64,000 nucleotides of DNA, taken from NCBI RefSeq assembly GCF_019916085.1, contig NZ_CP049834.1:976501-1040500 (forward strand). Reading direction: 5' to 3'. Below are positions 1 through 64,000 of this stretch, in pieces (within the stretch, counting starts at the first letter, position 1; each line of letters begins with the position of its first letter). Made by a program: the position numbers and the translations under genes. The notes beneath the pieces are model-generated. The model did no database searches. It was not told the origin of the DNA and saw nothing but the letters and a program-made list of their open reading frames with translations. The DNA is from Aquirufa lenticrescens (GTDB lineage: Bacteria; Bacteroidota; Bacteroidia; Cytophagales; Spirosomataceae).

Positions 1-42
1 TTTTACTGAGCCTTCTGCAGGCTTTAATGACGATAATTTCAT
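1..42 (-). CDS. rplO: 50S ribosomal protein L15, N-terminal fragment
   Basis: The window edge cuts this gene; only 14 codons are visible, starting MKLSSLKPAEGSVK, which matches the N-terminus of Bacteroidota L15. It follows rpmD by 46 nt on the same strand, the normal spc operon order (rpmD-rplO). L15 is a large-subunit assembly protein. Recognition rests on the short N-terminus plus synteny. Confidence 0.85.
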   Translation of the reverse strand, partial: MKLSSLKPAEGSVK

Positions 43-88
43 TCTAATTGGGGCTTAGCGCTGCTGTTTCCAGCAACTCGCATGTTAA

Positions 89-268
89 TTAAATATTTTC
101 AACTACAATTAAGTGGTTTACGGCACGAATCATACCTGCAATGGCTGGATTCAATTCAACCTCAACACTCTTACGGATTTTACCTAATCCTAAAGCTGCG
201 ATCGTACGTTTTTGTACTTCTGGGCGCTTAATTGCACTTTTAACTTGAGTAATTTTAACTTTAGACAT
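89..268 (-). CDS. rpmD: 50S ribosomal protein L30
   Basis: A 59-residue gene reading MSKVKITQVKSAIKRPEVQK at its start and ending in VENI, with the L30 signature of a short basic alpha-beta protein (RTIAALGLGKIRKSVE, then a central MIRAVNHLIVVEN). The length is normal for bacterial L30. It lies between rpsE and rplO as in nearly all spc operons. The start ATG is at 268, about 34 nt after the rpsE stop. Confidence 0.95.
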   Translation of the reverse strand: MSKVKITQVKSAIKRPEVQKRTIAALGLGKIRKSVEVELNPAIAGMIRAVNHLIVVENI

Positions 269-302
269 TGTATGTTCTATTAGAGAGGCTTACGCGCTCT
301 GA

Positions 303-821
303 TTATCCATTAAATACTTTAGCAACAGAGATTCCACGTTGGAAAGCTACTGAGTGTGGAGCTCTCATCTTAACTAATGCATCGATGGTTGCCTTCACTA
401 CGTTGTGTGGGTTAGATGAACCTTTAGACTTAGCTAAGACATCATGCACACCTACTGATTCTAACACAGCACGCATCGCACCACCGGCGATCAATCCTGT
501 ACCTGGAGCAGCTGGCTTGATTAAAACGAAACCACCAGAGAATTTACCTAATTGCTCGTGAGGAACAGTGTTCTTCAACAAAGGAATTTGGAATAAGTTT
601 TTCTTAGCGTCTTCGATACCTTTAGTGATAGCGTCCGTTACTTCGTTTGCTTTTCCTAAACCGTATCCTACGATACCAGCACCGTCACCTACGACAACGA
701 TTGCTGAGAAACTAAAACGACGACCACCTTTAACTACTTTTGCAACACGGTTGATGGCTACTACTTTCTCCTTCAACTCACCTTCGTTAACCTTTATTGG
801 TTTTGCTTGTAAATGCGACAT
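303..821 (-). CDS. rpsE: 30S ribosomal protein S5
   Basis: A 172-residue S5. The N-terminal double-stranded-RNA-binding-like S5 domain ([21 protein letters not shown], residues about 15-35) is followed by the C-terminal domain with [22 protein letters not shown]5 takes part in mRNA entry and decoding accuracy. It sits between rplR (9 nt gap) and rpmD in the spc part of the operon. The length and start are ordinary. Confidence 0.98.
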
Positions 822-830
822 ATCTATTTC

Positions 831-1178
831 TTAAAATTGTAAGCCACCCTCGCGAGCACCTTCAGCTAATGATTTAATTCTTCCGTGATACAAATAACCG
901 TTACGGTCAAAAACTACCTTCTCGATTCCAGCCGCTTTCGCTTTTGCAGCGATTGCTAAACCTACTGTCTTAGCAGCTTCAATGTTGTTGTTCACTTTAT
1001 CTTTTGTGTAAGATGTAGCTGAGAATAAAGTCTTACCAGCTAAATCATCTACTAATTGTGCATACAATGCAGAATTAGAACGATATACAGTTAAACGCGG
1101 ACGCTCCGCTGTTCCTGCGATTTTAGCACGAATCGCACGTTTAATGCGGGTTCTGCGTAAATTTTTGGTTGTTGCCAT
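831..1178 (-). CDS. rplR: 50S ribosomal protein L18
   Basis: A 115-residue L18 that binds 5S rRNA. A basic N-terminus ([17 protein letters not shown]) is followed by [10 protein letters not shown] and ends in the family-typical [17 protein letters not shown]. The length matches the family. It lies between rplF and rpsE in the spc segment. Confidence 0.98.
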
Positions 1179-1220
1179 TTGTTAACTTGTTTGTGTGGAT
1201 TTCCGGCCCACGCTTATGAT

Positions 1221-1778
1221 TTATTTTTTACCGCCCGCTTTACCAGCTTTGCGACGTACTTGCTCTCCTAAGAAACGAACACCTTTACCTTTGTATGGTT
1301 CAACTGGACGTAACGACTTGATTTTCGCAGCTACTTGACCGATTAATTGCTTATCAATCGATTTTAACGTAACCATTGGGTTCTTACCTTTCTCCATGGC
1401 AGTTGCAATAGATACTTCAGCAGGAATAGCCATGAAAATCGCGTGAGAGTAACCCAAGCTTAATTCTAAAATATTTCCTTGATTTGTGGCCTTGTAACCA
1501 ACCCCGATGATTTCCAAATCTTTTTGGTAACCTTCACTCACACCCACGACCATGTTATTGATCAAAGAACGATATAAACCATGCATCGCTTTGTGACGTT
1601 TTTGTTCTGTCGGACGAGCCACAGTTAAAATACCTTCTTCGATAGTAATGATCATATCTTGATCAACTTGTTGTGACAAAGTTCCTTTAGGACCTTTCAC
1701 TGTCACTAAATTACCAGCGCTCACGTCTACAGTAACTCCTGCAGGGATAGTGATAATCTTCTTTCCAATTCTTGACAT
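1221..1778 (-). CDS. rplF: 50S ribosomal protein L6
   Basis: A 185-residue L6 with the tandem duplicated L6 fold: MSRIGKKIITIPAGVTV at the N-terminus, and the C-terminal signature RPVEPYKGKGVRFLGEQVRRKAGK. It binds helix 97 of 23S rRNA near the factor-binding site. Gene order rpsH-rplF-rplR is canonical. The GK-rich C-terminal tail is normal. Confidence 0.98.
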   Translation of the reverse strand: MSRIGKKIITIPAGVTVDVSAGNLVTVKGPKGTLSQQVDQDMIITIEEGILTVARPTEQKRHKAMHGLYRSLINNMVVGVSEGYQKDLEIIGVGYKATNQGNILELSLGYSHAIFMAIPAEVSIATAMEKGKNPMVTLKSIDKQLIGQVAAKIKSLRPVEPYKGKGVRFLGEQVRRKAGKAGGKK

Positions 1779-1836
1779 TAGACTTTAATTATAGCTTAAA
1801 TTCCGAGATTGCTCTCCTTTCAGCGTGAAACAATTA

Positions 1837-2232
1837 TTAATATACGTAACAAAGTACTTCTCCACCTACGTGTAAAGTACGAGCTTCTTTATCTGTGATT
1901 ACTCCCTTAGAAGTAGACAAGATAGCGATACCCAATCCGTTCAATACACGTGGTAACTCTTCAGCACCATTGTATTTACGAAGACCTGGCTTAGAGATAC
2001 GAGTCAAGTTAACGATAGCAGGTTGCTTCGTAACTGAGTTGTATTTCAACGCAATTTTGATGGTTCCCTGTACGGATGAATCATCGAATTTATAGTTTGA
2101 AATGTATCCTTTATCAAAAAGTACTTTCGTAATTTCCTTTTTAATGTTGGAAGCAGGAATTTCAACTACCCTATGGCGTGCCTTCAAGGCATTTCTCAAT
2201 CGGGTTAAATAATCTGCTATTGGATCTGTCAT
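1837..2232 (-). CDS. rpsH: 30S ribosomal protein S8
   Basis: A 131-residue S8, [20 protein letters not shown] through EVLCYVY, with the C-terminal S8 motif [20 protein letters not shown]. The frame stays open 14 codons further upstream, but the ATG at 2232 is chosen because [11 protein letters not shown] is the conserved S8 N-terminus. In E. coli S8 represses translation of the spc operon; whether this holds here is unknown. Confidence 0.97.
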
Positions 2233-2308
2233 TGTTTTTAAATTTGCCGCAGGTCTTTTAAAATGGGCCTGCAAAATTACAAAAATGAATTTAATTAATC
2301 AAATATTA

Positions 2309-2578
2309 TTACCAGCTTGATTTAGTTACACCTGGAATCAAACCATTGGATGCCATTTCACGGAACGTAACACGGCTAATACCGAACTTACGCATATATC
2401 CACGAGGACGTCCTGTTAATTTACAACGGTTGTGTAAACGTACAGGAGATGCATTTTTTGGAAGTTTATCCAATCCAACGTAATCTCCAGCTGCTTTTAA
2501 AGCTGCGCGCTTCACTGCATATTTTGCAACTGCTGCTTCGCGTTTTCTTTCTCTTGCTTTTACTGACTCTTTAGCCAT
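2309..2578 (-). CDS. rpsN: 30S ribosomal protein S14 (long, zinc-independent type)
   Basis: An 89-residue S14 of the long form: [20 protein letters not shown] at the start and the C-terminal [20 protein letters not shown]. Only one cysteine is present in that region, so the four-Cys zinc ribbon of the short paralogue is absent. It lies between rplE and rpsH as expected. Confidence 0.97.
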
Positions 2579-2621
2579 TTTGTAAAAATTTAAAGGTTTT
2601 TATGAAAGCCTAAAGGGCTAT

Positions 2622-3176
2622 TTATTTTTTTTGATTTGCAAAAGGCATTCCAACCGCTGCTAATAAAGCATAAGCTTCTTCATCTGTTCCGGCAGTCGTC
2701 ACAAACGTGATGTCCATACCAGAGATTTTGCTTACTTTATCGATTGAAATTTCAGGGAAGATAATTTGCTCTTTCACCCCTAAAGTATAATTTCCACGAC
2801 CATCAAATCCTTTTTCAGAGATTCCTTTAAAGTCACGAACACGTGCTAAAGAAACTGTTGTTAAACGATCTAAGAATTCGTACATCTTATCTCCACGTAA
2901 CGTTACTTTCACACCGATAGGCATATCTTCACGTAACTTAAAGTTCGAGATAGCTTTCTTAGAGATCGTAGCTACCGCCTTTTGACCAGCGATTTGTGTA
3001 ATTTCTTCGATAGCGATATCAATTAATTTCTTGTCCGACACCGCGGCTCCTACACCCTTATTGATTACGATTTTAGTAATCTTAGGCACTTGCATGATAG
3101 ACTTGTACTGAAACTTTTCTTTTAAGCTTGGTACAACCTCCTTAACAAAACGTTCTTTTAATCTAGGTACTGCCAT
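2622..3176 (-). CDS. rplE: 50S ribosomal protein L5
   Basis: A 184-residue L5 (5S rRNA binding, contacts the P-site tRNA). The start chosen is the ATG at 3176, giving [20 protein letters not shown]; an upstream in-frame start would add ten residues not typical of the family. The signature [21 protein letters not shown] is followed by a C-terminal [20 protein letters not shown]. Canonical position after rplX. Confidence 0.96.
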
Positions 3177-3219
3177 TGTAGTATATTTTGTGGATTTCCG
3201 ACCCACGGTTAAGTTCTAA

Positions 3220-3555
3220 TTATGCGATAAATTTACCTGTCGCTTTTGAATAGCGTTGTAATTTACCTTTCTCGTTCAATTTACGACCTGTACGTACAGG
3301 CTTTCCATTTTCTACTACCATTAGGTTAGAGATGTGGATTGAACCCTCACGCTTTTCGATTCCTCCTTGAGGATTAGCTGCAGATGGCTTAACGTGCTTT
3401 GTCTGCAAGTTAGCTCCTTCTACGATTGCACGAGATTTTTCAACGATCACTTGAGTGATAACACCTGTTTTGCCTTTCGCATTACCTGCGATCACTTGAA
3501 CAGTATCTCCTTTTTTAACGTGCAATTTTGCTGGTTTACTTGTATTTTTTTCCAT
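3220..3555 (-). CDS. rplX: 50S ribosomal protein L24
   Basis: A 111-residue L24 with the KOW motif (KKGDTVQVIAGNAKGKTGVI, residues about 14-33) and a C-terminal GRKLNEKGKLQRYSKATGKF. It is one of the assembly-initiating large-subunit proteins. The N-terminal extension MEKNTSKPAK is slightly longer than in E. coli. It lies between rplN and rplE. Confidence 0.97.
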   Translation of the reverse strand: MEKNTSKPAKLHVKKGDTVQVIAGNAKGKTGVITQVIVEKSRAIVEGANLQTKHVKPSAANPQGGIEKREGSIHISNLMVVENGKPVRTGRKLNEKGKLQRYSKATGKFIA

Positions 3556-3596
3556 TGTATGATTATTAAATTGGGTTCACCCAATATCTCATCTAA

Positions 3597-3965
3597 TTAT
3601 AAAACTTCAGGGGCTAGGGAAACAATTTTCATGAATCCTGCATCACGCAACTCACGCGCAACTGGCCCGAAAATACGAGTTCCTCTCGGCTCATCATTTG
3701 CGTTTAATAAAACGGCTGCGTTATCTTCGAAACGAATATATGAACCATCTTTACGACGAATTTCTTTCTTCACACGAACAACTACTGCTCTTGAAACGGT
3801 TCCTTTCTTCATATTAGAAGAAGAAAGAGCTGACTTCACAGAAACGACAATTTTATCTCCAATAGAAGCGTATCTTTTGCCAGTACCGCCTAAAACGCGA
3901 ATGACTAAAACTTCTTTTGCTCCAGAATTATCCGCTACACCCAATCTTGATTCTTGCTGTAACAT
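3597..3965 (-). CDS. rplN: 50S ribosomal protein L14
   Basis: A 122-residue L14, exactly the usual length. It starts [20 protein letters not shown], the L14 N-terminal signature, and ends with [23 protein letters not shown]. It forms a subunit bridge with 16S rRNA. It is the first gene of the classical spc half, after rpsQ. Confidence 0.98.
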
Positions 3966-4009
3966 TATATTTGATCTTTAAATTTTAAATTTTGTATAAC
4001 AATATAGAA

Positions 4010-4267
4010 TTACTTCGCTTTAGCGACTACTTCTATTAATCTCCAACACTTGTTTTTAGAAAGAGGACGAGTTTCCATCACTTTCACTGTGTCACCGATT
4101 CCGCACTCGTTGTTCTCATCGTGTGCCATCAATTTTGTTGTTTTCTGTACGAACTTTCCGTACAATGGGTGCTTAACCTTACGGTCAACGGTAATGGTGA
4201 TAGATTTATCCATCTTGTTACTCACCACTTTCCCAATTCTTACTTTTCTCAGGTTTCTTTCTTCCAT
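4010..4267 (-). CDS. rpsQ: 30S ribosomal protein S17
   Basis: An 85-residue S17 with the OB-fold core: [19 protein letters not shown], then [20 protein letters not shown] and [19 protein letters not shown]. It binds 16S rRNA helices 7 and 11. It lies between rpmC and rplN, the S10-spc junction. Confidence 0.98.
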
Positions 4268-4335
4268 GGTTGTTGGATTACTTGTTAAACAATTGGTCGA
4301 TAGCGTATTTGAACCGACCTATTAAAAATTAATAA

Positions 4336-4527
4336 TTAAGCTTTTGTTGCCGCGCTTAGAGCAGTTTCTAATTTCGCGATCAATTTACGGTTTTGACGAA
4401 TGCGCATTGGATTCTCAATCGGTGAAATAGCGTGAGCTAATTTCAAACGAGAGATGTTCTCTTGCTCAGCAGCGATCTGCTTCTTTAATTCTTCAACTCC
4501 TAATTTTTGTATTTCTGCGTTTTTCAT
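4336..4527 (-). CDS. rpmC: 50S ribosomal protein L29
   Basis: A 63-residue L29, two long helices: MKNAEIQKLGVEELKKQIAA and the conserved IENPMRIRQNRKLIAKLETAL. It lies at the peptide exit tunnel next to L23. Length and position (rplP-rpmC-rpsQ) are normal. Confidence 0.97.
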   Translation of the reverse strand: MKNAEIQKLGVEELKKQIAAEQENISRLKLAHAISPIENPMRIRQNRKLIAKLETALSAATKA

Positions 4528-4568
4528 AACAATGTTATTTGGATGTATTAAACTGTGGGTTTAATATC

Positions 4569-4988
4569 CTATTCTGAATAATCTCTACGAACAACAAACT
4601 TCGTACGCATTGGCAACTTTTGTGCTGCTAAGCGTAAAGCCTCTTGAGCAACCGCCAAAGGTACACCTGACGATTCAAACAAGATAGTTCCTGGGCGAAC
4701 ATTAGCTACCCAATACTCAGGAGCACCTTTACCCTTACCCATACGAACCTCTGCAGGCTTCTTAGTGATAGGTTTGTCAGGGAAAACACGGATCCAAACT
4801 TGTCCTTCACGTTTCATAGCACGGGTTACCGAGATACGAGCTGCTTCAATTTGACGAGCGGTGATACGACCTGGCTCTAAAGATTTAATAGCGAATGATC
4901 CAAAATCAATCTCGTGGCCACGGGTTGCAACACCTCTAACGCGACCTTTTTGTTGCTTACGAAATTTCGTTCTTTTTGGTTGTAACAT
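4569..4988 (-). CDS. rplP: 50S ribosomal protein L16
   Basis: A 139-residue L16, [20 protein letters not shown] through [10 protein letters not shown], with the central [20 protein letters not shown] and the [19 protein letters not shown] motif. It helps organise the A-site and the 5S rRNA region. It lies between rpsC and rpmC. Confidence 0.98.
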
Positions 4989-5023
4989 CTTCTTATAAGT
5001 CTAATATCTAATTCAAATATATT

Positions 5024-5842
5024 TTATCGCTTTCCACCACGGCCACGGTTCGCACCGCCAGCACCTGGTTTGTTACGGTCTCCACCTTGATCTGCTCCTT
5101 CTGGACGACGGCCACGACCACGGTCATCACCACGTCCACGAGGTCCACGATCACCACCGCGAGAATCCGCTGCAGTTGATTGTAATCCCATGTTTGCATT
5201 AGGAGATAAATCTGGCTTACCAAAAACTTCACCACGGAATACCCATACCTTAATACCGATCTTTCCGTAAACTGTTAAAGCTTCAGAGATAGCGTAATCA
5301 ACATCCGCACGAAGTGTGTGAAGAGGAATACGACCTTCTTTGTATCCTTCAGAACGCGCCATTTCAGCACCACCTAAACGACCTGATAATTTTAATTTAA
5401 TTCCTTGCGCACCTACACGCATCGCTGACGCGATAGCTTGCTTCATCGCACGACGGAAAGAAATACGAGCTTGTAATTGTTGAGCGATAGCTTCACCGAT
5501 TAATTTCGCATCGATTTCTGGACGCTTAATCTCAAAGATGTTGATTTGAACATCTTTACCCGTGATTTTCTTTAACTCTTCTTTTACTTTATCTACCTCA
5601 GCACCTTGCTTTCCGATAACCACACCAGCACGAGCCGTGTTGATTGTCAAAGTGATGCGCTTTAAGGTACGCTCAATAATAACTTTTGAGATAGATCCTT
5701 TTGGAATACGAGCGGCTACGTACTTTCTGATTTTCTCGTCTTCGACAAGCTTATCAGCGAAAGTTTTACCTCCGTACCAATTAGAATCCCAACCTCTCAC
5801 GATACCTAATCTTAATCCAATAGGGTTAATTTTTTGTCCCAT
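5024..5842 (-). CDS. rpsC: 30S ribosomal protein S3 with a Gly/Arg-rich C-terminal tail
   Basis: A 272-residue S3. The KH domain (residues about 40-105, including [20 protein letters not shown]) and the C-terminal S3 domain ([20 protein letters not shown]) are intact; these form the mRNA entry helicase site with S4 and S5. The protein is longer than a typical bacterial S3 because of a tail from about residue 220 rich in Gly, Arg and Asp ([20 protein letters not shown] and on), similar in composition to RGG RNA-binding tails. The tail is in frame and continuous with the gene. Confidence 0.97.
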
Positions 5843-5865
5843 TTCTTGTTTTATCTAATAGTCTA

Positions 5866-6240
5866 TTATTCTGCTGAACTGGTTACTAAAGCAGGAGCCT
5901 CTGAAGAAGCCACTACAATAGTGATGTGATTTGAACGCTTCAAGATGCGGTGACCTCTTCCTTGCGGAGCAGGACGTAAACGCTTAATCGAAGCACCTCC
6001 GTCTACGAAAATCGTCTTGATAAACAAGTCAGCTTCCTCAATTTTAGCATCGACATGCTTGTTTTGCCAGTTAGAAACCGCAGAGAGTAATAATTTCTCT
6101 ATCGATTTAGCACCAACTTTGGGCTCAAATTTTAAGATACCCAACGCTTTGGATACTTTCTGTCCACGTACCATGTCTGCGACAATACGCATCTTCTGCG
6201 GCGACGTAGGAACATTTCTTAATTTAGCAATTGCTTCCAT
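5866..6240 (-). CDS. rplV: 50S ribosomal protein L22
   Basis: A 124-residue L22. The start used is the ATG at 6240 (MEAIAKLRNVPTSPQKMRIV); a TTG two codons upstream is in frame but less likely. The C-terminal hairpin motif RLRPAPQGRGHRILKRSNHI lines the exit tunnel and is complete, followed by a short Ala/Ser-rich end. It lies between rpsS and rpsC. Confidence 0.96.
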   Translation of the reverse strand: MEAIAKLRNVPTSPQKMRIVADMVRGQKVSKALGILKFEPKVGAKSIEKLLLSAVSNWQNKHVDAKIEEADLFIKTIFVDGGASIKRLRPAPQGRGHRILKRSNHITIVVASSEAPALVTSSAE

Positions 6241-6275
6241 TTTCAATATTGATTAAGACCCGAGAGTCTATCTAT

Positions 6276-6554
6276 TTACCTTTTACCTTTGTCTTTTTTC
6301 GCCACGTGACCACGGAAGTTACGTGTTGGAGAGAACTCACCTAATTTGTGACCTACCATATTTTCAGTTGCAAAAACAGGGATAAATTTATTCCCGTTGT
6401 GTACTGCGAATGTGTGACCTACGAAATCTGGAGAGATCATTGAACGTCTAGACCATGTTTTAATCACGGATTTCTTTCCGGATTCGTTCATAGCCTGAAC
6501 CTTGTTATCAAGGCGGTAATCAATGTAAGGACCTTTTTTTAGTGAACGTGCCAT
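6276..6554 (-). CDS. rpsS: 30S ribosomal protein S19
   Basis: A 92-residue S19: [20 protein letters not shown], then [20 protein letters not shown] and [20 protein letters not shown]. It sits in the 30S head and contacts S13. The gap after rplB is only 4 nt. Confidence 0.98.
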
Positions 6555-6558
6555 CTAA

Positions 6559-7386
6559 CTATTTTTTTCTTCTACTGATGATAAGACGATTAGTGTTTTT
6601 CTTTGGACTACGAGTTTTCTTACCCTTAGCCAATAAACCGTTACGAGAACGTGGGTGACCTCCTGAAGAGCGACCCTCACCACCACCCATAGGGTGATCA
6701 ACTGGGTTCATTACAACACCACGAACACGTGGACGACGACCTAACCAACGGTGACGTCCTGCTTTACCTAAGTTCACGTTCATGTGATCCGAGTTAGATA
6801 CTGTACCGATTGTCGCAAGACAACGAGCAAGTACCATACGCATCTCACCTGAAGGCAATTTCAAGGTTGCATATTTTCCATCACGTGCTAACAATTGAGC
6901 GTACGTACCAGCAGAACGAGCCATTTCAGCTCCTTTACCAGGTTGTAATTCGATTGCGTGCACTAATGTACCTAATGGGATGTTTGCCAAAGGCAATGCA
7001 TTTCCCACCTCTGGAGCTACTTTCTCTCCTGAGATAACTGTTTGACCCACCTGGATACCAGCTGGTGCCAAAATATAAGATTTCTGACCGTCTGTATACT
7101 CAATAAGAGCGATACGAGAAGTACGGTTAGGATCGTATTCTACTGTTAATACCGTTGCAGGAACGTCAAATTTCAAACGAGCGAAATCAATCACACGGTA
7201 ACGACGCTTGTGACCACCACCGATGTAACGCATCGAGCGACGACCATCTGCATTTCTACCACCCGTTCTTTTGATCGGTTCTAGTAAAGGCTTGTACGGT
7301 TTGTCCGTAGTAATCTCCTCGAACGTCGGCGCGATGCGGTGACGTTGTCCTGGAGTTGTTGGTTTAATTTTTTTAATTGCTGCCAT
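6559..7386 (-). CDS. rplB: 50S ribosomal protein L2
   Basis: A 275-residue L2 at the peptidyl-transferase centre. It has an OB-like N-terminal domain, an SH3-like domain with [20 protein letters not shown], and the C-terminal catalytic-loop signature [20 protein letters not shown] containing the conserved histidine. The length is usual. It lies between rplW and rpsS. Confidence 0.98.
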
Positions 7387-7431
7387 TTAATTAGTTCAAT
7401 TTATCGGGATGAACCCCCTTAGTTTTTTTAA

Positions 7432-7719
7432 TTAGATTCCTTGGTAGAAGTCAATTACTTCACCTGGAGCTACTGTTACAATTGCTTTCTTGATCGTAGA
7501 AGTACGTCCAGAAGTGACTTTGGTACGTGTAGACTTGGATTTTACTTTTCCAATCTGACGCATTGTTCTCACATCTTGAACATCAACACCGTACATCTTC
7601 TTCACCTCTTTGGCAATCTCAATCTTATTTGCTGTCAACTCAACAACAAACGTGTATTGGCCTTTCTCTTGCATGGCTTGCGACTTTTCAGTCAAGGCCG
7701 GACGTTTAATAATGCCCAT
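7432..7719 (-). CDS. rplW: 50S ribosomal protein L23
   Basis: A 95-residue L23: IIKRPALTEKSQAMQEKGQY, then KEVKKMYGVDVQDVRTMRQI. It is the docking site for trigger factor and SRP at the tunnel exit. Order rplD-rplW-rplB is canonical. Confidence 0.97.
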   Translation of the reverse strand: MGIIKRPALTEKSQAMQEKGQYTFVVELTANKIEIAKEVKKMYGVDVQDVRTMRQIGKVKSKSTRTKVTSGRTSTIKKAIVTVAPGEVIDFYQGI

Positions 7720-7755
7720 TTTTATTTTCGTTTATAACAGAAAATCTTCTGTCAA

Positions 7756-8385
7756 TTAGTTACTGAATGATGACTCAATTTTTTCAATCGCTGCAGTCGT
7801 GATTAACAATTTACCTGCATTCACTAAATCGTATGTGTTCACATCTCCGGCAGTTGTTACTTTCGTTTTTGGAACGTTACGACCAGATAATACGACATTC
7901 TTATCAACTTCTGGAGTGATCAATAATGTTTTTGTGTTATCTAATTGAAGCGCTTTTAACATTGCTAAATACGCTTTAGTTTGTGGCGTTGCGAAAGAAA
8001 CTGAATCCAAGATCGCGATATCTCCACTCTGAGCCTTAGCAGCCAAAGCTGATTGGCGAGCCAATGCTTTCACTTTCTTGTTCAATTTGAAGTGATAATC
8101 ACGTGGGCGTGGTCCGAAGATACGTCCACCACCTTTCATCAAAGGTGATTTCATTGAACCTGCACGCGCACCACCCGTACCTTTTTGTTTCTTAATCTTG
8201 CGAGTCGAGCGAGAAACCTCTGCACGCTCTTTCGCTTTGTGAGTTCCTTGACGTTGGTTAGCTAAATATTGCTTCACATCTAAGTAAACCACATGCTCGT
8301 TAGGAACGATACCAAAGATTTCGTCAGAAAGAGTAATTTTCTTTCCGGTATCTTTTCCTGCTATGTTATATACTGATAATTCCAT
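7756..8385 (-). CDS. rplD: 50S ribosomal protein L4
   Basis: A 209-residue L4. The tunnel-lining loop STRKIKKQKGTGGARAGSMK and the motif GGGRIFGPRPRDYHFKLNKK are present. In E. coli L4 binds the S10 operon leader and represses its own operon. The leader upstream of rplC here is structured (see that entry), but no homologous L4 site was recognised. Confidence 0.97.
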   Translation of the reverse strand: MELSVYNIAGKDTGKKITLSDEIFGIVPNEHVVYLDVKQYLANQRQGTHKAKERAEVSRSTRKIKKQKGTGGARAGSMKSPLMKGGGRIFGPRPRDYHFKLNKKVKALARQSALAAKAQSGDIAILDSVSFATPQTKAYLAMLKALQLDNTKTLLITPEVDKNVVLSGRNVPKTKVTTAGDVNTYDLVNAGKLLITTAAIEKIESSFSN

Positions 8386-8422
8386 GTTTCAGAATGTCTA
8401 TTGTTTAGGCTAGGCCCAATTT

Positions 8423-9040
8423 TTAATTTTCAATGATTACGTATGAGTTCTTAGCTCCAGGTACTGATCCAGAAACTACTACTAAGTTTTTCTCTGGATA
8501 GATTCTCAAAACTTGTAAGTTTTGAACCTTTACACGATTACCACCTGTACGACCCGCCATGCGTAAGCCTTTGAATACACGAGATGGGAATGAACACGCA
8601 CCAATTGAACCTGGGTGACGACCGCGGTTATGCTGACCGTGAGTTTGACCACCCACACCGGCAAATCCGTGACGCTTAACAACACCTTGGAAACCTTTAC
8701 CTTTAGAAGTACCCACTACGTCAACGTAAGTGTCTAGCTCTAGCATTTCAACCGTTAAAACATCCCCTAATGCAAGAGGCTGCTCAAACGTGCGAAATTC
8801 TACCAACTTTTTCTTAGGAGTAGTATTTGCTTTCTTGAAGTGACCCAACAAAGATTTTGTTGTGTGCTTTTCTTTTTTCTCACCGTAGCCGATTTGAACA
8901 GCGTTATAGCCTTCTTTCTCTACAGTTTTCACTTGTGTAACCACACAAGGACCGGCTTCAATTAGCGTACATGGAACAGCTTTACCGTCTTCCATGTATA
9001 GGCTAGTCATACCGACTTTTTTACCAATAATTCCTGACAT
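8423..9040 (-). CDS. rplC: 50S ribosomal protein L3
   Basis: A 205-residue L3: [20 protein letters not shown] at the start, and the central signature [20 protein letters not shown] followed by [20 protein letters not shown], the loop that reaches the peptidyl-transferase centre. It is the first gene of the operon here; rpsJ, which precedes rplC in most bacteria, is not upstream in this window. Confidence 0.97.
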
Positions 9041-9400
9041 AATATGTTAATATTTAAAATATAAATATGCTTACAAGGCTAACGTGGCTTGTTGTAAGAC
9101 TTTTATTCAAAATCATCGTTCAACTGAACGTGATATAGGAATCTAAACAATAAAAAAAGCAGAATTGGTATAAGGCGACAAGATGGACCCACTGTGGATA
9201 ACAGTGAAAAAACACCTTGTGTAGCTTAATATTTAATTAATGGGCTGGGCATTCAACGGTCATTAATCAATACCAGTTCTAACACAAAAATCAAGCTTTC
9301 CTCGATTTAAGACCTGTTTGACATGCATTTTATGTGTTTTAAATAAATTCGGGAAGTTCTGCCAACCTCTCTCTGAATAAAAAACTGCGTTTGTCGAACG
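9041..9400 (-). ncRNA. Structured 5' leader of the rplC operon (candidate)
   Basis: About 360 nt lie between the predicted transcription start and the rplC ATG. Three inverted repeats are visible: CTTACAA/TTGTAAG (9070-9076 with 9092-9098), CGTTCA-N2-TGAACG (9117-9130), and a nested pair CACTGT/ACAGTG (9190-9195 with 9201-9206) inside ACAAG/CTTGT (9178-9182 with 9216-9220). On the transcribed strand a T-run follows the nested hairpin about 30 nt later (9151-9157), which might act as an attenuator. A 21-codon reading frame (9263-9328) also lies in the leader. A regulatory role is inferred from length and structure only. Confidence 0.45.
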
Positions 9401-9406
9401 GGAGTG

Positions 9407-9436
9407 CAAAGGTAGGAAAAAAAATAATACAAACAA
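9407..9436 (-). promoter_or_regulatory. Promoter of the rplC (S10-spc) operon
   Basis: Read on the minus strand this is TTG (9436-9434), a 19-nt spacer, then TACCTTTG (9414-9407), a full match to the Bacteroidota -33/-7 consensus (TTG...TAnnTTTG). A T-rich spacer lies between. Transcription should start near 9400. No other gene lies between it and rplC. Confidence 0.75.
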
Positions 9437-9478
9437 GAGGGTGAGTAAAAATATTTTGAGAATCAAGCAATTAGTAGT

Positions 9479-9546
9479 CAGTATCCAGTAGTCAGTAGTC
9501 AGGGGACAGGGAATGGTGAATGGTAAATGGTAAATGGTGAATGATC
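9479..9546. repeat. Heptanucleotide repeat array (CAGTAGT class, then AATGGTA class)
   Basis: Strict 7-bp periodicity: CAGTATC, CAGTAGT, CAGTAGT, CAGGGGA, then AATGGTG, AATGGTA, AATGGTA, AATGGTG, AATGATC. Two different heptamer sequences adjoin without losing the 7-bp step. It lies upstream of the rplC operon promoter, in the gap before fba. Confidence 0.85.
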
Positions 9547-9660
9547 CTCCGGACTCCTTTAAAGTATAGATTATAGAGTAGAGTGTATAGATGGTAAAAT
9601 CCTCCAGACTCCTTTAGAGTATAGATAATAGAGTAGAGAGTAAAGATGGTGAATAGTGCA
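9544..9660. repeat. 55-bp imperfect direct repeat with TATAGAG-like heptamers
   Basis: Two copies beginning ATCCTCC, at 9544 and 9599, share the sequence CC(G/A)GACTCCTTTA(A/G)AGTATAGAT, then AT-rich TATAGAG/TAGAGAG-like units with a roughly 7-bp rhythm. No open frame of note crosses it. Function unknown. Confidence 0.7.
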
Positions 9661-9670
9661 TAGAGAATTC

Positions 9671-9784
9671 CCTGCGGCCTGCCTACTGTCCACTGCCCAC
9701 TGACTACTGTCTACTGGATACTGACTACTGTCTACTGGATACTGACTACTGTCTACTGGATACTGACTACTGCCGCCTGCGGCC
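9671..9784. repeat. Heptanucleotide array (CTACTGT class) bracketed by CCTGCGGCC
   Basis: Thirteen consecutive heptamers run from 9683 to 9773. From 9704 the set CTACTGT, CTACTGG, ATACTGA repeats three times, giving a 21-bp higher-order unit. The array is bracketed by identical CCTGCGGCC nonamers at 9671-9679 and 9776-9784, which may mark its ends. Confidence 0.9.
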
Positions 9785-9835
9785 CTAAAATTGGATTTTT
9801 CTCATATTCCCCCTCGAAAAATCAATAATTGTTTG

Positions 9836-9843
9836 TATTTTTG
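9836..9843 (+). promoter_or_regulatory. Possible -7 element for fba
   Basis: TATTTTTG matches the Bacteroidota -7 consensus TAnnTTTG and lies 58 nt upstream of the chosen fba start. No clear TTG partner is seen at the right distance, so this is a weak call. Confidence 0.4.
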
Positions 9844-9901
9844 GGCTTTAGTTGCTGAAAATCAGGCAGTTTTTATTTATTTCCCAAGAAAAAAAAGCAT
9901 T

Positions 9902-10984
9902 ATGTCAAGTTTATCCAATCAAACAGGAGTGTTGCACGGAGATGCGGTTCAAGAGTTATTTGAAATCGCTAAGAAAAATCAATTCGCTTTACCAGCGGTT
10001 AACGTAACAGGTACAGATACTGTGAATGCAGTATTAGAAGCAGCGAAAGCGGTGAATTCTCCGGTAATCATCCAATTTTCTAACGGTGGTGGTATTTTCT
10101 ACGCTGGAAAGACGCTTTCTAACGAGAATCAAGCAGCGGCAATCGCTGGTTCGATCTCTGGCGCTTACCACGTTCACCAAATGGCGAAAGCATACGGTGT
10201 TCAAGTAGTTTTACACACAGACCACTGCGCGAAAAAATTATTGCCTTGGATCGACGGTTTATTAGATGCTGGTGAGAAATTCTTCGCTGAGACTGGACAA
10301 CCTTTGTTCTCTTCTCATATGATTGATTTGTCTGAGGAGCCTTTGGAAGAAAACTTAGAAATCTGCGCTAAATATTTAGAGCGTATGTCTAAAATGGGCA
10401 TGACGTTAGAAATCGAATTAGGGGTTACTGGTGGTGAAGAAGATGGTGTAGATAACTCTGACGTAGATTCATCTAAATTATATACACAACCAGAAGAGGT
10501 GGCTTATGCTTATGAAGTATTGTCCAAAATCTCACACCGTTTCACGATCGCTGCGGCATTCGGTAACGTACACGGAGTTTACAAGCCGGGTAACGTGAAG
10601 TTGCAACCAGTGATTTTGAAGAACTCACAAGAATTCATCAAAGAAAAATATAGCTTAACTGCTGAGAAACCTATCAACTTCGTATTCCATGGTGGTTCTG
10701 GTTCATCTCGCGAAGAAATCCGTGAGGCATTATCTTATGGTGCGATCAAAATGAATATCGATACAGATACGCAATGGGCATTCTGGGAAGGTATCTTAGG
10801 ATTCTACAAAGCAAATGAGGCTTATTTACAAGGCCAAATCGGTAACCCAACAGGTGACGATTCTCCGAACAAGAAATACTATGACCCACGTGTTTGGTTA
10901 CGTAAGGGCGAAGAGACTTTGGTAGCTCGTTTAAAAACAGCTTTCGAAGACTTGAACGCAACGAACGCGAATCAATATCTATAG
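9902..10984 (+). CDS. fbaA: Class II fructose-1,6-bisphosphate aldolase
   Basis: A 360-residue class II aldolase, which reversibly cleaves fructose-1,6-bisphosphate to DHAP and glyceraldehyde-3-phosphate using zinc. Visible motifs are VVLHTDHCAKKLLPWIDGLL with the zinc-site histidine, LEIELGVTGGEEDGVDNSDV, and the C-terminal FVFHGGSGSSREEIREALSY and IKMNIDTDTQWAFW. The length fits the E. coli FbaA-type (long class II) subfamily. The frame opens 37 codons upstream, but the ATG at 9902 (MSSLSNQTGVLHGDAVQELF) is chosen because the upstream part is unrelated and would include the possible -7 element. The gene is isolated between repeat arrays; its TAG stop directly abuts a heptamer array. Confidence 0.97.
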   Translation: MSSLSNQTGVLHGDAVQELFEIAKKNQFALPAVNVTGTDTVNAVLEAAKAVNSPVIIQFSNGGGIFYAGKTLSNENQAAAIAGSISGAYHVHQMAKAYGVQVVLHTDHCAKKLLPWIDGLLDAGEKFFAETGQPLFSSHMIDLSEEPLEENLEICAKYLERMSKMGMTLEIELGVTGGEEDGVDNSDVDSSKLYTQPEEVAYAYEVLSKISHRFTIAAAFGNVHGVYKPGNVKLQPVILKNSQEFIKEKYSLTAEKPINFVFHGGSGSSREEIREALSYGAIKMNIDTDTQWAFWEGILGFYKANEAYLQGQIGNPTGDDSPNKKYYDPRVWLRKGEETLVARLKTAFEDLNATNANQYL

Positions 10985-10985
10985 T

Positions 10986-11020
10986 CAGTTGACAGTAGTC
11001 AGTGGACAGTGGTCAGTAAA
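10986..11020. repeat. Heptanucleotide array after fba
   Basis: Five heptamers (CAGTTGA, CAGTAGT, CAGTGGA, CAGTGGT, CAGTAAA) start 1 nt after the fba stop codon TAG, which itself reads like part of a TAGTCAG unit. The array runs into the terminator. Confidence 0.85.
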
Positions 11021-11046
11021 AAGCCGGAACAATGTTCCGGCTTTTT
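11018..11046 (+). terminator. Rho-independent terminator of fba
   Basis: A near-perfect hairpin with a 13-bp stem, core GCCGGAAC / GTTCCGGC, and a 3-nt loop AAT, preceded by A-run and followed by T-run. It lies 33 nt after the fba stop. Confidence 0.9.
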
Positions 11047-11113
11047 TGGTTTTAATAGATTATAGAGTAGATAGTATAGAGAAAAGATAATAAATCTCGA
11101 ACTTTACACCCGT

Positions 11114-11148
11114 CTACTGACTACTGGATACTGATTACTGACTACTGT
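11114..11148. repeat. Heptanucleotide array before the pirin gene
   Basis: Five heptamers CTACTGA, CTACTGG, ATACTGA, TTACTGA, CTACTGT, ending 3 nt before the pirin ATG. TATAGAG-like 7-bp units precede it at about 11058-11090. Confidence 0.85.
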
Positions 11149-11151
11149 TTT

Positions 11152-11871
11152 ATGAAAACCGAACTACACCCTGCCTCCTCCCGCGGAACAGCCGATCACG
11201 GCTGGTTGAAAACCGCCTTTAGTTTTAGCTTTGCTGGATATTATAATCCGGCAAGAATCCATTTTGGTGCGTTGCGCGTACTGAATGATGATTTTATTGC
11301 GGCGGGGATGGGTTTTGGCAAACATCCGCATGATAATATGGAGATCGTGACCATTCCGATGAAGGGTGCGGTGGCGCATGAGGATTCGATGGGAACGAAT
11401 GGGATTATTAATGCGGGGGATGTGCAGATTATGTCTGCGGGCTCTGGGATTTACCATTCGGAGTTTAATGCGAGTCAAACAGAGGGTTTGGAACTCTTCC
11501 AAATCTGGGTCATGCCTAAGCTGAAAAATATCACACCGCGCTACGATCAGCGTACCTATAATCCGGCGGATTTTAAGGGGCAATGGAAGACGGTGGTTTC
11601 TCCACTAGGAACGGACATTGATTCATTACAAGTAAATCAAGATACCTATTTTAATATCACTGAAATAATGGAAGACGAGAGTCTGAGCTATGCACTACAT
11701 GGAGCACAGCAAGGGGCTTTTGTGTTTGTGATTGAAGGAGGAATCGAAGTGGCTGGCGAAAAGCTGGGGCGCAGAGATGCGATCGGGATTTCGCAGACAG
11801 ATTCCATCGAGGTAAAAGCTTCAACAGGTGGCACGAAGGTGTTGTTGATTGAGGTACCTATGGTTTGGTAG
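11152..11871 (+). CDS. Pirin family protein (cupin)
   Basis: A 239-residue bicupin of the pirin/YhhW family. The N-terminal cupin has the metal-binding region FGKHPHDNMEIVTIPMKGAV and the AGDVQIMSAGSGIYHSEFN strand, with the expected histidines and glutamate; the C-terminal cupin is degenerate. Some relatives are quercetin dioxygenases and others have regulatory roles; the substrate here cannot be told. The length is usual. It appears to stand alone: no partner is close and a heptamer array directly precedes the start. Confidence 0.88.
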   Translation: MKTELHPASSRGTADHGWLKTAFSFSFAGYYNPARIHFGALRVLNDDFIAAGMGFGKHPHDNMEIVTIPMKGAVAHEDSMGTNGIINAGDVQIMSAGSGIYHSEFNASQTEGLELFQIWVMPKLKNITPRYDQRTYNPADFKGQWKTVVSPLGTDIDSLQVNQDTYFNITEIMEDESLSYALHGAQQGAFVFVIEGGIEVAGEKLGRRDAIGISQTDSIEVKASTGGTKVLLIEVPMVW

Positions 11872-11900
11872 ATTTAACAATAGAGTAATAAATACATAAT

Positions 11901-11933
11901 AAGGAGGTTAAAGTGATGGTCTATTTTTGGTAA
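11901..11933 (+). promoter_or_regulatory. Perfect Shine-Dalgarno with a 5-codon mini-frame, or a -7 promoter element
   Basis: AAGGAGG (11901-11907) lies 8 nt before an ATG (11916) that starts a five-codon frame (MVYFW, stop TAA at 11931-11933). Such strong Shine-Dalgarno matches are rare in Bacteroidota. The same stretch also contains TATTTTTG (11922-11929), a match to the -7 promoter element, which would start transcription just before the ATG at 11949. Both readings cannot apply to one transcript. Confidence 0.45.
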
Positions 11934-11948
11934 ACCAAATAGGCAAAC

Positions 11949-12749
11949 ATGGGCCATCATTCACAACCCACCTACAAAACGATCGTTATCTCAGACTTGC
12001 ATTTAGGTAGCAAGGGAACTAAAGCAGCAGAGGTAAACGAATTCTTACGCGCACATTCGTGCCACCAACTCATCTTAAACGGCGATATCATCGACGGCTG
12101 GCAACTGAAAAAAGGAGGCAGCTGGAAGAAGAAGCACACGGCTTTTTTCCGTTGTGTGTTAAAGATGATGGACAAGTGGGATACCGAGGTGATTTATTTG
12201 CGCGGGAATCATGATGATTTCTTGGAGCAAGTACTTCCGTTGAAAATTGGGAAGCAGTTTTCGATTCGCCAGGACTACATGTTGAAGAGTTTTGGCAAGA
12301 AATACTTCATCACACACGGCGATATTTTCGACAGCATTACCAGCCAAATGAAATGGCTAGCCTATTTAGGCGATATCGGCTACACGTTCTTGTTGTGGTT
12401 GAATAAATGGTATAATCAATACCGCAGCTGGCAAGGAAAACCATACTACTCTCTATCACAGGTGATTAAGCAGAAAGTGAAGGCGGCGGTGAACTTCATC
12501 TCGGATTTTGAAGAGAAATTAGCGGAGTTAGCGAAGGCCAAAGGCGCGGATGGGATCATCTGTGGCCACATTCACAAGGCTGAAATCAAAATGATCGGCG
12601 GAATCGCGTATATGAATTCAGGCGATTGGGTTGAATCATTGACAGCCTTAGTAGAAACGCATCAAGGGGAATGGCAAATCATCGAATTCCCATTATACAA
12701 TTTAAAAGCAGAGTTAACCGAAATTTTAGGCGAGGCAATCGCAGTATAA
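11949..12749 (+). CDS. UDP-2,3-diacylglucosamine diphosphatase-like metallophosphoesterase (LpxH-like)
   Basis: A 266-residue calcineurin-type phosphoesterase of the LpxH-like group. All metal-site motifs are present in order: ISDLHLGS (D-x-H), LNGDIIDGW (GD), LRGNHDDF (GNHD), ITHGDIFD, and CGHIHKAE (GHxH). LpxH hydrolyses UDP-2,3-diacylglucosamine in lipid A synthesis; this longer group is also found beside glycosyltransferase genes, so an envelope role is likely but the substrate is not proven. The gene ends 1 nt before the next start, so the two are translated from one message. Confidence 0.85.
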   Translation: MGHHSQPTYKTIVISDLHLGSKGTKAAEVNEFLRAHSCHQLILNGDIIDGWQLKKGGSWKKKHTAFFRCVLKMMDKWDTEVIYLRGNHDDFLEQVLPLKIGKQFSIRQDYMLKSFGKKYFITHGDIFDSITSQMKWLAYLGDIGYTFLLWLNKWYNQYRSWQGKPYYSLSQVIKQKVKAAVNFISDFEEKLAELAKAKGADGIICGHIHKAEIKMIGGIAYMNSGDWVESLTALVETHQGEWQIIEFPLYNLKAELTEILGEAIAV

Positions 12750-12750
12750 G

Positions 12751-13920
12751 ATGGGCAAATTCATATTTACCGTACAAGGCGAGGGTCGCGGACATTTAAC
12801 GCAAGCCATCTCATTTACACAAATCGCACGCGAGGCGGGTCACGAAGTGATCGGTTATGCCGTGGGTTCTTTTCAGGGTCGTAAAATTCCGTCCTTCTTT
12901 TTAGATTTCATTGGCGACACTCCCCTATTACAATACAATAGCCCTTCCATTATTTTTGGGAATGGGAAATCGGTCCAACTTTTCAAAACTGCGGCACAGG
13001 CTTTCACGAATTTCAAGACTTTTTGGAAAAGCGCCACGCAATTAGAAGAGTTCATTGATGAATTGCATCCGGACGGAATCGTAAACTTCTACGAGTCTAT
13101 CACGGGTTTATATAAGCTAAAATCGGGGTCCAAAATCCCTACGATGTCCGTGGGACATCAATACTTGTTACTGAACAAAAACTTCGAGAGTATTTCAGAG
13201 AAGAAGATCGACCGAGTTCTTTTGAATATGAATACGCTGATCACGTCGATTGGTTCTAAGAAGTTATTGGGCTTGTCTTTCCGCCCAATTGATAACGACG
13301 CGAAGATTGAGGTGGTTCCTCCCCTTTTGCGTCAGCAAGTAAAAAGCATTGTCCCTCAAGCGGGCGAGCGTTGGTTAGCGTATTTAACGCACTTCCGTTT
13401 ATCAGAAGATATCATGGCGTGGTCAAATGCGAATCCGGAGGTAAAGTTGGATTGCTTTTGGGATAATCCAGCACGTAAAGAGACGTATCACTATTCTGAC
13501 TCTTTGACTTTCCATCCGATAGATGCAGAGAATTATTTAGCGAAAATGACGGAATGTGCTGGCTTGATTTCTACTGCCGGTTTTGAATCCGTTGCTGAGG
13601 CGATGTACTTAGGGAAGCCAGCGATGATGGTTCCAGTGCCTAACCACATCGAACAGATGATTAACGCTTTCGATGGCGAAATGTCGGGAGCAGGAATCGG
13701 TGCTTCTTCTTTCGATCTAAGCATTTTCAAGAACTACCTTCCTTCTCACGTTTCTGTAAAGGATCAATACCAGGATTGGGTAGCTAAGTCACAGAGCTTG
13801 ATGGCTGGACATTTAACTGATCTGATCGCACAGCCGGTTTATGTGGCGAACTTTGGCCAAAACCAAGGAACAGGTTTGTCTGGCATGTTAGGCAGACGGA
13901 GATTCCGCTGGTCAAGATGA
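12751..13920 (+). CDS. Glycosyltransferase of the TIGR00661 (MJ1255-like) type
   Basis: A 389-residue GT-B-like protein. The N-terminal MGKFIFTVQGEGRGHLTQAI carries the GRGH pattern of family 28-like transferases, and the C-terminal half has ISTAGFESVAEAMYLGKPAM followed by PVPNHIEQMINA, the nucleotide-sugar binding region. Donor and acceptor are unknown. Its 1-nt spacing to the LpxH-like gene suggests a shared envelope glycolipid pathway. Confidence 0.8.
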   Translation: MGKFIFTVQGEGRGHLTQAISFTQIAREAGHEVIGYAVGSFQGRKIPSFFLDFIGDTPLLQYNSPSIIFGNGKSVQLFKTAAQAFTNFKTFWKSATQLEEFIDELHPDGIVNFYESITGLYKLKSGSKIPTMSVGHQYLLLNKNFESISEKKIDRVLLNMNTLITSIGSKKLLGLSFRPIDNDAKIEVVPPLLRQQVKSIVPQAGERWLAYLTHFRLSEDIMAWSNANPEVKLDCFWDNPARKETYHYSDSLTFHPIDAENYLAKMTECAGLISTAGFESVAEAMYLGKPAMMVPVPNHIEQMINAFDGEMSGAGIGASSFDLSIFKNYLPSHVSVKDQYQDWVAKSQSLMAGHLTDLIAQPVYVANFGQNQGTGLSGMLGRRRFRWSR

Positions 13921-13928
13921 AAGAAAAA

Positions 13929-13950
13929 GGCCAGCGAAATCGCTGGCCTC
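13929..13950 (-). terminator. Terminator downstream of the porin gene
   Basis: A perfect 10-bp stem (AGGCCAGCGA / TCGCTGGCCT) with a 2-nt loop AA. On the minus strand it is followed by a T-rich run, so it ends the pit-porin transcript; it lies 6 nt beyond that stop. It may also slow plus-strand transcription from the glycosyltransferase. Confidence 0.85.
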
Positions 13951-13956
13951 CCTCTA

Positions 13957-15150
13957 TTAGAAATTAACCTGTGCTTGTAAACGAAGCATATTTCCGGATT
14001 GCAAGTTTTCCTGTAATTTGAAATCCTCCGCTCTTCTAGTGGCCATTGTATACATGGCAACTAGCTCGAAATTTTTGTTTGGTTGCCATTCTATACCTAG
14101 TTCTGTTTCATCCACTCGGTAACTGCGCGCATCCAATTCGTGTTTTTTCCCTCCTTCATAATGCTGAACACGTACGAATGGAATAATCACCTGTTTTTTC
14201 CAGTCTATTTTATAGGATGCGGTCACGTAGCCTCCTGATAATTTCTGATTTTCAATCGCATCGGATGATTTGTTAAATTCTGGACCCGTTCCTACGTTGT
14301 ATTCTGCTTGAATTCCAAAAGGCTTAGGATATAATACAAAACTCGCAGCATAGCGCTCATCTAAATACGCCTTATCAACAGTTGCTTTTACACCAGCACT
14401 TAATTGATCTGATGCCATTACCCATTGACCTGAATATCCTTGAATACCCGCTTCAATGATTTGATTTTTAATCTGAATTGGATAAGTAAGTCGTGCTACA
14501 ATATGAGGGGCATCGTTTAATTCAGGCTTATTAGCAGTTTGGCCATTATAAGCACCTAATCCAAAAACACCATAATCTCCTGATCCTTTTAAACCATCCG
14601 CTACTAATGAAGAATATAGTTTACGAACAGATGCTGGTGCCCAGTAAAAGAATACTCCTAAATCACGTTCATTTGATACGGCACTATTCAAGGCATCATT
14701 ACGGTCTAATGGCAAACGATTTTGAGAGGATTGCATGTTTTCAAATCCAAAAGGGACCTTACTTTGTCCTACTCTAAATCGAAATTCATTTTTAGCATCT
14801 AAGCCAAGATCAAAATAAGCATCTCTTAACTGACCAAAGTGGAGAGAGGTAGAGGACGCGCTACTGGCAAAATCAGGTTGCACATAAAAATAAACGCGAT
14901 CATTAATTTGGCCGCTGAAAATGATCCGCATACGACGAATAAAAAAGCCCCCATTATCTCCTATGCTTCGATCACCTTGCTCAGATTTCAAATTAGGATT
15001 AGTTTCAAAAAGTCGATTGTAGCGAACTTGTGCATACCCGCGAATGGAGAAAGAATCGTACCATTTTTTAGGCGCTGGAGCTGTTTGTGCCTGCGCAAAA
15101 ATGAGGCAAAGGCAAGCCAAGACTCCTGTTAGGAGAAGATTTTTTTTCAT
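13957..15150 (-). CDS. Phosphate-selective porin (OprO/OprP family)
   Basis: A 397-residue outer-membrane porin. The signal peptide is MKKNLLLTGVLACLCLIFAQ with cleavage near AQAQ. The mature N-terminus (SIRGYAQVRYNRLFETNPN, FFIRRMRIIFSGQINDRVYF, YVQPDFA) is the OprO/P signature, and the protein ends in an aromatic Phe (QVNF) as beta barrels do. In Pseudomonas such porins conduct phosphate or polyphosphate. It follows a Pit transporter gene by 59 nt on the same strand, with no terminator between, so it probably shares the Pho-box promoter at 16.7 kb and supplies phosphate across the outer membrane. Confidence 0.9.
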   Translation of the reverse strand: MKKNLLLTGVLACLCLIFAQAQTAPAPKKWYDSFSIRGYAQVRYNRLFETNPNLKSEQGDRSIGDNGGFFIRRMRIIFSGQINDRVYFYVQPDFASSASSTSLHFGQLRDAYFDLGLDAKNEFRFRVGQSKVPFGFENMQSSQNRLPLDRNDALNSAVSNERDLGVFFYWAPASVRKLYSSLVADGLKGSGDYGVFGLGAYNGQTANKPELNDAPHIVARLTYPIQIKNQIIEAGIQGYSGQWVMASDQLSAGVKATVDKAYLDERYAASFVLYPKPFGIQAEYNVGTGPEFNKSSDAIENQKLSGGYVTASYKIDWKKQVIIPFVRVQHYEGGKKHELDARSYRVDETELGIEWQPNKNFELVAMYTMATRRAEDFKLQENLQSGNMLRLQAQVNF

Positions 15151-15209
15151 GATATATTGGTGTTTGGAAAAAGGAGGGGGATTCTATTCGAATCCCCCCT
15201 GAAAGTTTA

Positions 15210-16667
15210 TTATGCGGCTATCCAGCGGAATAAAACGAATAAGGTAGCAGATAAAATAATCGTAACTGGCAAGGTTAAAACCCAAGCTAAAACAATGCTC
15301 TTAACGGTACCTCCTTGTAAGTTTTTGATACCTTTCGAAGCTACCATTGTACCAGCAATACCAGATGATAAAACGTGCGTCGTAGAAACTGGCCACTTGT
15401 AAGCAGTTGCTAAACCAATCGTTAGAGATGCGATTAATTCTGCTGATGCACCTTGCGCATAGGTTAAATGATTTTTACCGATTTTCTCACCGATTGTCAC
15501 AACAATTCGCTTCCAGCCCACCATTGTTCCTAAACCTAGTGATAAGGCAACCATCCACATTACCCAAGCTGGTGCGAAATCCGTTACTCCAGCAATTCCA
15601 GAGGAAGAGGAATTTCCGTAACTAAAGAATGGAGCTTTGTCTCCTTGTGTAGCTTTTTTTAATGCTTTCTTATCTCCAGAAGATAAAGCCACTGATTCGC
15701 TTTCAAGTAATTTCTTTGATTGCTTGTTGATTGTCAAAGCTGCATTACGAATGTCGAACTTTTGAGTTGTTGTTAACGTTTTGGGTGTTACTCCCGTAGC
15801 GATAATAGCACTCAAAGCAGTGGAAGACTTGACTAATTTGTGGTAGCTCTCCCGTTCTTTTTCAGACAAAGGAATGGTATCAATTTTAGCTGTAATAGTT
15901 TGCACTGTGGTTAAGCTTTCTTTCACTTGTACTAAGTCAAGGTTTGTATTAACAGCAAAATAGCCTGGTAAGAAAGCAATTAAGATAACCATAACCAGAC
16001 CGATCCCTTTTTGGCCATCATTACGACCATGAAAGAACGAAACTAACGTACAGGTCGTAATTAAGATAGCACGAATCCACATGGGTGGAGGTGATTTCTT
16101 CTTAGGCTCTTTGAAGATCTCTTTGTTTTTAACAGTTTTCTTTAAGATATACATCAAAATGATAGCCGCGGCAAAACCGAATAATGGCGACAAAAGTAGT
16201 GCTTGTCCAATTTCAATAGCCTTGTCCCAGTTAATAGACGATATTCCTTTATTTGAAGCTTCTGGCAATAAGGCATGTCCTACTCCGATACCAATAATTG
16301 AACCGATAAGCGTGTGTGAGCTTGAAGCAGGTATACCAAAATACCAAGTTCCCACGTTCCAAAGAATCGCAGAAAGCAACAACGCTAATGCCATGGCCAT
16401 GGAATGGTATACATCAGCGTCCATGAGAAGTTCGGTGGGCAATAGCCCAATAATACTCATGGTCACTCCTACCCCTCCCGTTAGAAGACCTAAGAAGTTC
16501 ATGAAACCAGACCAAACTACGGCTTGAGTAGGTTGCAAAGAATGCGTGTAAATAACAGTGGCTACTGCATTTGCTGTATCGTGGAATCCGTTTACGAATT
16601 CAAAGGCACAGGCCGCAAAAAGGCAGAAAAACAGTAGAAATACGAGCGTTGGGTCTAATCCGAACAT
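15210..16667 (-). CDS. Inorganic phosphate transporter, Pit family (copy 1)
   Basis: A 485-residue low-affinity phosphate:cation symporter. The PD001131-type repeats are visible at both ends: FEFVNGFHDTANAVATVIYT near the N-terminus and AQGASAELIASLTIGLATAY with KWPVSTTHVLSSGIAGTMVA near the C-terminus. About 10-12 membrane segments flank a central soluble loop (residues about 240-350). It is a paralogue of the gene at 18.6-20.1 kb; membrane parts match almost throughout, while the central loop has diverged. It has its own promoter with Pho-box-like repeats and precedes a phosphate porin. Confidence 0.96.
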   Translation of the reverse strand: MFGLDPTLVFLLFFCLFAACAFEFVNGFHDTANAVATVIYTHSLQPTQAVVWSGFMNFLGLLTGGVGVTMSIIGLLPTELLMDADVYHSMAMALALLLSAILWNVGTWYFGIPASSSHTLIGSIIGIGVGHALLPEASNKGISSINWDKAIEIGQALLLSPLFGFAAAIILMYILKKTVKNKEIFKEPKKKSPPPMWIRAILITTCTLVSFFHGRNDGQKGIGLVMVILIAFLPGYFAVNTNLDLVQVKESLTTVQTITAKIDTIPLSEKERESYHKLVKSSTALSAIIATGVTPKTLTTTQKFDIRNAALTINKQSKKLLESESVALSSGDKKALKKATQGDKAPFFSYGNSSSSGIAGVTDFAPAWVMWMVALSLGLGTMVGWKRIVVTIGEKIGKNHLTYAQGASAELIASLTIGLATAYKWPVSTTHVLSSGIAGTMVASKGIKNLQGGTVKSIVLAWVLTLPVTIILSATLFVLFRWIAA

Positions 16668-16700
16668 GTTTAAAGGTTTATATTGGTGCTAATTGCAATG

Positions 16701-16728
16701 CAAAAATAAGGAACCCTATTTAATCCAA
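16701..16728 (-). promoter_or_regulatory. Promoter of pit copy 1 and porin
   Basis: On the minus strand: TTG (16728-16726), 17-nt spacer, TATTTTTG (16708-16701). This matches the Bacteroidota consensus and lies 34 nt upstream of the start codon. The Pho-box-like repeats abut its upstream edge. Confidence 0.7.
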
Positions 16729-16767
16729 TGTTAAGGAATTGTTAATTGAATGTTACGTAATTATTAA
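16729..16767 (-). promoter_or_regulatory. Pho-box-like direct repeat array (pit copy 1)
   Basis: On the minus strand four hexamers step at exactly 11 bp: TTAATA (16767-16762), GTAACA (16756-16751), TTAACA (16745-16740), TTAACA (16734-16729). The last ends 20 nt before the -7 element. TTAACA-N5 repeats are the known PhoP box of Bacillus, and 11-bp repeats are the PhoB arrangement in E. coli; the assignment here is by analogy. Confidence 0.75.
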
Positions 16768-16849
16768 TCATACCCAAAAGCCAATATTAAATTTTCTGTA
16801 TTTGATTAAAACTTAATGCATTAAAGTTTCTTTTCCTGAAATCTTTACA

Positions 16850-16857
16850 TAAGTTTG
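16850..16857 (+). promoter_or_regulatory. Promoter -7 element for the basic-protein gene
   Basis: TAAGTTTG matches TAnnTTTG and lies 23 nt before the ATG at 16881. An imperfect upstream partner (TTTC near 16827-16830) is about 19-20 nt away. No Pho-box-like repeat lies in front of it. Confidence 0.5.
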
Positions 16858-16880
16858 ACGACAACTATAATCCCAATAAA

Positions 16881-17255
16881 ATGAGTGAGGATAATAAAAA
16901 ATTAACCGACCAACTAGTTCAAGCCATTCTTCCAAAACTGAAAGGTTTAACTGAAAAAAACGCCAAAAAAGTCCTTAATGAGACTGAAAAGTCCATTACT
17001 TCGGTGGTCAAAAAATACAGTAAACTGATCGCAGAACAAGAGAAAGAAAAGGCTAAAGCGAAACACAAAGCGGAGAAAGACGCTAAAAAGAAAGCGGAGA
17101 AAGCAGCTAAAAAGAAAGAAAAGGAGGCTAAAAAACTAGCAAAGGCAAAATTACTTGCTGCACTTATTGCGAAAGAGAGCCCAGCAAAAGCTTCAACACC
17201 AGCTACAGCAACAAAGGCTAAGCCCAGAGCACGTATTGCTAAAGCTAAAAAATAA
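16881..17255 (+). CDS. Lysine/alanine-rich basic protein, unknown function
   Basis: A 124-residue protein without a recognised family. Residues 1-50 are mixed helical (ILPKLKGLTEKNAKKVLNET); residues about 50-95 are an almost pure K/A/E repeat likely to form a single long charged helix or coiled coil; the C-terminus (KAKPRARIAKAKK) resembles histone-H1-like tails. A nucleic-acid or polyanion-binding role is possible. It is transcribed away from pit copy 1 and has its own -7 element and terminator, so it is a separate unit despite lying in the phosphorus island. Confidence 0.8.
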   Translation: MSEDNKKLTDQLVQAILPKLKGLTEKNAKKVLNETEKSITSVVKKYSKLIAEQEKEKAKAKHKAEKDAKKKAEKAAKKKEKEAKKLAKAKLLAALIAKESPAKASTPATATKAKPRARIAKAKK

Positions 17256-17276
17256 ATAAAACAGCATTAAAAGTTT

Positions 17277-17300
17277 AAAAGGCAGGATTCCCTGCCTTTT
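17277..17300 (+). terminator. Terminator after the basic-protein gene
   Basis: A 10-bp stem (AAAAGGCAGG / CCTGCCTTTT) with a 4-nt loop ATTC and a following T-run, 21 nt after the stop codon. Confidence 0.9.
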
Positions 17301-17348
17301 TTCGTTTGGTCTCATCCCGGAAATTCATAATAATTTGATTAATTAGGC

Positions 17349-17365
17349 TTAACATCTAGTTAATA
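17349..17365 (+). promoter_or_regulatory. Pho-box-like direct repeat (HpnW-like gene)
   Basis: TTAACA (17349-17354), 5 nt, TTAATA (17360-17365): two hexamers at 11-bp spacing, now on the plus strand in the same orientation relative to the gene as in front of the two pit genes. The first box ends exactly 20 nt before the -7 element, the same distance as at the other three sites. Confidence 0.6.
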
Positions 17366-17374
17366 TGTAGATAC

Positions 17375-17382
17375 TATTTTTG
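17375..17382 (+). promoter_or_regulatory. Promoter -7 element for the HpnW-like gene
   Basis: TATTTTTG, a full match to TAnnTTTG, 53 nt upstream of the start. There is no TTG at the -33 position; the Pho-box-like hexamers occupy that place, as expected of an activator-dependent promoter. Confidence 0.6.
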
Positions 17383-17435
17383 ATACAAAGGAAGCAGCCT
17401 TATTGTACGCATAAGGATGCCTGAAATGCGCTAAA

Positions 17436-18596
17436 ATGATCAAAAATAGAAAATACGATTTAGTTGTAGTTGGCGGAGGAATTATAGGTACTTTTTGTGC
17501 CTACCATGCTTTAAAAAAGGGCAAATCCGTTCTTTTATTAGAAAAAGACAGTCAGCCACATGAAGCGAGCATACGCAACTTTGGCCAAATTATTCCCTCC
17601 GGACAATCCCTAGATACCTGGTTTCAAATAGGGAGAAAATCACTTAAAATTTACAAAGAACTACAAGAGGAATCCGCTATTTCATTGACCAAAAATGGCT
17701 CTTGGTATATCGCGTCAGATGAGCAAGAAATGGCTGTTTTAGAAGAAATGGCTAGTCAATTCCAATCACTTGAGTATGCCTCTACCGTATTTTCAGCTCA
17801 AGCCACTCTAGAAAAAAACCCTGCCTTAAACAAAGACCATACGAAAGGAGGATTGTTCCTACCCGAAGAGGCATCCATCAACCCCGTGTTATTAGTACAT
17901 CAATTGAGAGAATTTTTAATTAAGCACTTCGGGCTTCACTACCATCACTCTTGCCCCGTTATTTCAGTAGAAAAAAAGCGGGGAATCGCGATGATTAGTA
18001 CCTCAAAAAAACAAACGTTTTGGGGAGACCATGTGATTTTAGCCAATGGACATGACACCCAATTTTTATTACCGGAACATTATCCTACGACAGATTTAAA
18101 AATCTGTAAACTGCAGATGATGCGTTTAGTCCCACAAAGAATTCAATTCAGCGCTAATTTATTGTCAGGCCTTTCTATCAGACGATATGAAAGTTTCAAA
18201 TCCTGTCCTTCCTATGCTACATTGAAGACCTCTGATGAACAAAAAGTGCTTCAATCCAAGGGAATCCACATTTTATTAAAACAAGCAGAAGATGGATCTA
18301 TTATCCTCGGGGATTCTCACGAATACGTTTCAGCTAGCGATGAGTCACCATTAGGCTTTGAAATTAGTGCTGAAATCAATGAGTTAATATTGAGCGAAGC
18401 GAAGAAAATAGTTACACTAGACTCTTGGGAATTAGACTCTAACTGGATTGGCCACTACTTAGAGGCTAAACAGGCAGAGGTTTATACCAAAACGATAGAC
18501 CAAGTCATACATATTGTAAATGGTATAGGCGGGAAAGGCGTTACCACCTCTCCCGGATTTACCTATGAGTACATTCAACAGTTATACTCGATTTAA
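17436..18596 (+). CDS. FAD-dependent oxidoreductase, HpnW-like (TIGR03364 type), possibly phosphonate-related
   Basis: A 386-residue DAO-fold flavoenzyme. The N-terminal Rossmann motif is YDLVVVGGGIIGTFCAYHAL, and EASIRNFGQIIPSGQ follows at about residues 48-62; that RNFG region is typical of the TIGR03364 group, which is often found near phosphonate-degradation genes. The C-terminus has the second FAD contact (VNGIGGKGVTTSPGFTYEYI). It probably oxidises an amine such as an aminophosphonate, but no phosphonatase gene is in the window, so the substrate is inferred. It lies between two Pit genes, behind a Pho-box-like repeat. Its stop is 1 nt from the convergent pit stop. Confidence 0.75.
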   Translation: MIKNRKYDLVVVGGGIIGTFCAYHALKKGKSVLLLEKDSQPHEASIRNFGQIIPSGQSLDTWFQIGRKSLKIYKELQEESAISLTKNGSWYIASDEQEMAVLEEMASQFQSLEYASTVFSAQATLEKNPALNKDHTKGGLFLPEEASINPVLLVHQLREFLIKHFGLHYHHSCPVISVEKKRGIAMISTSKKQTFWGDHVILANGHDTQFLLPEHYPTTDLKICKLQMMRLVPQRIQFSANLLSGLSIRRYESFKSCPSYATLKTSDEQKVLQSKGIHILLKQAEDGSIILGDSHEYVSASDESPLGFEISAEINELILSEAKKIVTLDSWELDSNWIGHYLEAKQAEVYTKTIDQVIHIVNGIGGKGVTTSPGFTYEYIQQLYSI

Positions 18597-18597
18597 T

Positions 18598-20055
18598 CTA
18601 TCCCGTTATCCAACGGAAGAATAAGAATAACAAGGCCGAAAGTATAATGGTTACGGGCAAGGTTAAAACCCAAGCCAATACGATACTTTTCACTGTTCCT
18701 CCTTGAAGATTTTTGATACCTCTTTGTGCTACCATTGTTCCCGCGATACCTGAACTTAATACGTGAGTAGTACTTACTGGCCACTTATAGGCGGTTGCTA
18801 AACCAATCGTCAATGATGCAATCAATTCAGCTGAAGCCCCTTGTGCATACGTCAAGTGATCTTTACCAATTTTCTCCCCAATCGTTACGACGATACGTTT
18901 CCAACCGATCATAGTCCCAAGACCTAGTGACAAAGCTACCATCCACATTACCCAATTAGGGGCAAAATCAGTCACTCCTGCCATACCAGTACTCGAGGAC
19001 GCCCCTAAGGTAAAAAATGGCGCCTTAGAACCAGCCGTTGCCTTTTTCCATGCTGCTTTGTCATTTTCGGATAATGCAACCGATTCACTTTCAATCAACT
19101 TCTTGGAGAATTTATTAATGGTTAAAGCCGCTTTACGAATCGCAAATTTTTGATCAGTAGAAAGCGTAGATGGATTTAGATTTTGAGCCGTTATAATCGA
19201 TAAATCTGCTGACGATTTCTTTAATTGGGCTAAGCCATCACGTTCTTTTTCAGACAACGGAATGGTATCAATTTTGGCAGATATCGATTGTACCGTTGCA
19301 AGACTAGACTTCACCATTTGCATATCTAAAGTCGTATTGATGGCAAAATAACCTGGCAAGAAAGCGATCAAGATAACCATCACTAAACCGATTCCCTTTT
19401 GACCATCATTACGACCATGAAAGAATGAGACTAGAGTACACGTTGCGATTAACAAGGAGCGAATCCACATAGGTGGCGGGGACTTCTTTTTAGGTTCTTT
19501 GAAGATCTCTTTATTCGTAATCGTCTTTTTTAAGATGTACATCAAGATAATCGCTAAAGCAAAACCAAACAAAGGAGAAAGCAATAATGCCTGCCCAATT
19601 TCAATGACTTTATCCCAATTCAAAGCGGCAATCCCTTTGTTCGAATCTTCAGGTAAGAGCGCATGTCCTACTCCGATACCGATAATCGAACCTATCAAGG
19701 TGTGCGAACTAGAGGCAGGGATGCCTAAATACCAAGTTCCTAGGTTCCATAAAATCGCAGAAATCAACAAAGAAAGAGCCATAGCCATCGAATGGTAGAC
19801 ATTCGTATCCACGAGTAATTCCGTGGGGAGCAGTCCGATAATACTCATCGTTACCCCTACGCCACCGGTTAATAGACCTAGGAAGTTCATGAATCCTGAC
19901 CACACCACAGCTTGGGTAGGGCGCAAGGAATGGGTATAAATGACTGTGGCAACGGCATTAGCCGTATCATGAAAACCATTCACAAATTCAAATGCACAGG
20001 CTGCGATTAAGCAAAAGCAAAGCAGGAAAAACAAAGTAGGATCTAATCCGAACAT
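18598..20055 (-). CDS. Inorganic phosphate transporter, Pit family (copy 2)
   Basis: A 485-residue Pit transporter, the same length as copy 1. The start used is the ATG at 20055 (MFGLDPTLFFLLCFCLIAAC), which aligns with copy 1; a TTG two codons upstream is unlikely. FEFVNGFHDTANAVATVIYT and KWPVSTTHVLSSGIAGTMVA are shared exactly with copy 1, and the central loop (residues about 240-350) differs most. It has its own promoter with two Pho-box-like repeats. The tandem-like arrangement separated by the HpnW-like gene suggests duplication. Confidence 0.96.
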   Translation of the reverse strand: MFGLDPTLFFLLCFCLIAACAFEFVNGFHDTANAVATVIYTHSLRPTQAVVWSGFMNFLGLLTGGVGVTMSIIGLLPTELLVDTNVYHSMAMALSLLISAILWNLGTWYLGIPASSSHTLIGSIIGIGVGHALLPEDSNKGIAALNWDKVIEIGQALLLSPLFGFALAIILMYILKKTITNKEIFKEPKKKSPPPMWIRSLLIATCTLVSFFHGRNDGQKGIGLVMVILIAFLPGYFAINTTLDMQMVKSSLATVQSISAKIDTIPLSEKERDGLAQLKKSSADLSIITAQNLNPSTLSTDQKFAIRKAALTINKFSKKLIESESVALSENDKAAWKKATAGSKAPFFTLGASSSTGMAGVTDFAPNWVMWMVALSLGLGTMIGWKRIVVTIGEKIGKDHLTYAQGASAELIASLTIGLATAYKWPVSTTHVLSSGIAGTMVAQRGIKNLQGGTVKSIVLAWVLTLPVTIILSALLFLFFRWITG

Positions 20056-20084
20056 AGCCAATTGATGGTAAAAATATGATTACT

Positions 20085-20129
20085 CTAAGGTAAGGTACAA
20101 TTAAAAAACACGTGTTAAGGAATTGTTAA
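20085..20129 (-). promoter_or_regulatory. Pho-box-like repeats and -7 element of pit copy 2
   Basis: On the minus strand TTAACA (20129-20124), 5 nt, TTAACA (20118-20113), then 20 nt, then TACCTTAG (20092-20085), one mismatch from TAnnTTTG. The geometry equals that of copy 1. A second possible -7 (TATTTTTA at 20076-20069, with TTG at 20100-20098) would also serve. Confidence 0.65.
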
Positions 20130-20133
20130 ATCC

Positions 20134-21192
20134 CTATTTCACTTCACTCTTAAACGAGACACCGATAGCCTTTGCAGCCTTATGAATTAAGTCTTTTTGA
20201 TAAACCTGTTCTTTCGATTTCACTTCGCCTAAAGCAGGGACATTCGCCCCTATCATTGCATACCAAATCTGGTAGCAATCCTTTACACTATCGCCGTGGG
20301 ATGTCCATTGCGTTTTAATCGCATCTCCGCGACCGTGGTCTGTCGTGATCAATAAGGTTGTTTTTCCTTTGTATTCCGGATCTGAATTTACAAAATCCCA
20401 AATCTCCCCTACCCAAGCATCAAACTGGTGTGCAGCATCCAGGTAGTGATTGTAAGCACCCTCGTGTGCAAACTCATCTGTTTCACCATAAGAAATATAG
20501 AGTGCTTTAGGCTTGTTCTTTTTCAAATAATGCATCGCCTTGAAATGCGTAAATGCGTCTAGCGATTCTGCCATACCAAAAGGCTTAAACGATTCTTTTA
20601 ACATCTTAGCCAACATCGTAATCTCTGGATCTTTCTCTAACTCAGGATACGAATCGAACGCATTCACCACAGGAAAACCAGCTCTTTTCTCATTTAAAAT
20701 ACGATCAAAAGCATCCCAAGCTCCGAATGCGGCTACCTTTCCTTTATAAGCTGGTAAGGAGTTCAAGTATTCAAAAAAGTTCGTATTCGGATTAGGTTTG
20801 TAGTCATTTGAATTCACCAAAGTATCCACCTGACCCGTTAAAATCTCACTATATCCGGGATATGAAAACCAATAGGGATTCGCATTGTCTACTTGGCTTC
20901 CAGCAGCTCTATTGCCGTGAATTTGGCCTGAAGCAGCTAATTTGCTCCAGAAAAAAGGCATTAGTTTTGTGCGTCTTTCTGCCAAAGTAGGTGCATAATA
21001 TTGCTGAATTAAACGAGCAGAATCACCGTGGTGAAAACGCTTCATTTTGACAATCGAAGTATCGATACCGTTAAATAATTCTTGCCAACGATATCCATCT
21101 GTCGTGATGACAATGACACGCGCATCAGAATTGGCTTGTTGGGCAAAAATACAGGGAGAGCAAAGAAGGAAAAAAAGGACTAGTCGTTTCAT
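20134..21192 (-). CDS. Secreted alkaline-phosphatase-superfamily (NPP-like) enzyme
   Basis: A 352-residue protein with a signal peptide (MKRLVLFFLLCSPCIFAQ). The alkaline phosphatase superfamily sites are visible in order: VIVITTDGYRW (first metal Asp near residue 32), SYPGYSEILTG (the probable Ser nucleophile, compare the PNH-T/S of nucleotide pyrophosphatases), YGETDEFAHEG, LLITTDHGRGD and TSHGDSV. It probably releases phosphate from phosphomonoesters or diesters in the periplasm, for uptake by the adjacent Pit transporters. It is read in the same direction just upstream of pit copy 2. No Pho-box-like repeat was found in front of it. Confidence 0.82.
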   Translation of the reverse strand: MKRLVLFFLLCSPCIFAQQANSDARVIVITTDGYRWQELFNGIDTSIVKMKRFHHGDSARLIQQYYAPTLAERRTKLMPFFWSKLAASGQIHGNRAAGSQVDNANPYWFSYPGYSEILTGQVDTLVNSNDYKPNPNTNFFEYLNSLPAYKGKVAAFGAWDAFDRILNEKRAGFPVVNAFDSYPELEKDPEITMLAKMLKESFKPFGMAESLDAFTHFKAMHYLKKNKPKALYISYGETDEFAHEGAYNHYLDAAHQFDAWVGEIWDFVNSDPEYKGKTTLLITTDHGRGDAIKTQWTSHGDSVKDCYQIWYAMIGANVPALGEVKSKEQVYQKDLIHKAAKAIGVSFKSEVK

Positions 21193-21262
21193 CGTTTGGT
21201 TTAAAAGGCAAGGCTAAGTTAGACAAATAATTAGAATTTCATTCTTATACCATTTAAACAAG

Positions 21263-21291
21263 AAATGCCGAGGAGAACCCCCTCGGCATTT
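21263..21291 (-). terminator. Terminator of the TonB receptor-lipoprotein operon
   Basis: An 11-bp stem (AAATGCCGAGG / CCTCGGCATTT) with a 7-nt loop, 25 nt beyond the lipoprotein stop and upstream of the phosphatase gene. It separates the two minus-strand transcripts. Confidence 0.8.
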
Positions 21292-21315
21292 TCTGTATTA
21301 CACCAATATATTATC

Positions 21316-22524
21316 TTATTGACCTTTTACTGGGAAACGAGTCCAACCTGTAGTCCAGCTTGGTTTTTCCAATTTCAAGATCTCTGCATCAGTCGATTCA
21401 ATTTCTGAATTTCCATCTGCTAAAGCTTTTGTCTTTACATCAGCAGAGCTAATGACAGCTGACTTACTGATGAAATTTAATGCCGTATTAGGCGTATAGG
21501 TGCCAATCTTGTTGTTCTTGAAAGTAGAAACTCCATCCTTATAGGCTTGTGCTGTTTCGTTACTTTCTAAACTGAATCCACCTTTCATATATCCAATGAA
21601 TGTTGAATTGCTTACTTCGAATTGAGTAGCACGTCTCCAACGCATAGCTAAGTTATGATTAGAAAGAGCCGCTGCATTATTTGGCCCAATTAAGGTCATA
21701 TTGTCTAAAACTGGACGCGTAAATGGTGTTGCAACTGAACCAGTTCCATCATTATCACATTCAATTCCGTTACCTGCATCTCCTGTATCTACGAAGGCTG
21801 GATCGCGTCTTGATATAGAGAAAGATACTTTGCCAGTATAACCAAAGTCAAAGTCAAAATCATCATCCGCTGTTGCGTAAGCATATAAATATTTTGGAGA
21901 AACCGTTCCTCCGAAGAATTCAAAGGCATCATCATTTGCATAGATTGTCTGCACGTTCTCGATAATAGTTTTGCTACCTACAGCACCGAAAGTCAAGGCA
22001 TTGATCTCAGAGTTAGGCAATGCCGCGATACCAGCGTATTCAATACGTACATATTTCATCACGCCGCTGTTATCTTCGTTATCTGTTCCACCATACGCAC
22101 GACCAATACCACCCTCAATCGTAGGCTCAGATGTACGGTTCGTCTTAGCTCTTCCTAAGATGACGATTCCACCCCAATCTCCTGGAGCACGCTCGCCTGC
22201 TGCCTTACCTGAAGTAAAGACGATAGGCTTAGCAGCCGTTCCTTCAGCTTGAATTTTTGCACCTCTTTCGATACATAAAGCACCTTTTTCTGAGATATCA
22301 CTTTTGATAACAGTACCTGGTTGAATAATAAGGGTAGCTCCATCGGTTACATAAACGTATCCTTTTAATGTCCATTCCTTATCCGCAGTTAAGGTCGTAG
22401 TTGCCGTAATGTTTCCACTTAAAGTCGTAGTAGAGGGTACGTTAATAGGTGCTACATCGCCACCTAAATCCTTTGAACAGCCAAATGTTGCTAAAGCTGC
22501 TACGATAACTAGTAATTTTTTCAT
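21316..22524 (-). CDS. Lipoprotein, predicted beta-helix type, partner of the TonB receptor
   Basis: A 402-residue lipoprotein: MKKLLVIVAALATFGCSKDL has a lipobox ending at Cys16. The rest is rich in T, G, N and D with repeated patterns such as GYVYVTDGATLIIQPGTVIK and EGTAAKPIVFTSG, typical of right-handed beta-helix proteins of Bacteroidota that are usually unassigned. It starts 1 nt after the TonB receptor stop, so it is cotranscribed and probably surface exposed beside it. It falls under the Pho-box-like promoter at 25.1 kb. The ligand is unknown, perhaps a phosphorus compound. Confidence 0.75.
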   Translation of the reverse strand: MKKLLVIVAALATFGCSKDLGGDVAPINVPSTTTLSGNITATTTLTADKEWTLKGYVYVTDGATLIIQPGTVIKSDISEKGALCIERGAKIQAEGTAAKPIVFTSGKAAGERAPGDWGGIVILGRAKTNRTSEPTIEGGIGRAYGGTDNEDNSGVMKYVRIEYAGIAALPNSEINALTFGAVGSKTIIENVQTIYANDDAFEFFGGTVSPKYLYAYATADDDFDFDFGYTGKVSFSISRRDPAFVDTGDAGNGIECDNDGTGSVATPFTRPVLDNMTLIGPNNAAALSNHNLAMRWRRATQFEVSNSTFIGYMKGGFSLESNETAQAYKDGVSTFKNNKIGTYTPNTALNFISKSAVISSADVKTKALADGNSEIESTDAEILKLEKPSWTTGWTRFPVKGQ

Positions 22525-22525
22525 G

Positions 22526-25021
22526 TTAGAAATTGTAATTAACGGTGAGTGAAACAGATGTTTCGTTGTTTGTTTTAATTAAATCACGTGAAGGCTTTTG
22601 GTAGAAAGTAGTAGGCTGAGCTAGGATGTCGCTCACCGCCAATTTAATTTCTCCTTTATTGAATTTTCTTAAGAAAACGATATCAATAACGTCTCTTGAA
22701 TTTTCAAAAATGTCTGGATAACCTTGGAAACCTACAGAAGCGATGCGATCGCCTACTCGGTTATAGGTTAGGTTTATTGTGTTATCTCCTTTGTGGAAGT
22801 TCAAACCTCCATTCAATGCATAATTAGATTGGCCTTGAAGCTGGCGTTTTACCCCTTGAACTTCTACCTCCGATTGAATCAACGCCATGTTAGAGTATAA
22901 ATCTAACCAAGAGTTAATCGCTTTTCTAAATTCCATTTCCAAGCCATAGACTAGCGCCGATGGAGGATTCGTATACGTTAAAGCTAGATTAGAAGGAACA
23001 GAACCATCTGCTACAATTTGCTCGATAGGCTTAATGAATTTCTTGCCAAAAACACCCACTGAGAAGATTTCACCCGCTTTTGGATATAATTCCCACTTGA
23101 AATCAATGTTATAGATATCCGATTTTTCCAAATCCTTATTTCCTAATAACTGCGCATTACGAACAAAGTCATAGTAGGCAAAATTCGCTACCTCACGGAA
23201 CTCTGGTCTCGCTAAGGTTTTGCTAAGCGATGTTCTCCATTTTGTTTTTTCTGTAGCAGAGTAAGTTAAGTTTAAGGATGGCAAAAGATCTAAGTATTCT
23301 CTTTCCACATTCACTTTTTGACCACTAAAGTCAGCCGTTGCGATATTAAAGAGGTTATACTCTGTACGAAGACCTGTATTTAACTTGAATAATCCGATCT
23401 CTTTTTCATACATCACAAATCCATTCGCTAAGTCGAAATCAGCCGTATAACGATCCGTATTATTCGTTACCTCACCTAACATATCAATGGTTTCGTAACG
23501 GAATACACGTGCTTTGAAGTTTCTGTATTTCTTTAAGTAACCTGCACCTACTTTAATATCACCAAATGACTTATTAATCGCTGCATTTCCCGCATTTTCA
23601 TCCATCACACTCCAGAAACGGTAAGTGTCTCTCCAAGCAGTCAAATAAGGATTGCCTGAGTTTAAATACGAAGCAGTAGGATTAACTCGGTAATCAGGTT
23701 GATCACGAAGCATTAAATTATATCCGATGTTAAAATCCCAAGTCTTGATTTTTGCATCAAACTGGGTATTAACAACCATTTTACGGATGGCATTAGATGA
23801 ATTACTGTAGATGTTCTGTACGTTATCGTAATTTTCACCCGTTCTATTCAAGAAATAATCTTCTGTTTGGTAGTTAGCTAGAGTCTTCCAGCTGTAACGG
23901 TTTTGGCCTAAATAAACTACATTCAATAAGCCACTCAAGGACTTCGTTTGCGAGAAATTGATATCCTTGTATTTATAAGCTAAGTCAGTGGAAGATAAGT
24001 AATCAATACGCTCTGTCGTAGAGGAAGAAAACGTGTTTCTCGCGGTAGAGCTAAATAATACGTTCCAGTTATTTCTTTTTACACCAAAAGCCACACTTCC
24101 ATTGAAGTTAGGAAGGCTAGAAGACTCTGTAATACCAGGAGTCGCAATCAACTTCGTATATGCTCGCTTATCACCATTTCCACTAATTCTGAAAGCGTTT
24201 GTGGAAGGGAAAGTAGAAGGGAACTCTACAGATTGAATTAATTTGAAATCCTTGAAAGTAGAAAGAGAACCGTAACTTACTCCTAGAGAAGCGGAAGCAA
24301 AATCTCCTGAAACTTCTTTGGTAGTAATTTGAACTAATCCACCGGCAAAATCACCTGGTAAGTTTGCTGCTGCTCCTTTATTAATGATAATGTTATCAAT
24401 TAAAGAAGTAGGGATAATATCGAATGAGAAGGCACGACGATCTGGCTCTGTGGAAGGCAATTGAGTCTTATTTAATAAAGCAGAGTTATAACGATCGGCT
24501 AAACCACGTACTAATACGAATTTATCGTTTTGGATAGTTACACCACTCACACGCTTCAACGCATCACTCACATTTCTATCAGGTGTTTTCTTAATCGACT
24601 CGATGGATAAACCATCGGCTACTATGAAACTAGATTTCAAGGTGTTTATCAGGGCAGTAGCCGTTTCTTTTTTGGCAACGGTCTTAACCACTACATCTGC
24701 TAATAATTTACTGTCTTCTTCTAACTCTATCGTAACGATAACAGGTTCTGATCCAACCTTAAAAGCTGGATTGCTGTATTCCTTAAAACCTACATAACTA
24801 GAACTTAAAGAATAGGTTCCAGGAGCCACATTCGCAAAGGTAAACTTACCATCGATATCTGTGGATGCTCCTTGATTTTTACCTGTTGATGGATTTTTTA
24901 ACCAAACGGTTACACCTACTAAGGTTTCTTTGGAAGACTTAACAACTCCAGAAACTTGAACCTGCGCAAAAGAGAAAAGAGGGAATAATAAAAGGATGAA
25001 TTGGTGCTTAAATGAATTCAT
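22526..25021 (-). CDS. TonB-dependent outer-membrane receptor, predicted phosphate-starvation inducible
   Basis: An 831-residue receptor. The start used is the ATG at 25021 (MNSFKHQFILLLFPLFSFAQ, a clear signal peptide); a frame 14 codons longer lacks one. Domains: a carboxypeptidase-regulatory-like domain (VSGVVKSSKETLVGVTVWLK, residues about 22-100), a plug (KKTPDRNVSDALKRVSGVTI, IDNIIINKGAAANLPGDFAG), and a barrel ending in the aromatic VNYNF. It imports a substrate with TonB energy; four Pho-box-like repeats at its promoter point to a phosphorus-containing ligand, which is inference. The lipoprotein gene follows by 1 nt. Confidence 0.9.
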   Translation of the reverse strand: MNSFKHQFILLLFPLFSFAQVQVSGVVKSSKETLVGVTVWLKNPSTGKNQGASTDIDGKFTFANVAPGTYSLSSSYVGFKEYSNPAFKVGSEPVIVTIELEEDSKLLADVVVKTVAKKETATALINTLKSSFIVADGLSIESIKKTPDRNVSDALKRVSGVTIQNDKFVLVRGLADRYNSALLNKTQLPSTEPDRRAFSFDIIPTSLIDNIIINKGAAANLPGDFAGGLVQITTKEVSGDFASASLGVSYGSLSTFKDFKLIQSVEFPSTFPSTNAFRISGNGDKRAYTKLIATPGITESSSLPNFNGSVAFGVKRNNWNVLFSSTARNTFSSSTTERIDYLSSTDLAYKYKDINFSQTKSLSGLLNVVYLGQNRYSWKTLANYQTEDYFLNRTGENYDNVQNIYSNSSNAIRKMVVNTQFDAKIKTWDFNIGYNLMLRDQPDYRVNPTASYLNSGNPYLTAWRDTYRFWSVMDENAGNAAINKSFGDIKVGAGYLKKYRNFKARVFRYETIDMLGEVTNNTDRYTADFDLANGFVMYEKEIGLFKLNTGLRTEYNLFNIATADFSGQKVNVEREYLDLLPSLNLTYSATEKTKWRTSLSKTLARPEFREVANFAYYDFVRNAQLLGNKDLEKSDIYNIDFKWELYPKAGEIFSVGVFGKKFIKPIEQIVADGSVPSNLALTYTNPPSALVYGLEMEFRKAINSWLDLYSNMALIQSEVEVQGVKRQLQGQSNYALNGGLNFHKGDNTINLTYNRVGDRIASVGFQGYPDIFENSRDVIDIVFLRKFNKGEIKLAVSDILAQPTTFYQKPSRDLIKTNNETSVSLTVNYNF

Positions 25022-25067
25022 GATAGAATTGGTGTGAAATAATAGTTGACGTGATTTAATCATGCAA

Positions 25068-25134
25068 CAAAATTAGATTTCACCCAATCCGAATTGGTTA
25101 AGCCATTGTTAGGCTTTTGTTATCTACTTGTTAA
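25068..25134 (-). promoter_or_regulatory. Pho-box-like array and -7 element of the TonB receptor operon
   Basis: On the minus strand four hexamers step at exactly 11 bp: TTAACA (25134-25129), ATAACA (25123-25118), CTAACA (25112-25107), TTAACC (25101-25096); 20 nt later comes TAATTTTG (25075-25068), a full -7 match. There is no -33 TTG, so activation probably depends on the repeats. This is the longest and most regular array of the four. Confidence 0.75.
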
Positions 25135-25282
25135 ATAGAAGTTGTTTTCTTAATAATTCGATAACATTGAGATTTTTCACAGAAAATTTCACTTTTCTAC
25201 ACTGTTTTATAGTACAATTTCAAGTTTTTGCATTTTCTATAGAAGAACTTTCTTAGAAAAGTGAAAATTAACACGGATTTAA

Positions 25283-25312
25283 TTTGCGGGTAATGTGAAA
25301 GGACTAGTTTTG
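25283..25312 (+). promoter_or_regulatory. Promoter of the small secreted protein
   Basis: TTTG (25283-25286), an 18-nt spacer and TAGTTTTG (25305-25312) fit the Bacteroidota promoter consensus. The start codon at 25362 lies about 43 nt after the expected transcription start. Confidence 0.65.
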
Positions 25313-25361
25313 GGTCAACAAACGGAAATCATTCCGCCTAAGTTTATTAAAATCAAGCATT

Positions 25362-25700
25362 ATGAAAAAGTACACATTTGCTGCCTTATTATTCGCAGCC
25401 AGCCTGTTTGTCGTTTCTGCCGCTAATGGAGCAGAATTAACTCTTCCCGTGAACATTGAATCTGTAGGTAAATTGAAATATAAGGTATCTGCCAAAGCAG
25501 GAGCCACAGTCGTTATCTACGATGAAGAAAATAACGAGATTCACAAGGAAGGAATCGCGTCGCAAAAATTGTTCAATTTGGCGGGATTATCAGATGGAAA
25601 CTACCGAATGGTAGTCTTAGATGACCACAAAAACGTGTTGACTTCTAAGTCGTTTACGATCAAAACGGAAGTGAAACGCGATATTGTCGCTATGAACTAA
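25362..25700 (+). CDS. Small secreted protein, unknown function
   Basis: A 112-residue protein with a signal peptide (MKKYTFAALLFAASLFVVSA, cleavage near NGA). The mature part has beta-sandwich-like alternation (VGKLKYKVSAKAGATVVIYD, GNYRMVVLDDHKNVLTSKSF) resembling the carboxy end of small Bacteroidota secreted proteins. No catalytic motif is seen. It has its own promoter and terminator, and is divergent from the TonB receptor. Confidence 0.8.
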   Translation: MKKYTFAALLFAASLFVVSAANGAELTLPVNIESVGKLKYKVSAKAGATVVIYDEENNEIHKEGIASQKLFNLAGLSDGNYRMVVLDDHKNVLTSKSFTIKTEVKRDIVAMN

Positions 25701-25741
25701 TTTACCCAACATCAACGAATTATAGTGAAAGATTAAGGGGT

Positions 25742-25770
25742 AAAAAGGCGGACCAGTGGTTCGCCTTTTT
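25742..25770. terminator. Bidirectional terminator between convergent genes
   Basis: A 13-bp stem (AAAAAGGCGGACC / GGTTCGCCTTTTT with one G-T pair) and a 3-nt loop. A-run and T-run on both sides let it serve the small secreted protein gene and the convergent MFS gene, whose stop is 5 nt away. Confidence 0.85.
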
Positions 25771-25774
25771 CTAT

Positions 25775-26962
25775 TTAGCTGAGTTCCTTGCTCTTGATTT
25801 TATGCAATAAAAACACAGCCACCAAAATAGGAAGCGAGAAAATCAGAAAGCGACCTGCCACGGACATCCCACTATCAGTCAGTAGGCCAAAGACGGTGGG
25901 TCCCAATATCGCCCCAAAACGGCCCGCTCCCATCGCTAAACCCACGCCTGTCGAACGGATTGCCGCAGGATAAATACGCGTCGCTGCCGGATAGAAACTA
26001 TTAAACCCACCTTGGACTAAAAAGCCGATGAAGAAGACTAAGGTGAGGTTTACTACATAATCGAGTTTTACATTACCGTAGAAGTTCATCAAGATAAAGG
26101 CCACGATAAAAAAGAGTGTCATCGTTTTCTTGATGCCTATTTTACTAATCGCTAACCCCATCACAAATACGCCCGTGAAAGCCCCAAAATTTAAGGTCAT
26201 TCCCACGTAGGTGGCGAGTTCGAAGGGCATGCCGGATTGTTTAGCGAGCGTAGGTACCCAGCTGATCAAAGTATACAAAGTTAAAAATCCGAAGAAAATG
26301 GCCGTCCAAAGTAAGAGCGTGGCGGTTCTGTATTCTGGAGTAAAGAGTTCTTTTATCTTCGTCTTACTGTGTTTCGATTCCGGCACGAATCCTGGGGATT
26401 CTGGCAAAAAGAAATAGACTAAGAGTAAAAGCGCAAACGAGAAAGCACTCGCGATCAAAAAGGTCGCGCGCCATCCTAAAAGCGGAAACACCCAGGCCAC
26501 CACAAAACCGGTCAAAATCGCTCCCAAAGGCCAACCTCCTTGCACAATCCCCACATTGAAATCGCGGGTTTTATCCGTGGAAAATTCGGAGGCAACCGTC
26601 GCTAAATTAGGGAGAATTCCTCCGATGCCTAAACCAGTAATGAATCTGAAAATCAGTAATGCATTTAATGATGGAGCAAAATAAACGAATAACATGCCCA
26701 GACTGATTAAGAACAAGGAGCCTAAAAACACCTTGCGCCTTCCCCATTGATCACCCAAGGGTGCAATTAGGAAACAGCCCGCCGTCATCCCCGCTAATCC
26801 TGCCGAAAAAACGTAACCTAATTCTGCGTTATTCAATCCCCACTCTTTCATGATGTGCTCACCTGCAAAGGAAACGAGCAAAACATCGATTCCGTCGTTG
26901 AAATTGAGCAAAAAGCAGAGGGAGACTACGCCTATTTGGAGCCAAGACATCGAGTTTTTCAT
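25775..26962 (-). CDS. MFS transporter (AAHS-like)
   Basis: A 395-residue transporter with 12 predicted membrane segments. The MFS signature DQWGRRKVFLGSLFLI lies in the loop between helices 2 and 3, and ITGLGIGGILPNLATVASE in helix 4 is like that of the aromatic acid:proton symporter family. The substrate is unknown. It is the last gene of a three-gene operon; its start overlaps the dehydrogenase stop by 4 nt (ATGA). Confidence 0.88.
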   Translation of the reverse strand: MKNSMSWLQIGVVSLCFLLNFNDGIDVLLVSFAGEHIMKEWGLNNAELGYVFSAGLAGMTAGCFLIAPLGDQWGRRKVFLGSLFLISLGMLFVYFAPSLNALLIFRFITGLGIGGILPNLATVASEFSTDKTRDFNVGIVQGGWPLGAILTGFVVAWVFPLLGWRATFLIASAFSFALLLLVYFFLPESPGFVPESKHSKTKIKELFTPEYRTATLLLWTAIFFGFLTLYTLISWVPTLAKQSGMPFELATYVGMTLNFGAFTGVFVMGLAISKIGIKKTMTLFFIVAFILMNFYGNVKLDYVVNLTLVFFIGFLVQGGFNSFYPAATRIYPAAIRSTGVGLAMGAGRFGAILGPTVFGLLTDSGMSVAGRFLIFSLPILVAVFLLHKIKSKELS

Positions 26963-27927
26963 ACGATTTGAACGACTATTTTTCCCGGATGTCCGTCAGT
27001 AGCCGCTTGTAAACCGGCCTGAACTTCCGCTAAAGGAATGTATTTTGAAATGATTTTATGCGGTTGAATTTTTCCGTCTTTAATCAGTTGGATAACTTCT
27101 TGAAAATCGGATGGATGATCGTAAATCAAAGATCCTTGGATCGAAATACCGCGGCGAACTAAATCCAAGGGGGTAAAGCTAGCCTGCTTTTCAGATAAGC
27201 CTAGTAGAATCACATTGGCACCGCGCGGAGCATCAGCAATAAGCTGTGTAGTAGCAGCCGCAGAACCGGTGCATTCGAAAATCACGCGGATGTCTTGGGA
27301 TTTCCAATCATCTTTTAGTGCCCCGAATTCATACGCTTTCTCCTGCAAAACAGGATTCAAATCAGTCGCATAAACTTTCAAGCCATGTTCCACCGCAAGG
27401 TGCGTAATTAACATTCCGATGGCTCCGAGGCCTAGGACGTAGATGGCATCGCCTTTGGTTAGTGATGCCTTTTTTAATGCGTTGTAAGCAACAGCCGTGG
27501 GTTCGATGGTAACGGCATCCTGTGCGGAAATGGAATCCGGGAGTTTATGGGCGAAATCAGCCGGAATCAGCACGTATTCCGCGAAACAACCAGGGGCGTT
27601 AAGGCCTATGGTGCGTTTATTCGGGCAAACTGTGGCTTGACCACGCGCACAATAAGTACAATTTCCGCACGGGGCATTGGGATCTACCACCACTCTTTCA
27701 CCTGGTTCGCGATTCACTCCTTCACCTAGGGCGTCGATATAGCCCCAGCCCTCATGGCCGATGATGGTGGGTTCAGGCAACGGACGATGGCCACCAAAAT
27801 AATGCACATCAGATCCGCAAATACCCACTTCCTGCAAGCGAATACGCAACTGGCCGGGACCTGGATTTGGGATAGGATGATCGCCTAGTTCGATTTGCAA
27901 AGGTTTTACGAGAACGGCCGCTTTCAT
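26959..27927 (-). CDS. Zinc-dependent alcohol dehydrogenase (sorbitol/threonine dehydrogenase-like)
   Basis: A 322-residue medium-chain dehydrogenase. The catalytic zinc site is at VGICGSDVHYFGG and TIIGHEGWG; the structural zinc loop has the four cysteines in PNAPCGNCTYCARGQATVCPN; the Rossmann motif is IYVLGLGAIGMLITHLAVE. It oxidises a polyol or sugar alcohol with NAD(P). It sits between the VOC protein and the MFS carrier, so the operon probably handles a sugar or sugar acid; the identity is open. The length is slightly short for the family but all domains are complete. Confidence 0.88.
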   Translation of the reverse strand: MKAAVLVKPLQIELGDHPIPNPGPGQLRIRLQEVGICGSDVHYFGGHRPLPEPTIIGHEGWGYIDALGEGVNREPGERVVVDPNAPCGNCTYCARGQATVCPNKRTIGLNAPGCFAEYVLIPADFAHKLPDSISAQDAVTIEPTAVAYNALKKASLTKGDAIYVLGLGAIGMLITHLAVEHGLKVYATDLNPVLQEKAYEFGALKDDWKSQDIRVIFECTGSAAATTQLIADAPRGANVILLGLSEKQASFTPLDLVRRGISIQGSLIYDHPSDFQEVIQLIKDGKIQPHKIISKYIPLAEVQAGLQAATDGHPGKIVVQIV

Positions 27928-28340
27928 TACAGTATCTGATTGAATTCGATGATCTCGCCGTTCGGGCCTTTGACATTAAAGAAACGTGTTCCGTTTTTCC
28001 AAAAAGCCAAAAACGTAGGTTCCTTTTCTAAAATCTCAAATCCAGCCTGCTTTAAGGCTTCGAAGGCATAATCCACATCCTCCACGTCGATCGCAAAATG
28101 GTCGATGTGACCGACTTTGCGCTGTTTGATTTCGGCTAATTGCTTTTCCGGCATTTGGTATAACTCCACGATGACCTCGTGATTTTTCATCATTACGCAA
28201 GTCCCAAAACCGCCGTCAAACTCAAAGGGCGATTCCATCACGTTCTCGAAACCAAGACGTTCATAGAAAGGAATCGAGACTTCCATGTTATGTACGGGAA
28301 TCCCGATGTGTTGGATTTTATGGATAAAGTTGATTTTCAT
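27927..28340 (-). CDS. VOC (glyoxalase-like) family protein
   Basis: A 137-residue vicinal-oxygen-chelate protein. The start used is the ATG at 28340 (MKINFIHKIQHIGIPVHNME). The metal ligands expected of the fold are visible: HIGIPV at the N-terminus, VIVELYQ, IDHFAIDV and the final GEIIEFNQ. The function (epimerase, lyase or isomerase) cannot be told from sequence. It is the first gene of the operon and divergent from tetR; its stop overlaps the dehydrogenase start by 1 nt. Confidence 0.8.
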   Translation of the reverse strand: MKINFIHKIQHIGIPVHNMEVSIPFYERLGFENVMESPFEFDGGFGTCVMMKNHEVIVELYQMPEKQLAEIKQRKVGHIDHFAIDVEDVDYAFEALKQAGFEILEKEPTFLAFWKNGTRFFNVKGPNGEIIEFNQIL

Positions 28341-28380
28341 AGCTCTTTGGATTTGATGCAATTTAAAACTTTTTGAAAAC

Positions 28381-28418
28381 TTAACACTGTTAATTAAATT
28401 TACGGTGTAATTTTACAC
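28381..28418. promoter_or_regulatory. Two palindromes in the VOC-tetR divergent gap (candidate operators)
   Basis: TTAACA-C-TGTTAA (28381-28393) and GTGTAA-TT-TTACAC (28405-28418) are both perfect inverted repeats, the second ending 2 nt before the tetR start codon. TetR regulators usually bind such palindromes in their own promoter. Which genes are repressed (efflux operon, MFS operon or both) is open. Confidence 0.55.
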
Positions 28419-28420
28419 TA

Positions 28421-29038
28421 ATGGGAATAGTCGCAAGAAAAGAGAAACAAAAACAGGAGATTCGATCCTTGATTCTAGAGGAATCGATGAAATTGTTCGT
28501 GGAAGAGGGCTTCAGTAAGGTATCCGTCCGGAAGATTGCTGAACGCATACAATATAGCCCCACGACGCTTTACCTGTATTTTAAAGATAAAAACGAGATC
28601 TTGTTTTATTGCTGTGAGTCAGGATTTAAGAAGATGGTGGAGCAGAATATCGCTTTAGGTTTGATCAGCGATCCTATCGAACGCTTGCACCAGATGGGCG
28701 TGAATTATCTGAATTTTGGCCTAGAATACCCAGAATATTATGATTTAATGTTCATTCAAGAGGCTCCTATGTCCGCCTTAATCGATATGGGCGCAGGCTG
28801 GTCAAGCGGCGATCAGGCGCTTGAGGCCTTGAAAATGATCGTGCAAGATGCGATGGACAAAGGATTAATTGTCCCTGCCAAAGTGGAAACGGTGGCGATG
28901 GCGGTTTGGAGCATGGTGCACGGCCTGGTTTCCCTCGCGATTCGCCAGCGATTAGACAAATTAGTAGCGGCGGAAGAAGTCGAAAATACGATGCATGAGT
29001 CGCTGGATTGGTTATTGAAAACGATGAAAAAAGCCTAA
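28421..29038 (+). CDS. TetR/AcrR family transcriptional regulator
   Basis: A 205-residue repressor. The N-terminal helix-turn-helix is clear (FSKVSVRKIAERIQYSPTTL followed by YLYFKDKNEILFYC, residues about 30-65); the C-terminal domain (ligand and dimer part) is TetR_C-like. It is the first gene of a five-gene run with tolC, MFP, RND and a lactonase, with 1-4 nt gaps or overlaps, so it probably represses this efflux operon. Confidence 0.92.
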   Translation: MGIVARKEKQKQEIRSLILEESMKLFVEEGFSKVSVRKIAERIQYSPTTLYLYFKDKNEILFYCCESGFKKMVEQNIALGLISDPIERLHQMGVNYLNFGLEYPEYYDLMFIQEAPMSALIDMGAGWSSGDQALEALKMIVQDAMDKGLIVPAKVETVAMAVWSMVHGLVSLAIRQRLDKLVAAEEVENTMHESLDWLLKTMKKA

Positions 29039-29039
29039 C

Positions 29040-30362
29040 ATGAAATATTTATTACTCCTTTTTGCGTTGCCGTTATTCGGCCAAAAGTCCGTCCTCGACG
29101 AATACGTCGCCACGGCTTTTCAACAAAACATCATGCTGCAACAGAAATCCATCCAGGTGGAAAAGGCGATGATTGCTTTGAAAACGGCGCAAAGCCTCTA
29201 CCAACCGAGCGTCGCTTTCCAAGGCGGTTACCAAAGTGGCGAGGGTGGTCGAAGCATCGCTTTCCCGGTGGGCGATTTATTGAATCCGGTCTATTCGACG
29301 CTGAATGCATTAACGAAAAGCACCGCTTTTCCGCAGATTGCAAACGTGGAAACGAATTTCTTCCCACGCGACTTCTACGACGTGAAAGTGCAAACTACGA
29401 TGCCACTGTATAACAAAGACATCAGCTATAACAAGCAAATCCAAGAGCAAACGGTCAGCCTACAACGCGAAGATGTTTCCCTATACAAGCGTGAATTAGT
29501 CAAGCAAATTAAGACGGCTTATTATAATTATTTGCTCAGCTTAGGTTTAGTAAAAGTCTATGAAAACAGCCTAAATTTAGCGTTAGAGGGCAAAAAGGTA
29601 AACGAAAAGCTGTTAGCAAACGGCAAAGGATTACCCGCCTATCTATTGCGATCAGATAGTGAAATCGCCACCATCCAAGCACAAATCGCGGATGCGGTGA
29701 AGCAAGAACAGGCGGCTCAATACTATTTCAATTTCTTGTTGAACCGAGAATTACGCGCTGAAATACGCATTGATTTCGAGGTTGAGAAAGCGGTGGCAGG
29801 TGTTTACTCGGTGGTGCCCGGCGTTCGTGAGGAATTATCGCTTCTTTCGAAATCAATCAACATTCAGGAGACCGTTTTGAAAATGAACGAGTCCTTTTAC
29901 CTACCTAAGTTAAATGGTTTTGTGAATCTAGGATCTCAGTCAACGTTAAATAACATTAGCTCAAAGAGTGGCTATTATTTCTTTGGCCTACAAATGGACA
30001 TTCCGATCTTCTCCGGGAAACGTAACTTGTACAAGGTGAAACAGACGCAATTAGATATCGCCTCCGCGAAAAATGCGTTGGATCTGAGTACGAAACAGTT
30101 TAATATGGCGACCGAAATCGCTCAGAAGAACGTACAATCTTCGATCGTTAGCTTTCAGGCCTCCACGAAATCCTACGAGGCGGCCGCCGCTTATTTACGC
30201 CTCATCGAAAAGGGCTATAAAGAGGGCGTGAGCACGTATTTAGAAACAGTGGACGCCAGAAATCAATGGATGAACGCCCAAATCAACTACCAATTAAAAC
30301 AATTCAACGTATTAATCGCCGCTGCCGCTTACGAGCGCGAAGCCGCTAGCTACCCACTCTAA
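29040..30362 (+). CDS. TolC-family outer-membrane efflux protein
   Basis: A 440-residue outer-membrane channel with a short signal peptide (MKYLLLLFALPLFGQKSVLD). Two OEP repeats are visible, each with long helices (e.g. QIQEQTVSLQREDVSLYKRE and TQLDIASAKNALDLSTKQFN). It connects the RND pump to the exterior. It starts 1 nt after tetR and its stop overlaps the adaptor start by 1 nt (TAATG). Confidence 0.9.
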   Translation: MKYLLLLFALPLFGQKSVLDEYVATAFQQNIMLQQKSIQVEKAMIALKTAQSLYQPSVAFQGGYQSGEGGRSIAFPVGDLLNPVYSTLNALTKSTAFPQIANVETNFFPRDFYDVKVQTTMPLYNKDISYNKQIQEQTVSLQREDVSLYKRELVKQIKTAYYNYLLSLGLVKVYENSLNLALEGKKVNEKLLANGKGLPAYLLRSDSEIATIQAQIADAVKQEQAAQYYFNFLLNRELRAEIRIDFEVEKAVAGVYSVVPGVREELSLLSKSINIQETVLKMNESFYLPKLNGFVNLGSQSTLNNISSKSGYYFFGLQMDIPIFSGKRNLYKVKQTQLDIASAKNALDLSTKQFNMATEIAQKNVQSSIVSFQASTKSYEAAAAYLRLIEKGYKEGVSTYLETVDARNQWMNAQINYQLKQFNVLIAAAAYEREAASYPL

Positions 30363-31402
30363 TGAAAAAGATCTGCCTACTTATTTCCCTTATCACGGTA
30401 TTTTCCGCTTGCTCTTCGAAGAAGAAAGAAGTGGCTGTGGTGACCAACGATGTCATTCCAGTTTCCGTGATTTCCTTGCAACAAGAATCTATCACCCGCC
30501 CCATCCAGGCTTCTGGCGTCTTCACGACGGAAGATGAGACCTATTTAGGTTTCAAAATAGGCGGCGTGATTCAGCACGTGTTTGTCAAAGAAGGCGATGC
30601 TGTAAAAGCGGGTCAACTAATCGCCAGCCTAAACCTGACCGAAATCAAGGCGCAGGTGCAGCAAGCCCAAATCATGCTCGAAAAAGCGCAACGCGATCAC
30701 GCGAGAGCGAAGAACTTGTACCGCGATAGCGTGGCGACTTTGGAGCAATTCCAAAATGCCAAAACGGGCCTCGAAATCGCACAACAAGCCTATAATGCGG
30801 GTGCGTTTAACCAGAGTTATGCCGAAATCAGAGCCGTAAAATCGGGTTTTGTGTTGAAGAAATTAGCGAATGATGGCCAGGTCGTGGGACCCGGAACACC
30901 AGTCGTTTTATTGAACGGAGCAAACAAGGGTAATTGGGTGTTGAAAGTGGGTTTGAGCGACCGCGACTGGGCGGCGACGCAGGCGGGAGATCCGGCGGAG
31001 ATTACGCTGGATGCGGCTGAAGGAAAGACTTTTAACGCGTCTGTTTTAGCCAAATCCGAGGGAGTGGATCCGGTGACGGGGACGCTTTGGGTTAGTTTAC
31101 GCATCAGTGGTGCGCCGACAGCGCAGCTGGCGGCGGGGCTTTTTGGGAAAGCGAAAATTCGTCCGCGGAAACAGATTAAATCCTGGGTGATTCCATACGA
31201 TGCGATTTTGGATGGAAATGCGACGGAGGGTTATGTGTTCATCACGAAAGACGGTAAAACCGCAGAGAAAGTGAAGATCCAGATCTCGAGTATTGACCAC
31301 GGGAAGGTATTTGTTTCTGCAGGTTTGGAAGATGCAAAATCACTCATCACGAGCGGAAATGCCTATTTAGACGCAGGTTCAGCCATTAAAATCGTCCGCT
31401 AA
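30362..31402 (+). CDS. RND efflux periplasmic adaptor (MFP), lipoprotein
   Basis: A 346-residue membrane fusion protein with a lipobox (LISLITVFSACSSKKKE, Cys16). The lipoyl/barrel-sandwich motif is KIGGVIQHVFVKEGDAVKAG, and the helical hairpin (QAQIMLEKAQRDHARAKNLY) follows. It bridges the RND permease and TolC. The start overlaps the tolC stop by 1 nt; the RND gene follows by 2 nt. Confidence 0.9.
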   Translation: MKKICLLISLITVFSACSSKKKEVAVVTNDVIPVSVISLQQESITRPIQASGVFTTEDETYLGFKIGGVIQHVFVKEGDAVKAGQLIASLNLTEIKAQVQQAQIMLEKAQRDHARAKNLYRDSVATLEQFQNAKTGLEIAQQAYNAGAFNQSYAEIRAVKSGFVLKKLANDGQVVGPGTPVVLLNGANKGNWVLKVGLSDRDWAATQAGDPAEITLDAAEGKTFNASVLAKSEGVDPVTGTLWVSLRISGAPTAQLAAGLFGKAKIRPRKQIKSWVIPYDAILDGNATEGYVFITKDGKTAEKVKIQISSIDHGKVFVSAGLEDAKSLITSGNAYLDAGSAIKIVR

Positions 31403-31404
31403 TT

Positions 31405-34400
31405 ATGAAGATAGCTAACTACGCGGTAAAGAATTACCAATTTACGCTCACGATGTTTTTGATGGTCGTGGTCGTGGGGATTGTCACGATTATGACGATG
31501 CCCCGGGCAGAAGATCCGGATATGAATGCCCCTCAATTCCCTATTATCGCTGTTTACCCGGGAACGAGTCCGGACGATATGGAGGAGCTGGTGGTGAAGC
31601 CGGTCGAGAAAAGATTATACGAACTGGAAAATGTACGCAAGATCAACACGACGATTAGTGATGGCCTAGCGGTTTTCGCGGTCTATTATAAATACGGCGT
31701 GAACGTGGACGAGAAATACTCCGAGGTTGTTCGCGAATTGAACAGTATCAAGGGGGAATTACCTAAAGAGGTCATCAAACTCGAGGCTCAAAAAGCCACT
31801 CCATCGGGCACGAACGTGTTGCAGATGGCGCTGATTTCGAACAATGCGTCTCTGGACCAACTGAAAATCACGGCTGAACGTCTTCAAGAGGATCTGGAGA
31901 AAGTCACTGCCTTGAAGAAAGTGACGATTTCTGGCTTGCCAGAATCACAAGTGAAGATCGATTTGAACATCGAAAAGATGGCCCAAATGCAGGTCTCGCC
32001 AGAACGTGTTTTACAAGCAATCCAAAGCGAAATCGCGAACATTCCCGGCGGAAGTATCGTGGAAAATTCGAAGTCCTTTAATATCCTCACGTCCGGTAAT
32101 TACCAGAACATTGAGGAGATTAAAAACACGATTGTGTTCTCGTATCAAGGGAAAAACGTGCTGTTAACGGATGTGGCCAAAGTCTATTTTGACTACGCCC
32201 CCGAAAATCACATCACCCGCTTGAACCAAAATCGCTGCCTATTCGTGACGGCCGCCCAAAAATCCGGCGAAAACATCGCGAAAACCCAGGCCGCTTACGA
32301 ACCGGTGATCGCCCAATTCAAGAAAACCTTACCGAAGAACATCGACTTAGTCGTGAATTTCGACCAAGCCGAAAACGTCAACACCCGCCTCAGTGGCCTA
32401 TTGAAAGACTTTATTATCGCCATTTTATTAGTGGCATTAACATTATTGCCGCTCGGTTTACGCGCCGCTTCCATCGTGATGATTTCGATCCCGCTATCCT
32501 TAGCGATCGGAATTATCCTCTTGAACATCATGGGCTACAGCCTGAACCAGCTGAGTATTGTGGGTTTAGTCGTTGCACTGGGACTTCTAGTGGATGACAG
32601 CATCGTGGTGGTGGAGAATATTGAGCGCTGGATGCGCGAGGGACACAGCCGATTAGACGCAACTTTAAAGGCAACGAATCAGATAGGAATGGCGGTTTTG
32701 GGTTGCACGGTGACCTTGATTATTGCCTTTTTACCTTTGGTATTTTTACCGGAAGCGTCTGGCGAATTCATCCGCAGTCTTCCGATGGCGGTGATTTTCT
32801 GTATCGTTGCTTCATTGGTCGTTTCGTTGACGGTAGTTCCGTTTTTATCGAGCCGCATTCTGAAATCCCATCAGGGAAATCCAGAAGGAAATTTATTCAT
32901 GCGGGTGTTGAAAAAGCTGATTTCGGGGTCTTATTCTCGTTTGCTAGATTGGGCAATTATTCGTCCTAAAACGACTTTGCTGATCGCCCTTGTCATCTTT
33001 GTGGCTTCGTTGCGACTCTTCCCAGTCGTAGGATTTAGCCTTTTCCCGGCGTCGGAAAAACCACAGTTTATGGTCAATATTTTCAGCCCCTTGCAGTCGA
33101 ATATGGCCTACACGGATTCGGTTTCCAAACTGATCGAAAGCGATCTGCGCAAGCTGCCCGAGGTAAAATATGTCTCTGCAAACGTGGGCAAAGGAAATCC
33201 ACGTATCTATTATAATGCGATTCCTTTGAATGACAGAACCGATTACGGAAACTTGTTCGTCCAACTGCAGGATGACTTAGGTGCTGACGAGAAAATCAAC
33301 CTAATCGAGAAATTACGCACGAAATACACGAACTATCCTGCCGCGACCATCGAGGTGAAAAACTTCGAGCAAGGGCCGCCGGTTGTGGCCCCTGTGGAGG
33401 TCCGTATTTTAGGGGATAACGTAGATACGTTGCGCCAAATCGCCAGCCGCGTCGAAACAATGCTAAAGAATACGAAAGGCACGATATACGTGAAAAACCC
33501 GTTGAAAAACCTGAAATCGGACATCAAATTCGATATCAACAAGGAAAAAGCCAGCATGCTAGGGATTCCTACGGTGAGCATCGACCGGATGATTCGCTTG
33601 GTGGTGGCCGGTTTTGATTTGGGCAAAATGACGGACAAAGAGGGTAAGGAATATGCGATTGTGGTTTCGAAGCCGCATCCAAAACACCCGAGTCTGGAGG
33701 TATTCGATAACCTGTATGTGAATAATGTGCAGGGAACGGCAATTCCGCTAAGTCAGGTGGCTTCGGTCAGATTGCAAACTTCCCCCGTCAGCATTAGTCA
33801 CTTGAATAAGAATCGTTTGGTGTCTGTGAGTTCATTTGTGGAGAAAGGATTTTTGAACAACGAGGTGATCGCGGAGACTGAAAAGAGTCTCGCGAAGATC
33901 GCCTTGCCTGCTGGATACCACTTCGAAATGGGTGGTGAAGTGGAGAGTAAAAACGAGAGTTTCAGTGGTTTTGGGACGATCATATTAGTGACGATCTTCT
34001 TCTTTGTCGCAGTGTTAATTCTCGAGTTTGGAACGTTCAAGAGTACCTTGATTGTACTTTCTGTGATTCCATTAGGAATCGTGGGAGCCCTTTTAGCGCT
34101 GTGGTTTACGGGAACCCCGCTTTCCTTTGTGGCGACGGTGGGACTAATTGCTCTCGCCGGTATTGAGGTGAAAAATACCATCTTGTTGGTGGATTTCACG
34201 AACCAGCTACGCGCAGAAGGTATGCCGATGGAACAAGCCATCCGCGAGGCCGGCGAAGTGCGTTTCTTACCGATTATTTTAACTACGTTAACGGCGATCG
34301 GCGGTCTAATTCCCATCGCCATTTCCACGAATCCCCTTATTTCACCACTCGCGATCGTGATGATCGGTGGACTGATTAGCTCCACCCTCCTCTCCCGCAT

Positions 34401-34443
34401 CGTGACCCCGGTAGTTTACAAATTAATCCCTCCAGCGATATGA
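31405..34443 (+). CDS. RND efflux transporter permease (HAE/HMM-like)
   Basis: A 1012-residue, 12-helix permease of usual size. Helix 1 (MFLMVVVVGIVTIMTMPRAE), the porter domain PGTSPDDMEELVVKPVEKRL, and helix 4 with VALGLLVDDSIVVVENIERW (the two acidic residues of proton relay) are visible, with a matching second half (GLIALAGIEVKNTILLVDFT). Substrate is unknown. It lies in the tetR-tolC-MFP-RND operon. Confidence 0.95.
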   Translation: MKIANYAVKNYQFTLTMFLMVVVVGIVTIMTMPRAEDPDMNAPQFPIIAVYPGTSPDDMEELVVKPVEKRLYELENVRKINTTISDGLAVFAVYYKYGVNVDEKYSEVVRELNSIKGELPKEVIKLEAQKATPSGTNVLQMALISNNASLDQLKITAERLQEDLEKVTALKKVTISGLPESQVKIDLNIEKMAQMQVSPERVLQAIQSEIANIPGGSIVENSKSFNILTSGNYQNIEEIKNTIVFSYQGKNVLLTDVAKVYFDYAPENHITRLNQNRCLFVTAAQKSGENIAKTQAAYEPVIAQFKKTLPKNIDLVVNFDQAENVNTRLSGLLKDFIIAILLVALTLLPLGLRAASIVMISIPLSLAIGIILLNIMGYSLNQLSIVGLVVALGLLVDDSIVVVENIERWMREGHSRLDATLKATNQIGMAVLGCTVTLIIAFLPLVFLPEASGEFIRSLPMAVIFCIVASLVVSLTVVPFLSSRILKSHQGNPEGNLFMRVLKKLISGSYSRLLDWAIIRPKTTLLIALVIFVASLRLFPVVGFSLFPASEKPQFMVNIFSPLQSNMAYTDSVSKLIESDLRKLPEVKYVSANVGKGNPRIYYNAIPLNDRTDYGNLFVQLQDDLGADEKINLIEKLRTKYTNYPAATIEVKNFEQGPPVVAPVEVRILGDNVDTLRQIASRVETMLKNTKGTIYVKNPLKNLKSDIKFDINKEKASMLGIPTVSIDRMIRLVVAGFDLGKMTDKEGKEYAIVVSKPHPKHPSLEVFDNLYVNNVQGTAIPLSQVASVRLQTSPVSISHLNKNRLVSVSSFVEKGFLNNEVIAETEKSLAKIALPAGYHFEMGGEVESKNESFSGFGTIILVTIFFFVAVLILEFGTFKSTLIVLSVIPLGIVGALLALWFTGTPLSFVATVGLIALAGIEVKNTILLVDFTNQLRAEGMPMEQAIREAGEVRFLPIILTTLTAIGGLIPIAISTNPLISPLAIVMIGGLISSTLLSRIVTPVVYKLIPPAI

Positions 34444-35483
34444 CTTTGAGCACGATTTTGCTGCTTCCGCAACTGATTATAGGTTCGTATACGTCCAAAG
34501 GTAATCCCGGCATCGAGGTGTTCAATTGGGATGCGAAGACAGGAGCAGCCACAAAATCCTATTCCCTAACCGTACCTCAGGCTTCCTACCAAGCCATTTC
34601 GGGGGATTACCTTTTTTCTGTCTCAGAAGAGGGCGACGGCAAGGCGAGCGTTTCCTCTTTCCAAATGCGCAACGGAAAATACGAGGCCATCAATACCGAA
34701 TTTAGTCTGAAGGGCGACCACCCCTGCCATCTGACCTACCGGGAAAAATCGAAGACGATTTACACAGCGAACTATACAGGCGGAAGTGTGAGCGTGTTTC
34801 AAACGGCAAATGGCAGACTGAAGCCATTAGCCCAATACATCGCTTACACAGGTTCCAGCGTTAATAAGGACCGCCAAAACAGCGCCCACGCCCACATGGT
34901 CGCTCTTTCTCCTGATCAAAATACGTTATTTGTGACGGATTTGGGCTCGGATAAGATCTATGCGCATGCGATTTTAGCGGATGGACGCCTCGCGGAGGGT
35001 CGCGCAGAAATCGCCCTCACCTCCGGCAACGGACCTCGCCACATTCGTTTCAATGCGAAAGGCGATCGTGCTTATTTATTGAACGAGTTGAGTTCGGATG
35101 TGGATGTGTTTGCCGTGAAAGGCTCGCAATTGAATAAAATCCAAAGCATTCCCGCTGACACATCGGCCACAAAAGTGAAAGGCTCCGCAGACATCCATAT
35201 TTCGCCGAACGGCAAATGGCTGATGTCCTCTAACCGAATCTCAAGCAATCAAGTCGTGGTATTTAAGATTGAAGCAGACGGACAATTAACACGTGTATTT
35301 CACCAAAACGTAGCCAAAATCCCCCGCAATTTCACCTTCGATCCATCAGGCAATTTTGTGTTAGTAGCGAGTCAAGAGGAAGACCGCGTGCAGGTGTTTC
35401 ACTTCGACGACAAAACTGGATCACTAAAAGACAGCCACCAAGATATTTTGGCCAAATCCCCCGTTAGCTTGCTAATTCGCTAA
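34440..35483 (+). CDS. Lactonase family beta-propeller protein (6-phosphogluconolactonase-like)
   Basis: A 347-residue seven-bladed propeller of the YbhE/Pgl family. Signatures: QNSAHAHMVALSPDQNTLFV, GNGPRHIRFNAKGDRAYLLN, KGSADIHISPNGKWLMSSNR, PRNFTFDPSGNFVLVASQEE. The N-terminus (MTLSTILLLPQLIIGSYTSK) is weakly hydrophobic, so export is uncertain. Its ATG overlaps the RND stop by 4 nt, so it is the last efflux operon gene. Its 3' end overlaps the convergent PLP-enzyme gene by 20 nt. Confidence 0.85.
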   Translation: MTLSTILLLPQLIIGSYTSKGNPGIEVFNWDAKTGAATKSYSLTVPQASYQAISGDYLFSVSEEGDGKASVSSFQMRNGKYEAINTEFSLKGDHPCHLTYREKSKTIYTANYTGGSVSVFQTANGRLKPLAQYIAYTGSSVNKDRQNSAHAHMVALSPDQNTLFVTDLGSDKIYAHAILADGRLAEGRAEIALTSGNGPRHIRFNAKGDRAYLLNELSSDVDVFAVKGSQLNKIQSIPADTSATKVKGSADIHISPNGKWLMSSNRISSNQVVVFKIEADGQLTRVFHQNVAKIPRNFTFDPSGNFVLVASQEEDRVQVFHFDDKTGSLKDSHQDILAKSPVSLLIR

Positions 35484-36702
35484 TTGCCTTCACTAATATG
35501 TCGAGTTCCTTCAATGTCGTAAAGACATTGGGGGTGATTCTGCAACCATGAATATTGCCTCCATCGATGGCAACGGTGAATATCTTGTATTCTTTCATCA
35601 AGCGCTCCGCTAATATCGATGGTTTGATGCCCTCAATTCCCACATTCGCAATGGCACAGGATTTCGTGGGATCCGCCGGATGGTGCAATCTAACGCGTGG
35701 AATCGGGCGGACCTTCGTGGTCCAGTAATTTTGTAAATACCGCAAGCGTTCTTCCTTTCTAGCTGGTCCCAATTTTTCGTAGAAATCGATGGCGTCATCG
35801 ACCGCTAAATCTGTATAAACGGGAATCGTCCCTACGTGATTTAGGTGTGCTATATCGGTCACAGGAACGCCTTCTTCAGCCAGCAAAGGCCAGATTTGAG
35901 GAATCTTTTCTTTTCGCACGTGCAAAATGCCTACACCCAAAGGCACCGCCAGCCACTTGTGCAAACTCGCCCCATAATAGTCGCAATTCAGGTCTGAAAT
36001 TTTGAATTGAATTTGCGCCACGGCGTGTGCCCCATCGACCATCACTTCGACTCCTCGGGCGTGGGCCATATCGCAGATTTGGCGAATCGGATTGATTTGA
36101 CCCGTCACATTCACCAGGTGACATACCATGATGAGCTTGGTTTTATCGGTGATGGCTTTGGCATATAAATCCACAATTTCCTGATCTGAGGCCGGGTTAA
36201 TGGGTAGTGAAATTATCTTCAAGACAATTCCCTGGCGTCTCGCCACCTGCTTAAACATGTCTTGCATCGCCCCATAATCCTGGATCGCAAAGATCGCCTC
36301 ATCGCCTGCTTTCCAAGGAAAACCGCTGATGATCGTGTCAAGAGATTCGGTAGTGTTTCGGGTTAACACTAGAGTGTCTTCCGGGCAGCCTACAAGTCGA
36401 GCAACGCGTGCGGCGATGCGTTTTTTATTGTCGAATTGTACCGTCCGCATGTAATAGGCTCCTTGGGCGTTGACTTTGCGAATGTACTGAAAGTATTTCT
36501 CCAAAGTAGCCTCCGGAGTAATGTTATAATAACCACTTTCCAGGTTAATGAAGTCTGGACTCAGCTTATATCCTCCGCGGATTCCCTCCCAAAAATCTTC
36601 GTCTGAAGCGAGTGATTCGACTGTTTGGGTTTTGGCATACGAAAACCAAGGCGCCGAAGCCCCCAAAAGTGTGCAGGCTTTAAGGAAAGTGCGTTTATTC
36701 AT
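35464..36702 (-). CDS. Aminotransferase class V (cysteine-desulfurase/epimerase-like PLP enzyme), exported
   Basis: A 412-residue PLP enzyme related to isopenicillin-N-epimerase-like proteins. An N-terminal segment (MNKRTFLKACTLLGASAPWF) resembles a signal peptide with a single KR, so export through Sec or Tat is possible but not certain. Fold-type I sites are seen: LTRNTTESLDTIIS (phosphate cup), VEVMVDGAHAVAQI (Asp) and YYGASLHKWLAVPLGVG with the PLP lysine. The substrate is unknown. Confidence 0.82.
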   Translation of the reverse strand: MNKRTFLKACTLLGASAPWFSYAKTQTVESLASDEDFWEGIRGGYKLSPDFINLESGYYNITPEATLEKYFQYIRKVNAQGAYYMRTVQFDNKKRIAARVARLVGCPEDTLVLTRNTTESLDTIISGFPWKAGDEAIFAIQDYGAMQDMFKQVARRQGIVLKIISLPINPASDQEIVDLYAKAITDKTKLIMVCHLVNVTGQINPIRQICDMAHARGVEVMVDGAHAVAQIQFKISDLNCDYYGASLHKWLAVPLGVGILHVRKEKIPQIWPLLAEEGVPVTDIAHLNHVGTIPVYTDLAVDDAIDFYEKLGPARKEERLRYLQNYWTTKVRPIPRVRLHHPADPTKSCAIANVGIEGIKPSILAERLMKEYKIFTVAIDGGNIHGCRITPNVFTTLKELDILVKAISELAS

Positions 36703-36736
36703 GGTAGAAAATTAGCAAAAAAATCACATTTTGCCC

Positions 36737-36765
36737 TTGAATAATGAAGAATGTGATTAAATTTG
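36737..36765 (+). promoter_or_regulatory. Promoter of the GMC oxidoreductase operon
   Basis: TTG (36737-36739), an 18-nt spacer, TAAATTTG (36758-36765): a full match to the Bacteroidota consensus. Transcription would start near 36772, downstream of an in-frame ATG at 36744, which argues for the start at 36816. Confidence 0.7.
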
Positions 36766-36815
36766 TTTTCCGCCTCATATTAGGCGATTACCTAGAACAA
36801 TTTAACATAAAACTC

Positions 36816-37421
36816 ATGATGAAAAGAAGAGATGCCATCTCTCAAATCGCCTTGTTGTTAGGGGGTGCTTTCACAGCTCCTACTTTAATGGCTATGGATG
36901 TGAGAAAAGGCAATACCTCCATCGTTGCAGCAGATTTTAGCCTAACAGATGCGCAACGTCAAATCGTCTCAGCTGTCGCTGAACATATTATTCCAAGAAC
37001 GTCTACGCCAGGTGCTATCGATGCAGGTGTTCCCGCTTTCATCGAAATGATGTTAAAAGATTGCTACAAAAAACCAGAACACAACAGCTTCCTAAAAGGG
37101 GTGAGCGACTTAGCGAAAGCTAATTTCTTAGCACAACCTGCTGCTGGCCAAGTGGCGATGTTGACTTTATTAGAGGCGAACACAAAAGATTTAATGAAGA
37201 GCTATTCTCAGAAGCGAATCAAAGTGGGCGATAACGTAGATAAAGACACTTTAGAAGGCGCTAATGGCGTTCCTTTCTGGAGATTGATGAAAGAATTAAC
37301 GCTTTTAGGATACTACACATCTGAAAAAGGCATTCAAGCTTCTTTCATCTACGAGCCAGTTCCAGGCAAATTTGAGTTGATTACGGATATGAAGCCGACT
37401 CAAAAATCTTTCGTGTATTAA
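36816..37421 (+). CDS. Gluconate 2-dehydrogenase subunit 3 family protein
   Basis: A 201-residue small subunit. The start is placed at the ATG at 36816 (MMKRRDAISQIALLLGGAFT; the next codon is also ATG), since the promoter overlaps the longer frame. The N-terminus has a twin-Arg-like KRRDA and a hydrophobic stretch, as in exported subunits that carry the GMC partner out by the Tat route. DAQRQIVSAVAEHIIPRTST and GAIDAGVPAFIEMMLKD are typical. The GMC gene follows by 18 nt. Confidence 0.9.
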   Translation: MMKRRDAISQIALLLGGAFTAPTLMAMDVRKGNTSIVAADFSLTDAQRQIVSAVAEHIIPRTSTPGAIDAGVPAFIEMMLKDCYKKPEHNSFLKGVSDLAKANFLAQPAAGQVAMLTLLEANTKDLMKSYSQKRIKVGDNVDKDTLEGANGVPFWRLMKELTLLGYYTSEKGIQASFIYEPVPGKFELITDMKPTQKSFVY

Positions 37422-37439
37422 TCTGAAAAATTAGAAAAA

Positions 37440-39155
37440 ATGAATCTGAATATAGATGCAATTAAAGGCCAAACGTTTGACGCAATCGTCATCGGATCCG
37501 GTATCTCCGGAGGTTGGGCTGCCAAAGAATTAACAGAAAAAGGCTTAAAAGTAGCAGTTTTAGAGCGTGGTCGCGAGATCAAGCACATCGAAGGCTACGA
37601 AACGGCGATGAAAAACCCTTGGGAATTTGATCACCGTGGTCGTCCTACGAATATGGCTGCTGAAGAATATTGGGCAGGTATGCGTACAGGCTACACACCC
37701 GCTGAAGAACACCGCTATTTATTCGAAAACGATAAGCAAAATCCTTACATCGAGAAAAAAGGGGGATTCGACTGGATTCGTGCATATCACACGGGAGGTA
37801 AATCTCTTTTGTGGGGTCGCCAAACATATCGTTGGAACCGCGAAGACTTCTTAGCGAACGAAAAAGAAGGTGTCGGTACTCCGTGGCCTATCGGCTATGA
37901 TGATTTAGCTCCTTGGTATTCATATGTAGAGAAATTTGCAGGTATTTCAGGTCAAGCGGAAGGCTTAGACGTGTTACCGGATTCAGATTTCTTACCAGCG
38001 ATGCAAATGACTGCTCCTGAAGTTCACTTCAAAAATGCAGTCAATAAGAAATTAGGCCGTCCAGTAACGGTAGGTCGTGTGGCTCACTTAACAAAGCCAG
38101 GCAAACAACATACAGACTTAGGTCGTTCTTCTTGTAACTACCGTAACAAGTGTATGCGCGGTTGCCCTTACGGCGCTTACTTCTCGTCATTATCAGCAAC
38201 TTTACCTGCTGCGATGCGTACAGGTCGTTTAACGATGATTCACAATGCAATTGCTGCGGAGATCATTTATGATGAGTCTACGCAAAAGGCCAAAGGTGTT
38301 CGCGTAATCGATCAAAACACAATGGAGTCGAAAGAATATTTCGCAAAAATCATCTTCGTGAACGCGGGTGCAATCGGTTCTACATCGATTTTAATGAACT
38401 CGAAGTCGAATCGTTACCAAAACGGTTTAGGAAACGATTCAGATCAATTAGGTCGTAACATCATGGACCACCACTTAGGTGCGGGTGCAAGTGCAACAAT
38501 CGAAGGTTTTGAGAAAGATTACATGTTCGGAAATCGTCCGAACGGTTTATATATTCCTCGTTTCCAAAACTGGGGCAAAGACAAGCGTTCTTATTCACGT
38601 GGTTTCGGATACCAAGGTGGCGCGAGCCGCGAAGGTTGGGGCCGTGGCGTAGGAGCAGATGGCTTCGGCGCTGAGTTCAAAGAGAGCTTAACACACCCGG
38701 GACAATGGACCGTAGGTTTTGGAGGTTTTGGAGAAATTCTTCCAAACCCAGAGAACCGTTTCGTTCTAGGTGCACAAAAAGATAAGTGGGGTTTACCGAT
38801 CTTGGAATTCTCGGCAAGCTTTGGCCAAAACGAATTACAAATGCGTGAAGATATGATGAACGAGGCGGCAACTATGTTAGAGGCGGCTGGTTTCAAAAAC
38901 ATCAACGCATACAACAAGCAAGACACACACATTGGTTTAGGTATTCACGAAATGGGTACGGCTCGTATGGGTACATCCGTGAAGAACTCAATCGTTAACA
39001 AGCACAACCAAGTACACGAGGTTAAAAACGTGTTCATGACGGATGGTGCAGTGATGGCGTCTGCTTCTTGCGTGAATCCTTCCTTAACCTACATGGCGAT
39101 GACTGCTCGTGCAGCTGACTTCGCGGTGAATGAGTTGAAGAAGAGAAATTTATAG
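37440..39155 (+). CDS. GMC family oxidoreductase (gluconate 2-dehydrogenase-like large subunit)
   Basis: A 571-residue flavoprotein. The FAD Rossmann motif is FDAIVIGSGISGGWAAKELT (residues about 14-33); CNYRNKCMRGCPYGAYFSS is the Cys-rich motif of the GMC/gluconate-dehydrogenase group; the C-terminal catalytic part has IHEMGTARMGTSVKNSIVNK and DGAVMASASCVNPSLTYMAM. It oxidises a sugar or sugar acid in the periplasm, probably with the preceding subunit. The substrate is unknown. The stop TAG is followed at once by a hairpin unit and heptamers. Confidence 0.93.
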   Translation: MNLNIDAIKGQTFDAIVIGSGISGGWAAKELTEKGLKVAVLERGREIKHIEGYETAMKNPWEFDHRGRPTNMAAEEYWAGMRTGYTPAEEHRYLFENDKQNPYIEKKGGFDWIRAYHTGGKSLLWGRQTYRWNREDFLANEKEGVGTPWPIGYDDLAPWYSYVEKFAGISGQAEGLDVLPDSDFLPAMQMTAPEVHFKNAVNKKLGRPVTVGRVAHLTKPGKQHTDLGRSSCNYRNKCMRGCPYGAYFSSLSATLPAAMRTGRLTMIHNAIAAEIIYDESTQKAKGVRVIDQNTMESKEYFAKIIFVNAGAIGSTSILMNSKSNRYQNGLGNDSDQLGRNIMDHHLGAGASATIEGFEKDYMFGNRPNGLYIPRFQNWGKDKRSYSRGFGYQGGASREGWGRGVGADGFGAEFKESLTHPGQWTVGFGGFGEILPNPENRFVLGAQKDKWGLPILEFSASFGQNELQMREDMMNEAATMLEAAGFKNINAYNKQDTHIGLGIHEMGTARMGTSVKNSIVNKHNQVHEVKNVFMTDGAVMASASCVNPSLTYMAMTARAADFAVNELKKRNL

Positions 39156-39200
39156 TTCGCTTTGCGAACAGTAGACAGTGGTCAGTGGCCAGTTGTCAGT
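39156..39200. repeat. Single hairpin unit followed by heptamers
   Basis: TTCGC-TTT-GCGAA (39156-39168) directly follows the GMC stop: a 5-bp stem and 3-nt loop, the same geometry as the 42-45 kb arrays. Heptamers CAGTAGA, CAGTGGT, CAGTGGC, CAGTTGT follow. Both repeat families thus meet here. Confidence 0.75.
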
Positions 39201-39205
39201 GATTT

Positions 39206-39235
39206 AAATAGGGTGGCAGATTCTGTCACCCTATT
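39206..39235 (+). terminator. Terminator after the GMC gene
   Basis: A 10-bp stem (AAATAGGGTG / CACCCTATTT), with a smaller inner pairing, followed by T-run. It lies 50 nt after the stop. Confidence 0.85.
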
Positions 39236-39463
<228 letters not shown>

Positions 39464-40225
39464 CTAATTAAGAATAATCCTCATTGCAAAATAAAGCACC
39501 GACGGACACATCAAACAACCCAATCCGGTATAGAAAGTAGCAGTCATCGCGCCATAAGGAACCAGTTTAGGATCTGTTGCAGCTAGACCGGCAGCGGTTC
39601 CGCTGGTAGTTCCCATGAGTCCGCCAAAAATCATCGCCGATTGTGGTGTTTTCAAACCAATGTAAGGGGCGATTAGAGGGGTTCCAATGGTCACTAAAAT
39701 CGATTTCACTACTCCTGCCGCGATACTGATGGCGATGATATCAGAACTTGCTCCTAAGGCAGTTCCGGTCACAGGACCTACGACGAAAGTACAGGCACCG
39801 GCACCGATAGTGGTAAGGCTTTCGGCGTCTGTGATTCCCATGGCATAGGCGATGATTACGCCGGCTGCGAAAGAGATGATGACGCCCAAAAACAAGGAAA
39901 GGACTCCGATGAGGCCGGTCTTTTTGATGATGGCGAAGCTGGCGCCCATCGCGGTAGAGACGATGGCGAAATCGCGGAACATAGGGCCACCTAGTAGATC
40001 AAAGCCGGAGAAACCGGGGATATCGGCAATCCCTTTTTTGCCCAAGGTTTCAAGGCCAGCGAAATAGGCCAAAACTAAACCCATGAAGATGGAAATAGCA
40101 GAGCCGGGGATTTTGCCGCGGGTGAGGGTTTTGGAGATTCCCTCCGAAAAATACATGATGAGGCCTGTTACGAGAAATGCGAAGACTAGGCCGTTTTTGT
40201 CGAGGAAGGTGATGATATATTCCAT
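39464..40225 (-). CDS. madM: Malonate transporter subunit MadM
   Basis: A 253-residue membrane protein with about eight helices, the large subunit of the MadL-MadM malonate:sodium symporter. Recognised features: SEGISKTLTRGKIPGSAISI, FSGFDLLGGPMFRDFAIVST, and GGLMGTTSGTAAGLAATDPK. The start ATG overlaps the madL stop by 1 nt (TAATG). It works with MadL to import malonate, which the upstream matB product activates. Its stop TAG adjoins reverse heptamers. Confidence 0.88.
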   Translation of the reverse strand: MEYIITFLDKNGLVFAFLVTGLIMYFSEGISKTLTRGKIPGSAISIFMGLVLAYFAGLETLGKKGIADIPGFSGFDLLGGPMFRDFAIVSTAMGASFAIIKKTGLIGVLSLFLGVIISFAAGVIIAYAMGITDAESLTTIGAGACTFVVGPVTGTALGASSDIIAISIAAGVVKSILVTIGTPLIAPYIGLKTPQSAMIFGGLMGTTSGTAAGLAATDPKLVPYGAMTATFYTGLGCLMCPSVLYFAMRIILN

Positions 40226-40584
40226 TAGTCTTTGGGCGCTAGTTTAGATAAAAAAGGCATTAAGGCGAGGCAAGCGATGACGGGAATGATACCTACCAAA
40301 AGAGCGAGTAGGCCGTTAGAGAAGGCGACACGGACGTTTTGGACGGAAGACATGGCCACGATGATGGGGATGTACATTTTGGACCAAAAGTTAACGCCCT
40401 CACCCATTTCGAGGTGGAAGAGGCCGCGTTTTTCGAGCTCGTTTTGAGATAAAATCAGGAAAAGCATCGCAAATCCGACGCCACCTACATTGGCTTGGAT
40501 TCCCAAAAGACGACCGAGGGTTTCTCCCAGGATTTGGCCTGAAACGAAACAGGCAGCTAATAAGGCAACTCCGCGTAATAGCAT
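40225..40584 (-). CDS. madL: Malonate transporter subunit MadL
   Basis: A 119-residue small membrane protein with four helices (VALLAACFVSGQILGETLGR at the start, MYIPIIVAMSSVQNVRVAFS in the middle). It resembles MadL, the partner of MadM, and always sits beside it. It follows matB by 1 nt and overlaps madM by 1 nt, so the three genes form one operon. Confidence 0.87.
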   Translation of the reverse strand: MLLRGVALLAACFVSGQILGETLGRLLGIQANVGGVGFAMLFLILSQNELEKRGLFHLEMGEGVNFWSKMYIPIIVAMSSVQNVRVAFSNGLLALLVGIIPVIACLALMPFLSKLAPKD

Positions 40585-40585
40585 A

Positions 40586-42073
40586 TTAGTTTTTGATTAG
40601 GTTAACGACGTCTTTTTTCGTGACTTTACCCATCGCGTTGCGAGGCAATTCTGGCAAACGGTGGTAGGCCCGAGGGGTTTTATAAGCGGGCATTTGCTCA
40701 CGCATCCAGGCATTTAAGGCTTTCGTGTCGAGGTCTTCTTTGCAGACGATGGCAGCGCTTACGAGCTCTCCCCATTCGTCATTTTCGACGCCTACGACGC
40801 AGCAATCATCGATTCCGGGGTAGGTTCGGAGGACTTCTTCGATTTCCAAAGCCGAAATTTTGTAGCCTCCTGACTTGATGATGTCGACGGAGTTTCGGCC
40901 CAAAATCCGGTAGCCTCCCAGCTCGTCCATCGTTGCGATGTCCCCAGTTTTGAAGAAACCATCCTTGGTAAATGATTCAGCTGTGGATTCTGGTTTTTGC
41001 CAGTATTCGTTGAAGACATTTGGCCCTTTGACCTGAATCTCTCCTATCTCCGTACCCGGAATAACGTTATCCTCTTCATCCGCTAAACGCACCTGAACGC
41101 CCGGAAGTGGATATCCCACGTGACCTGGAACGCGCGGACCGTCGTATGGATTACTCAAGGCCATCCCGATTTCGGTCATGCCATAACGCTCCAAGAGACT
41201 ATGTTCGCTAATCGTCTTCCAGCGTTCCATCACAGAGACAGGCAGCGCCGCAGATCCCGAGATCATGAGTCTGAATTTGGACATAATGCGGGTCATCTCT
41301 TTTTGGTCCACCTCAGACAACGATTCCCAATGCGTAATCAACTTATAATAAATCGTGGGAACGGCCATGAAGACGTTCAACTGACCTTTTTTGAAAATAT
41401 CGAACAGCGCTTCCGCCGAAAAACTAGGCAAAAACTGGCAAGTCGCCCCTGCCCAAAGCGAGCAAGAAACGATATTAATCACCCCGTGAATGTGGTGCAG
41501 CGGCAAAATACAGATCGAATAATCCGAGGAACTCCAACGCCAAGCATCGATCAAAGTCGAAATTTGGGCATTCAAATTCGCGTGCGTGGACACCACTCCT
41601 TTAGGCAAATTCGTCGTACCAGAGGTATAGAGCATCATGGCACGGCGGGAGTCAGGGAAAGTGGGCAGTAGACAGTGGTCAGTAGCCAGTGGACAGTCGT
41701 CAGTAGTCAGTAAGCGTAATCCTAGCTCTTCGCAGAGTGGATTTAGTAGTTCCTTGTATTCTGGACTCACGACCACAATGCTCGAGCCAGAATTCTCAAT
41801 CGTATAGCGCAAAGAGGGCAACGGATAGGTCAAACAAAGCGGAACAGCGACGCCGCCAGCGCGCCAAATCCCCCACTGCACTCGCACATAATCAAAACCA
41901 GGGTTCACCATATAGGCAACTCGGGCTTCATTTAGGTCCGTATTTTTATCTAATAAGGTAGAAGCGAAGGCTTTCGAGGCATCTAAAAGCTGGGAATAGG
42001 TATAATTTGTACCATCCGAAATAATGGCTGTCTTCTCCAGGTGCTTCTCAGCTTGGGCAAAAATGGATATCAT
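40586..42073 (-). CDS. matB: Malonyl-CoA synthetase (MatB-like AMP-binding enzyme) with an in-frame heptamer insertion
   Basis: A 495-residue acyl-CoA synthetase, likely ATP + malonate + CoA to malonyl-CoA. ANL motifs: MLYTSGTTNLPKGVVSTHAN (A3), ERYGMTEIGMALSNPYDGPR (A5, close to MatB), GFFKTGDIATMDELGGYRIL (A7-A8), RNSVDIIKSGGYKISALEIE, and the A10 lysine in RNAMGKVTKKD. The madLM neighbours fit malonate. Seven heptamers (41666-41714) lie inside the gene and encode LTTDDCPLATDHCLLP, about 15 residues before the A3 loop. The gene remains open through the insertion, and all core motifs are intact, so it may be functional. Confidence 0.87.
   Translation of the reverse strand: MISIFAQAEKHLEKTAIISDGTNYTYSQLLDASKAFASTLLDKNTDLNEARVAYMVNPGFDYVRVQWGIWRAGGVAVPLCLTYPLPSLRYTIENSGSSIVVVSPEYKELLNPLCEELGLRLLTTDDCPLATDHCLLPTFPDSRRAMMLYTSGTTNLPKGVVSTHANLNAQISTLIDAWRWSSSDYSICILPLHHIHGVINIVSCSLWAGATCQFLPSFSAEALFDIFKKGQLNVFMAVPTIYYKLITHWESLSEVDQKEMTRIMSKFRLMISGSAALPVSVMERWKTISEHSLLERYGMTEIGMALSNPYDGPRVPGHVGYPLPGVQVRLADEEDNVIPGTEIGEIQVKGPNVFNEYWQKPESTAESFTKDGFFKTGDIATMDELGGYRILGRNSVDIIKSGGYKISALEIEEVLRTYPGIDDCCVVGVENDEWGELVSAAIVCKEDLDTKALNAWMREQMPAYKTPRAYHRLPELPRNAMGKVTKKDVVNLIKN
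41666..41714. repeat. Heptamer array inside matB
   Basis: Seven heptamers: CAGTAGA, CAGTGGT, CAGTAGC, CAGTGGA, CAGTCGT, CAGTAGT, CAGTAAG. In the coding direction the junction bases keep the frame open: at the two positions where an ACTGA junction would make an in-frame TGA, the sequence is TGT (Cys). It is the only array of this family in the window that lies within a gene. Confidence 0.9.
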
Positions 42074-42111
42074 AGGGTTGAATAGGTTTGTTCAAAGATA
42101 GGAAATAAGTC

Positions 42112-42240
42112 GCGACTTTGTCGCTTAGTCGTCATGCGGACTTGGTCACGACTTTGTCGTTTAGTCAATGCTTCGCATTTTAGTCGTCACTGCGTGACTT
42201 AGTCGACTTCGTCTTAGTCGTCCTGCGGACTTGGTCAAAG
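42112..42240. repeat. Hairpin array H1, left half (TTAGTC orientation)
   Basis: Units with a self-complementary stem and a 3-nt loop, joined by TTAGTC: GCGAC-TTT-GTCGC (42112), ACGAC-TTT-GTCGT (42148), AATGC-TTC-GCATT (42167), GTCAC-TGC-GTGAC (42186), GAC-TTC-GTC (42205), GTCC-TGC-GGAC (42220). It is inverted relative to the right half. It begins about 40 nt upstream of the matB start codon. Confidence 0.85.
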
Positions 42241-42254
42241 GGTCGTCGCTATGT

Positions 42255-42431
42255 GACTAAGCCGCGAAGCGGCGACTAAACGACGCAGTCGTGACTAAAT
42301 CGCGAAGCGATGACTAAGCCGCAAAGCGGCGACTAAACCTCGTAGAGGTGACTAAGCCGCGAAGCGGCGACTAAACGACGCAGTCGTGACTAAATCGCGA
42401 AGCGATGACTAAGCCGCAAAGCGGCGACTAA
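42255..42431. repeat. Hairpin array H1, right half: nine perfect hairpins, 19-bp period
   Basis: GACTAA linkers alternate with nine 13-nt hairpins, each a 5-bp stem with a 3-nt loop. Order: GCCGC-GAA, ACGAC-GCA, ATCGC-GAA, GCCGC-AAA, ACCTC-GTA, then GCCGC-GAA, ACGAC-GCA, ATCGC-GAA, GCCGC-AAA, each followed by the reverse complement of its stem. Four different stem sequences are all perfectly paired. Units 1-4 recur as 6-9. The last linker (42426-42431) contains the recF stop codon. Confidence 0.95.
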
Positions 42432-43510
42432 AGTGTGATATAATGAATATTCCCCTTCAAATCCTTCAGCAATTTCTTCGTCCTTTCTGGTCTGGCGTCG
42501 GTGATGAAGACTTGGCCAAAGTGCTCTTCTGCCATCATTTGGACCAAACGCTGGATGCGGCGGTCATCGAGTTTGTCGAAGATGTCGTCGAGGAGCAAGA
42601 GGGGTTTGCGAGGTTTGGCGGCTACGAGGGAGTCGAATTGTGCCAGTTTTAGCGCGACGACGAAGGATTTTTGCTGACCTTGGGAGCCAAATTTGCGCAA
42701 GGAGTAGCCATTGATTTTAAAATCAAATTCATCTCGATGAATTCCGATGGATGTTCGCTGCGCGGACAAATCCAGCGGTTCCGCGGCGCGCAGCGCCGCG
42801 TCAAAGCCCCCAGCTTCGAAAGTAGATTCGAGCTGAATGTCGACCTCCTCCCGGTCGTCAGAAAGTTTGGAATAATGAAATTTAAAACTAGGTAAAAAGA
42901 CCTCGAGGAATTCCTTTCGGGCTTTTGCAAGCGATTCCCCTAGTTCTACTAAGGGCGCGTGGTAACTATCTAAATGGAGGCGATCGACCTGGCCGCGCTC
43001 AGCGAATTGCTTTAATAATACATTGCGTTGCTGGACGATGCGGTTGTAACGTAATAATTGATCCAGAAAGTTGCGGTCGAGCTGAGACATCATCCCGTCA
43101 AAGAAACGGCGACGTTCTTCACTTCCCTCACGGACTAAATCGGTGTCGTGTGGATCCATTAAAACCACTGGGAAGTGGCCGATGTGGTCCGCTAAGCGTG
43201 GATAGGGTTTGTCATCGCGGAGGAATTGCTTTTTGGCCCCCTTCTGAAAAACACAGGTAATCTGGGTTTCGCGATCCTGAGTATCGACAAAATCTCCCTG
43301 TACCCGAAAAAAATCCTGCGTATGTTTGATGCAAAGCTGATCCGAAATCCCCCGCGCACTTTTCGTCATCGAAAGGAAATGGATGGCGTCCAACAGATTC
43401 GTTTTCCCAATCCCATTCTCCCCTACAATGCAATTAATCTCCGAAATAAAGCTAAATCTAGCCTCCTCATAGGATTTAAACTGATTTACCTGAAGAGATT
43501 TGAGATGCAT
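42428..43510 (-). CDS. recF: DNA replication/repair protein RecF
   Basis: A 360-residue SMC-like ATPase that loads RecA at gaps. Walker A is GENGIGKT (residues 30-37) after LQVNQFKSYEEARFSF; the ABC signature is KFGSQGQQKSFVVALKLAQF; Walker B is PLLLLDDIFDKLDDRR; it ends with FITDARPERTK and HYITL. It stands alone, away from dnaA-dnaN. The TAG stop codon lies within a GACTAA repeat linker, so the array directly abuts the gene end. Confidence 0.96.
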   Translation of the reverse strand: MHLKSLQVNQFKSYEEARFSFISEINCIVGENGIGKTNLLDAIHFLSMTKSARGISDQLCIKHTQDFFRVQGDFVDTQDRETQITCVFQKGAKKQFLRDDKPYPRLADHIGHFPVVLMDPHDTDLVREGSEERRRFFDGMMSQLDRNFLDQLLRYNRIVQQRNVLLKQFAERGQVDRLHLDSYHAPLVELGESLAKARKEFLEVFLPSFKFHYSKLSDDREEVDIQLESTFEAGGFDAALRAAEPLDLSAQRTSIGIHRDEFDFKINGYSLRKFGSQGQQKSFVVALKLAQFDSLVAAKPRKPLLLLDDIFDKLDDRRIQRLVQMMAEEHFGQVFITDARPERTKKLLKDLKGNIHYITL

Positions 43511-43557
43511 GGATGTAGGAATGCGATTAAAAGCGTGTAAAAATAAAGATTTTGTAC

Positions 43558-43565
43558 TAATTTTG
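43558..43565 (+). promoter_or_regulatory. Promoter -7 element for pdhA
   Basis: TAATTTTG matches TAnnTTTG, 58 nt upstream of the pdhA start. The -33 partner is only weak (GTG near 43535). A small hairpin (GCCGG / CCGGC) lies in the predicted leader. Confidence 0.5.
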
Positions 43566-43623
43566 CAGGGATTAGCGCCGGAATTAACCCGGCATACCGC
43601 TTTAAAAATATTCTATCAAGAAG

Positions 43624-44634
43624 ATGGCAAAGAAAAACGCAGACGCGCCCAAGTATTCTAAAGAGACTTACAAGTATTGGTACGAATCCATGCAATTACA
43701 ACGCAAATTCGAAGAGAAATGCGGTCAGTTGTACGGAATGCAGAAAATTAAAGGCTTCTGTCACTTATATATTGGACAAGAGGCTTGTTCTTCTGGTTCA
43801 AAATCTGCCCTACAAGAAGGCGATAAATATATCACAGCGTATCGTGACCACGGTATCCCTTTGGCATTAGGAACCTCTCCTAACGCAATTATGGCTGAAT
43901 TATACGGTAAAATCACTGGTGCTTCAAAAGGAAAAGGTGGCTCCATGCACATCTTCGACAAAGAGGTAGGTTTCGTAGGGGGCCATGGTATCGTAGGGGC
44001 TCAAATCCCTTTAGGTGCTGGTCTTGCCTTCGCAGAGAAATACAATAAAACGGGTAATGTTTCGATCACCTATTTTGGTGATGGTGCAGTTCGTCAAGGT
44101 GCTTTACACGAGGCATTTAACATGGCGATGACTTGGAAATTACCTGCAATTTTCGTCGTAGAAAATAACGGTTACGCGATGGGAACATCCGTAGCTCGTA
44201 CCTCTAACGTAACGGAACTCTACAAAATCGGAGAAGCATACGATATGCCATCTGAGCCAGTGGATGCCATGAATGTGGAAGCGGTTCACGAGGCAGTATC
44301 TCGTGCAGCAGCTAGAGCTCGTGCCGGAGAAGGTCCTACGTTCTTAGAATTCAGAACCTATCGTTACAGAGGTCACTCGATGTCTGATCCACAAAAATAC
44401 CGTTCTAAAGAAGAGGTAGAGGCTTACAAAGACCGTGACCCAATCGAACAGGTGAAGTATACGATCTTAGAGCACAATATCTTAACGCAAGCAGAATTAG
44501 ACGAGATCGATGCTAAAATCAAGGTTCAAGTTCAAGAATCTGTTGATTTTGCAGAAGCATCTCCATTCCCAGATAAATCAGAGGCTTACAAAGATGTGTA
44601 TGTCGAAGAGAATTATCCTTTTATAGAAGAGTAG
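43624..44634 (+). CDS. pdhA: Pyruvate dehydrogenase E1 component, alpha subunit
   Basis: A 336-residue thiamine-diphosphate enzyme subunit. The E1-alpha motifs are plain: GFCHLYIGQEA, YRDHGIPLALG, GGSMHIFDKEVGFVGGHGIV and the TPP motif GDGAVRQGALHEAFNMAMTW followed by FVVENNGYAMGTS. It decarboxylates pyruvate with the E1 beta subunit; pdhB and the E2 gene are not adjacent, so they must lie elsewhere. The stop TAG is the beginning of the first TAGTC linker of array H2. Confidence 0.95.
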   Translation: MAKKNADAPKYSKETYKYWYESMQLQRKFEEKCGQLYGMQKIKGFCHLYIGQEACSSGSKSALQEGDKYITAYRDHGIPLALGTSPNAIMAELYGKITGASKGKGGSMHIFDKEVGFVGGHGIVGAQIPLGAGLAFAEKYNKTGNVSITYFGDGAVRQGALHEAFNMAMTWKLPAIFVVENNGYAMGTSVARTSNVTELYKIGEAYDMPSEPVDAMNVEAVHEAVSRAAARARAGEGPTFLEFRTYRYRGHSMSDPQKYRSKEEVEAYKDRDPIEQVKYTILEHNILTQAELDEIDAKIKVQVQESVDFAEASPFPDKSEAYKDVYVEENYPFIEE

Positions 44635-44749
44635 TCGCTGCTTCGCAGCTTAGTCAAAAAATCGCTGCATCGCAGCTTAGTCAAAAAGTCGCTGCTTCGC
44701 AGCTAAGTCGACTTCGTCTTAGTCATCGCTTCGCGATTTAGTCATTAAG
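44632..44749. repeat. Hairpin array H2 (after pdhA)
   Basis: Units GCTGC-TTC-GCAGC (44637-44649), GCTGC-ATC-GCAGC (44664-44676), GCTGC-TTC-GCAGC (44691-44703), GAC-TTC-GTC (44710-44718), ATCGC-TTC-GCGAT (44725-44737), joined by TTAGTC or TTAGTCAAAAAATC-like linkers. The pdhA stop TAG (44632-44634) is the first linker. Confidence 0.9.
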
Positions 44750-44751
44750 TC

Positions 44752-44783
44752 AAAAGCTCATTCGCAAAGTCGGATGAGCTTTT
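44752..44783. terminator. Terminator between pdhA and the four-helix-bundle gene
   Basis: A 10-bp stem (AAAAGCTCAT / ATGAGCTTTT) with a 12-nt loop and a T-run on the plus strand. It closes the pdhA transcript and, read in reverse, can end the convergent gene. Confidence 0.8.
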
Positions 44784-44795
44784 TTTGATACAATA

Positions 44796-45164
44796 TCAAT
44801 TCAATCGATAGCCACTTTTATCAAGAATTCGAATGAAACCTTTAATCAGTAGAGAAATTTCAACCAGATCTTTTTGCAATTGATTAGCCTGTTCATATGT
44901 TATATAGTTTAACTGGCAAGCAATATAAAGCATCGATTTTACCTCACTAGATGACCCTAATGCAATAAACAAAAAGCGTCGAAAATCCGCATCTGAACCT
45001 CTTTCAAAACCCTCCGCTATATTATTAGAAATGGAGATTGCAGCTCGCTGGATTTGGTTTTTAAATCCGTAATCTACATTTAACTGAAGTACTTTATAAA
45101 TCTCAACTGCGACGATTTGAGACTTTTTCCAAGCCTCAATTTCTTCAAAATGGTATATTCTCAT
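44796..45164 (-). CDS. Four-helix-bundle protein (23S rRNA intervening-sequence/S23 family)
   Basis: A 122-residue protein of the TIGR02436 / PF05635 family: FEEIEAWKKSQIVAVEIYKV, IQRAAISISNNIAEGFERGS (the family signature), FLFIALGSSSEVKSMLYIAC, and a C-terminal QKDLVEISLLIKGFIRIL. Members are known as proteins encoded in rRNA intervening sequences and as accessory (Avd-like) proteins of diversity-generating retroelements; no reverse transcriptase is in this window. It lies between hairpin arrays H2 and H3. Biochemical role unknown. Confidence 0.88.
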   Translation of the reverse strand: MRIYHFEEIEAWKKSQIVAVEIYKVLQLNVDYGFKNQIQRAAISISNNIAEGFERGSDADFRRFLFIALGSSSEVKSMLYIACQLNYITYEQANQLQKDLVEISLLIKGFIRILDKSGYRLN

Positions 45165-45235
45165 AGTTCATCAAGATTACACGATTTTTAATTATTATTG
45201 TAACAGTAACTTGATAAACGACTAAGTCCAAAGGC

Positions 45236-45441
45236 GACTAAATCGCGAAGCGATGACTAAGCTGCGAAGCAGCGACTCTTTGACTAAGTGACGAAGTCAC
45301 GACTCTTTGACTAAGCTGCGAAGCAGCGACTCTTTGACTAAGTGACGAAGTCACGACTCTTTGACTAAGCTGCGAAGCAGCGACTCTTTGACTAAGTGAC
45401 GAAGTCACGACTCTTTGACTAAGCCACGAAGTGGCGACTAA
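45236..45441. repeat. Hairpin array H3, eight perfect hairpins
   Basis: Units ATCGC, GCTGC, GTGAC, GCTGC, GTGAC, GCTGC, GTGAC, GCCAC, each with loop GAA and a perfect complementary second arm. The linkers are GACTAA or the longer GACTCTTTGACTAA, giving a 54-bp higher-order unit of GCTGC and GTGAC. The last linker ends 2 nt before the pxpA start codon. The minus strand is open through part of this array (45238-45492) only because the 27-bp spacing keeps frame. Confidence 0.95.
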
Positions 45442-45443
45442 AT

Positions 45444-46103
45444 ATGACTCTAAACTGCGACCTTGGCGAAGGCATTGGAAATGATGCCGCACTCATGCCC
45501 TACATCGACGAAGCAAATATTGCCTGCGGATTTCATGCCGGAGATTCGTTTACCATGCGCGAAACAGTAGCTTTGTGTATACGTCATGGCGTAAAAATGG
45601 GAGCACATCCGTCCTATTTAGATCGCGAGAATTTTGGAAGAAAAGAGATTGAACTGAGCCCAGAGGAAATCTATTTACTGGTTAAAAAGCAGATTGAAAT
45701 ACTAAATCAAATCGTAAAAACTGCAGGTGGAACGCTAAATCACGTGAAGCCACACGGTGCCTTATATAATACTTCGGCAAAAAATCCTGACGTCGCAAAG
45801 GCCATTGCGAAAGCGGTAATGGAGGTGAATGGAGACCTAATTTTATTCGGACTGAAAGGCAGCCAGTCGATCGAAGTTGCACAGGCAATGGGCCTACAAA
45901 CAGCAGAAGAGGCTTTTGCCGATCGTCGCTATGAAAGTGATGGATCCTTAACTCCGCGCAGTCAGCCTGGAGCTTGCTTTACAGACGTTCATGATGTGCT
46001 AGATCAGGTGGAAAAAATAAAGGCCGACACCTGGTGTATCCATGGTGACGGCCCTCATGCGTTAGAGTTCGCGAAAGCACTGAAAGCGAAGCTCCATAGC
46101 TAA
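45444..46103 (+). CDS. pxpA: LamB/YcsF family protein, 5-oxoprolinase subunit A-like
   Basis: A 219-residue PxpA-type protein: MTLNCDLGEGIGNDAALMPY, then ANIACGFHAGDSFTMRETVA, AHPSYLDRENFGRK and HVKPHGALYNTSAKNPDVAK with the conserved residues of the family. It takes part in ATP-dependent cleavage of 5-oxoproline with PxpB and PxpC, which are not next to it. The start is only 2 nt from a repeat linker and the N-terminus is a few residues shorter than usual, so the array may have replaced the original upstream region. Confidence 0.88.
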   Translation: MTLNCDLGEGIGNDAALMPYIDEANIACGFHAGDSFTMRETVALCIRHGVKMGAHPSYLDRENFGRKEIELSPEEIYLLVKKQIEILNQIVKTAGGTLNHVKPHGALYNTSAKNPDVAKAIAKAVMEVNGDLILFGLKGSQSIEVAQAMGLQTAEEAFADRRYESDGSLTPRSQPGACFTDVHDVLDQVEKIKADTWCIHGDGPHALEFAKALKAKLHS

Positions 46104-46123
46104 AGGCGAAGCGCTAAACTGCC

Positions 46124-48601
46124 TTAAAACTCCACAATAAATCCTATCGTAGGCGTTACTTGCGCCTTGTCATTTAAGAATTGGGTAGGAATGGCGTTGC
46201 TACCGTCTTTTGCAATAGGTAAACCATTCGTCGTCGCAAAGGCTGAATTATCCTCTAAACGCTTAAACGTGTAGGTGGGAATTCCAGGATTCACGGCGAT
46301 GTACCAATTGGTCACGTCTAGGAACAAATCAATGGTCGTTTTCTTCAAATTGTATTTCTTATCGATACGGACGTCACTCGAATGGAAGTTCGGTAGACGT
46401 TGTGTGTTCAGACGCGAATAATCAAAGGTTCCTTGGCCTAAAGTCAGGTAACTTGACTTGGACGTAGTTTCATCATAAGGTGTATAGGGTGCGCCTCCTT
46501 GGTAACGGAAACGAAGGCCTAACTCCCAGTTGCGTGGGAATTTATAGCCCCAGGTCACACTTAATAAGTGTTGGTTATCCCAGCTGGAGGCGATTAAATT
46601 GCCATCAAAACCGCTGTACATACTGCGGTAGTAGGTGTAAGACAAAATTCCGAAGGACTTGTCGGTCAATTTCTTTTGAGCAAATAACTCAAATCCGTAG
46701 GCACGACCTTTACCAGATGTGGTCACATCTTCGTTCCCTAGAATGTTGAAGTCCCCTCCCAAATTAGCCAATGAAATAGCCTTAGCATTTGAAATAGGCA
46801 CATTCGCATATTCCTTCACGAAGGCTTCCGCTGTGAAACGCAAGGATTCGTCGTATAAGTATTCTAGTCCTGCAACGTAGTGATCACTTTGCTGATATTT
46901 CGCGTCTTGATTCATCAACACGGGTGTAACAGGAGCGAAACTGGAATAGGTCGGATAAGGGAATGCCGATGAAGCATAGCCCAAAATCGTATACGGTGCT
47001 AACTTAAAGTAGCGACCCACGGAAGCATTGGCTGTCCATTTTTCTGATAATACGTAACTAGCAGATACGCGGGGAGAGATCGTTTCCAATGGATCCATAC
47101 CTGTGGTTGTGAAGCTATTCATATCCGTGCGCAGGCCGGCACTTAGACCTAATTTGGAGTCAAAAAAGGTCTTCGAAACTTGCGCAAACGCCCCGTATTT
47201 CCAAAGCGAATTTAGGGGACTCGTGTAAGAAATAGTCGTTGTTGGATAAGCTAAACGTATGGCGGGGTTTGGAATCGTATTATTCAAAACTTGGTAGGTA
47301 CTATTCGCATATTCCACGAATTGCGCAGAAAGGCCATAATTGATCTTCCAGCCATTTGTATTTTTGTTCACATCCACGCGCAACTTATTTTCCGTCTCGC
47401 GAGACGAATAATCAAAGTTTAATTCTGAAGGATCTTTCTTTAAATTGTCCTCATAACGCAAGAAATTGTTGTCAAAGACGTTTCTAGAAAGCGCCACATT
47501 CACATAGCCATTATCCAGCAATTTCTTTAATGACATTCCCAGCGTATAATTCCATTGATTGATCAATGGGTTTGAGTTATAAATGTATAATTTTTCTGGT
47601 GTGGCTTTCTTTAGTGTCCCAAAGGAGAAGTCATCAATCGCCCCCAATCCCATCAATGATAAGGTGGTCGTTGAGTTGATTTGTTTCGTGATTTTAAACT
47701 GTCCGTCCCAGAAATTTGGGCGAATAGGGATATCTAAAGCCTGAAAAAGGAATTGCAAATACGAACGGCGAACAGAGGCTAAAAACGTTGTTTTACCTGA
47801 TTTAGAAAGTGGCCCCTCTGTTGTTAAAGCGAATTCAGTCGCACTTAGACGCGCATTACCTTGGAATTTGTTTGGGTTTCCCGTGCGCTGTTTGAACTGG
47901 AATACGGAACTTAAGGCGTTGTCATAACGGGCATCAAAGGCAGAAGAACTTAGTTTCACATCCTCAATAAAAGACACGTTTAGCATTCCTTGTGGGCCGC
48001 CGCTGCTTCCTTGGGTTTGGAAGTGATTCAATACAGGGATTTCAATTCCATCCAGGTAATAGACGTTTTCGTTCGGGCCTCCTCCGCGAATGATGATGTC
48101 GTTTCTGAAGCCTCCGCCCTGTGGGCCTCCGCCTACGCCGGGAAGGGTTTGGATAACTTTGCTGACATCGAAGTTTCCGCCTGGGTTGCTCTTGATTTCC
48201 TCCGCTGTTAAGCGTTGAACGCTGAGTGGAGATTCAAGGGTAGCGGCTTTCGCGGTGCGGCGGTTTTGAGTGACCACCACCTCCGTTAATTCTTGGTTTG
48301 AGGGCAATAATTCAATGTTCAAGAAGTTCTCATTTCCCGCATTGATGATCACGTTGAAGGCCGTGTATTTCTCATAGCCTACTGCGGAGAAGGAAATGTT
48401 GTATGTTTTTAGGGCCAAACCTGTTAAACGGAAAGTTCCTTTATCATCTGCATTTACCCCTTTTGTAGAACCATCCAGCGTCACAGAAACCCCAGCAATC
48501 GGCTTTTGCGTTAATTGATCAACGATTTTTCCGGAGATGCGGCCGTTGTTTTGGGCCAAAACCGAAAAGGAAAACAAAAGTAATAGTAGTGTCTGTTTCA
48601 T
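46124..48601 (-). CDS. TonB-dependent outer-membrane receptor
   Basis: An 825-residue receptor. The start used is the ATG at 48601 (MKQTLLLLLFSFSVLAQNNG), a good signal peptide. Domains: carboxypeptidase-regulatory-like (ISGKIVDQLTQKPIAGVSVT, residues about 22-110), plug (SNPGGNFDVSKVIQTLPGVG, IIIRGGGPNENVYYLDGIEI), and a barrel ending TIGFIVEF. It follows the FG-GAP T9SS protein by 37 nt and is probably cotranscribed. The ligand is unknown. Confidence 0.9.
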   Translation of the reverse strand: MKQTLLLLLFSFSVLAQNNGRISGKIVDQLTQKPIAGVSVTLDGSTKGVNADDKGTFRLTGLALKTYNISFSAVGYEKYTAFNVIINAGNENFLNIELLPSNQELTEVVVTQNRRTAKAATLESPLSVQRLTAEEIKSNPGGNFDVSKVIQTLPGVGGGPQGGGFRNDIIIRGGGPNENVYYLDGIEIPVLNHFQTQGSSGGPQGMLNVSFIEDVKLSSSAFDARYDNALSSVFQFKQRTGNPNKFQGNARLSATEFALTTEGPLSKSGKTTFLASVRRSYLQFLFQALDIPIRPNFWDGQFKITKQINSTTTLSLMGLGAIDDFSFGTLKKATPEKLYIYNSNPLINQWNYTLGMSLKKLLDNGYVNVALSRNVFDNNFLRYEDNLKKDPSELNFDYSSRETENKLRVDVNKNTNGWKINYGLSAQFVEYANSTYQVLNNTIPNPAIRLAYPTTTISYTSPLNSLWKYGAFAQVSKTFFDSKLGLSAGLRTDMNSFTTTGMDPLETISPRVSASYVLSEKWTANASVGRYFKLAPYTILGYASSAFPYPTYSSFAPVTPVLMNQDAKYQQSDHYVAGLEYLYDESLRFTAEAFVKEYANVPISNAKAISLANLGGDFNILGNEDVTTSGKGRAYGFELFAQKKLTDKSFGILSYTYYRSMYSGFDGNLIASSWDNQHLLSVTWGYKFPRNWELGLRFRYQGGAPYTPYDETTSKSSYLTLGQGTFDYSRLNTQRLPNFHSSDVRIDKKYNLKKTTIDLFLDVTNWYIAVNPGIPTYTFKRLEDNSAFATTNGLPIAKDGSNAIPTQFLNDKAQVTPTIGFIVEF

Positions 48602-48638
48602 TTTTCCTAAACGCCTAAATGGCAAGAATTGTTTCAAA

Positions 48639-50564
48639 TTAAGGCTGAATCAACACCTTTTGAGTAACAGAGCCTTTAACGGATTCATATTTCAATAGAT
48701 AATTCCCAGCCCCTGGAAGAGGCGCAGGAATGCGCAAGGTTTCCCCTGCATCGACCGAAATCGCACCGCCTAAAACGCGACCTGAAAGATCAAACCAGTG
48801 CAATGTTCCTATATTTTTCACTCGAATATTAATGAGCGATGTGGCAGGATTAGGCCACACATACAATTCCTCCGAGGGAATTAAAATATCCGAGGTATTT
48901 TGGAGCAATTGAACTCCGCCAGAGGCAAGTCCGACTACGATATCGACTTTACCGTCACGATTGAAATCAGCAGTGGTGATTTGGGCATTTTGGCCTACCT
49001 GAAAAGGCAAACGCTGCACTTCCAGCCCTAAACCGGACACATATAGATAACCTGAAGCATCAATGGTGATTTGCTCTGCATTGCCATCTCCCGTGATATC
49101 TGCATAAGCAATGCCGCGTAATAGGGTTTCGATTCGCTGGTAAGGTTTGGCCAAATCCGACCAATCATACACTCGTGTGCCACCTAAATAATCCAAAACC
49201 ACGAGTTCCAGCGATCCATCCTGGTCGATGTCATAAAGACGAGGCGTTTCGCGAAGACTCACGACATTCAATGGCTTTTCTTCACCCAGCTGACCACCTG
49301 AATAGATACGATAAAACACGGCTGAACCCTTTATATAATACAGCATCAGGCGACCATTCACTACTTGTAATTGTACCGAGGAAGCTCCGGCTAAAGGCAA
49401 AAAATCGCGGGTTTTCAACGTTAACGTCCCATTCGCATTTTCATAAAAAGTGACACTGCCACTTCCAATCAATAAATCCAGGTCGCCATCTCCCTCCACA
49501 TCAAAGAACACAGGCGAGGCATTATCTCCCACGTCGATCATTTCTTCTTGTAAAAAGGCTTTGGTTTTTAGCACCAAAGTGCCATTTTCAGACCGGTAAT
49601 AAGAGGCCGTTTCCAAAGCCGGATTCAAATCTGGCAAATGAGACGACGCGATCAAATCCAGAAAGCCATCGCCATCCAAATCGATGGGCGATCCGCTGGC
49701 AAGAGATGGAACCGTATGAGGTGCCCCAGCCGGGAAATTATAATCGGCAGCACGGAATTTAGGTTTTGCACGAGTCCCCTCGTTTTTCATCAAAAGAAAG
49801 CTAGAACAGTTTACATGCCCTATAATCAGATCATAAATGCCATTTTTATCCGGATCCCAAAGGGCTAACGTACTTCCGGCATGTTGCACTGCCGCAGTGG
49901 ATTGCGTGCTTAAAACAGATTCTGGAACCACCCCAAACGTAATATCCTGGCAATCGTTTAAAAAGAAATTGCCCCAATTCAGAGACTTGGTGACATACTT
50001 CAAATCTCCCGTATTCTCATAATACGTGATAAAATGCCCAGCAGATTCAAAAGCTAAAATATCTAAATCTCCATCCCCATCGATATCCGCAATGGCAGGA
50101 ATATCCGTCGCACTGACGTAGATATTGATGAGGCCATTGAGGCCGGTAGATTTGAGGGTGCCCGTTGACTTAGGGAAATTATTACCGACGTTCGGATATA
50201 CCTGAATCCCACCCGGAGTGGAGGTAAACAAATCTTTGTCTCCATCCCCATCGTAATCCAATAGGTTCATCCAGTTTTCGATGAGTGGAAAACGTTTTTG
50301 ATAGCCGGGGGAATACGTAAAACTACCGGAGGCGTTTCTTAAAAAAGTCTTCAAGTGTTGCGCACTGCGATCGAAAACGACGAGGTCTTCCCGGGCGCCG
50401 CCATCGAGGTCAATGGGAAAAAATTGCACCGAATTAATTCCGCCAGCCCAAGGATTTTTTAATCCGGAAACGGGGAGATTGGTGATTTGGTCAAAGGAAA
50501 TCTGCTGCGCTTTCAGGTGAAATGCACAAAAAAAAACCAAAAAGACCCATCCGGATTTCCTCAT
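48639..50564 (-). CDS. FG-GAP/VCBS repeat protein with T9SS C-terminal sorting domain
   Basis: A 641-residue exported protein. The signal peptide is MRKSGWVFLVFFCAFHLKAQ. Several calcium-binding-like loops of FG-GAP blades are seen: LDYDGDGDKDLFTS, DIDGDGDLDILAFE, DLDGDGFLDLIASS, DVEGDGDLDLLIGS, DFNRDGKVDIVVGL. The end (ELYVWPNPATSLINIRVKN through LLKYESVKGSVTQKVLIQP) is a type A T9SS sorting domain, so it is secreted and surface anchored. The TonB receptor gene follows. Confidence 0.9.
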   Translation of the reverse strand: MRKSGWVFLVFFCAFHLKAQQISFDQITNLPVSGLKNPWAGGINSVQFFPIDLDGGAREDLVVFDRSAQHLKTFLRNASGSFTYSPGYQKRFPLIENWMNLLDYDGDGDKDLFTSTPGGIQVYPNVGNNFPKSTGTLKSTGLNGLINIYVSATDIPAIADIDGDGDLDILAFESAGHFITYYENTGDLKYVTKSLNWGNFFLNDCQDITFGVVPESVLSTQSTAAVQHAGSTLALWDPDKNGIYDLIIGHVNCSSFLLMKNEGTRAKPKFRAADYNFPAGAPHTVPSLASGSPIDLDGDGFLDLIASSHLPDLNPALETASYYRSENGTLVLKTKAFLQEEMIDVGDNASPVFFDVEGDGDLDLLIGSGSVTFYENANGTLTLKTRDFLPLAGASSVQLQVVNGRLMLYYIKGSAVFYRIYSGGQLGEEKPLNVVSLRETPRLYDIDQDGSLELVVLDYLGGTRVYDWSDLAKPYQRIETLLRGIAYADITGDGNAEQITIDASGYLYVSGLGLEVQRLPFQVGQNAQITTADFNRDGKVDIVVGLASGGVQLLQNTSDILIPSEELYVWPNPATSLINIRVKNIGTLHWFDLSGRVLGGAISVDAGETLRIPAPLPGAGNYLLKYESVKGSVTQKVLIQP

Positions 50565-50627
50565 AAAATCAAAGATAGCAACGGACCTAGAACAAATAAC
50601 TTAAATGGGTAGAAAATCGGCCAATTA

Positions 50628-51461
50628 CTACTTTTTTGATTTTAAGTCTGCCTCATACATTTCTTGGCAATGTGCAGAGCAAAAAGAAACTGATTGATTT
50701 CCATATACTTTGGTGATGAAAATATCTTCAGGTGTTAATTTCATTTTACAAATAGGATCTAAGACCTTATGTGTTTTTGGACTGACCTTAGCTATCGATT
50801 TCCCTACAATAAACCCGGCAGATGGATCCCATTTATCATATTCGATTGCTCTTGCAATTTTCTGCGCTTCTGCAGAACCTCGCAACTCATTGACTAAAAA
50901 CAAGGCTCCATCCAGGCCTGCGGAAACACCTGCGGTTGTTAGTAACTTCCCATCCAATACATACCGAGCATTGTCTAGAATAGTAGATTTAGGAGCATAC
51001 TCCTGCAACATATGAGTCGCCCCCCAGTGCGTAGTCGCTTTTTTTCCATCTAAGATTCCCGCTTTGGCAAAAAAAGCGGCACCGGTACAAATCGACATAG
51101 CCATTTTAGACGTAGCATAGACTGAATTAATCCAAGCAATATTCTCGGGCTTATTGACTGCCGTCATTAAAGATTCGCCTGCACCAGGAATGACTAATAT
51201 ATCTACTTTGGGAACTGTTTTGAAGTTATAATCAGGAAGTATAGTAAGCGATTTACGCATGGAATAAAGCTTCCCTGTATCTGCTGCAACGGTAAAAACC
51301 TGCATATCTTTTGCATTAGCAAGCACTTCCAATGGACCCGCAAAATCCAACAGCTCTACTCCTGGATACAAGAAAATAGCAACGTTTAATTTTGTCGTAT
51401 CCTTTTGTGCCTGTAACAAAAAAGAATGAATGAATAGAAATAATACGATTAAGACTCTCAT
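50628..51461 (-). CDS. Exported DJ-1/PfpI-like protein fused to a YHS-type Cys domain
   Basis: A 277-residue protein with a signal peptide (MRVLIVLFLFIHSFLLQAQK). The DJ-1/PfpI domain (residues about 24-210) has the nucleophile elbow AMSICTGAAFFAKAGIL with Cys and the TTHWGATHML histidine region, as in isonitrile-hydratase-like and AraC-linked members. A C-terminal YHS-like part (DPICKMKLTPEDIF, then SVSFCSAHCQEMYEADLKSK, four Cys/His positions) may bind metal. It is the last gene of the metal-linked operon. The combination of the two domains is unusual. Confidence 0.82.
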   Translation of the reverse strand: MRVLIVLFLFIHSFLLQAQKDTTKLNVAIFLYPGVELLDFAGPLEVLANAKDMQVFTVAADTGKLYSMRKSLTILPDYNFKTVPKVDILVIPGAGESLMTAVNKPENIAWINSVYATSKMAMSICTGAAFFAKAGILDGKKATTHWGATHMLQEYAPKSTILDNARYVLDGKLLTTAGVSAGLDGALFLVNELRGSAEAQKIARAIEYDKWDPSAGFIVGKSIAKVSPKTHKVLDPICKMKLTPEDIFITKVYGNQSVSFCSAHCQEMYEADLKSKK

Positions 51462-51465
51462 ATGT

Positions 51466-52599
51466 TTATTTTGAAATAACTTGAACCACTTGATTTACCT
51501 CCTCTTTAACCGCCTCATAAGCAATGATCCAGGATTTTCCACCCCAAATAATCGCTGGATAAGAGCAATCAAAGGCAGGGTCTGAAACATAGGATTTGGT
51601 CAGTTTTCCAGACAAATCCTTTACGACGAAGCCAATTTGCTTGTAATAACGATCGCCATCTTGCTTGATTTCGGCGAAAACGAGTGCCGTTTCACCTTTC
51701 GGATTCGAGGCTAACTGAGGCATCCTGATTTTATCACCAGGTAAATGGAGAATCATCTTTTTAGATCCTTGATACGCCCATTTTACGCCAGAAGAACCCT
51801 CTGCGCCGGTATACCAAGCGGCTTCTAGGCCTTTTGACCCACGAACTAAAGACGGTCCTGCGTGAGGACACGCATTTACTTTCCAGTGATCTTCATACAA
51901 GGGCACTGATTCTGAATAGGTTTTGCCAAAATCATTAGAATGAATGTACCCCATATCGCGTTCTCCTTTGTCGTTCAGATCGCGGTAAATCACATCAACA
52001 TTTCCTTTTGTATCAGCTAAGGCATCGATCCGGCAACATTCGCAGGTTTGTTTGTCGAGAATTTTCATGTCCCCAAAACCTAAACCAGGCGCAGTAGAAG
52101 CCGTAACGAGCGTCCGGCCTTTTGGCCCTACTTTCACATCTAACCAATACGCACCCACCTGACCATTCGGCAGAGAAATGATCTTCCCAAACGAGTGGCT
52201 CAGTCCTGCCGCGGTATCTTGGTGAATGTGTTGTGGTTTTTGCCAAACCCCATTCACCTCCATTGCATATAGCAAATCTCCATTAAATCGAGACGCTGCT
52301 GTAGGGCGATTCATCTCATACAAAAGGATACACGTGCCATCCGCTTTATAGGCCAGTTTAGGCATACCCTCTGCATGAGTTGACGCTTTTTTATCAATAG
52401 GGACCTGCTCAGCAGGCCCCTGATTGACTTTTCGAAAGAACAAAACCCCATTGGCTGATTTCTCTACCCAAGATAGAACGACATCGCCGTTTGATTTCAG
52501 TGCAAAAGAGGGGTCTAACGCCTGATTACCAGGATTAGACACCGTTTGCGCGAAAGAGATCTGCGCAAAGAAAACGAGCAAAAGGATTAATTTTTTCAT
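51466..52599 (-). CDS. Exported sialidase-like BNR beta-propeller protein with CECC motif
   Basis: A 377-residue protein with a signal peptide (MKKLILLLVFFAQISFAQTV). The propeller blades show sialidase/BNR-like sequences (DMGYIHSNDFGKTYSE, LALDPSFALKSNGD-like). A tight Cys cluster KQTCECCRIDALAD and further VNACPHAG suggest metal binding, and no sialidase catalytic set was identified. Its ATG overlaps the receptor stop by 4 nt; it precedes the DJ-1/YHS gene by 4 nt. Confidence 0.78.
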   Translation of the reverse strand: MKKLILLLVFFAQISFAQTVSNPGNQALDPSFALKSNGDVVLSWVEKSANGVLFFRKVNQGPAEQVPIDKKASTHAEGMPKLAYKADGTCILLYEMNRPTAASRFNGDLLYAMEVNGVWQKPQHIHQDTAAGLSHSFGKIISLPNGQVGAYWLDVKVGPKGRTLVTASTAPGLGFGDMKILDKQTCECCRIDALADTKGNVDVIYRDLNDKGERDMGYIHSNDFGKTYSESVPLYEDHWKVNACPHAGPSLVRGSKGLEAAWYTGAEGSSGVKWAYQGSKKMILHLPGDKIRMPQLASNPKGETALVFAEIKQDGDRYYKQIGFVVKDLSGKLTKSYVSDPAFDCSYPAIIWGGKSWIIAYEAVKEEVNQVVQVISK

Positions 52600-54911
52600 T
52601 TTTTGAATAGTTGGAATACGTCGATTTGTACACCGGCAACCACTGTACGAGGAGCCGCTGGCGTATAGGTTGATTTATCTGTAGCGTTATTTCCACGAGT
52701 CGCCGTTGTGGCATATAAAGCATCACCTAGATTCAAGATGTTAGTGAAGAATTGATATGCTTTGTAGTTATAACCCATTCTTAGATTGAAAACAGATACG
52801 CCTTCGAAGCTTACTTTGTTTACTTGATCTTGGAACCAAGGCCCAATTTTTTGCCATTCTAAGGCAATACGCGCTCCTTTGTACTTGTACGTTACTTCTG
52901 AGTTTGCAATGAAGTTAGGCGCTTGTGGCATCTCTTTTCCATTCACATTTTTCAATGCGTCTGATGCACGCGTACTTAACACAAAATCCACAAACGTATG
53001 TTTTGCATTCGTTCCTCCAAAGCGGAAGTTCCACGAATCGTTCGGTCGGATCGTAATTTGGTACTCAATCCCCTCGTGCAAAGTCTTACCCGCCGATTGA
53101 TAATCCGTCGTGTTATCCGGTTGGCGGATTCCTAAAAGCTCATTATTACCCTCTAAACGATAGAATGTGTAATCAAAGAAGACTTTATTTTTCCAAAGTG
53201 AAGCCCAACCTCCCACTTCGTAATTCGAAAACACAGCTGGGTCAATGCTTAAATAGAATTTCTCCCCAGTTGCTGCCGCTTGTGCCGCTGGTCTAGCGCG
53301 GAATACAGCTGAAAGGGCAGGTGGCGAGAAGCCTTTGGAGAAATTACCATAGAAACCTAGAGCGGAGGAAGCCTCATACGTGACCCCTAACTTAGGCGAG
53401 AATTGTTCGTAGCTTTTTGTGCCCGTCGAATTGTCGATGAAGTTCGTATAGTCAAAGGACATTTGATCGAAACGGCCGCCTAAAGAAAGACGCAATTTCT
53501 CTACTGGATGCAGGTCAAACTGCGCGTAAGCCGCTTTATTCCAAATCACCGCCGAATAATTGCCTAAGAACGTCGATGGTAAGACTTGGGTGATCGTGAA
53601 TTTCTCCACCGATTTCTTGTCTGGGCAAAGCGTCGCAGCTAAGTTAATTTTGTAAGCCCAATAATCATTAGGCGAGCGATCTAACAAAAATCCAGCTACT
53701 AATTTTGAGTTCAGGAATTCAAAATTTTGCGAGTGCTGCCCCATCAAGCCAAAGCTTTTGAAACTGTTTTGATTCACTTGTCCTGAACCCGTAACCGCTG
53801 GACTTGTCCAAGAAATTGAATAGGATGGGTTTTGGCCTAAGGCATTATCCCGATAAAAAGCAGTCAAACTAGAATTCGCATTATCCGACCATTTGTGCTC
53901 TAATGTCAAACGAGAACGAGACGAGAACGATGAGCGGTAAGTGAAATCTGCCGGGCTTTTGTAGCTACGAGAATAATAGCCCGTACTGTCGATGTTTCCA
54001 CCTGTCTGAGAGAAGTAATCATTGTAGGCAAAAGAGCCCCAAAGTTTCGTCTTAGGCGTCAATTGATAATCTAAGCGTACGTTTATCGAAGACTTGTCGA
54101 AATCGGAATTAGAGGCCCAAGAACCTTTTTGGCGCGCTACATAACCGCCCGTCATAATCGACCATTTCTTACCAATTTGTGCCCCAGCAGTAAACTGCAC
54201 TCGGTTGTAGCCCCACTCATCTACTTGTAAACCCACTTGTGCCGTCGGAATACCTGGTGCCGTCTTCGTGATCAAGTTTATCGCTCCACCCACGGCCTCA
54301 GGCCCATAAAGGGAGGACGCTGGGCCCTTAATTACTTCCACTGAATTCAATCCTTGTAGATTCGATTCAATTAAGGCGTTGTGATTAAATACCCCCAAAG
54401 GACGCAATGGAAGCCCATCTTCCATGTACAAGAAATAAGCAGATGTTCCAAAAGGCTGGCGAATACCCATCCCGTGTTGTTCATTTCGGTAATCCAACAT
54501 CACCACACCTGGAACTTTATTGATAATCTCCGTTAATTGAAGCGCCTTCGTATCTTGAATCAACGCAGATCCAATTTTATGAATAGCTACGGGCGTCTCC
54601 GCACGCGTCGCCGCTTGGCGAGAAGCAGTAACCACGACTGATTCTAACGTTTGAGTAGATTCCTCTAGAAAAATAGGGCTTGTTTCCCCAGTCGTTTTCG
54701 TCGCTTTAAAACCTAAAGCCGTTACCGTGAATTCTCCCTTTTCTTTAACTTGGAATTCCCCTCTTTCATTTGAAATGGAAATTGTTTTATCGCCTTTTTT
54801 CAGGCTAGCGCCTACGATAGGCTCGTTTGTAATCGAATTAAGTACTTTAATTTTTTGCGCTTGCGCCAGTGATGTTATACCTAATAACACCGCTATGAAT
54901 AGCTGTTTCAT
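52596..54911 (-). CDS. TonB-dependent receptor, probably metal or metal-complex
   Basis: A 771-residue receptor with a signal peptide (MKQLFIAVLLGITSLAQAQK), a small carboxypeptidase-regulatory-like domain (IKVLNSITNEPIVGASLKKG, residues about 20-90), TonB box-like LESVVVTASRQ, a plug (TEIINKVPGVVMLDYRNEQH, NSVEVIKGPASSLYGPEAVG) and a barrel ending VQIDVFQLFKK. It is closest in layout to siderophore/copper-type receptors rather than SusC. The Cys-rich neighbours point to metal. The preceding gene is 66 nt upstream. Confidence 0.88.
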   Translation of the reverse strand: MKQLFIAVLLGITSLAQAQKIKVLNSITNEPIVGASLKKGDKTISISNERGEFQVKEKGEFTVTALGFKATKTTGETSPIFLEESTQTLESVVVTASRQAATRAETPVAIHKIGSALIQDTKALQLTEIINKVPGVVMLDYRNEQHGMGIRQPFGTSAYFLYMEDGLPLRPLGVFNHNALIESNLQGLNSVEVIKGPASSLYGPEAVGGAINLITKTAPGIPTAQVGLQVDEWGYNRVQFTAGAQIGKKWSIMTGGYVARQKGSWASNSDFDKSSINVRLDYQLTPKTKLWGSFAYNDYFSQTGGNIDSTGYYSRSYKSPADFTYRSSFSSRSRLTLEHKWSDNANSSLTAFYRDNALGQNPSYSISWTSPAVTGSGQVNQNSFKSFGLMGQHSQNFEFLNSKLVAGFLLDRSPNDYWAYKINLAATLCPDKKSVEKFTITQVLPSTFLGNYSAVIWNKAAYAQFDLHPVEKLRLSLGGRFDQMSFDYTNFIDNSTGTKSYEQFSPKLGVTYEASSALGFYGNFSKGFSPPALSAVFRARPAAQAAATGEKFYLSIDPAVFSNYEVGGWASLWKNKVFFDYTFYRLEGNNELLGIRQPDNTTDYQSAGKTLHEGIEYQITIRPNDSWNFRFGGTNAKHTFVDFVLSTRASDALKNVNGKEMPQAPNFIANSEVTYKYKGARIALEWQKIGPWFQDQVNKVSFEGVSVFNLRMGYNYKAYQFFTNILNLGDALYATTATRGNNATDKSTYTPAAPRTVVAGVQIDVFQLFKK

Positions 54912-54977
54912 GTATAATTAATTAAAATGAGAAATGCCCATGACTTCAAGCCACGGGTAAAGCGTCAAGAAAATTAA

Positions 54978-55355
54978 TTAGACTTGTGGAGGGTGGAAAA
55001 AGCCTTTAGCAGCTGAATTAGGGAAGAATTCCGTCGATGTGAAATGATTTTCAACGAGTTCTGATGCGGTGAAACGCGCTGTAAAGACAGGTTGAATGGC
55101 TTGAAAACTCAACACCACTTCTGGCATTTTTTCTAAACGCTCCGAATTCGATTTCTGCTCTTTTTCTTCCGCAGCCTTTAGCTTTTTTGCTAAATAACAT
55201 TGACCATTACAGTTCAACATCGGTTTATCGCGGTTCACACAAAGGTTTTCTGCAATGTAGTCGCGATTAATGCGGTAGTAGGCCACGGCACCCCATTGAT
55301 TCATCAAGGGAACCTGCATAGCTAGGAACAATAAAAGAGCGACGATGCGTTTCAC
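54978..55355 (-). CDS. Small Cys-containing membrane/exported protein with NCNGQCYLAKKL motif
   Basis: A 125-residue protein that starts with GTG at 55355 (read MKRIVALLLFLAMQVPLMNQ, one hydrophobic helix). LCVNRDKPMLNCNGQCYLAKKLK contains three Cys in a CxxxC-like arrangement, typical of small Bacteroidota proteins encoded next to metal-related TonB receptors. The C-terminus is His/Phe-rich (VENHFTSTEFF, FFHPPQV). Its start is only a few bases after a -7-like TACCTTTG (55367-55360), so it may be leaderless or use a later start. First gene of the operon. Confidence 0.7.
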   Translation of the reverse strand: MKRIVALLLFLAMQVPLMNQWGAVAYYRINRDYIAENLCVNRDKPMLNCNGQCYLAKKLKAAEEKEQKSNSERLEKMPEVVLSFQAIQPVFTARFTASELVENHFTSTEFFPNSAAKGFFHPPQV

Positions 55356-55359
55356 GACG

Positions 55360-55367
55360 CAAAGGTA
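55360..55367 (-). promoter_or_regulatory. -7 element of the metal-receptor operon (candidate)
   Basis: On the minus strand TACCTTTG, identical to the rplC operon -7. There is no TTG at the -33 position. It ends 4 nt before the GTG start, so transcription would begin at about that codon, implying a leaderless message or a later start. Confidence 0.45.
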
Positions 55368-55429
55368 AGACAGAAATTGAAAAATAATTATTAATTTACA
55401 GGGAATAAATACGACAAAAACGAGTAAAA

Positions 55430-56326
55430 ATGACGAAAATCACAATAATCGGCAGTTCAAATACGGATATGGTGATCAAATCGGCTCATTTGCCGGCGCC
55501 GGGCGAAACCGTTTTAGGCGGGGACTTCTTCATGAATCCAGGCGGCAAAGGTGCGAACCAGGCGGTGGCTGCGGCTCGGCTGGGTGGCGAGGTTCATTTT
55601 GTGTGCAAGGTGGGAAAGGATGTATTTGGGGAGACGGCACTGCAACAATTTAAGAACGAGGGAATTCACACGCGATTTGTGACGCAAGACCCTTTGGCTC
55701 CCTCTGGTATAGCATTGATTAATGTAGATGCCAAAGGAGAGAACTGCATCACTGTGGCTACAGGCGCGAACAACTCTCTTTTACCTGCGGATATTGATGC
55801 GGCCTCGGAAATTTTCGAAGCGGGCGATTTTGTCTTGATTCAATTAGAAACTCCTCTAGAGACGGTGGTATATGCAGCCGCGAAAGCCGCGAAAAAAGGC
55901 CTGAAGGTCGTATTAAATCCCGCACCTGCAGCGGAACTGCCCGTCGAATTATTTCCGCATTTATACGCCATCACGCCTAATGAGACGGAGGCAGAAATCC
56001 TGACGGGAGTTGCTGTGACGGATTTGCTAACTGCGGAGAAAGCAGCGAACATATTACTTAATAAAGGAGTTCATCATGTGATTATTACCTTGGGCGCCGA
56101 AGGCGCCCTCTACAAAACTGCCTACGAAACGCAACACATTCCAGTCGCGAAAGTCGTGGCACAAGATACGACCGCCGCGGGGGATTGCTTTAATGGAGCG
56201 CTTGTCGTGGGTTTATCCGAAGGAATGAGCTGGCCAGACGCGATCGCTTTTGCCTGCAAAGCAGCCTCCATATCTGTTACTCGATTAGGGGCACAAGCTT
56301 CGATGCCTAGACTAAATGAACTATGA
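55430..56326 (+). CDS. rbsK: Ribokinase (PfkB family)
   Basis: A 298-residue sugar kinase. The signature GGDFFMNPGGKGANQAVAAA (residues about 30-49) and the C-terminal ATP motif DTTAAGDCFNGALVVGLSEG are complete. It phosphorylates ribose to ribose-5-phosphate. It begins an operon with a nucleoside hydrolase, an ADP-ribosylglycohydrolase and a GRP-type sugar transporter; the next start overlaps its stop by 4 nt, which supports ribose as substrate. Confidence 0.92.
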   Translation: MTKITIIGSSNTDMVIKSAHLPAPGETVLGGDFFMNPGGKGANQAVAAARLGGEVHFVCKVGKDVFGETALQQFKNEGIHTRFVTQDPLAPSGIALINVDAKGENCITVATGANNSLLPADIDAASEIFEAGDFVLIQLETPLETVVYAAAKAAKKGLKVVLNPAPAAELPVELFPHLYAITPNETEAEILTGVAVTDLLTAEKAANILLNKGVHHVIITLGAEGALYKTAYETQHIPVAKVVAQDTTAAGDCFNGALVVGLSEGMSWPDAIAFACKAASISVTRLGAQASMPRLNEL

Positions 56327-57246
56327 AAAAACTGATCCTACTACTTCTTATCAGTTTTTCAATGGCCGCCCAAAACCGCCAGAAAGTTATTTTCGATTGT
56401 GACCTCGGTGATGACATCGACGACGCCTATGCCTTGGGTTATTTGTTGACGCTCCAGGATCGTTATGAGATTTTAGGAATCACGACTTGCTATGGCCGCA
56501 CAGAAGATCGCGCCATTTTAGCGCAGAAATTTCTAGCTGTTACCGGAGAAAATCACATCCCTGTTTATGTAGGTAAAAACACCTCGAAAAGTTCGGATCG
56601 CGCGAATTGGTACGCGGATCAGTTTTATTGGGCGAAAGGTTCTGGTTTGACAAAAAAACCTCAAGGCGCCACCGATTTTATTCGATCACAACTGAAAAAA
56701 TACCCAGGAGAAGTCATTATTTTCTCGGTGGGACCGGTGACGAATTTGGCCCCCTTAGGAGCCGAATTGCAAAAAGCGAAAGCGATCTATGCGATGTTTG
56801 GTTCGTTTAAAATCGGTTATGACGGCAGTACGAAAGTAGATGCCGAATGGAATGTGACTTGCGATATTCCCTCCGCAAAGGCATTTGTTCAATCTGGCGC
56901 GAATATCATTTATGCAGGATTGGATGTGACGGCGATGGTCAAATTGTCCGCTGAAAATCGCTTGAAATTATTGATGCGTCAATCGCCATTGACGAGTGCG
57001 ATGCAAGGGCTTTATGTTTTGTGGGGGCAAGAAACCCCTACCCTTTTTGACCCGGTAGCCATCGGAATGGAAACGAATCCGGAATTATTTACAACCGAAA
57101 AAGTGCACGTCTACGTGGATGATAAGGGTTTTACTAGACTAGATCCAACGAAGCCTGCCAATGCCACGATAGGCACCAGTATTAAGCACACAGAATTCAT
57201 CCAAAAACTGATGCACCAGTATGTGTATCAAAACCTACAACCATGA
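56323..57246 (+). CDS. Exported nucleoside hydrolase (IUNH family)
   Basis: A 307-residue N-ribohydrolase with a signal peptide (MKKLILLLLISFSMAAQNRQ). The calcium site is IFDCDLGDDIDDAYALGYLL (the DxDxxxDD pattern); other family sites are EWNVTCDIPSAKAFVQSG and PTLFDPVAIGME. It should split ribonucleosides to base and ribose in the periplasm. ATGA overlaps tie it to ribokinase and to the next gene. Confidence 0.9.
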   Translation: MKKLILLLLISFSMAAQNRQKVIFDCDLGDDIDDAYALGYLLTLQDRYEILGITTCYGRTEDRAILAQKFLAVTGENHIPVYVGKNTSKSSDRANWYADQFYWAKGSGLTKKPQGATDFIRSQLKKYPGEVIIFSVGPVTNLAPLGAELQKAKAIYAMFGSFKIGYDGSTKVDAEWNVTCDIPSAKAFVQSGANIIYAGLDVTAMVKLSAENRLKLLMRQSPLTSAMQGLYVLWGQETPTLFDPVAIGMETNPELFTTEKVHVYVDDKGFTRLDPTKPANATIGTSIKHTEFIQKLMHQYVYQNLQP

Positions 57247-58778
57247 AAAAATTACTTTTCTTCTGTTTCATCACATTAGCTGCACAAGCGCAAAATATTT
57301 CGATGAGCAAAGCCGTCTTGAAAGATAAAATCAAGGGGGGCTGGGCTGGTCAAACAATCGGCGTGACTTTTGGCGGACCTGTCGAGTTTCGCTATAACGG
57401 GACAATGATCAATTCCTACCACCCGATTCCGTGGTATGATGGCTATCTAAAAAATACGATGATTAATAATCCGGGATTGTACGATGATTTGTACATGGAT
57501 TTGACATTCGTGGAAGTATTCGAGAAAGAGGGATTGAATGCGCCTATCGAATCACACGCGAAGGCGTATGCGAATGCGGGTTATGCACTTTGGCACGCGA
57601 ATCAGGCAGGTCGTTACAATATTCTGAACGGAATGATGCCTCCAGCGTCTGGGTACTGGGAAAATAATCCCCATGCGGATTGTATTGATTACCAAATCGA
57701 ATGTGACTTTGCTGGCTTGATGTCGCCAGGCATGCCCAATGCGGCATCGAAAATCTCCGATAAAATCGGGCACATCATGAACTATGGCGATGGCTATTAT
57801 GGTGGGGTTTATTTAGGTGCCTGCTATACGTTGGCATTCATCAATAACGACATCAACAAAGTGGTTTCCGAGGCTTTGAAAACCATTCCAGCGAATAGCC
57901 AATATTACAAATGCATCTCAGATGTCATCAAATGGCACAAACAATACCCGAACGACTGGACAAAAACCTGGTTAGAAGTCCAAAACAAATGGGCGAACGA
58001 CATCGGTTGTCCAGACGGCGTTTTCGCTCCGTTTAACATCGATGCGACCGTGAATTCAGCTTATGTCGTAATGGGATTATTGTACGGCAACGGGGATTTC
58101 ACCAAAACCCTAGAAATTTCCACACGTTGTGGACAAGATGCAGACTGCAATCCATCGTCTGCGGGCGGCATTTTGGGTGCCATGATTGGCTACGATAAAA
58201 TACCAGCCTATTGGAAATTAGGCTTAAAAGAGGCGGAAGACATCGACTTCAAATACACGTCCACTTCTCTGAATGACGTCTATGAAATCGGTTTCAAACA
58301 CGCTTTGCAAAACATCAAAAACAACGGTGGAACTGTTTCCGAAAACGCAGTAAACATCCCTTACACTGCCCCTAAAGCAGTAGCTTTCGAACAAAGCTTC
58401 GATCATTCATTCCCTACCGAAAAGATCAACATCGGAAAAAATTTGACCGATGAATATGACTTAGATTTCGAAGGAAATGGCTTCGTGGTGCGCGGCGAAA
58501 CAGCGAAATGGGCCTCATTAGATCCTGGAACTTTTGACTTGGAAGTCTATTTAGATGGCAAGCTTTTTGAAAAAGTAAAACTTCCAGTGGCATTCACAAC
58601 GCGACGCCACGAGATCACCTGGAAATATAAATTAGCGACCGGAAAACACCACGTGAAGCTGAAAGTGTTAAACAAAGTGGCCGGCTACGACTGCAAATTA
58701 TTTGATGCCATCGTCTATGCAGAAAAGCCATTTATGGCTACTAATGATAAATATTACCGTTTAGGTAACCTAAAATAA
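57243..58778 (+). CDS. Exported ADP-ribosylglycohydrolase family protein
   Basis: A 511-residue protein with a signal peptide (MKKLLFFCFITLAAQAQNIS). The ADP-ribosyl-GH domain (residues about 20-350) begins KDKIKGGWAGQTIGVTFGGP and has the metal Asp motifs YDDLYMDLTFVEVFEKEG and CGQDADCNPSSAGGILGAMI. A C-terminal beta domain (residues about 370-511) is probably carbohydrate-binding-like. It likely frees ADP-ribose or ribosyl products from ADP-ribosylated material outside the cytoplasm. The start overlaps the preceding stop by 4 nt; the transporter follows by 5 nt. Confidence 0.85.
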   Translation: MKKLLFFCFITLAAQAQNISMSKAVLKDKIKGGWAGQTIGVTFGGPVEFRYNGTMINSYHPIPWYDGYLKNTMINNPGLYDDLYMDLTFVEVFEKEGLNAPIESHAKAYANAGYALWHANQAGRYNILNGMMPPASGYWENNPHADCIDYQIECDFAGLMSPGMPNAASKISDKIGHIMNYGDGYYGGVYLGACYTLAFINNDINKVVSEALKTIPANSQYYKCISDVIKWHKQYPNDWTKTWLEVQNKWANDIGCPDGVFAPFNIDATVNSAYVVMGLLYGNGDFTKTLEISTRCGQDADCNPSSAGGILGAMIGYDKIPAYWKLGLKEAEDIDFKYTSTSLNDVYEIGFKHALQNIKNNGGTVSENAVNIPYTAPKAVAFEQSFDHSFPTEKINIGKNLTDEYDLDFEGNGFVVRGETAKWASLDPGTFDLEVYLDGKLFEKVKLPVAFTTRRHEITWKYKLATGKHHVKLKVLNKVAGYDCKLFDAIVYAEKPFMATNDKYYRLGNLK

Positions 58779-58783
58779 GCGCT

Positions 58784-59773
58784 ATGTTCATTATCGAAAC
58801 CTATTCATCTGCCGTTTTATTGTGCATCGTAACGATGCTTTGCTGGGGCTCTTGGGCAAACACCCAAAAACTTTCGTCCTCCTCCTGGCGCTTCGAACTA
58901 TTCTATTGGGATTATGCCATCGGGATCGTATTGGCATCCCTGATTCTTGCCTTTACGCTCGGCTCCAACGGAACGCAGGGGCGTGGATTCCTAGCGGATT
59001 ATGCGCAAGCAAGTGGCGATAACCTACAATCTGCTTTTATAGGCGGAGTTTTATTTAATGCCGCGAACATTCTCTTAGTCGCTGCCATTGGTATCGCGGG
59101 GATGTCTGTGGCCTTTCCGGTGGGCATCGGGATTGCCTTGGTATTAGGGGTTTTAGTGAATTATTTAGCGGATCCGCAGGGAAATCCACTGTTGATTTTT
59201 GGGGGAGTTGCTTTGATTGCCATTGCGATTATTTTAAATGCGAGAGCCTATAAATCGATCTCAAACGCTGCTGCATCGAATAAAGGATTAGTACTTTCTG
59301 TTCTTGCAGGATGCCTAATGGGCCTTTTCTACAAGTATGTGGCGACCTCGATGGCCGTGAATTTCGCCGCGCCAGAAGTGGGAAAATTGACACCTTATAC
59401 GGCTTTGGTTGTTTTCGCTGTAGGCGTTTTTGCCAGTTCTTTGGTCTTTAATACCTTCCAAATGAAGAAGCCATTCTCCGGTGCTCCCTTGAATTTCGCT
59501 CACTATTTAGTGGGTTCGACGAAAGACCATTTAGTGGGTATTCTAGGCGGTGCTATCTGGTTCGTAGGAATGGCCTTGTCTATTCTTGCCTCTGAAAAAG
59601 CAGGTGCTGCCGTTTCATATGGCCTAGGCCAGGGAGCAACCGTGGTGGCGGCGGTTTGGGGGATCTTTATTTGGAAAGAGTTCAAAAATGCCTCGCCAGA
59701 GACGCACAAATTGCTCAACATCATGTTGCTTTTGTATGTCGTGGGATTAGGCTTGTTGATTGGATCGAAATAG
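58784..59773 (+). CDS. GRP-family sugar transporter (glucose/ribose porter)
   Basis: A 329-residue carrier with about ten helices in two EamA-like halves. CIVTMLCWGSWANTQKLSSS near the N-terminus and AFPVGIGIALVLGVLVNYLA in the first half fit the GRP (RbsU/GlcU-like) family. In this operon ribose is the probable substrate, to be phosphorylated by the first gene product. Its stop touches the stop of the convergent gene with no gap, and no terminator is seen. Confidence 0.82.
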   Translation: MFIIETYSSAVLLCIVTMLCWGSWANTQKLSSSSWRFELFYWDYAIGIVLASLILAFTLGSNGTQGRGFLADYAQASGDNLQSAFIGGVLFNAANILLVAAIGIAGMSVAFPVGIGIALVLGVLVNYLADPQGNPLLIFGGVALIAIAIILNARAYKSISNAAASNKGLVLSVLAGCLMGLFYKYVATSMAVNFAAPEVGKLTPYTALVVFAVGVFASSLVFNTFQMKKPFSGAPLNFAHYLVGSTKDHLVGILGGAIWFVGMALSILASEKAGAAVSYGLGQGATVVAAVWGIFIWKEFKNASPETHKLLNIMLLLYVVGLGLLIGSK

Positions 59774-62700
59774 TTATTTCACCGCCAATGGCAACATTTC
59801 GCCATTCGTGACGGCCACAGGCTTTTGCATTGTGGTGTAATATTTCGCGAGGCTGGTGTTGTAGAATTGGACTTGGGCTTTTTGGGACGTACTCAAATCA
59901 TAGCCCAGATAAACACGCACCGGACTACCTGGCGCACCAATAAACGAGGAAACTACCGTTCCGAAACGGCTTAAACCGCCTGTGAGCGTACTTTGCTTTT
60001 TGCCAAATAGGGTAACAAACGAAGTGGATGTACCAACGAAAGCCCCATACATATTCAAACCCAAATCCGCCACCGACCCATCACCCATCACAAAGGTCAA
60101 CATTTTAGTAGCTGACAACGACCCTAAATTCGTGAATTTCAACTCATGGGCTGTATTTCCTAAGGTAATCGTAGCATTATTATACACATACAGCGTCCCT
60201 AACGTAGAGCTAAAGCCTCCATCATTCAGATGGCCTCCTGAAAAATTGATGGTACTGTAGGATGGAATGGCACCCGCTAATCCTATTTGTAAAATTCCTC
60301 CATACAGATAAGTGTCCGAAACCTGATTCGCTGCGCTGAGCTGGAGTGTTCCTGTACCTGATTTGGAAAGCGTACGGCCTATCATCACGCGCGTGATTCC
60401 ATCATTTACCCCATTACCCGTCGTCACCACATTATTTCCGGTACTAAAAGTTAAATTACCATATGTTCGTCCTGTTGCCGTTAGCGTGTTATACACACTA
60501 ATCCCACCTGCACCCGTGATGGAAATCGTCCCCCCGACTCCTGAATTAGACGAAGCATTCGTCGTACTAACTGCCCCACTCGTGTTAATAGCCGCGTTGA
60601 CAAAAACAGAACCGGCCGTTGAATTCAAATACACACTCCCGCCATCCGTCAATGGAATAGTCGAACTTCGAGAAAGCGGAATGTTCGTATTTATCGCTGC
60701 ATTCACGTAGATATTCCCCACCGTATTCAAATAAAAACTCAAAACCCCCTTATCTCCATAAGCATCCGTAGCGTAGCGCAAGGCGATAGGTGACAAAATG
60801 TTCGCCTCTGATCCAGCATTAATGGTCAACAACTTGTTAAAAGTAGGTCCATGATCATTCCAGGTTTCGATGGGTGTATTTACGTTAATAATTCCCGATT
60901 GGGAACAAGAAACACAGGCCGTATTGATCGTAGCATGGCTATATCGGGTGCGCAAAATTAGGTCTATGTCCGTAGGATTTATATTCGCGTGATTCGCAGA
61001 GGGGGTGAATGTATACGTCGTATTCGTGGCGCCGCTTGAAAGTACAGGGGACCAGGTTCCATTCACCGTAATCCCGGTCGTAAAACGAATATTCGCATTC
61101 CCACTTTGAGCTATCGCGTTCGGGACCAGTTCTCCCGATATCAATTGTATCGCATTAGCCGTACTAAATTTCACCTGCTCTAACTCCGTTAACGAAAGTA
61201 AAGGGCTATTTTCCACGTAAATACGTCCATCCGTACCAGAAATGCCGGCGTTTCCTTGCCAGCCGCTTATGTTCAAGGTTCTAAAATCCCACGTATTTTT
61301 AGGGCCAAAACGCAACTCATGAACACCTGCCCCTAATTCAATCTCAGATCCCTCTGATAAAATCGAAATAGGACCAAAAGTCTCTGAATAACCTCCTGAA
61401 CTCAATTTTCCTCCAGTAAAAAGAATCATGGCCATATTGTTAATCACTTCTGTCGCCCCTAAAGCCAGATTCCCACTGCTAATGACCGTAGCGCCTGTAT
61501 AGCTATTTGCAGCATTCAAGGTCAATGATCCCGTGCCATCTTTGATCAAGCTAGTCGCAAGATTCAAGGAAACGGGACTAATCCCCCAATTAAACGCCAA
61601 ACTTCCGGTTCCACTCAAGCCACCGTTGAAAATCAAGTCCCCAGAGCCGCCTACTAACAAGGTTAGCGCACTTGCCGGCAAAGGCCCATTGATAGTCAGT
61701 TGACTCGAAGCATCCGCGTTCATTCGGACATTCGTTGTGATTAAGTTAATCGCTGAATTATAGACATTATTCCCTTGTATACTTCGTAACGCACCGGAAT
61801 TGGAGACACCATTTCCACTTAGCGTTAGCGGATTAGTAACCGTAATCCCACCGTCCAATACTAAACTGGCATTAGATCCAATACTGACTGCACCTGATCC
61901 TAAGCTCGTATTATTTTGTATCGTAAGAACTCCAAGAGAGGCAATAGTGCTCCCGCTGTAATTATTAGCGGAAGCTAAGGTTAACCCCGCCATACTCGTT
62001 GTAATAGACCCGGTACCTAGTGTCAAAGTTCCACTTATCGTCATCGAACCAAGGCCCGTCGTGACCAAGGAAACGTTTGTCCCAGTGACGGTTTGATGGA
62101 ATGTCAAGCTTCCAGCATTGCTGTTGAGGGTGGTGCTTTGGCCTAAAACGACAAGGCCTTCCCAGCTATTGTTCCCACTTTCATTTGATAAGGTGACCCC
62201 GTAGGTATTCAGGGCTAATTCCTCCGGCCCCACCTGGATATTATTGTATAAGGCTAATTTCCCCGTTCCCCTAACGATGGTCCCTGCGCTGGTGCTTCCT
62301 AAGGAACGGCTGTTATAAATGGCTAAGGTTCCCGCGTAGATCGTGGTCAAACCGGTGTAGGTGTTCACTTGGCTGTGGGTGGCATTTCCAAGGGAGAAGG
62401 ATTCTCCGTATTTGGCCAAAGACAAAACTCCCAATCCATCTTCCATCAAACCGGTATACACCGTATTCAAATTACTCAATCCCAAGGTCAACGTGATATT
62501 CCCCGCCACGCTACTGGTCACTTTCCCGTATCCATTTACACTGGCAATCGAACCAATCGATTCCGAAAATCCGTTTAAATCCAAGGTCGTGTTTGCCCCA
62601 GTAAAAGATAGCGTATTGTAGTCAGGTAAAGCCGTGCCCCCCGCTAATTGCAACGTTCCGTCCGCCAGCTCAGAAGAGGATACGGCATTATTCGTTGCGC

Positions 62701-63520
62701 TCAACTTCAGAATTCCTGCCCCCATTTTTTTAAAGGCTCCTCCGTTCATAACTCCGCTTATTCCATCATTCGCACCGCCCGTGGTAACACTCGTGTTCCC
62801 ATCCAAAATAGTAATAGCTCCCGCAGAATACACCCGACTCGTAGAAAACAAGGTCCCGGAAACACTCACGCCAGCCGCCCCTTTGATAGTGATGGAACCA
62901 CCCGTACCGTTGTAAAGACCTGAATTTATGGCATTAGTAGACCCACTGCAATTGATATTCCCAGTCACTTTCACGGCCCCATCAGTCGAATTGAGCGTAA
63001 CAGAACCGCCCTCGTTTATAATGGCAGAAGCATAGGATGGAGCTAAATTCGTCATCGAAATATCTGCCGTAACCGAAATATTTCCAGGGGTATTAATCAC
63101 TAAACTTAATGACCCTTTGTTTGTATTATTCGTAGTGGTACTACGCATCGCAATGGCATTAGGTACTGTTACGTCTGAGGCCGCGTTGAAAGTAATCGTT
63201 TTGTTGTAGGTAGGACCATTTTGGTTGTACGAGGAGAAAGAAGTGCTAAAGGTAACTTGACCTGCTTGAGTGCAGCTTGCACAAGCCGTATTAATGATGA
63301 CATGGCTGTATTTCACCCGCAACAAATCATCTATTTCCGTCACGCTGACTGTCGCATCGTCAGCATTAGGGGTGAAGGTATACGTCGTTTGTGTGGTGGC
63401 GGAGGATAATAGCGGCGACCAGGTTCCTCTACTCGTGGCGCCAGCGATGATGGTGAGATTGCTATTTTGGGCGTATAGTTGCCCCGCAAAAAATAGGAGT
63501 ACGAATAAGAGCTTCTTCAT
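59774..63520 (-). CDS. Giant autotransporter-associated beta-repeat (PATR) surface protein with internal duplication
   Basis: A 1248-residue exported protein; the start used is the ATG at 63520 (MKKLLFVLLFFAGQLYAQNS, signal peptide). The middle part is built of beta-strand repeats such as KDGTGSLTLNAANSYTGATV and GNLALGATEVINN, the PATR motif of autotransporter passenger regions. A segment near the N-terminus (from SRGTWSPLLSSATTQTTYTF through NTACASCTQAG) recurs near residue 840 (TVNGTWSPVLSSGATNTTYT through NTACVSCSQSG), each about 330 residues long, so the gene arose by internal duplication. There is no clear T9SS sorting domain or beta-barrel at its end. Confidence 0.85.
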   Translation of the reverse strand: MKKLLFVLLFFAGQLYAQNSNLTIIAGATSRGTWSPLLSSATTQTTYTFTPNADDATVSVTEIDDLLRVKYSHVIINTACASCTQAGQVTFSTSFSSYNQNGPTYNKTITFNAASDVTVPNAIAMRSTTTNNTNKGSLSLVINTPGNISVTADISMTNLAPSYASAIINEGGSVTLNSTDGAVKVTGNINCSGSTNAINSGLYNGTGGSITIKGAAGVSVSGTLFSTSRVYSAGAITILDGNTSVTTGGANDGISGVMNGGAFKKMGAGILKLSATNNAVSSSELADGTLQLAGGTALPDYNTLSFTGANTTLDLNGFSESIGSIASVNGYGKVTSSVAGNITLTLGLSNLNTVYTGLMEDGLGVLSLAKYGESFSLGNATHSQVNTYTGLTTIYAGTLAIYNSRSLGSTSAGTIVRGTGKLALYNNIQVGPEELALNTYGVTLSNESGNNSWEGLVVLGQSTTLNSNAGSLTFHQTVTGTNVSLVTTGLGSMTISGTLTLGTGSITTSMAGLTLASANNYSGSTIASLGVLTIQNNTSLGSGAVSIGSNASLVLDGGITVTNPLTLSGNGVSNSGALRSIQGNNVYNSAINLITTNVRMNADASSQLTINGPLPASALTLLVGGSGDLIFNGGLSGTGSLAFNWGISPVSLNLATSLIKDGTGSLTLNAANSYTGATVISSGNLALGATEVINNMAMILFTGGKLSSGGYSETFGPISILSEGSEIELGAGVHELRFGPKNTWDFRTLNISGWQGNAGISGTDGRIYVENSPLLSLTELEQVKFSTANAIQLISGELVPNAIAQSGNANIRFTTGITVNGTWSPVLSSGATNTTYTFTPSANHANINPTDIDLILRTRYSHATINTACVSCSQSGIINVNTPIETWNDHGPTFNKLLTINAGSEANILSPIALRYATDAYGDKGVLSFYLNTVGNIYVNAAINTNIPLSRSSTIPLTDGGSVYLNSTAGSVFVNAAINTSGAVSTTNASSNSGVGGTISITGAGGISVYNTLTATGRTYGNLTFSTGNNVVTTGNGVNDGITRVMIGRTLSKSGTGTLQLSAANQVSDTYLYGGILQIGLAGAIPSYSTINFSGGHLNDGGFSSTLGTLYVYNNATITLGNTAHELKFTNLGSLSATKMLTFVMGDGSVADLGLNMYGAFVGTSTSFVTLFGKKQSTLTGGLSRFGTVVSSFIGAPGSPVRVYLGYDLSTSQKAQVQFYNTSLAKYYTTMQKPVAVTNGEMLPLAVK

Positions 63521-63521
63521 C

Positions 63522-64000
63522 TTAGTACGAGTAAACAAATTGAATGCGATCTCCTAGTGCAATCACATAGGAGCCATTGTTTGCTGTATTGTAGGCCAAA
63601 TAAGGCGTAGGCGCCGTGGCATTCGTCGAAAATGCGCTTGTGGTCTTGTAGCTGTAGGCGTTTTGGCTGATCAAAATACCATTCACATACATCTTGAGTT
63701 TCGCCGTTGTGTGCGGCGTTTGCGTGAGGGTAAAGTTCGTTTGACCAGCTGTTACGGCTACTAAATTCCCCGTGGAACCGGTAGCTGTCGTTTCGTCAAA
63801 GCCATCTCTTAAGGTGCTTGTCCAGCTAGCCACACCGGAGGAGGTTAAACTCAAGACTTGACCCGTGGCACCCGGATTGGATGGGAATGTCGTTCCACCC
63901 AGCGTTAACGTTCCGGTTAAACTCGAATTCACAAAGGTCTTGTTCGTGAGTGTTTCCGTGCCAGCTAGCGTGGCCATCGTACCAGAGGTGGGAAACGTAA
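63522..64000 (-). CDS. Tail-fibre-like repeat surface protein, C-terminal part (cut by window edge)
   Basis: The frame is open to the window edge with no start needed inside; the visible 159 codons read TFPTSGTMATLAGTETLTNKT and on. The TSGT-ATLAGTETLTNKT motif is characteristic of phage tail-fibre-like and Bacteroidota surface proteins. It ends DRIQFVYSY. The stop is 1 nt before the giant beta-repeat gene start, so the two are cotranscribed. The true start lies outside the window. Confidence 0.75.
   Translation of the reverse strand, partial: TFPTSGTMATLAGTETLTNKTFVNSSLTGTLTLGGTTFPSNPGATGQVLSLTSSGVASWTSTLRDGFDETTATGSTGNLVAVTAGQTNFTLTQTPHTTAKLKMYVNGILISQNAYSYKTTSAFSTNATAPTPYLAYNTANNGSYVIALGDRIQFVYSY

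Follow-up and report, generated by a model that had tools for sequence, protein, structure and literature searches.

Probable Pho boxes, arrays of TTAACA half-sites in register with the -7 element, precede phosphate genes in Aquirufa lenticrescens and other Bacteroidota

The Pho box of Escherichia coli ends ∼10 bp before the -10 hexamer, and the PhoP boxes of Bacillus subtilis are TTAACA-like repeats with spacers of ∼5 nt. The Pit transporter is usually regarded as a constitutive low-affinity importer. The E. coli box is built of CTGTCAT in direct repeat units of 11 nt (PMC4415409). The phosphate responses of Bacteroidota have so far been known through expression studies. In Flavobacterium johnsoniae, Fjoh_0545, which has the same three Pfam domains as the TonB receptor considered below, and the lipoprotein gene Fjoh_0546 rise at low phosphate, and OprP and PhoR are reported not to be induced (PMC8115612). 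Genes described as PhoB-dependent in Bacteroides fragilis include pst and those for a porin O and a phosphate/sulphate permease (PMC3547664), and binding of B. fragilis PhoB to a 512-bp pst promoter fragment was assayed in a published EMSA. Word searches of the main text of PMC8115612 and PMC3547664 returned no DNA consensus, with a single general 'Pho box' remark in one of them, and no published operator sequence for these responses was found among the open-licence papers listed. Marine heterotrophic bacteria have been assigned putative Pho boxes upstream of their plcP clusters, with mention of Bacteroidetes plcP homologues; the passages concerned neither state a sequence or spacing for these boxes nor place any of them in Bacteroidetes (PMC4796936). 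DAP-seq of PhoP from Riemerella anatipestifer gave peaks before 764 genes and an ArcA-like motif with TTTAACA as its most conserved letters (PMC9603813).

The window analysed here is a stretch of 64,000 nucleotides of the genome of the freshwater bacterium A. lenticrescens. TTAACA-type hexamers at an 11-bp period stand before four of its promoters, those of pit1, pit2, hpnW and a TonB-dependent receptor (Table 1), and in this respect the preliminary description was confirmed in the sequence at 4/4. It had further proposed a fixed distance of 20 nt to the promoter. In 4/4, a gap of 20 nt does separate the end of one hexamer from a -7 element of the TAnnTTTG type, but 20 nt is one value of a 9+11k register. 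The -7 variant of pit2, TACCTTAG, is also found in relatives within the genus. We predict, with a probability of about 0.87, that the four arrays are Pho boxes, that is, PhoB operators that would bind PhoB and mediate activation at low phosphate.

Table 1. Positions of the arrays, -7 elements and genes (window coordinates unless a contig is named)
Feature	Position	Strand	Details	Basis
Porin gene	13957..15150	-	phosphate-selective porin O/P family; next gene after pit1, separated by 59 nt	
pit1	15210..16667	-	Pit-family phosphate transporter, PF01384	
pit1 -7 element	16701..16708	-	TATTTTTG, 20 nt past last hexamer	sequence reading
Possible fifth pit1 hexamer	16718..16723	-	TTAAAT, degenerate and weak (two mismatches), 9 nt before -7	
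pit1 array	16729..16767	-	four hexamers, 11-bp period: TTAATA 16767-16762, GTAACA 16756-16751, TTAACA 16745-16740, TTAACA 16734-16729 (read from window)	sequence reading
hpnW array	17349..17365	+	two hexamers: TTAACA 17349-17354, ending 20 nt before -7; TTAATA 17360-17365, ending 9 nt before -7	sequence reading
hpnW -7 element	17375..17382	+	TATTTTTG	sequence reading
hpnW	17436..18596	+	FAD-dependent oxidoreductase, TIGR03364 (HpnW), over curated cut-off	
pit2	18598..20061	-	Pit-family phosphate transporter	
pit2 -7-like element	20085..20092	-	TACCTTAG, one mismatch, 20 nt past array	
pit2 array	20113..20129	-	two hexamers: TTAACA 20129-20124, TTAACA 20118-20113 (read from window)	sequence reading
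Phosphatase gene	20134..21192	-	alkaline-phosphatase superfamily, PF01676 + PF01663	
Lipoprotein gene	21316..22524	-	putative lipoprotein, 402 aa, without Pfam match	
TonB-dependent receptor gene	22526..25063	-	PF14905 + PF13715 + PF07715	
Receptor -7 element	25068..25075	-	TAATTTTG, 20 nt past array	read directly
Receptor array	25096..25134	-	four hexamers: TTAACA 25134-25129, ATAACA 25123-25118, CTAACA 25112-25107, TTAACC 25101-25096	sequence reading
PhoB-like regulator gene	G000:C1:301364-302089	-	own genome, outside window	

The arrays share with the sites of E. coli PhoB the same orientation of the half-sites, the 11-bp period and a near-identical recognition helix in the regulator. As in E. 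coli, they stand near the core promoter, with ends 9 nt from the -7 element or further upstream by steps of 11 bp. Unlike in E. coli, the half-site is TTAACA(T), the promoter element is TAnnTTTG and the main target is Pit rather than Pst; the pit array also begins one helical turn further upstream, because the promoter-nearest half-site is usually missing. Half-site sequence and spacing resemble those of the B. subtilis PhoP boxes, whereas phylum, sigma factor and promoter all differ. Riemerella PhoP is an OmpR/PhoB-family regulator from the same phylum with a nearly identical core, but no spacing rule or promoter register accompanies its motif in the part of PMC9603813 used here. Because that core belongs to a regulator with peaks before 764 genes, a TTAACA half-site alone is no proof of a phosphate regulator. 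The sites at plcP clusters are, like the arrays, predicted phosphate-regulator sites (PMC4796936). Similar responders are found in the Pho regulons of F. johnsoniae (PMC8115612) and B. fragilis (PMC3547664), namely a TonB receptor with lipoprotein, a PF01676 phosphatase, PlcP, pst, a porin O and a phosphate/sulphate permease.

The porin O/P gene likely shares an operon with pit1, and the lipoprotein and phosphatase genes are likely the second and third genes of the receptor operon. The real start of the receptor is probably near 25021, at an ATG followed by a signal peptide. Proteins similar to the 402-aa lipoprotein stand behind a box elsewhere too. The pit1 and pit2 proteins are 85% identical and their promoters have an identical 17-bp pair, so the two promoters are not independent.

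The preliminary description called the spacing rule unlikely by chance. A strict scan of the 64-kb window (two adjacent boxes sharing ≤1 mismatch between them, and a -7 element with ≤1 mismatch, a rule picked after the sites had been seen) found pit1, pit2 and hpnW and missed the TonB receptor promoter; 100 order-2 Markov shuffles gave 0.01 on average. The hexamer pair alone was rejected as a regulon marker in the own genome, where it is not enriched (20 matches with ≤1 mismatch; the reversed pattern has 30). The exact pair has only 2 matches there, each before a pit gene, and besides these four promoters only that of phoB was found to carry the array. The independent tests of the array are the relatives, not the own window.

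The full pattern, with ≤1 mismatch, is present in 147 of 200 genomes of the family Spirosomaceae, while only 9 of the 200 contain its reversed control; in a sample of the phylum it is present in 70 of 296 genomes, against 7 of 296. In relatives the pattern is far commoner than its reversed control. It also collects at phosphate genes, a point that the preliminary description had put forward for testing; this applies to the family, to named genomes and to pstS-like genes of another Bacteroidota family. Family loci numbered 101, of which 5 gave no downstream frame. Among the matches listed beyond the own genus, 80 were taken, chosen by hand for spread, and 9 duplicates (L042-L050) were left out of the downstream-gene comparison. 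Pit is the downstream gene at 36 of 96 family loci, and other products include phosphocholine phospholipase C, phosphonatase-like, PhoB-like, acid-phosphatase-like and metallophosphoesterase proteins. Named genomes have at least 118 exact matches; the genes that follow them encode Pit, TonB receptors, OprP, Na/Pi, PstS, Ppk and PhoU-like proteins, and unrelated genes occur there too. The 115 proteins behind exact matches, among the matches listed (trimmed to 420 aa before the family search, with 25 of 50 families listed), comprise 34 PHO4, 5 Porin_O_P, 2 Na/Pi and one each of PBP_like_2, Ppk, DUF47 and response regulator. Only ∼45 of these 115 match a family related specifically to phosphate; a further 29 are TonB-receptor-type proteins with no substrate assigned, and the remainder are other proteins or without family. 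Phosphate genes are strongly over-represented behind the 11-bp array.

Upstream regions were also collected blind to the motif. Those of pit (62 of 64 Pit matches, without the own pit2 or the additional copy of genome G045) contain an 11-bp pair with ≤1 mismatch in 48/62. The first set had the pair in 41 of 51 regions, against 0.30 in shuffles and ≤4 for other periods, and a second set, regions first dropped by a start-codon rule, in 7 of 11. Among the 59 regions with a pair (regions L296, L314 and L298 excluded), 44 have their best -7 element at a distance of exactly 9, 20 or 31 nt; another 12 miss one of these values by no more than two bases, and 3 show other distances. Every pit region is in exact register in 20 of the 28 genera of the first set (n=51, distances transcribed by hand). 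A strictly fixed 20 nt was rejected, as 9 and 31 nt recur and some genera show 21, 22 or 32. At unconditioned positions of the pattern matches, extra boxes are weakly enriched (9/116 at 9 nt, 5/116 at 42 nt). Before phoB, the pair with ≤1 mismatch occurs in 14 of 38 regions (30 of 67 matches plus 8 picked by hand): in 8 of 30 in the first set (shuffles 0.3%) and in 6 of 8 in the second (shuffles 0.04 of 8), where the distance to the -7 element is 9 nt in five regions, 20 in one and 21 in one, so that 6 of 7 regions with a pair are in exact register. In 18 of the 38 no pair was found even at ≤2 mismatches. Another family of the phylum was picked after the phylum scan had given it four matches (3 of the 15 regions are those matches); upstream of its pstS-like genes, the pair with ≤1 mismatch is present in 8 of 15 regions against 0.07 expected, only about half of the 8 being in register; the sample covered 30 of 35 genomes and the strongest 15 of 25 matches. 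The PF12849 matches of the own family were rejected as true pstS, several seeming to adjoin TonB-type genes; as a negative control, their upstream regions had the pair in 0/30 at ≤1 and 2/30 at ≤2 mismatches. The arrays thus combine at least two same-orientation half-sites at 11 bp, a set core-promoter position and a place before phosphate-acquisition genes, which are three marks of a PhoB-type Pho box. Since phosphate genes of relatives across the phylum are preceded by this layout too, it is very probably the code read by the phosphate-starvation regulator PhoB.

A PhoB homologue, as had been presumed, is encoded in the genome, with a box before its own gene. Its recognition helix reads RTVDVHIRKLR versus RTVDVHIRRLR in E. 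coli PhoB, and this helix, which in PhoB includes the DNA-contacting residues, occurs in only one own OmpR-type regulator; the other two differ. The two best models for the protein are both PhoB, and since its scores lie under the curated equivalog cut-offs (206.8 vs 296.2 and 202.6 vs 270; TIGR02154 / NF053854), it is named a PhoB-like orthologue. A phoB gene usually, though not by definition, adjoins that of the kinase PhoR. Here, the own genome has 7 HisKA matches (6 over cut-off), all of them outside C1:296000-306000. Pit is present in 61/61 family genomes. PstA has no match in the own genome and exceeds the cut-off in 1/61 family genomes, with weaker matches in 41 more; the sole family genome with a true pst operon has no pair at ≤2 mismatches before it.

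The regulator could be another one. A different OmpR-type protein, such as Riemerella 'PhoP' with its ArcA-like motif, might bind the arrays and sense a non-phosphate cue, with phosphate genes as part of its targets; the TTTAACA core and 764 genes of that regulator (PMC9603813) agree with this, as do a 10-bp TTAACA array beside another own kinase-regulator pair and the family genome G028, which has a pit box and no PhoB match at 1e-40 (47 of 58 candidates scored). The strong phosphate-gene enrichment behind the 11-bp array, and the confinement of the PhoB-type helix to the one own regulator whose gene has the array, make this improbable. It is even less probable that the array represses its promoters, for example at high phosphate. 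The box 9 nt before the -7 element sits within the core promoter, and some PhoB-dependent genes of B. fragilis drop at low phosphate (PMC3547664), but similar receptor and lipoprotein genes go up in F. johnsoniae (PMC8115612), and deletion of B. fragilis phoB lowers pst and permease genes at low phosphate (PMC3547664). Chance AT-rich repeats and duplicated pit promoters without regulatory meaning deserve hardly any credence: the own-genome matches are not above the reversed control and pit1 and pit2 are of common ancestry, but the 200- and 296-genome controls, the motif-blind tests and the cross-genus conservation contradict this explanation.

Under the preferred reading, activation by PhoB, phosphorylated PhoB would bind head-to-tail at low phosphate to TTAACA half-sites that recur every 11 bp along a single face of the double helix, and would recruit or stabilise RNA polymerase at promoters with the TAnnTTTG element. 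The fixed register puts the ends of half-sites 9, 20 or 31 nt upstream of the -7 element, and these half-sites would lie at about -22, -33 and -44. Import would be raised via pit1 with the porin OprP and via pit2, scavenging via the TonB receptor, lipoprotein and phosphatase, and phosphonate use probably via hpnW. In Spirosomaceae, Pit would replace Pst as the regulated importer.

A broader reading, to which we give even odds, is that one ancestral Pho code of the phylum (TTAACA, 11 bp, 9+11k to the Bacteroidota -7 element) was retained in Spirosomaceae while Pst was nearly lost and the Pho response shifted to Pit, under an orphan PhoB with a signal probably not from Pst/PhoU; another own regulator may use the same half-site at 10 bp, spacing keeping the two apart. 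A family with Pit under predicted Pho control and almost without Pst raises the question of how phosphate is sensed there. A checked spacing grammar would allow Pho regulons to be read off a genome, unknown outer-membrane receptors and lipoproteins included, and the arrays offer a clear test case for activator action at TAnnTTTG promoters. The second TTAACA array, of 10-bp period, adjoins its kinase-regulator pair within the genus as well as in the own genome.

The four arrays of TTAACA-type hexamers (half-sites) that the preliminary description placed upstream of pit1, pit2, hpnW and the TonB receptor gene are present in the sequence, and the four-promoter observation stands. pit1 and pit2 encode Pit-family transporters that are 85% identical, and pit1 is directly followed by the gene of a phosphate-selective porin. 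The hpnW product exceeds the TIGR03364 cut-off. Domain searches assigned PF14905, PF13715 and PF07715 to the TonB receptor. Next in order are the genes of a 402-aa putative lipoprotein, which gave no Pfam match, and of a PF01676/PF01663 phosphatase-like protein. In F. johnsoniae, phosphate depletion increases the receptor Fjoh_0545, the lipoprotein Fjoh_0546 and the PF01676 phosphatase Fjoh_2225, but not OprP (Fjoh_0542) (excerpt of PMC8115612). Fjoh_0545 carries the same three Pfam domains as the receptor of the window, a likeness by domains alone.

Positions of features (G numbers, genomes; G000, A. lenticrescens)
Feature	Position	Strand	Remark
Window	G000:C1:976501-1040500		Genome of 2.5 Mb, one contig
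Reading frame between pit1 and hpnW	16881-17255 of the window		124 aa, lysine/alanine-rich; no match in family search
Weaker pair TTAATA-N5-ATAACA	25150-25166 of the window	plus	Faces gene at 25362-25700; no clear -7 element at 20 nt
PhoB-like regulator gene	G000:C1:301364-302089
10-bp-period TTAACA array (locus L136)	G000:C1:1538226-1538271	minus
PhoB orthologue match	G030:C26:27868-28554		One in-frame stop listed
PhoB orthologue match	G009:C236:20911-21597		One in-frame stop listed

The spacing rule across the four promoters had been described as unlikely to arise by chance. This does not apply to the hexamer pair alone, for which the A. lenticrescens genome shows no enrichment when up to one mismatch is allowed (20 matches vs 30 for the reversed pattern); exact pairs occur there only twice, once before each pit gene. 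The full pattern, TTAACA-N5-TTAACA-N20-TAnnTTTG, is far above its control in relatives: with at most one mismatch it was found in 147/200 Spirosomataceae genomes (reversed, 9/200) and, across the phylum, in 70/296 (reversed, 7/296). Among the matches listed from a free-spacing search, the gap-5/N20 class stood alongside classes specific to certain lineages, in which the gap is 4 or the spacer N21/N22. A 324-aa reading frame common to loci L141 and L151 (two genomes of a single genus) has a TTAACA-N4-TTAACA run upstream, a further putative conserved promoter of TTAACA type that does not belong to the 11-bp class.

Pit orthologues are present in all 61 family genomes searched, and their upstream regions were collected by gene, without regard to the motif. 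Among 51 such regions the 11-bp pair occurred in 41 with at most one mismatch and in 50 with at most two, vs 0.30 and 3.25 in shuffled sequences; the other gaps from 1 to 11 gave at most 4 regions with one mismatch or fewer. Eleven regions left out of this set had the pair in 7 and 10, respectively. Measured from the last pair, the best -7 element (TAnnTTTG) at pit lay exactly 9, 20 or 31 nt away in 44/59 regions, one or two bases from these values in 12, and at other distances in 3; by genus, every region of the set of 51 was in exact register in 20/28 and at least one in 21/28. The spacing rule is thus real, but the 20 nt first described as fixed is one of several values in a 9+11k register. 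Two steps are occupied together at hpnW (TTAACA at 20, TTAATA at 9), and in some relatives boxes occupy three, at 31, 20 and 9. The proximal half-site is usually missing at pit and is present at hpnW and many phoB genes. In E. coli, about 10 bp separate the end of the Pho box, near -23, from the -10 hexamer. With TAnnTTTG at -12 to -5, as in F. psychrophilum (excerpt of PMC9723704), half-sites here would end near -22, -33 and -44, in nearly the same phase relative to the promoter.

The A. lenticrescens genome encodes three PF00486 regulators, one of which scores best on two PhoB models, yet under both cut-offs. Its helix RTVDVHIRKLR is one residue off that of E. coli PhoB, and the other two differ widely; a HisKA search of the genome gave no match near the gene. 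An array, TTAACAATTCCATAACA, lies upstream and ends 10 nt from TATATTTG. Orthologues occur in 59/61 family genomes; the in-frame stops in the G030 and G009 matches could mark the natural end of the gene or be erroneous. Thirty phoB upstream regions contained the 11-bp pair in 8 cases (at most one mismatch) or 13 (at most two), with shuffles at 0.3% and 4.5%, and in several genera the pair lies 10 nt from the -7 element. Eight further regions from more distant genera had it in 6 and 7 (shuffles, 0.04 and 0.78 of 8), where other gaps never exceeded 1 with at most one mismatch; the -7 element lay 9 nt away in five of these, and 20 and 21 nt away in one each. No pair with two mismatches or fewer was found in 18/38 phoB regions. 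In many other genera (L198-L211) a recurring TTAAnTTTGTGTTAAGA-like sequence replaces the array in the phoB promoter, commonly some 36 nt upstream of a -7 candidate.

The preliminary description proposed testing whether the pattern collects at phosphate genes; it does. The 96 family proteins encoded behind the box include 36 Pit proteins and two clusters of receptors, with 12 and 5 members. Five are HAD proteins resembling phosphonatase, whose representative had TIGR03351 as its top model but stayed under the cut-off; 4 are phosphocholine-specific phospholipases C (representative above cut-off), 4 are response regulators (3 like the PhoB-like protein, 1 like another A. lenticrescens regulator) and 2 resemble the 402-aa lipoprotein; singletons include metallophosphoesterases, and the remainder are mixed or unassigned. 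At least one family match lies inside a reading frame; that one, L026, is probably false. A scan of named genomes for the exact pattern, extended by a T after the second box, returned at least 118 stretches, of which, among the matches listed, 112 were from Bacteroidota (8 of them Ignavibacteria or Kapaibacterium) and 6 from other groups. The 115 downstream proteins listed comprised 34 PHO4, 29 with CarboxypepD_reg as in receptors, 5 Porin_O_P, 2 Na/Pi-cotransporters, one each of PBP_like_2, polyphosphate kinase, DUF47 PhoU-like protein and OmpR-type regulator, and about 40 unrelated or unassigned. Seven further Algoriphagus proteins behind the box begin with a common sequence; one of them was compared with PHO4 and matched it weakly, below cut-off, as did a similar protein from another genome. 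Another family of the same class has two genomes, of one genus, in which the exact box precedes a DUF47 gene and then a Pit-like frame. Three records (L347, L419, L440) have a pyruvate phosphate dikinase gene behind the exact pattern.

PstA exceeded its cut-off in 1/61 family genomes, not that of A. lenticrescens, and 41 others had weaker matches only. Given this rarity, and since neither the pst operon of that one genome nor the PF12849 genes of the family had a box upstream, the importer under Pho control in the family appears to be Pit. By analogy, a possible model for sensing without Pst is S. aureus, in which a phosphate kinase can be controlled by Pit- and Npt-linked PhoU-like proteins (excerpt of PMC13170248). 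In family f23 (same phylum, different class label), 8 of 15 pstS-like upstream regions had the pair with at most one mismatch (0.07 expected; other gaps never exceeded 1) and 10 with at most two, a set not wholly independent because three regions (G425, G447, G471) had already matched in the phylum scan. Four or five of the 8 are in register (9 or 20 nt) and the others are out of it.

In terms of sequence evolution, the proposed Pho-like regulon has good support. In excerpts of published work, a pst promoter fragment (512 bp) is a binding target of PhoB in B. fragilis, where pst, a porin O and the phosphate/sulphate permease BF3715 are PhoB-dependent (PMC3547664); Riemerella PhoP has the core TTTAACA (PMC9603813); and putative Pho boxes are mentioned for plcP clusters, with no sequence given (PMC4796936). 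These three excerpts and that of PMC13170248 contain no 11-bp rule or register for Bacteroidota, and no published Bacteroidota Pho box was found among the open-licence literature matches listed.

A second TTAACA array, with a 10-bp period and N22 before a TAAGTTTG-type element, was observed at L136 and at loci L138 and L139, upstream of a gene for a secreted 267-277-aa protein, which in A. lenticrescens is divergent from a kinase-regulator pair. With the same half-site, it is perhaps the code of another regulator. Many genomes of the genus have comparable arrays among the matches listed.
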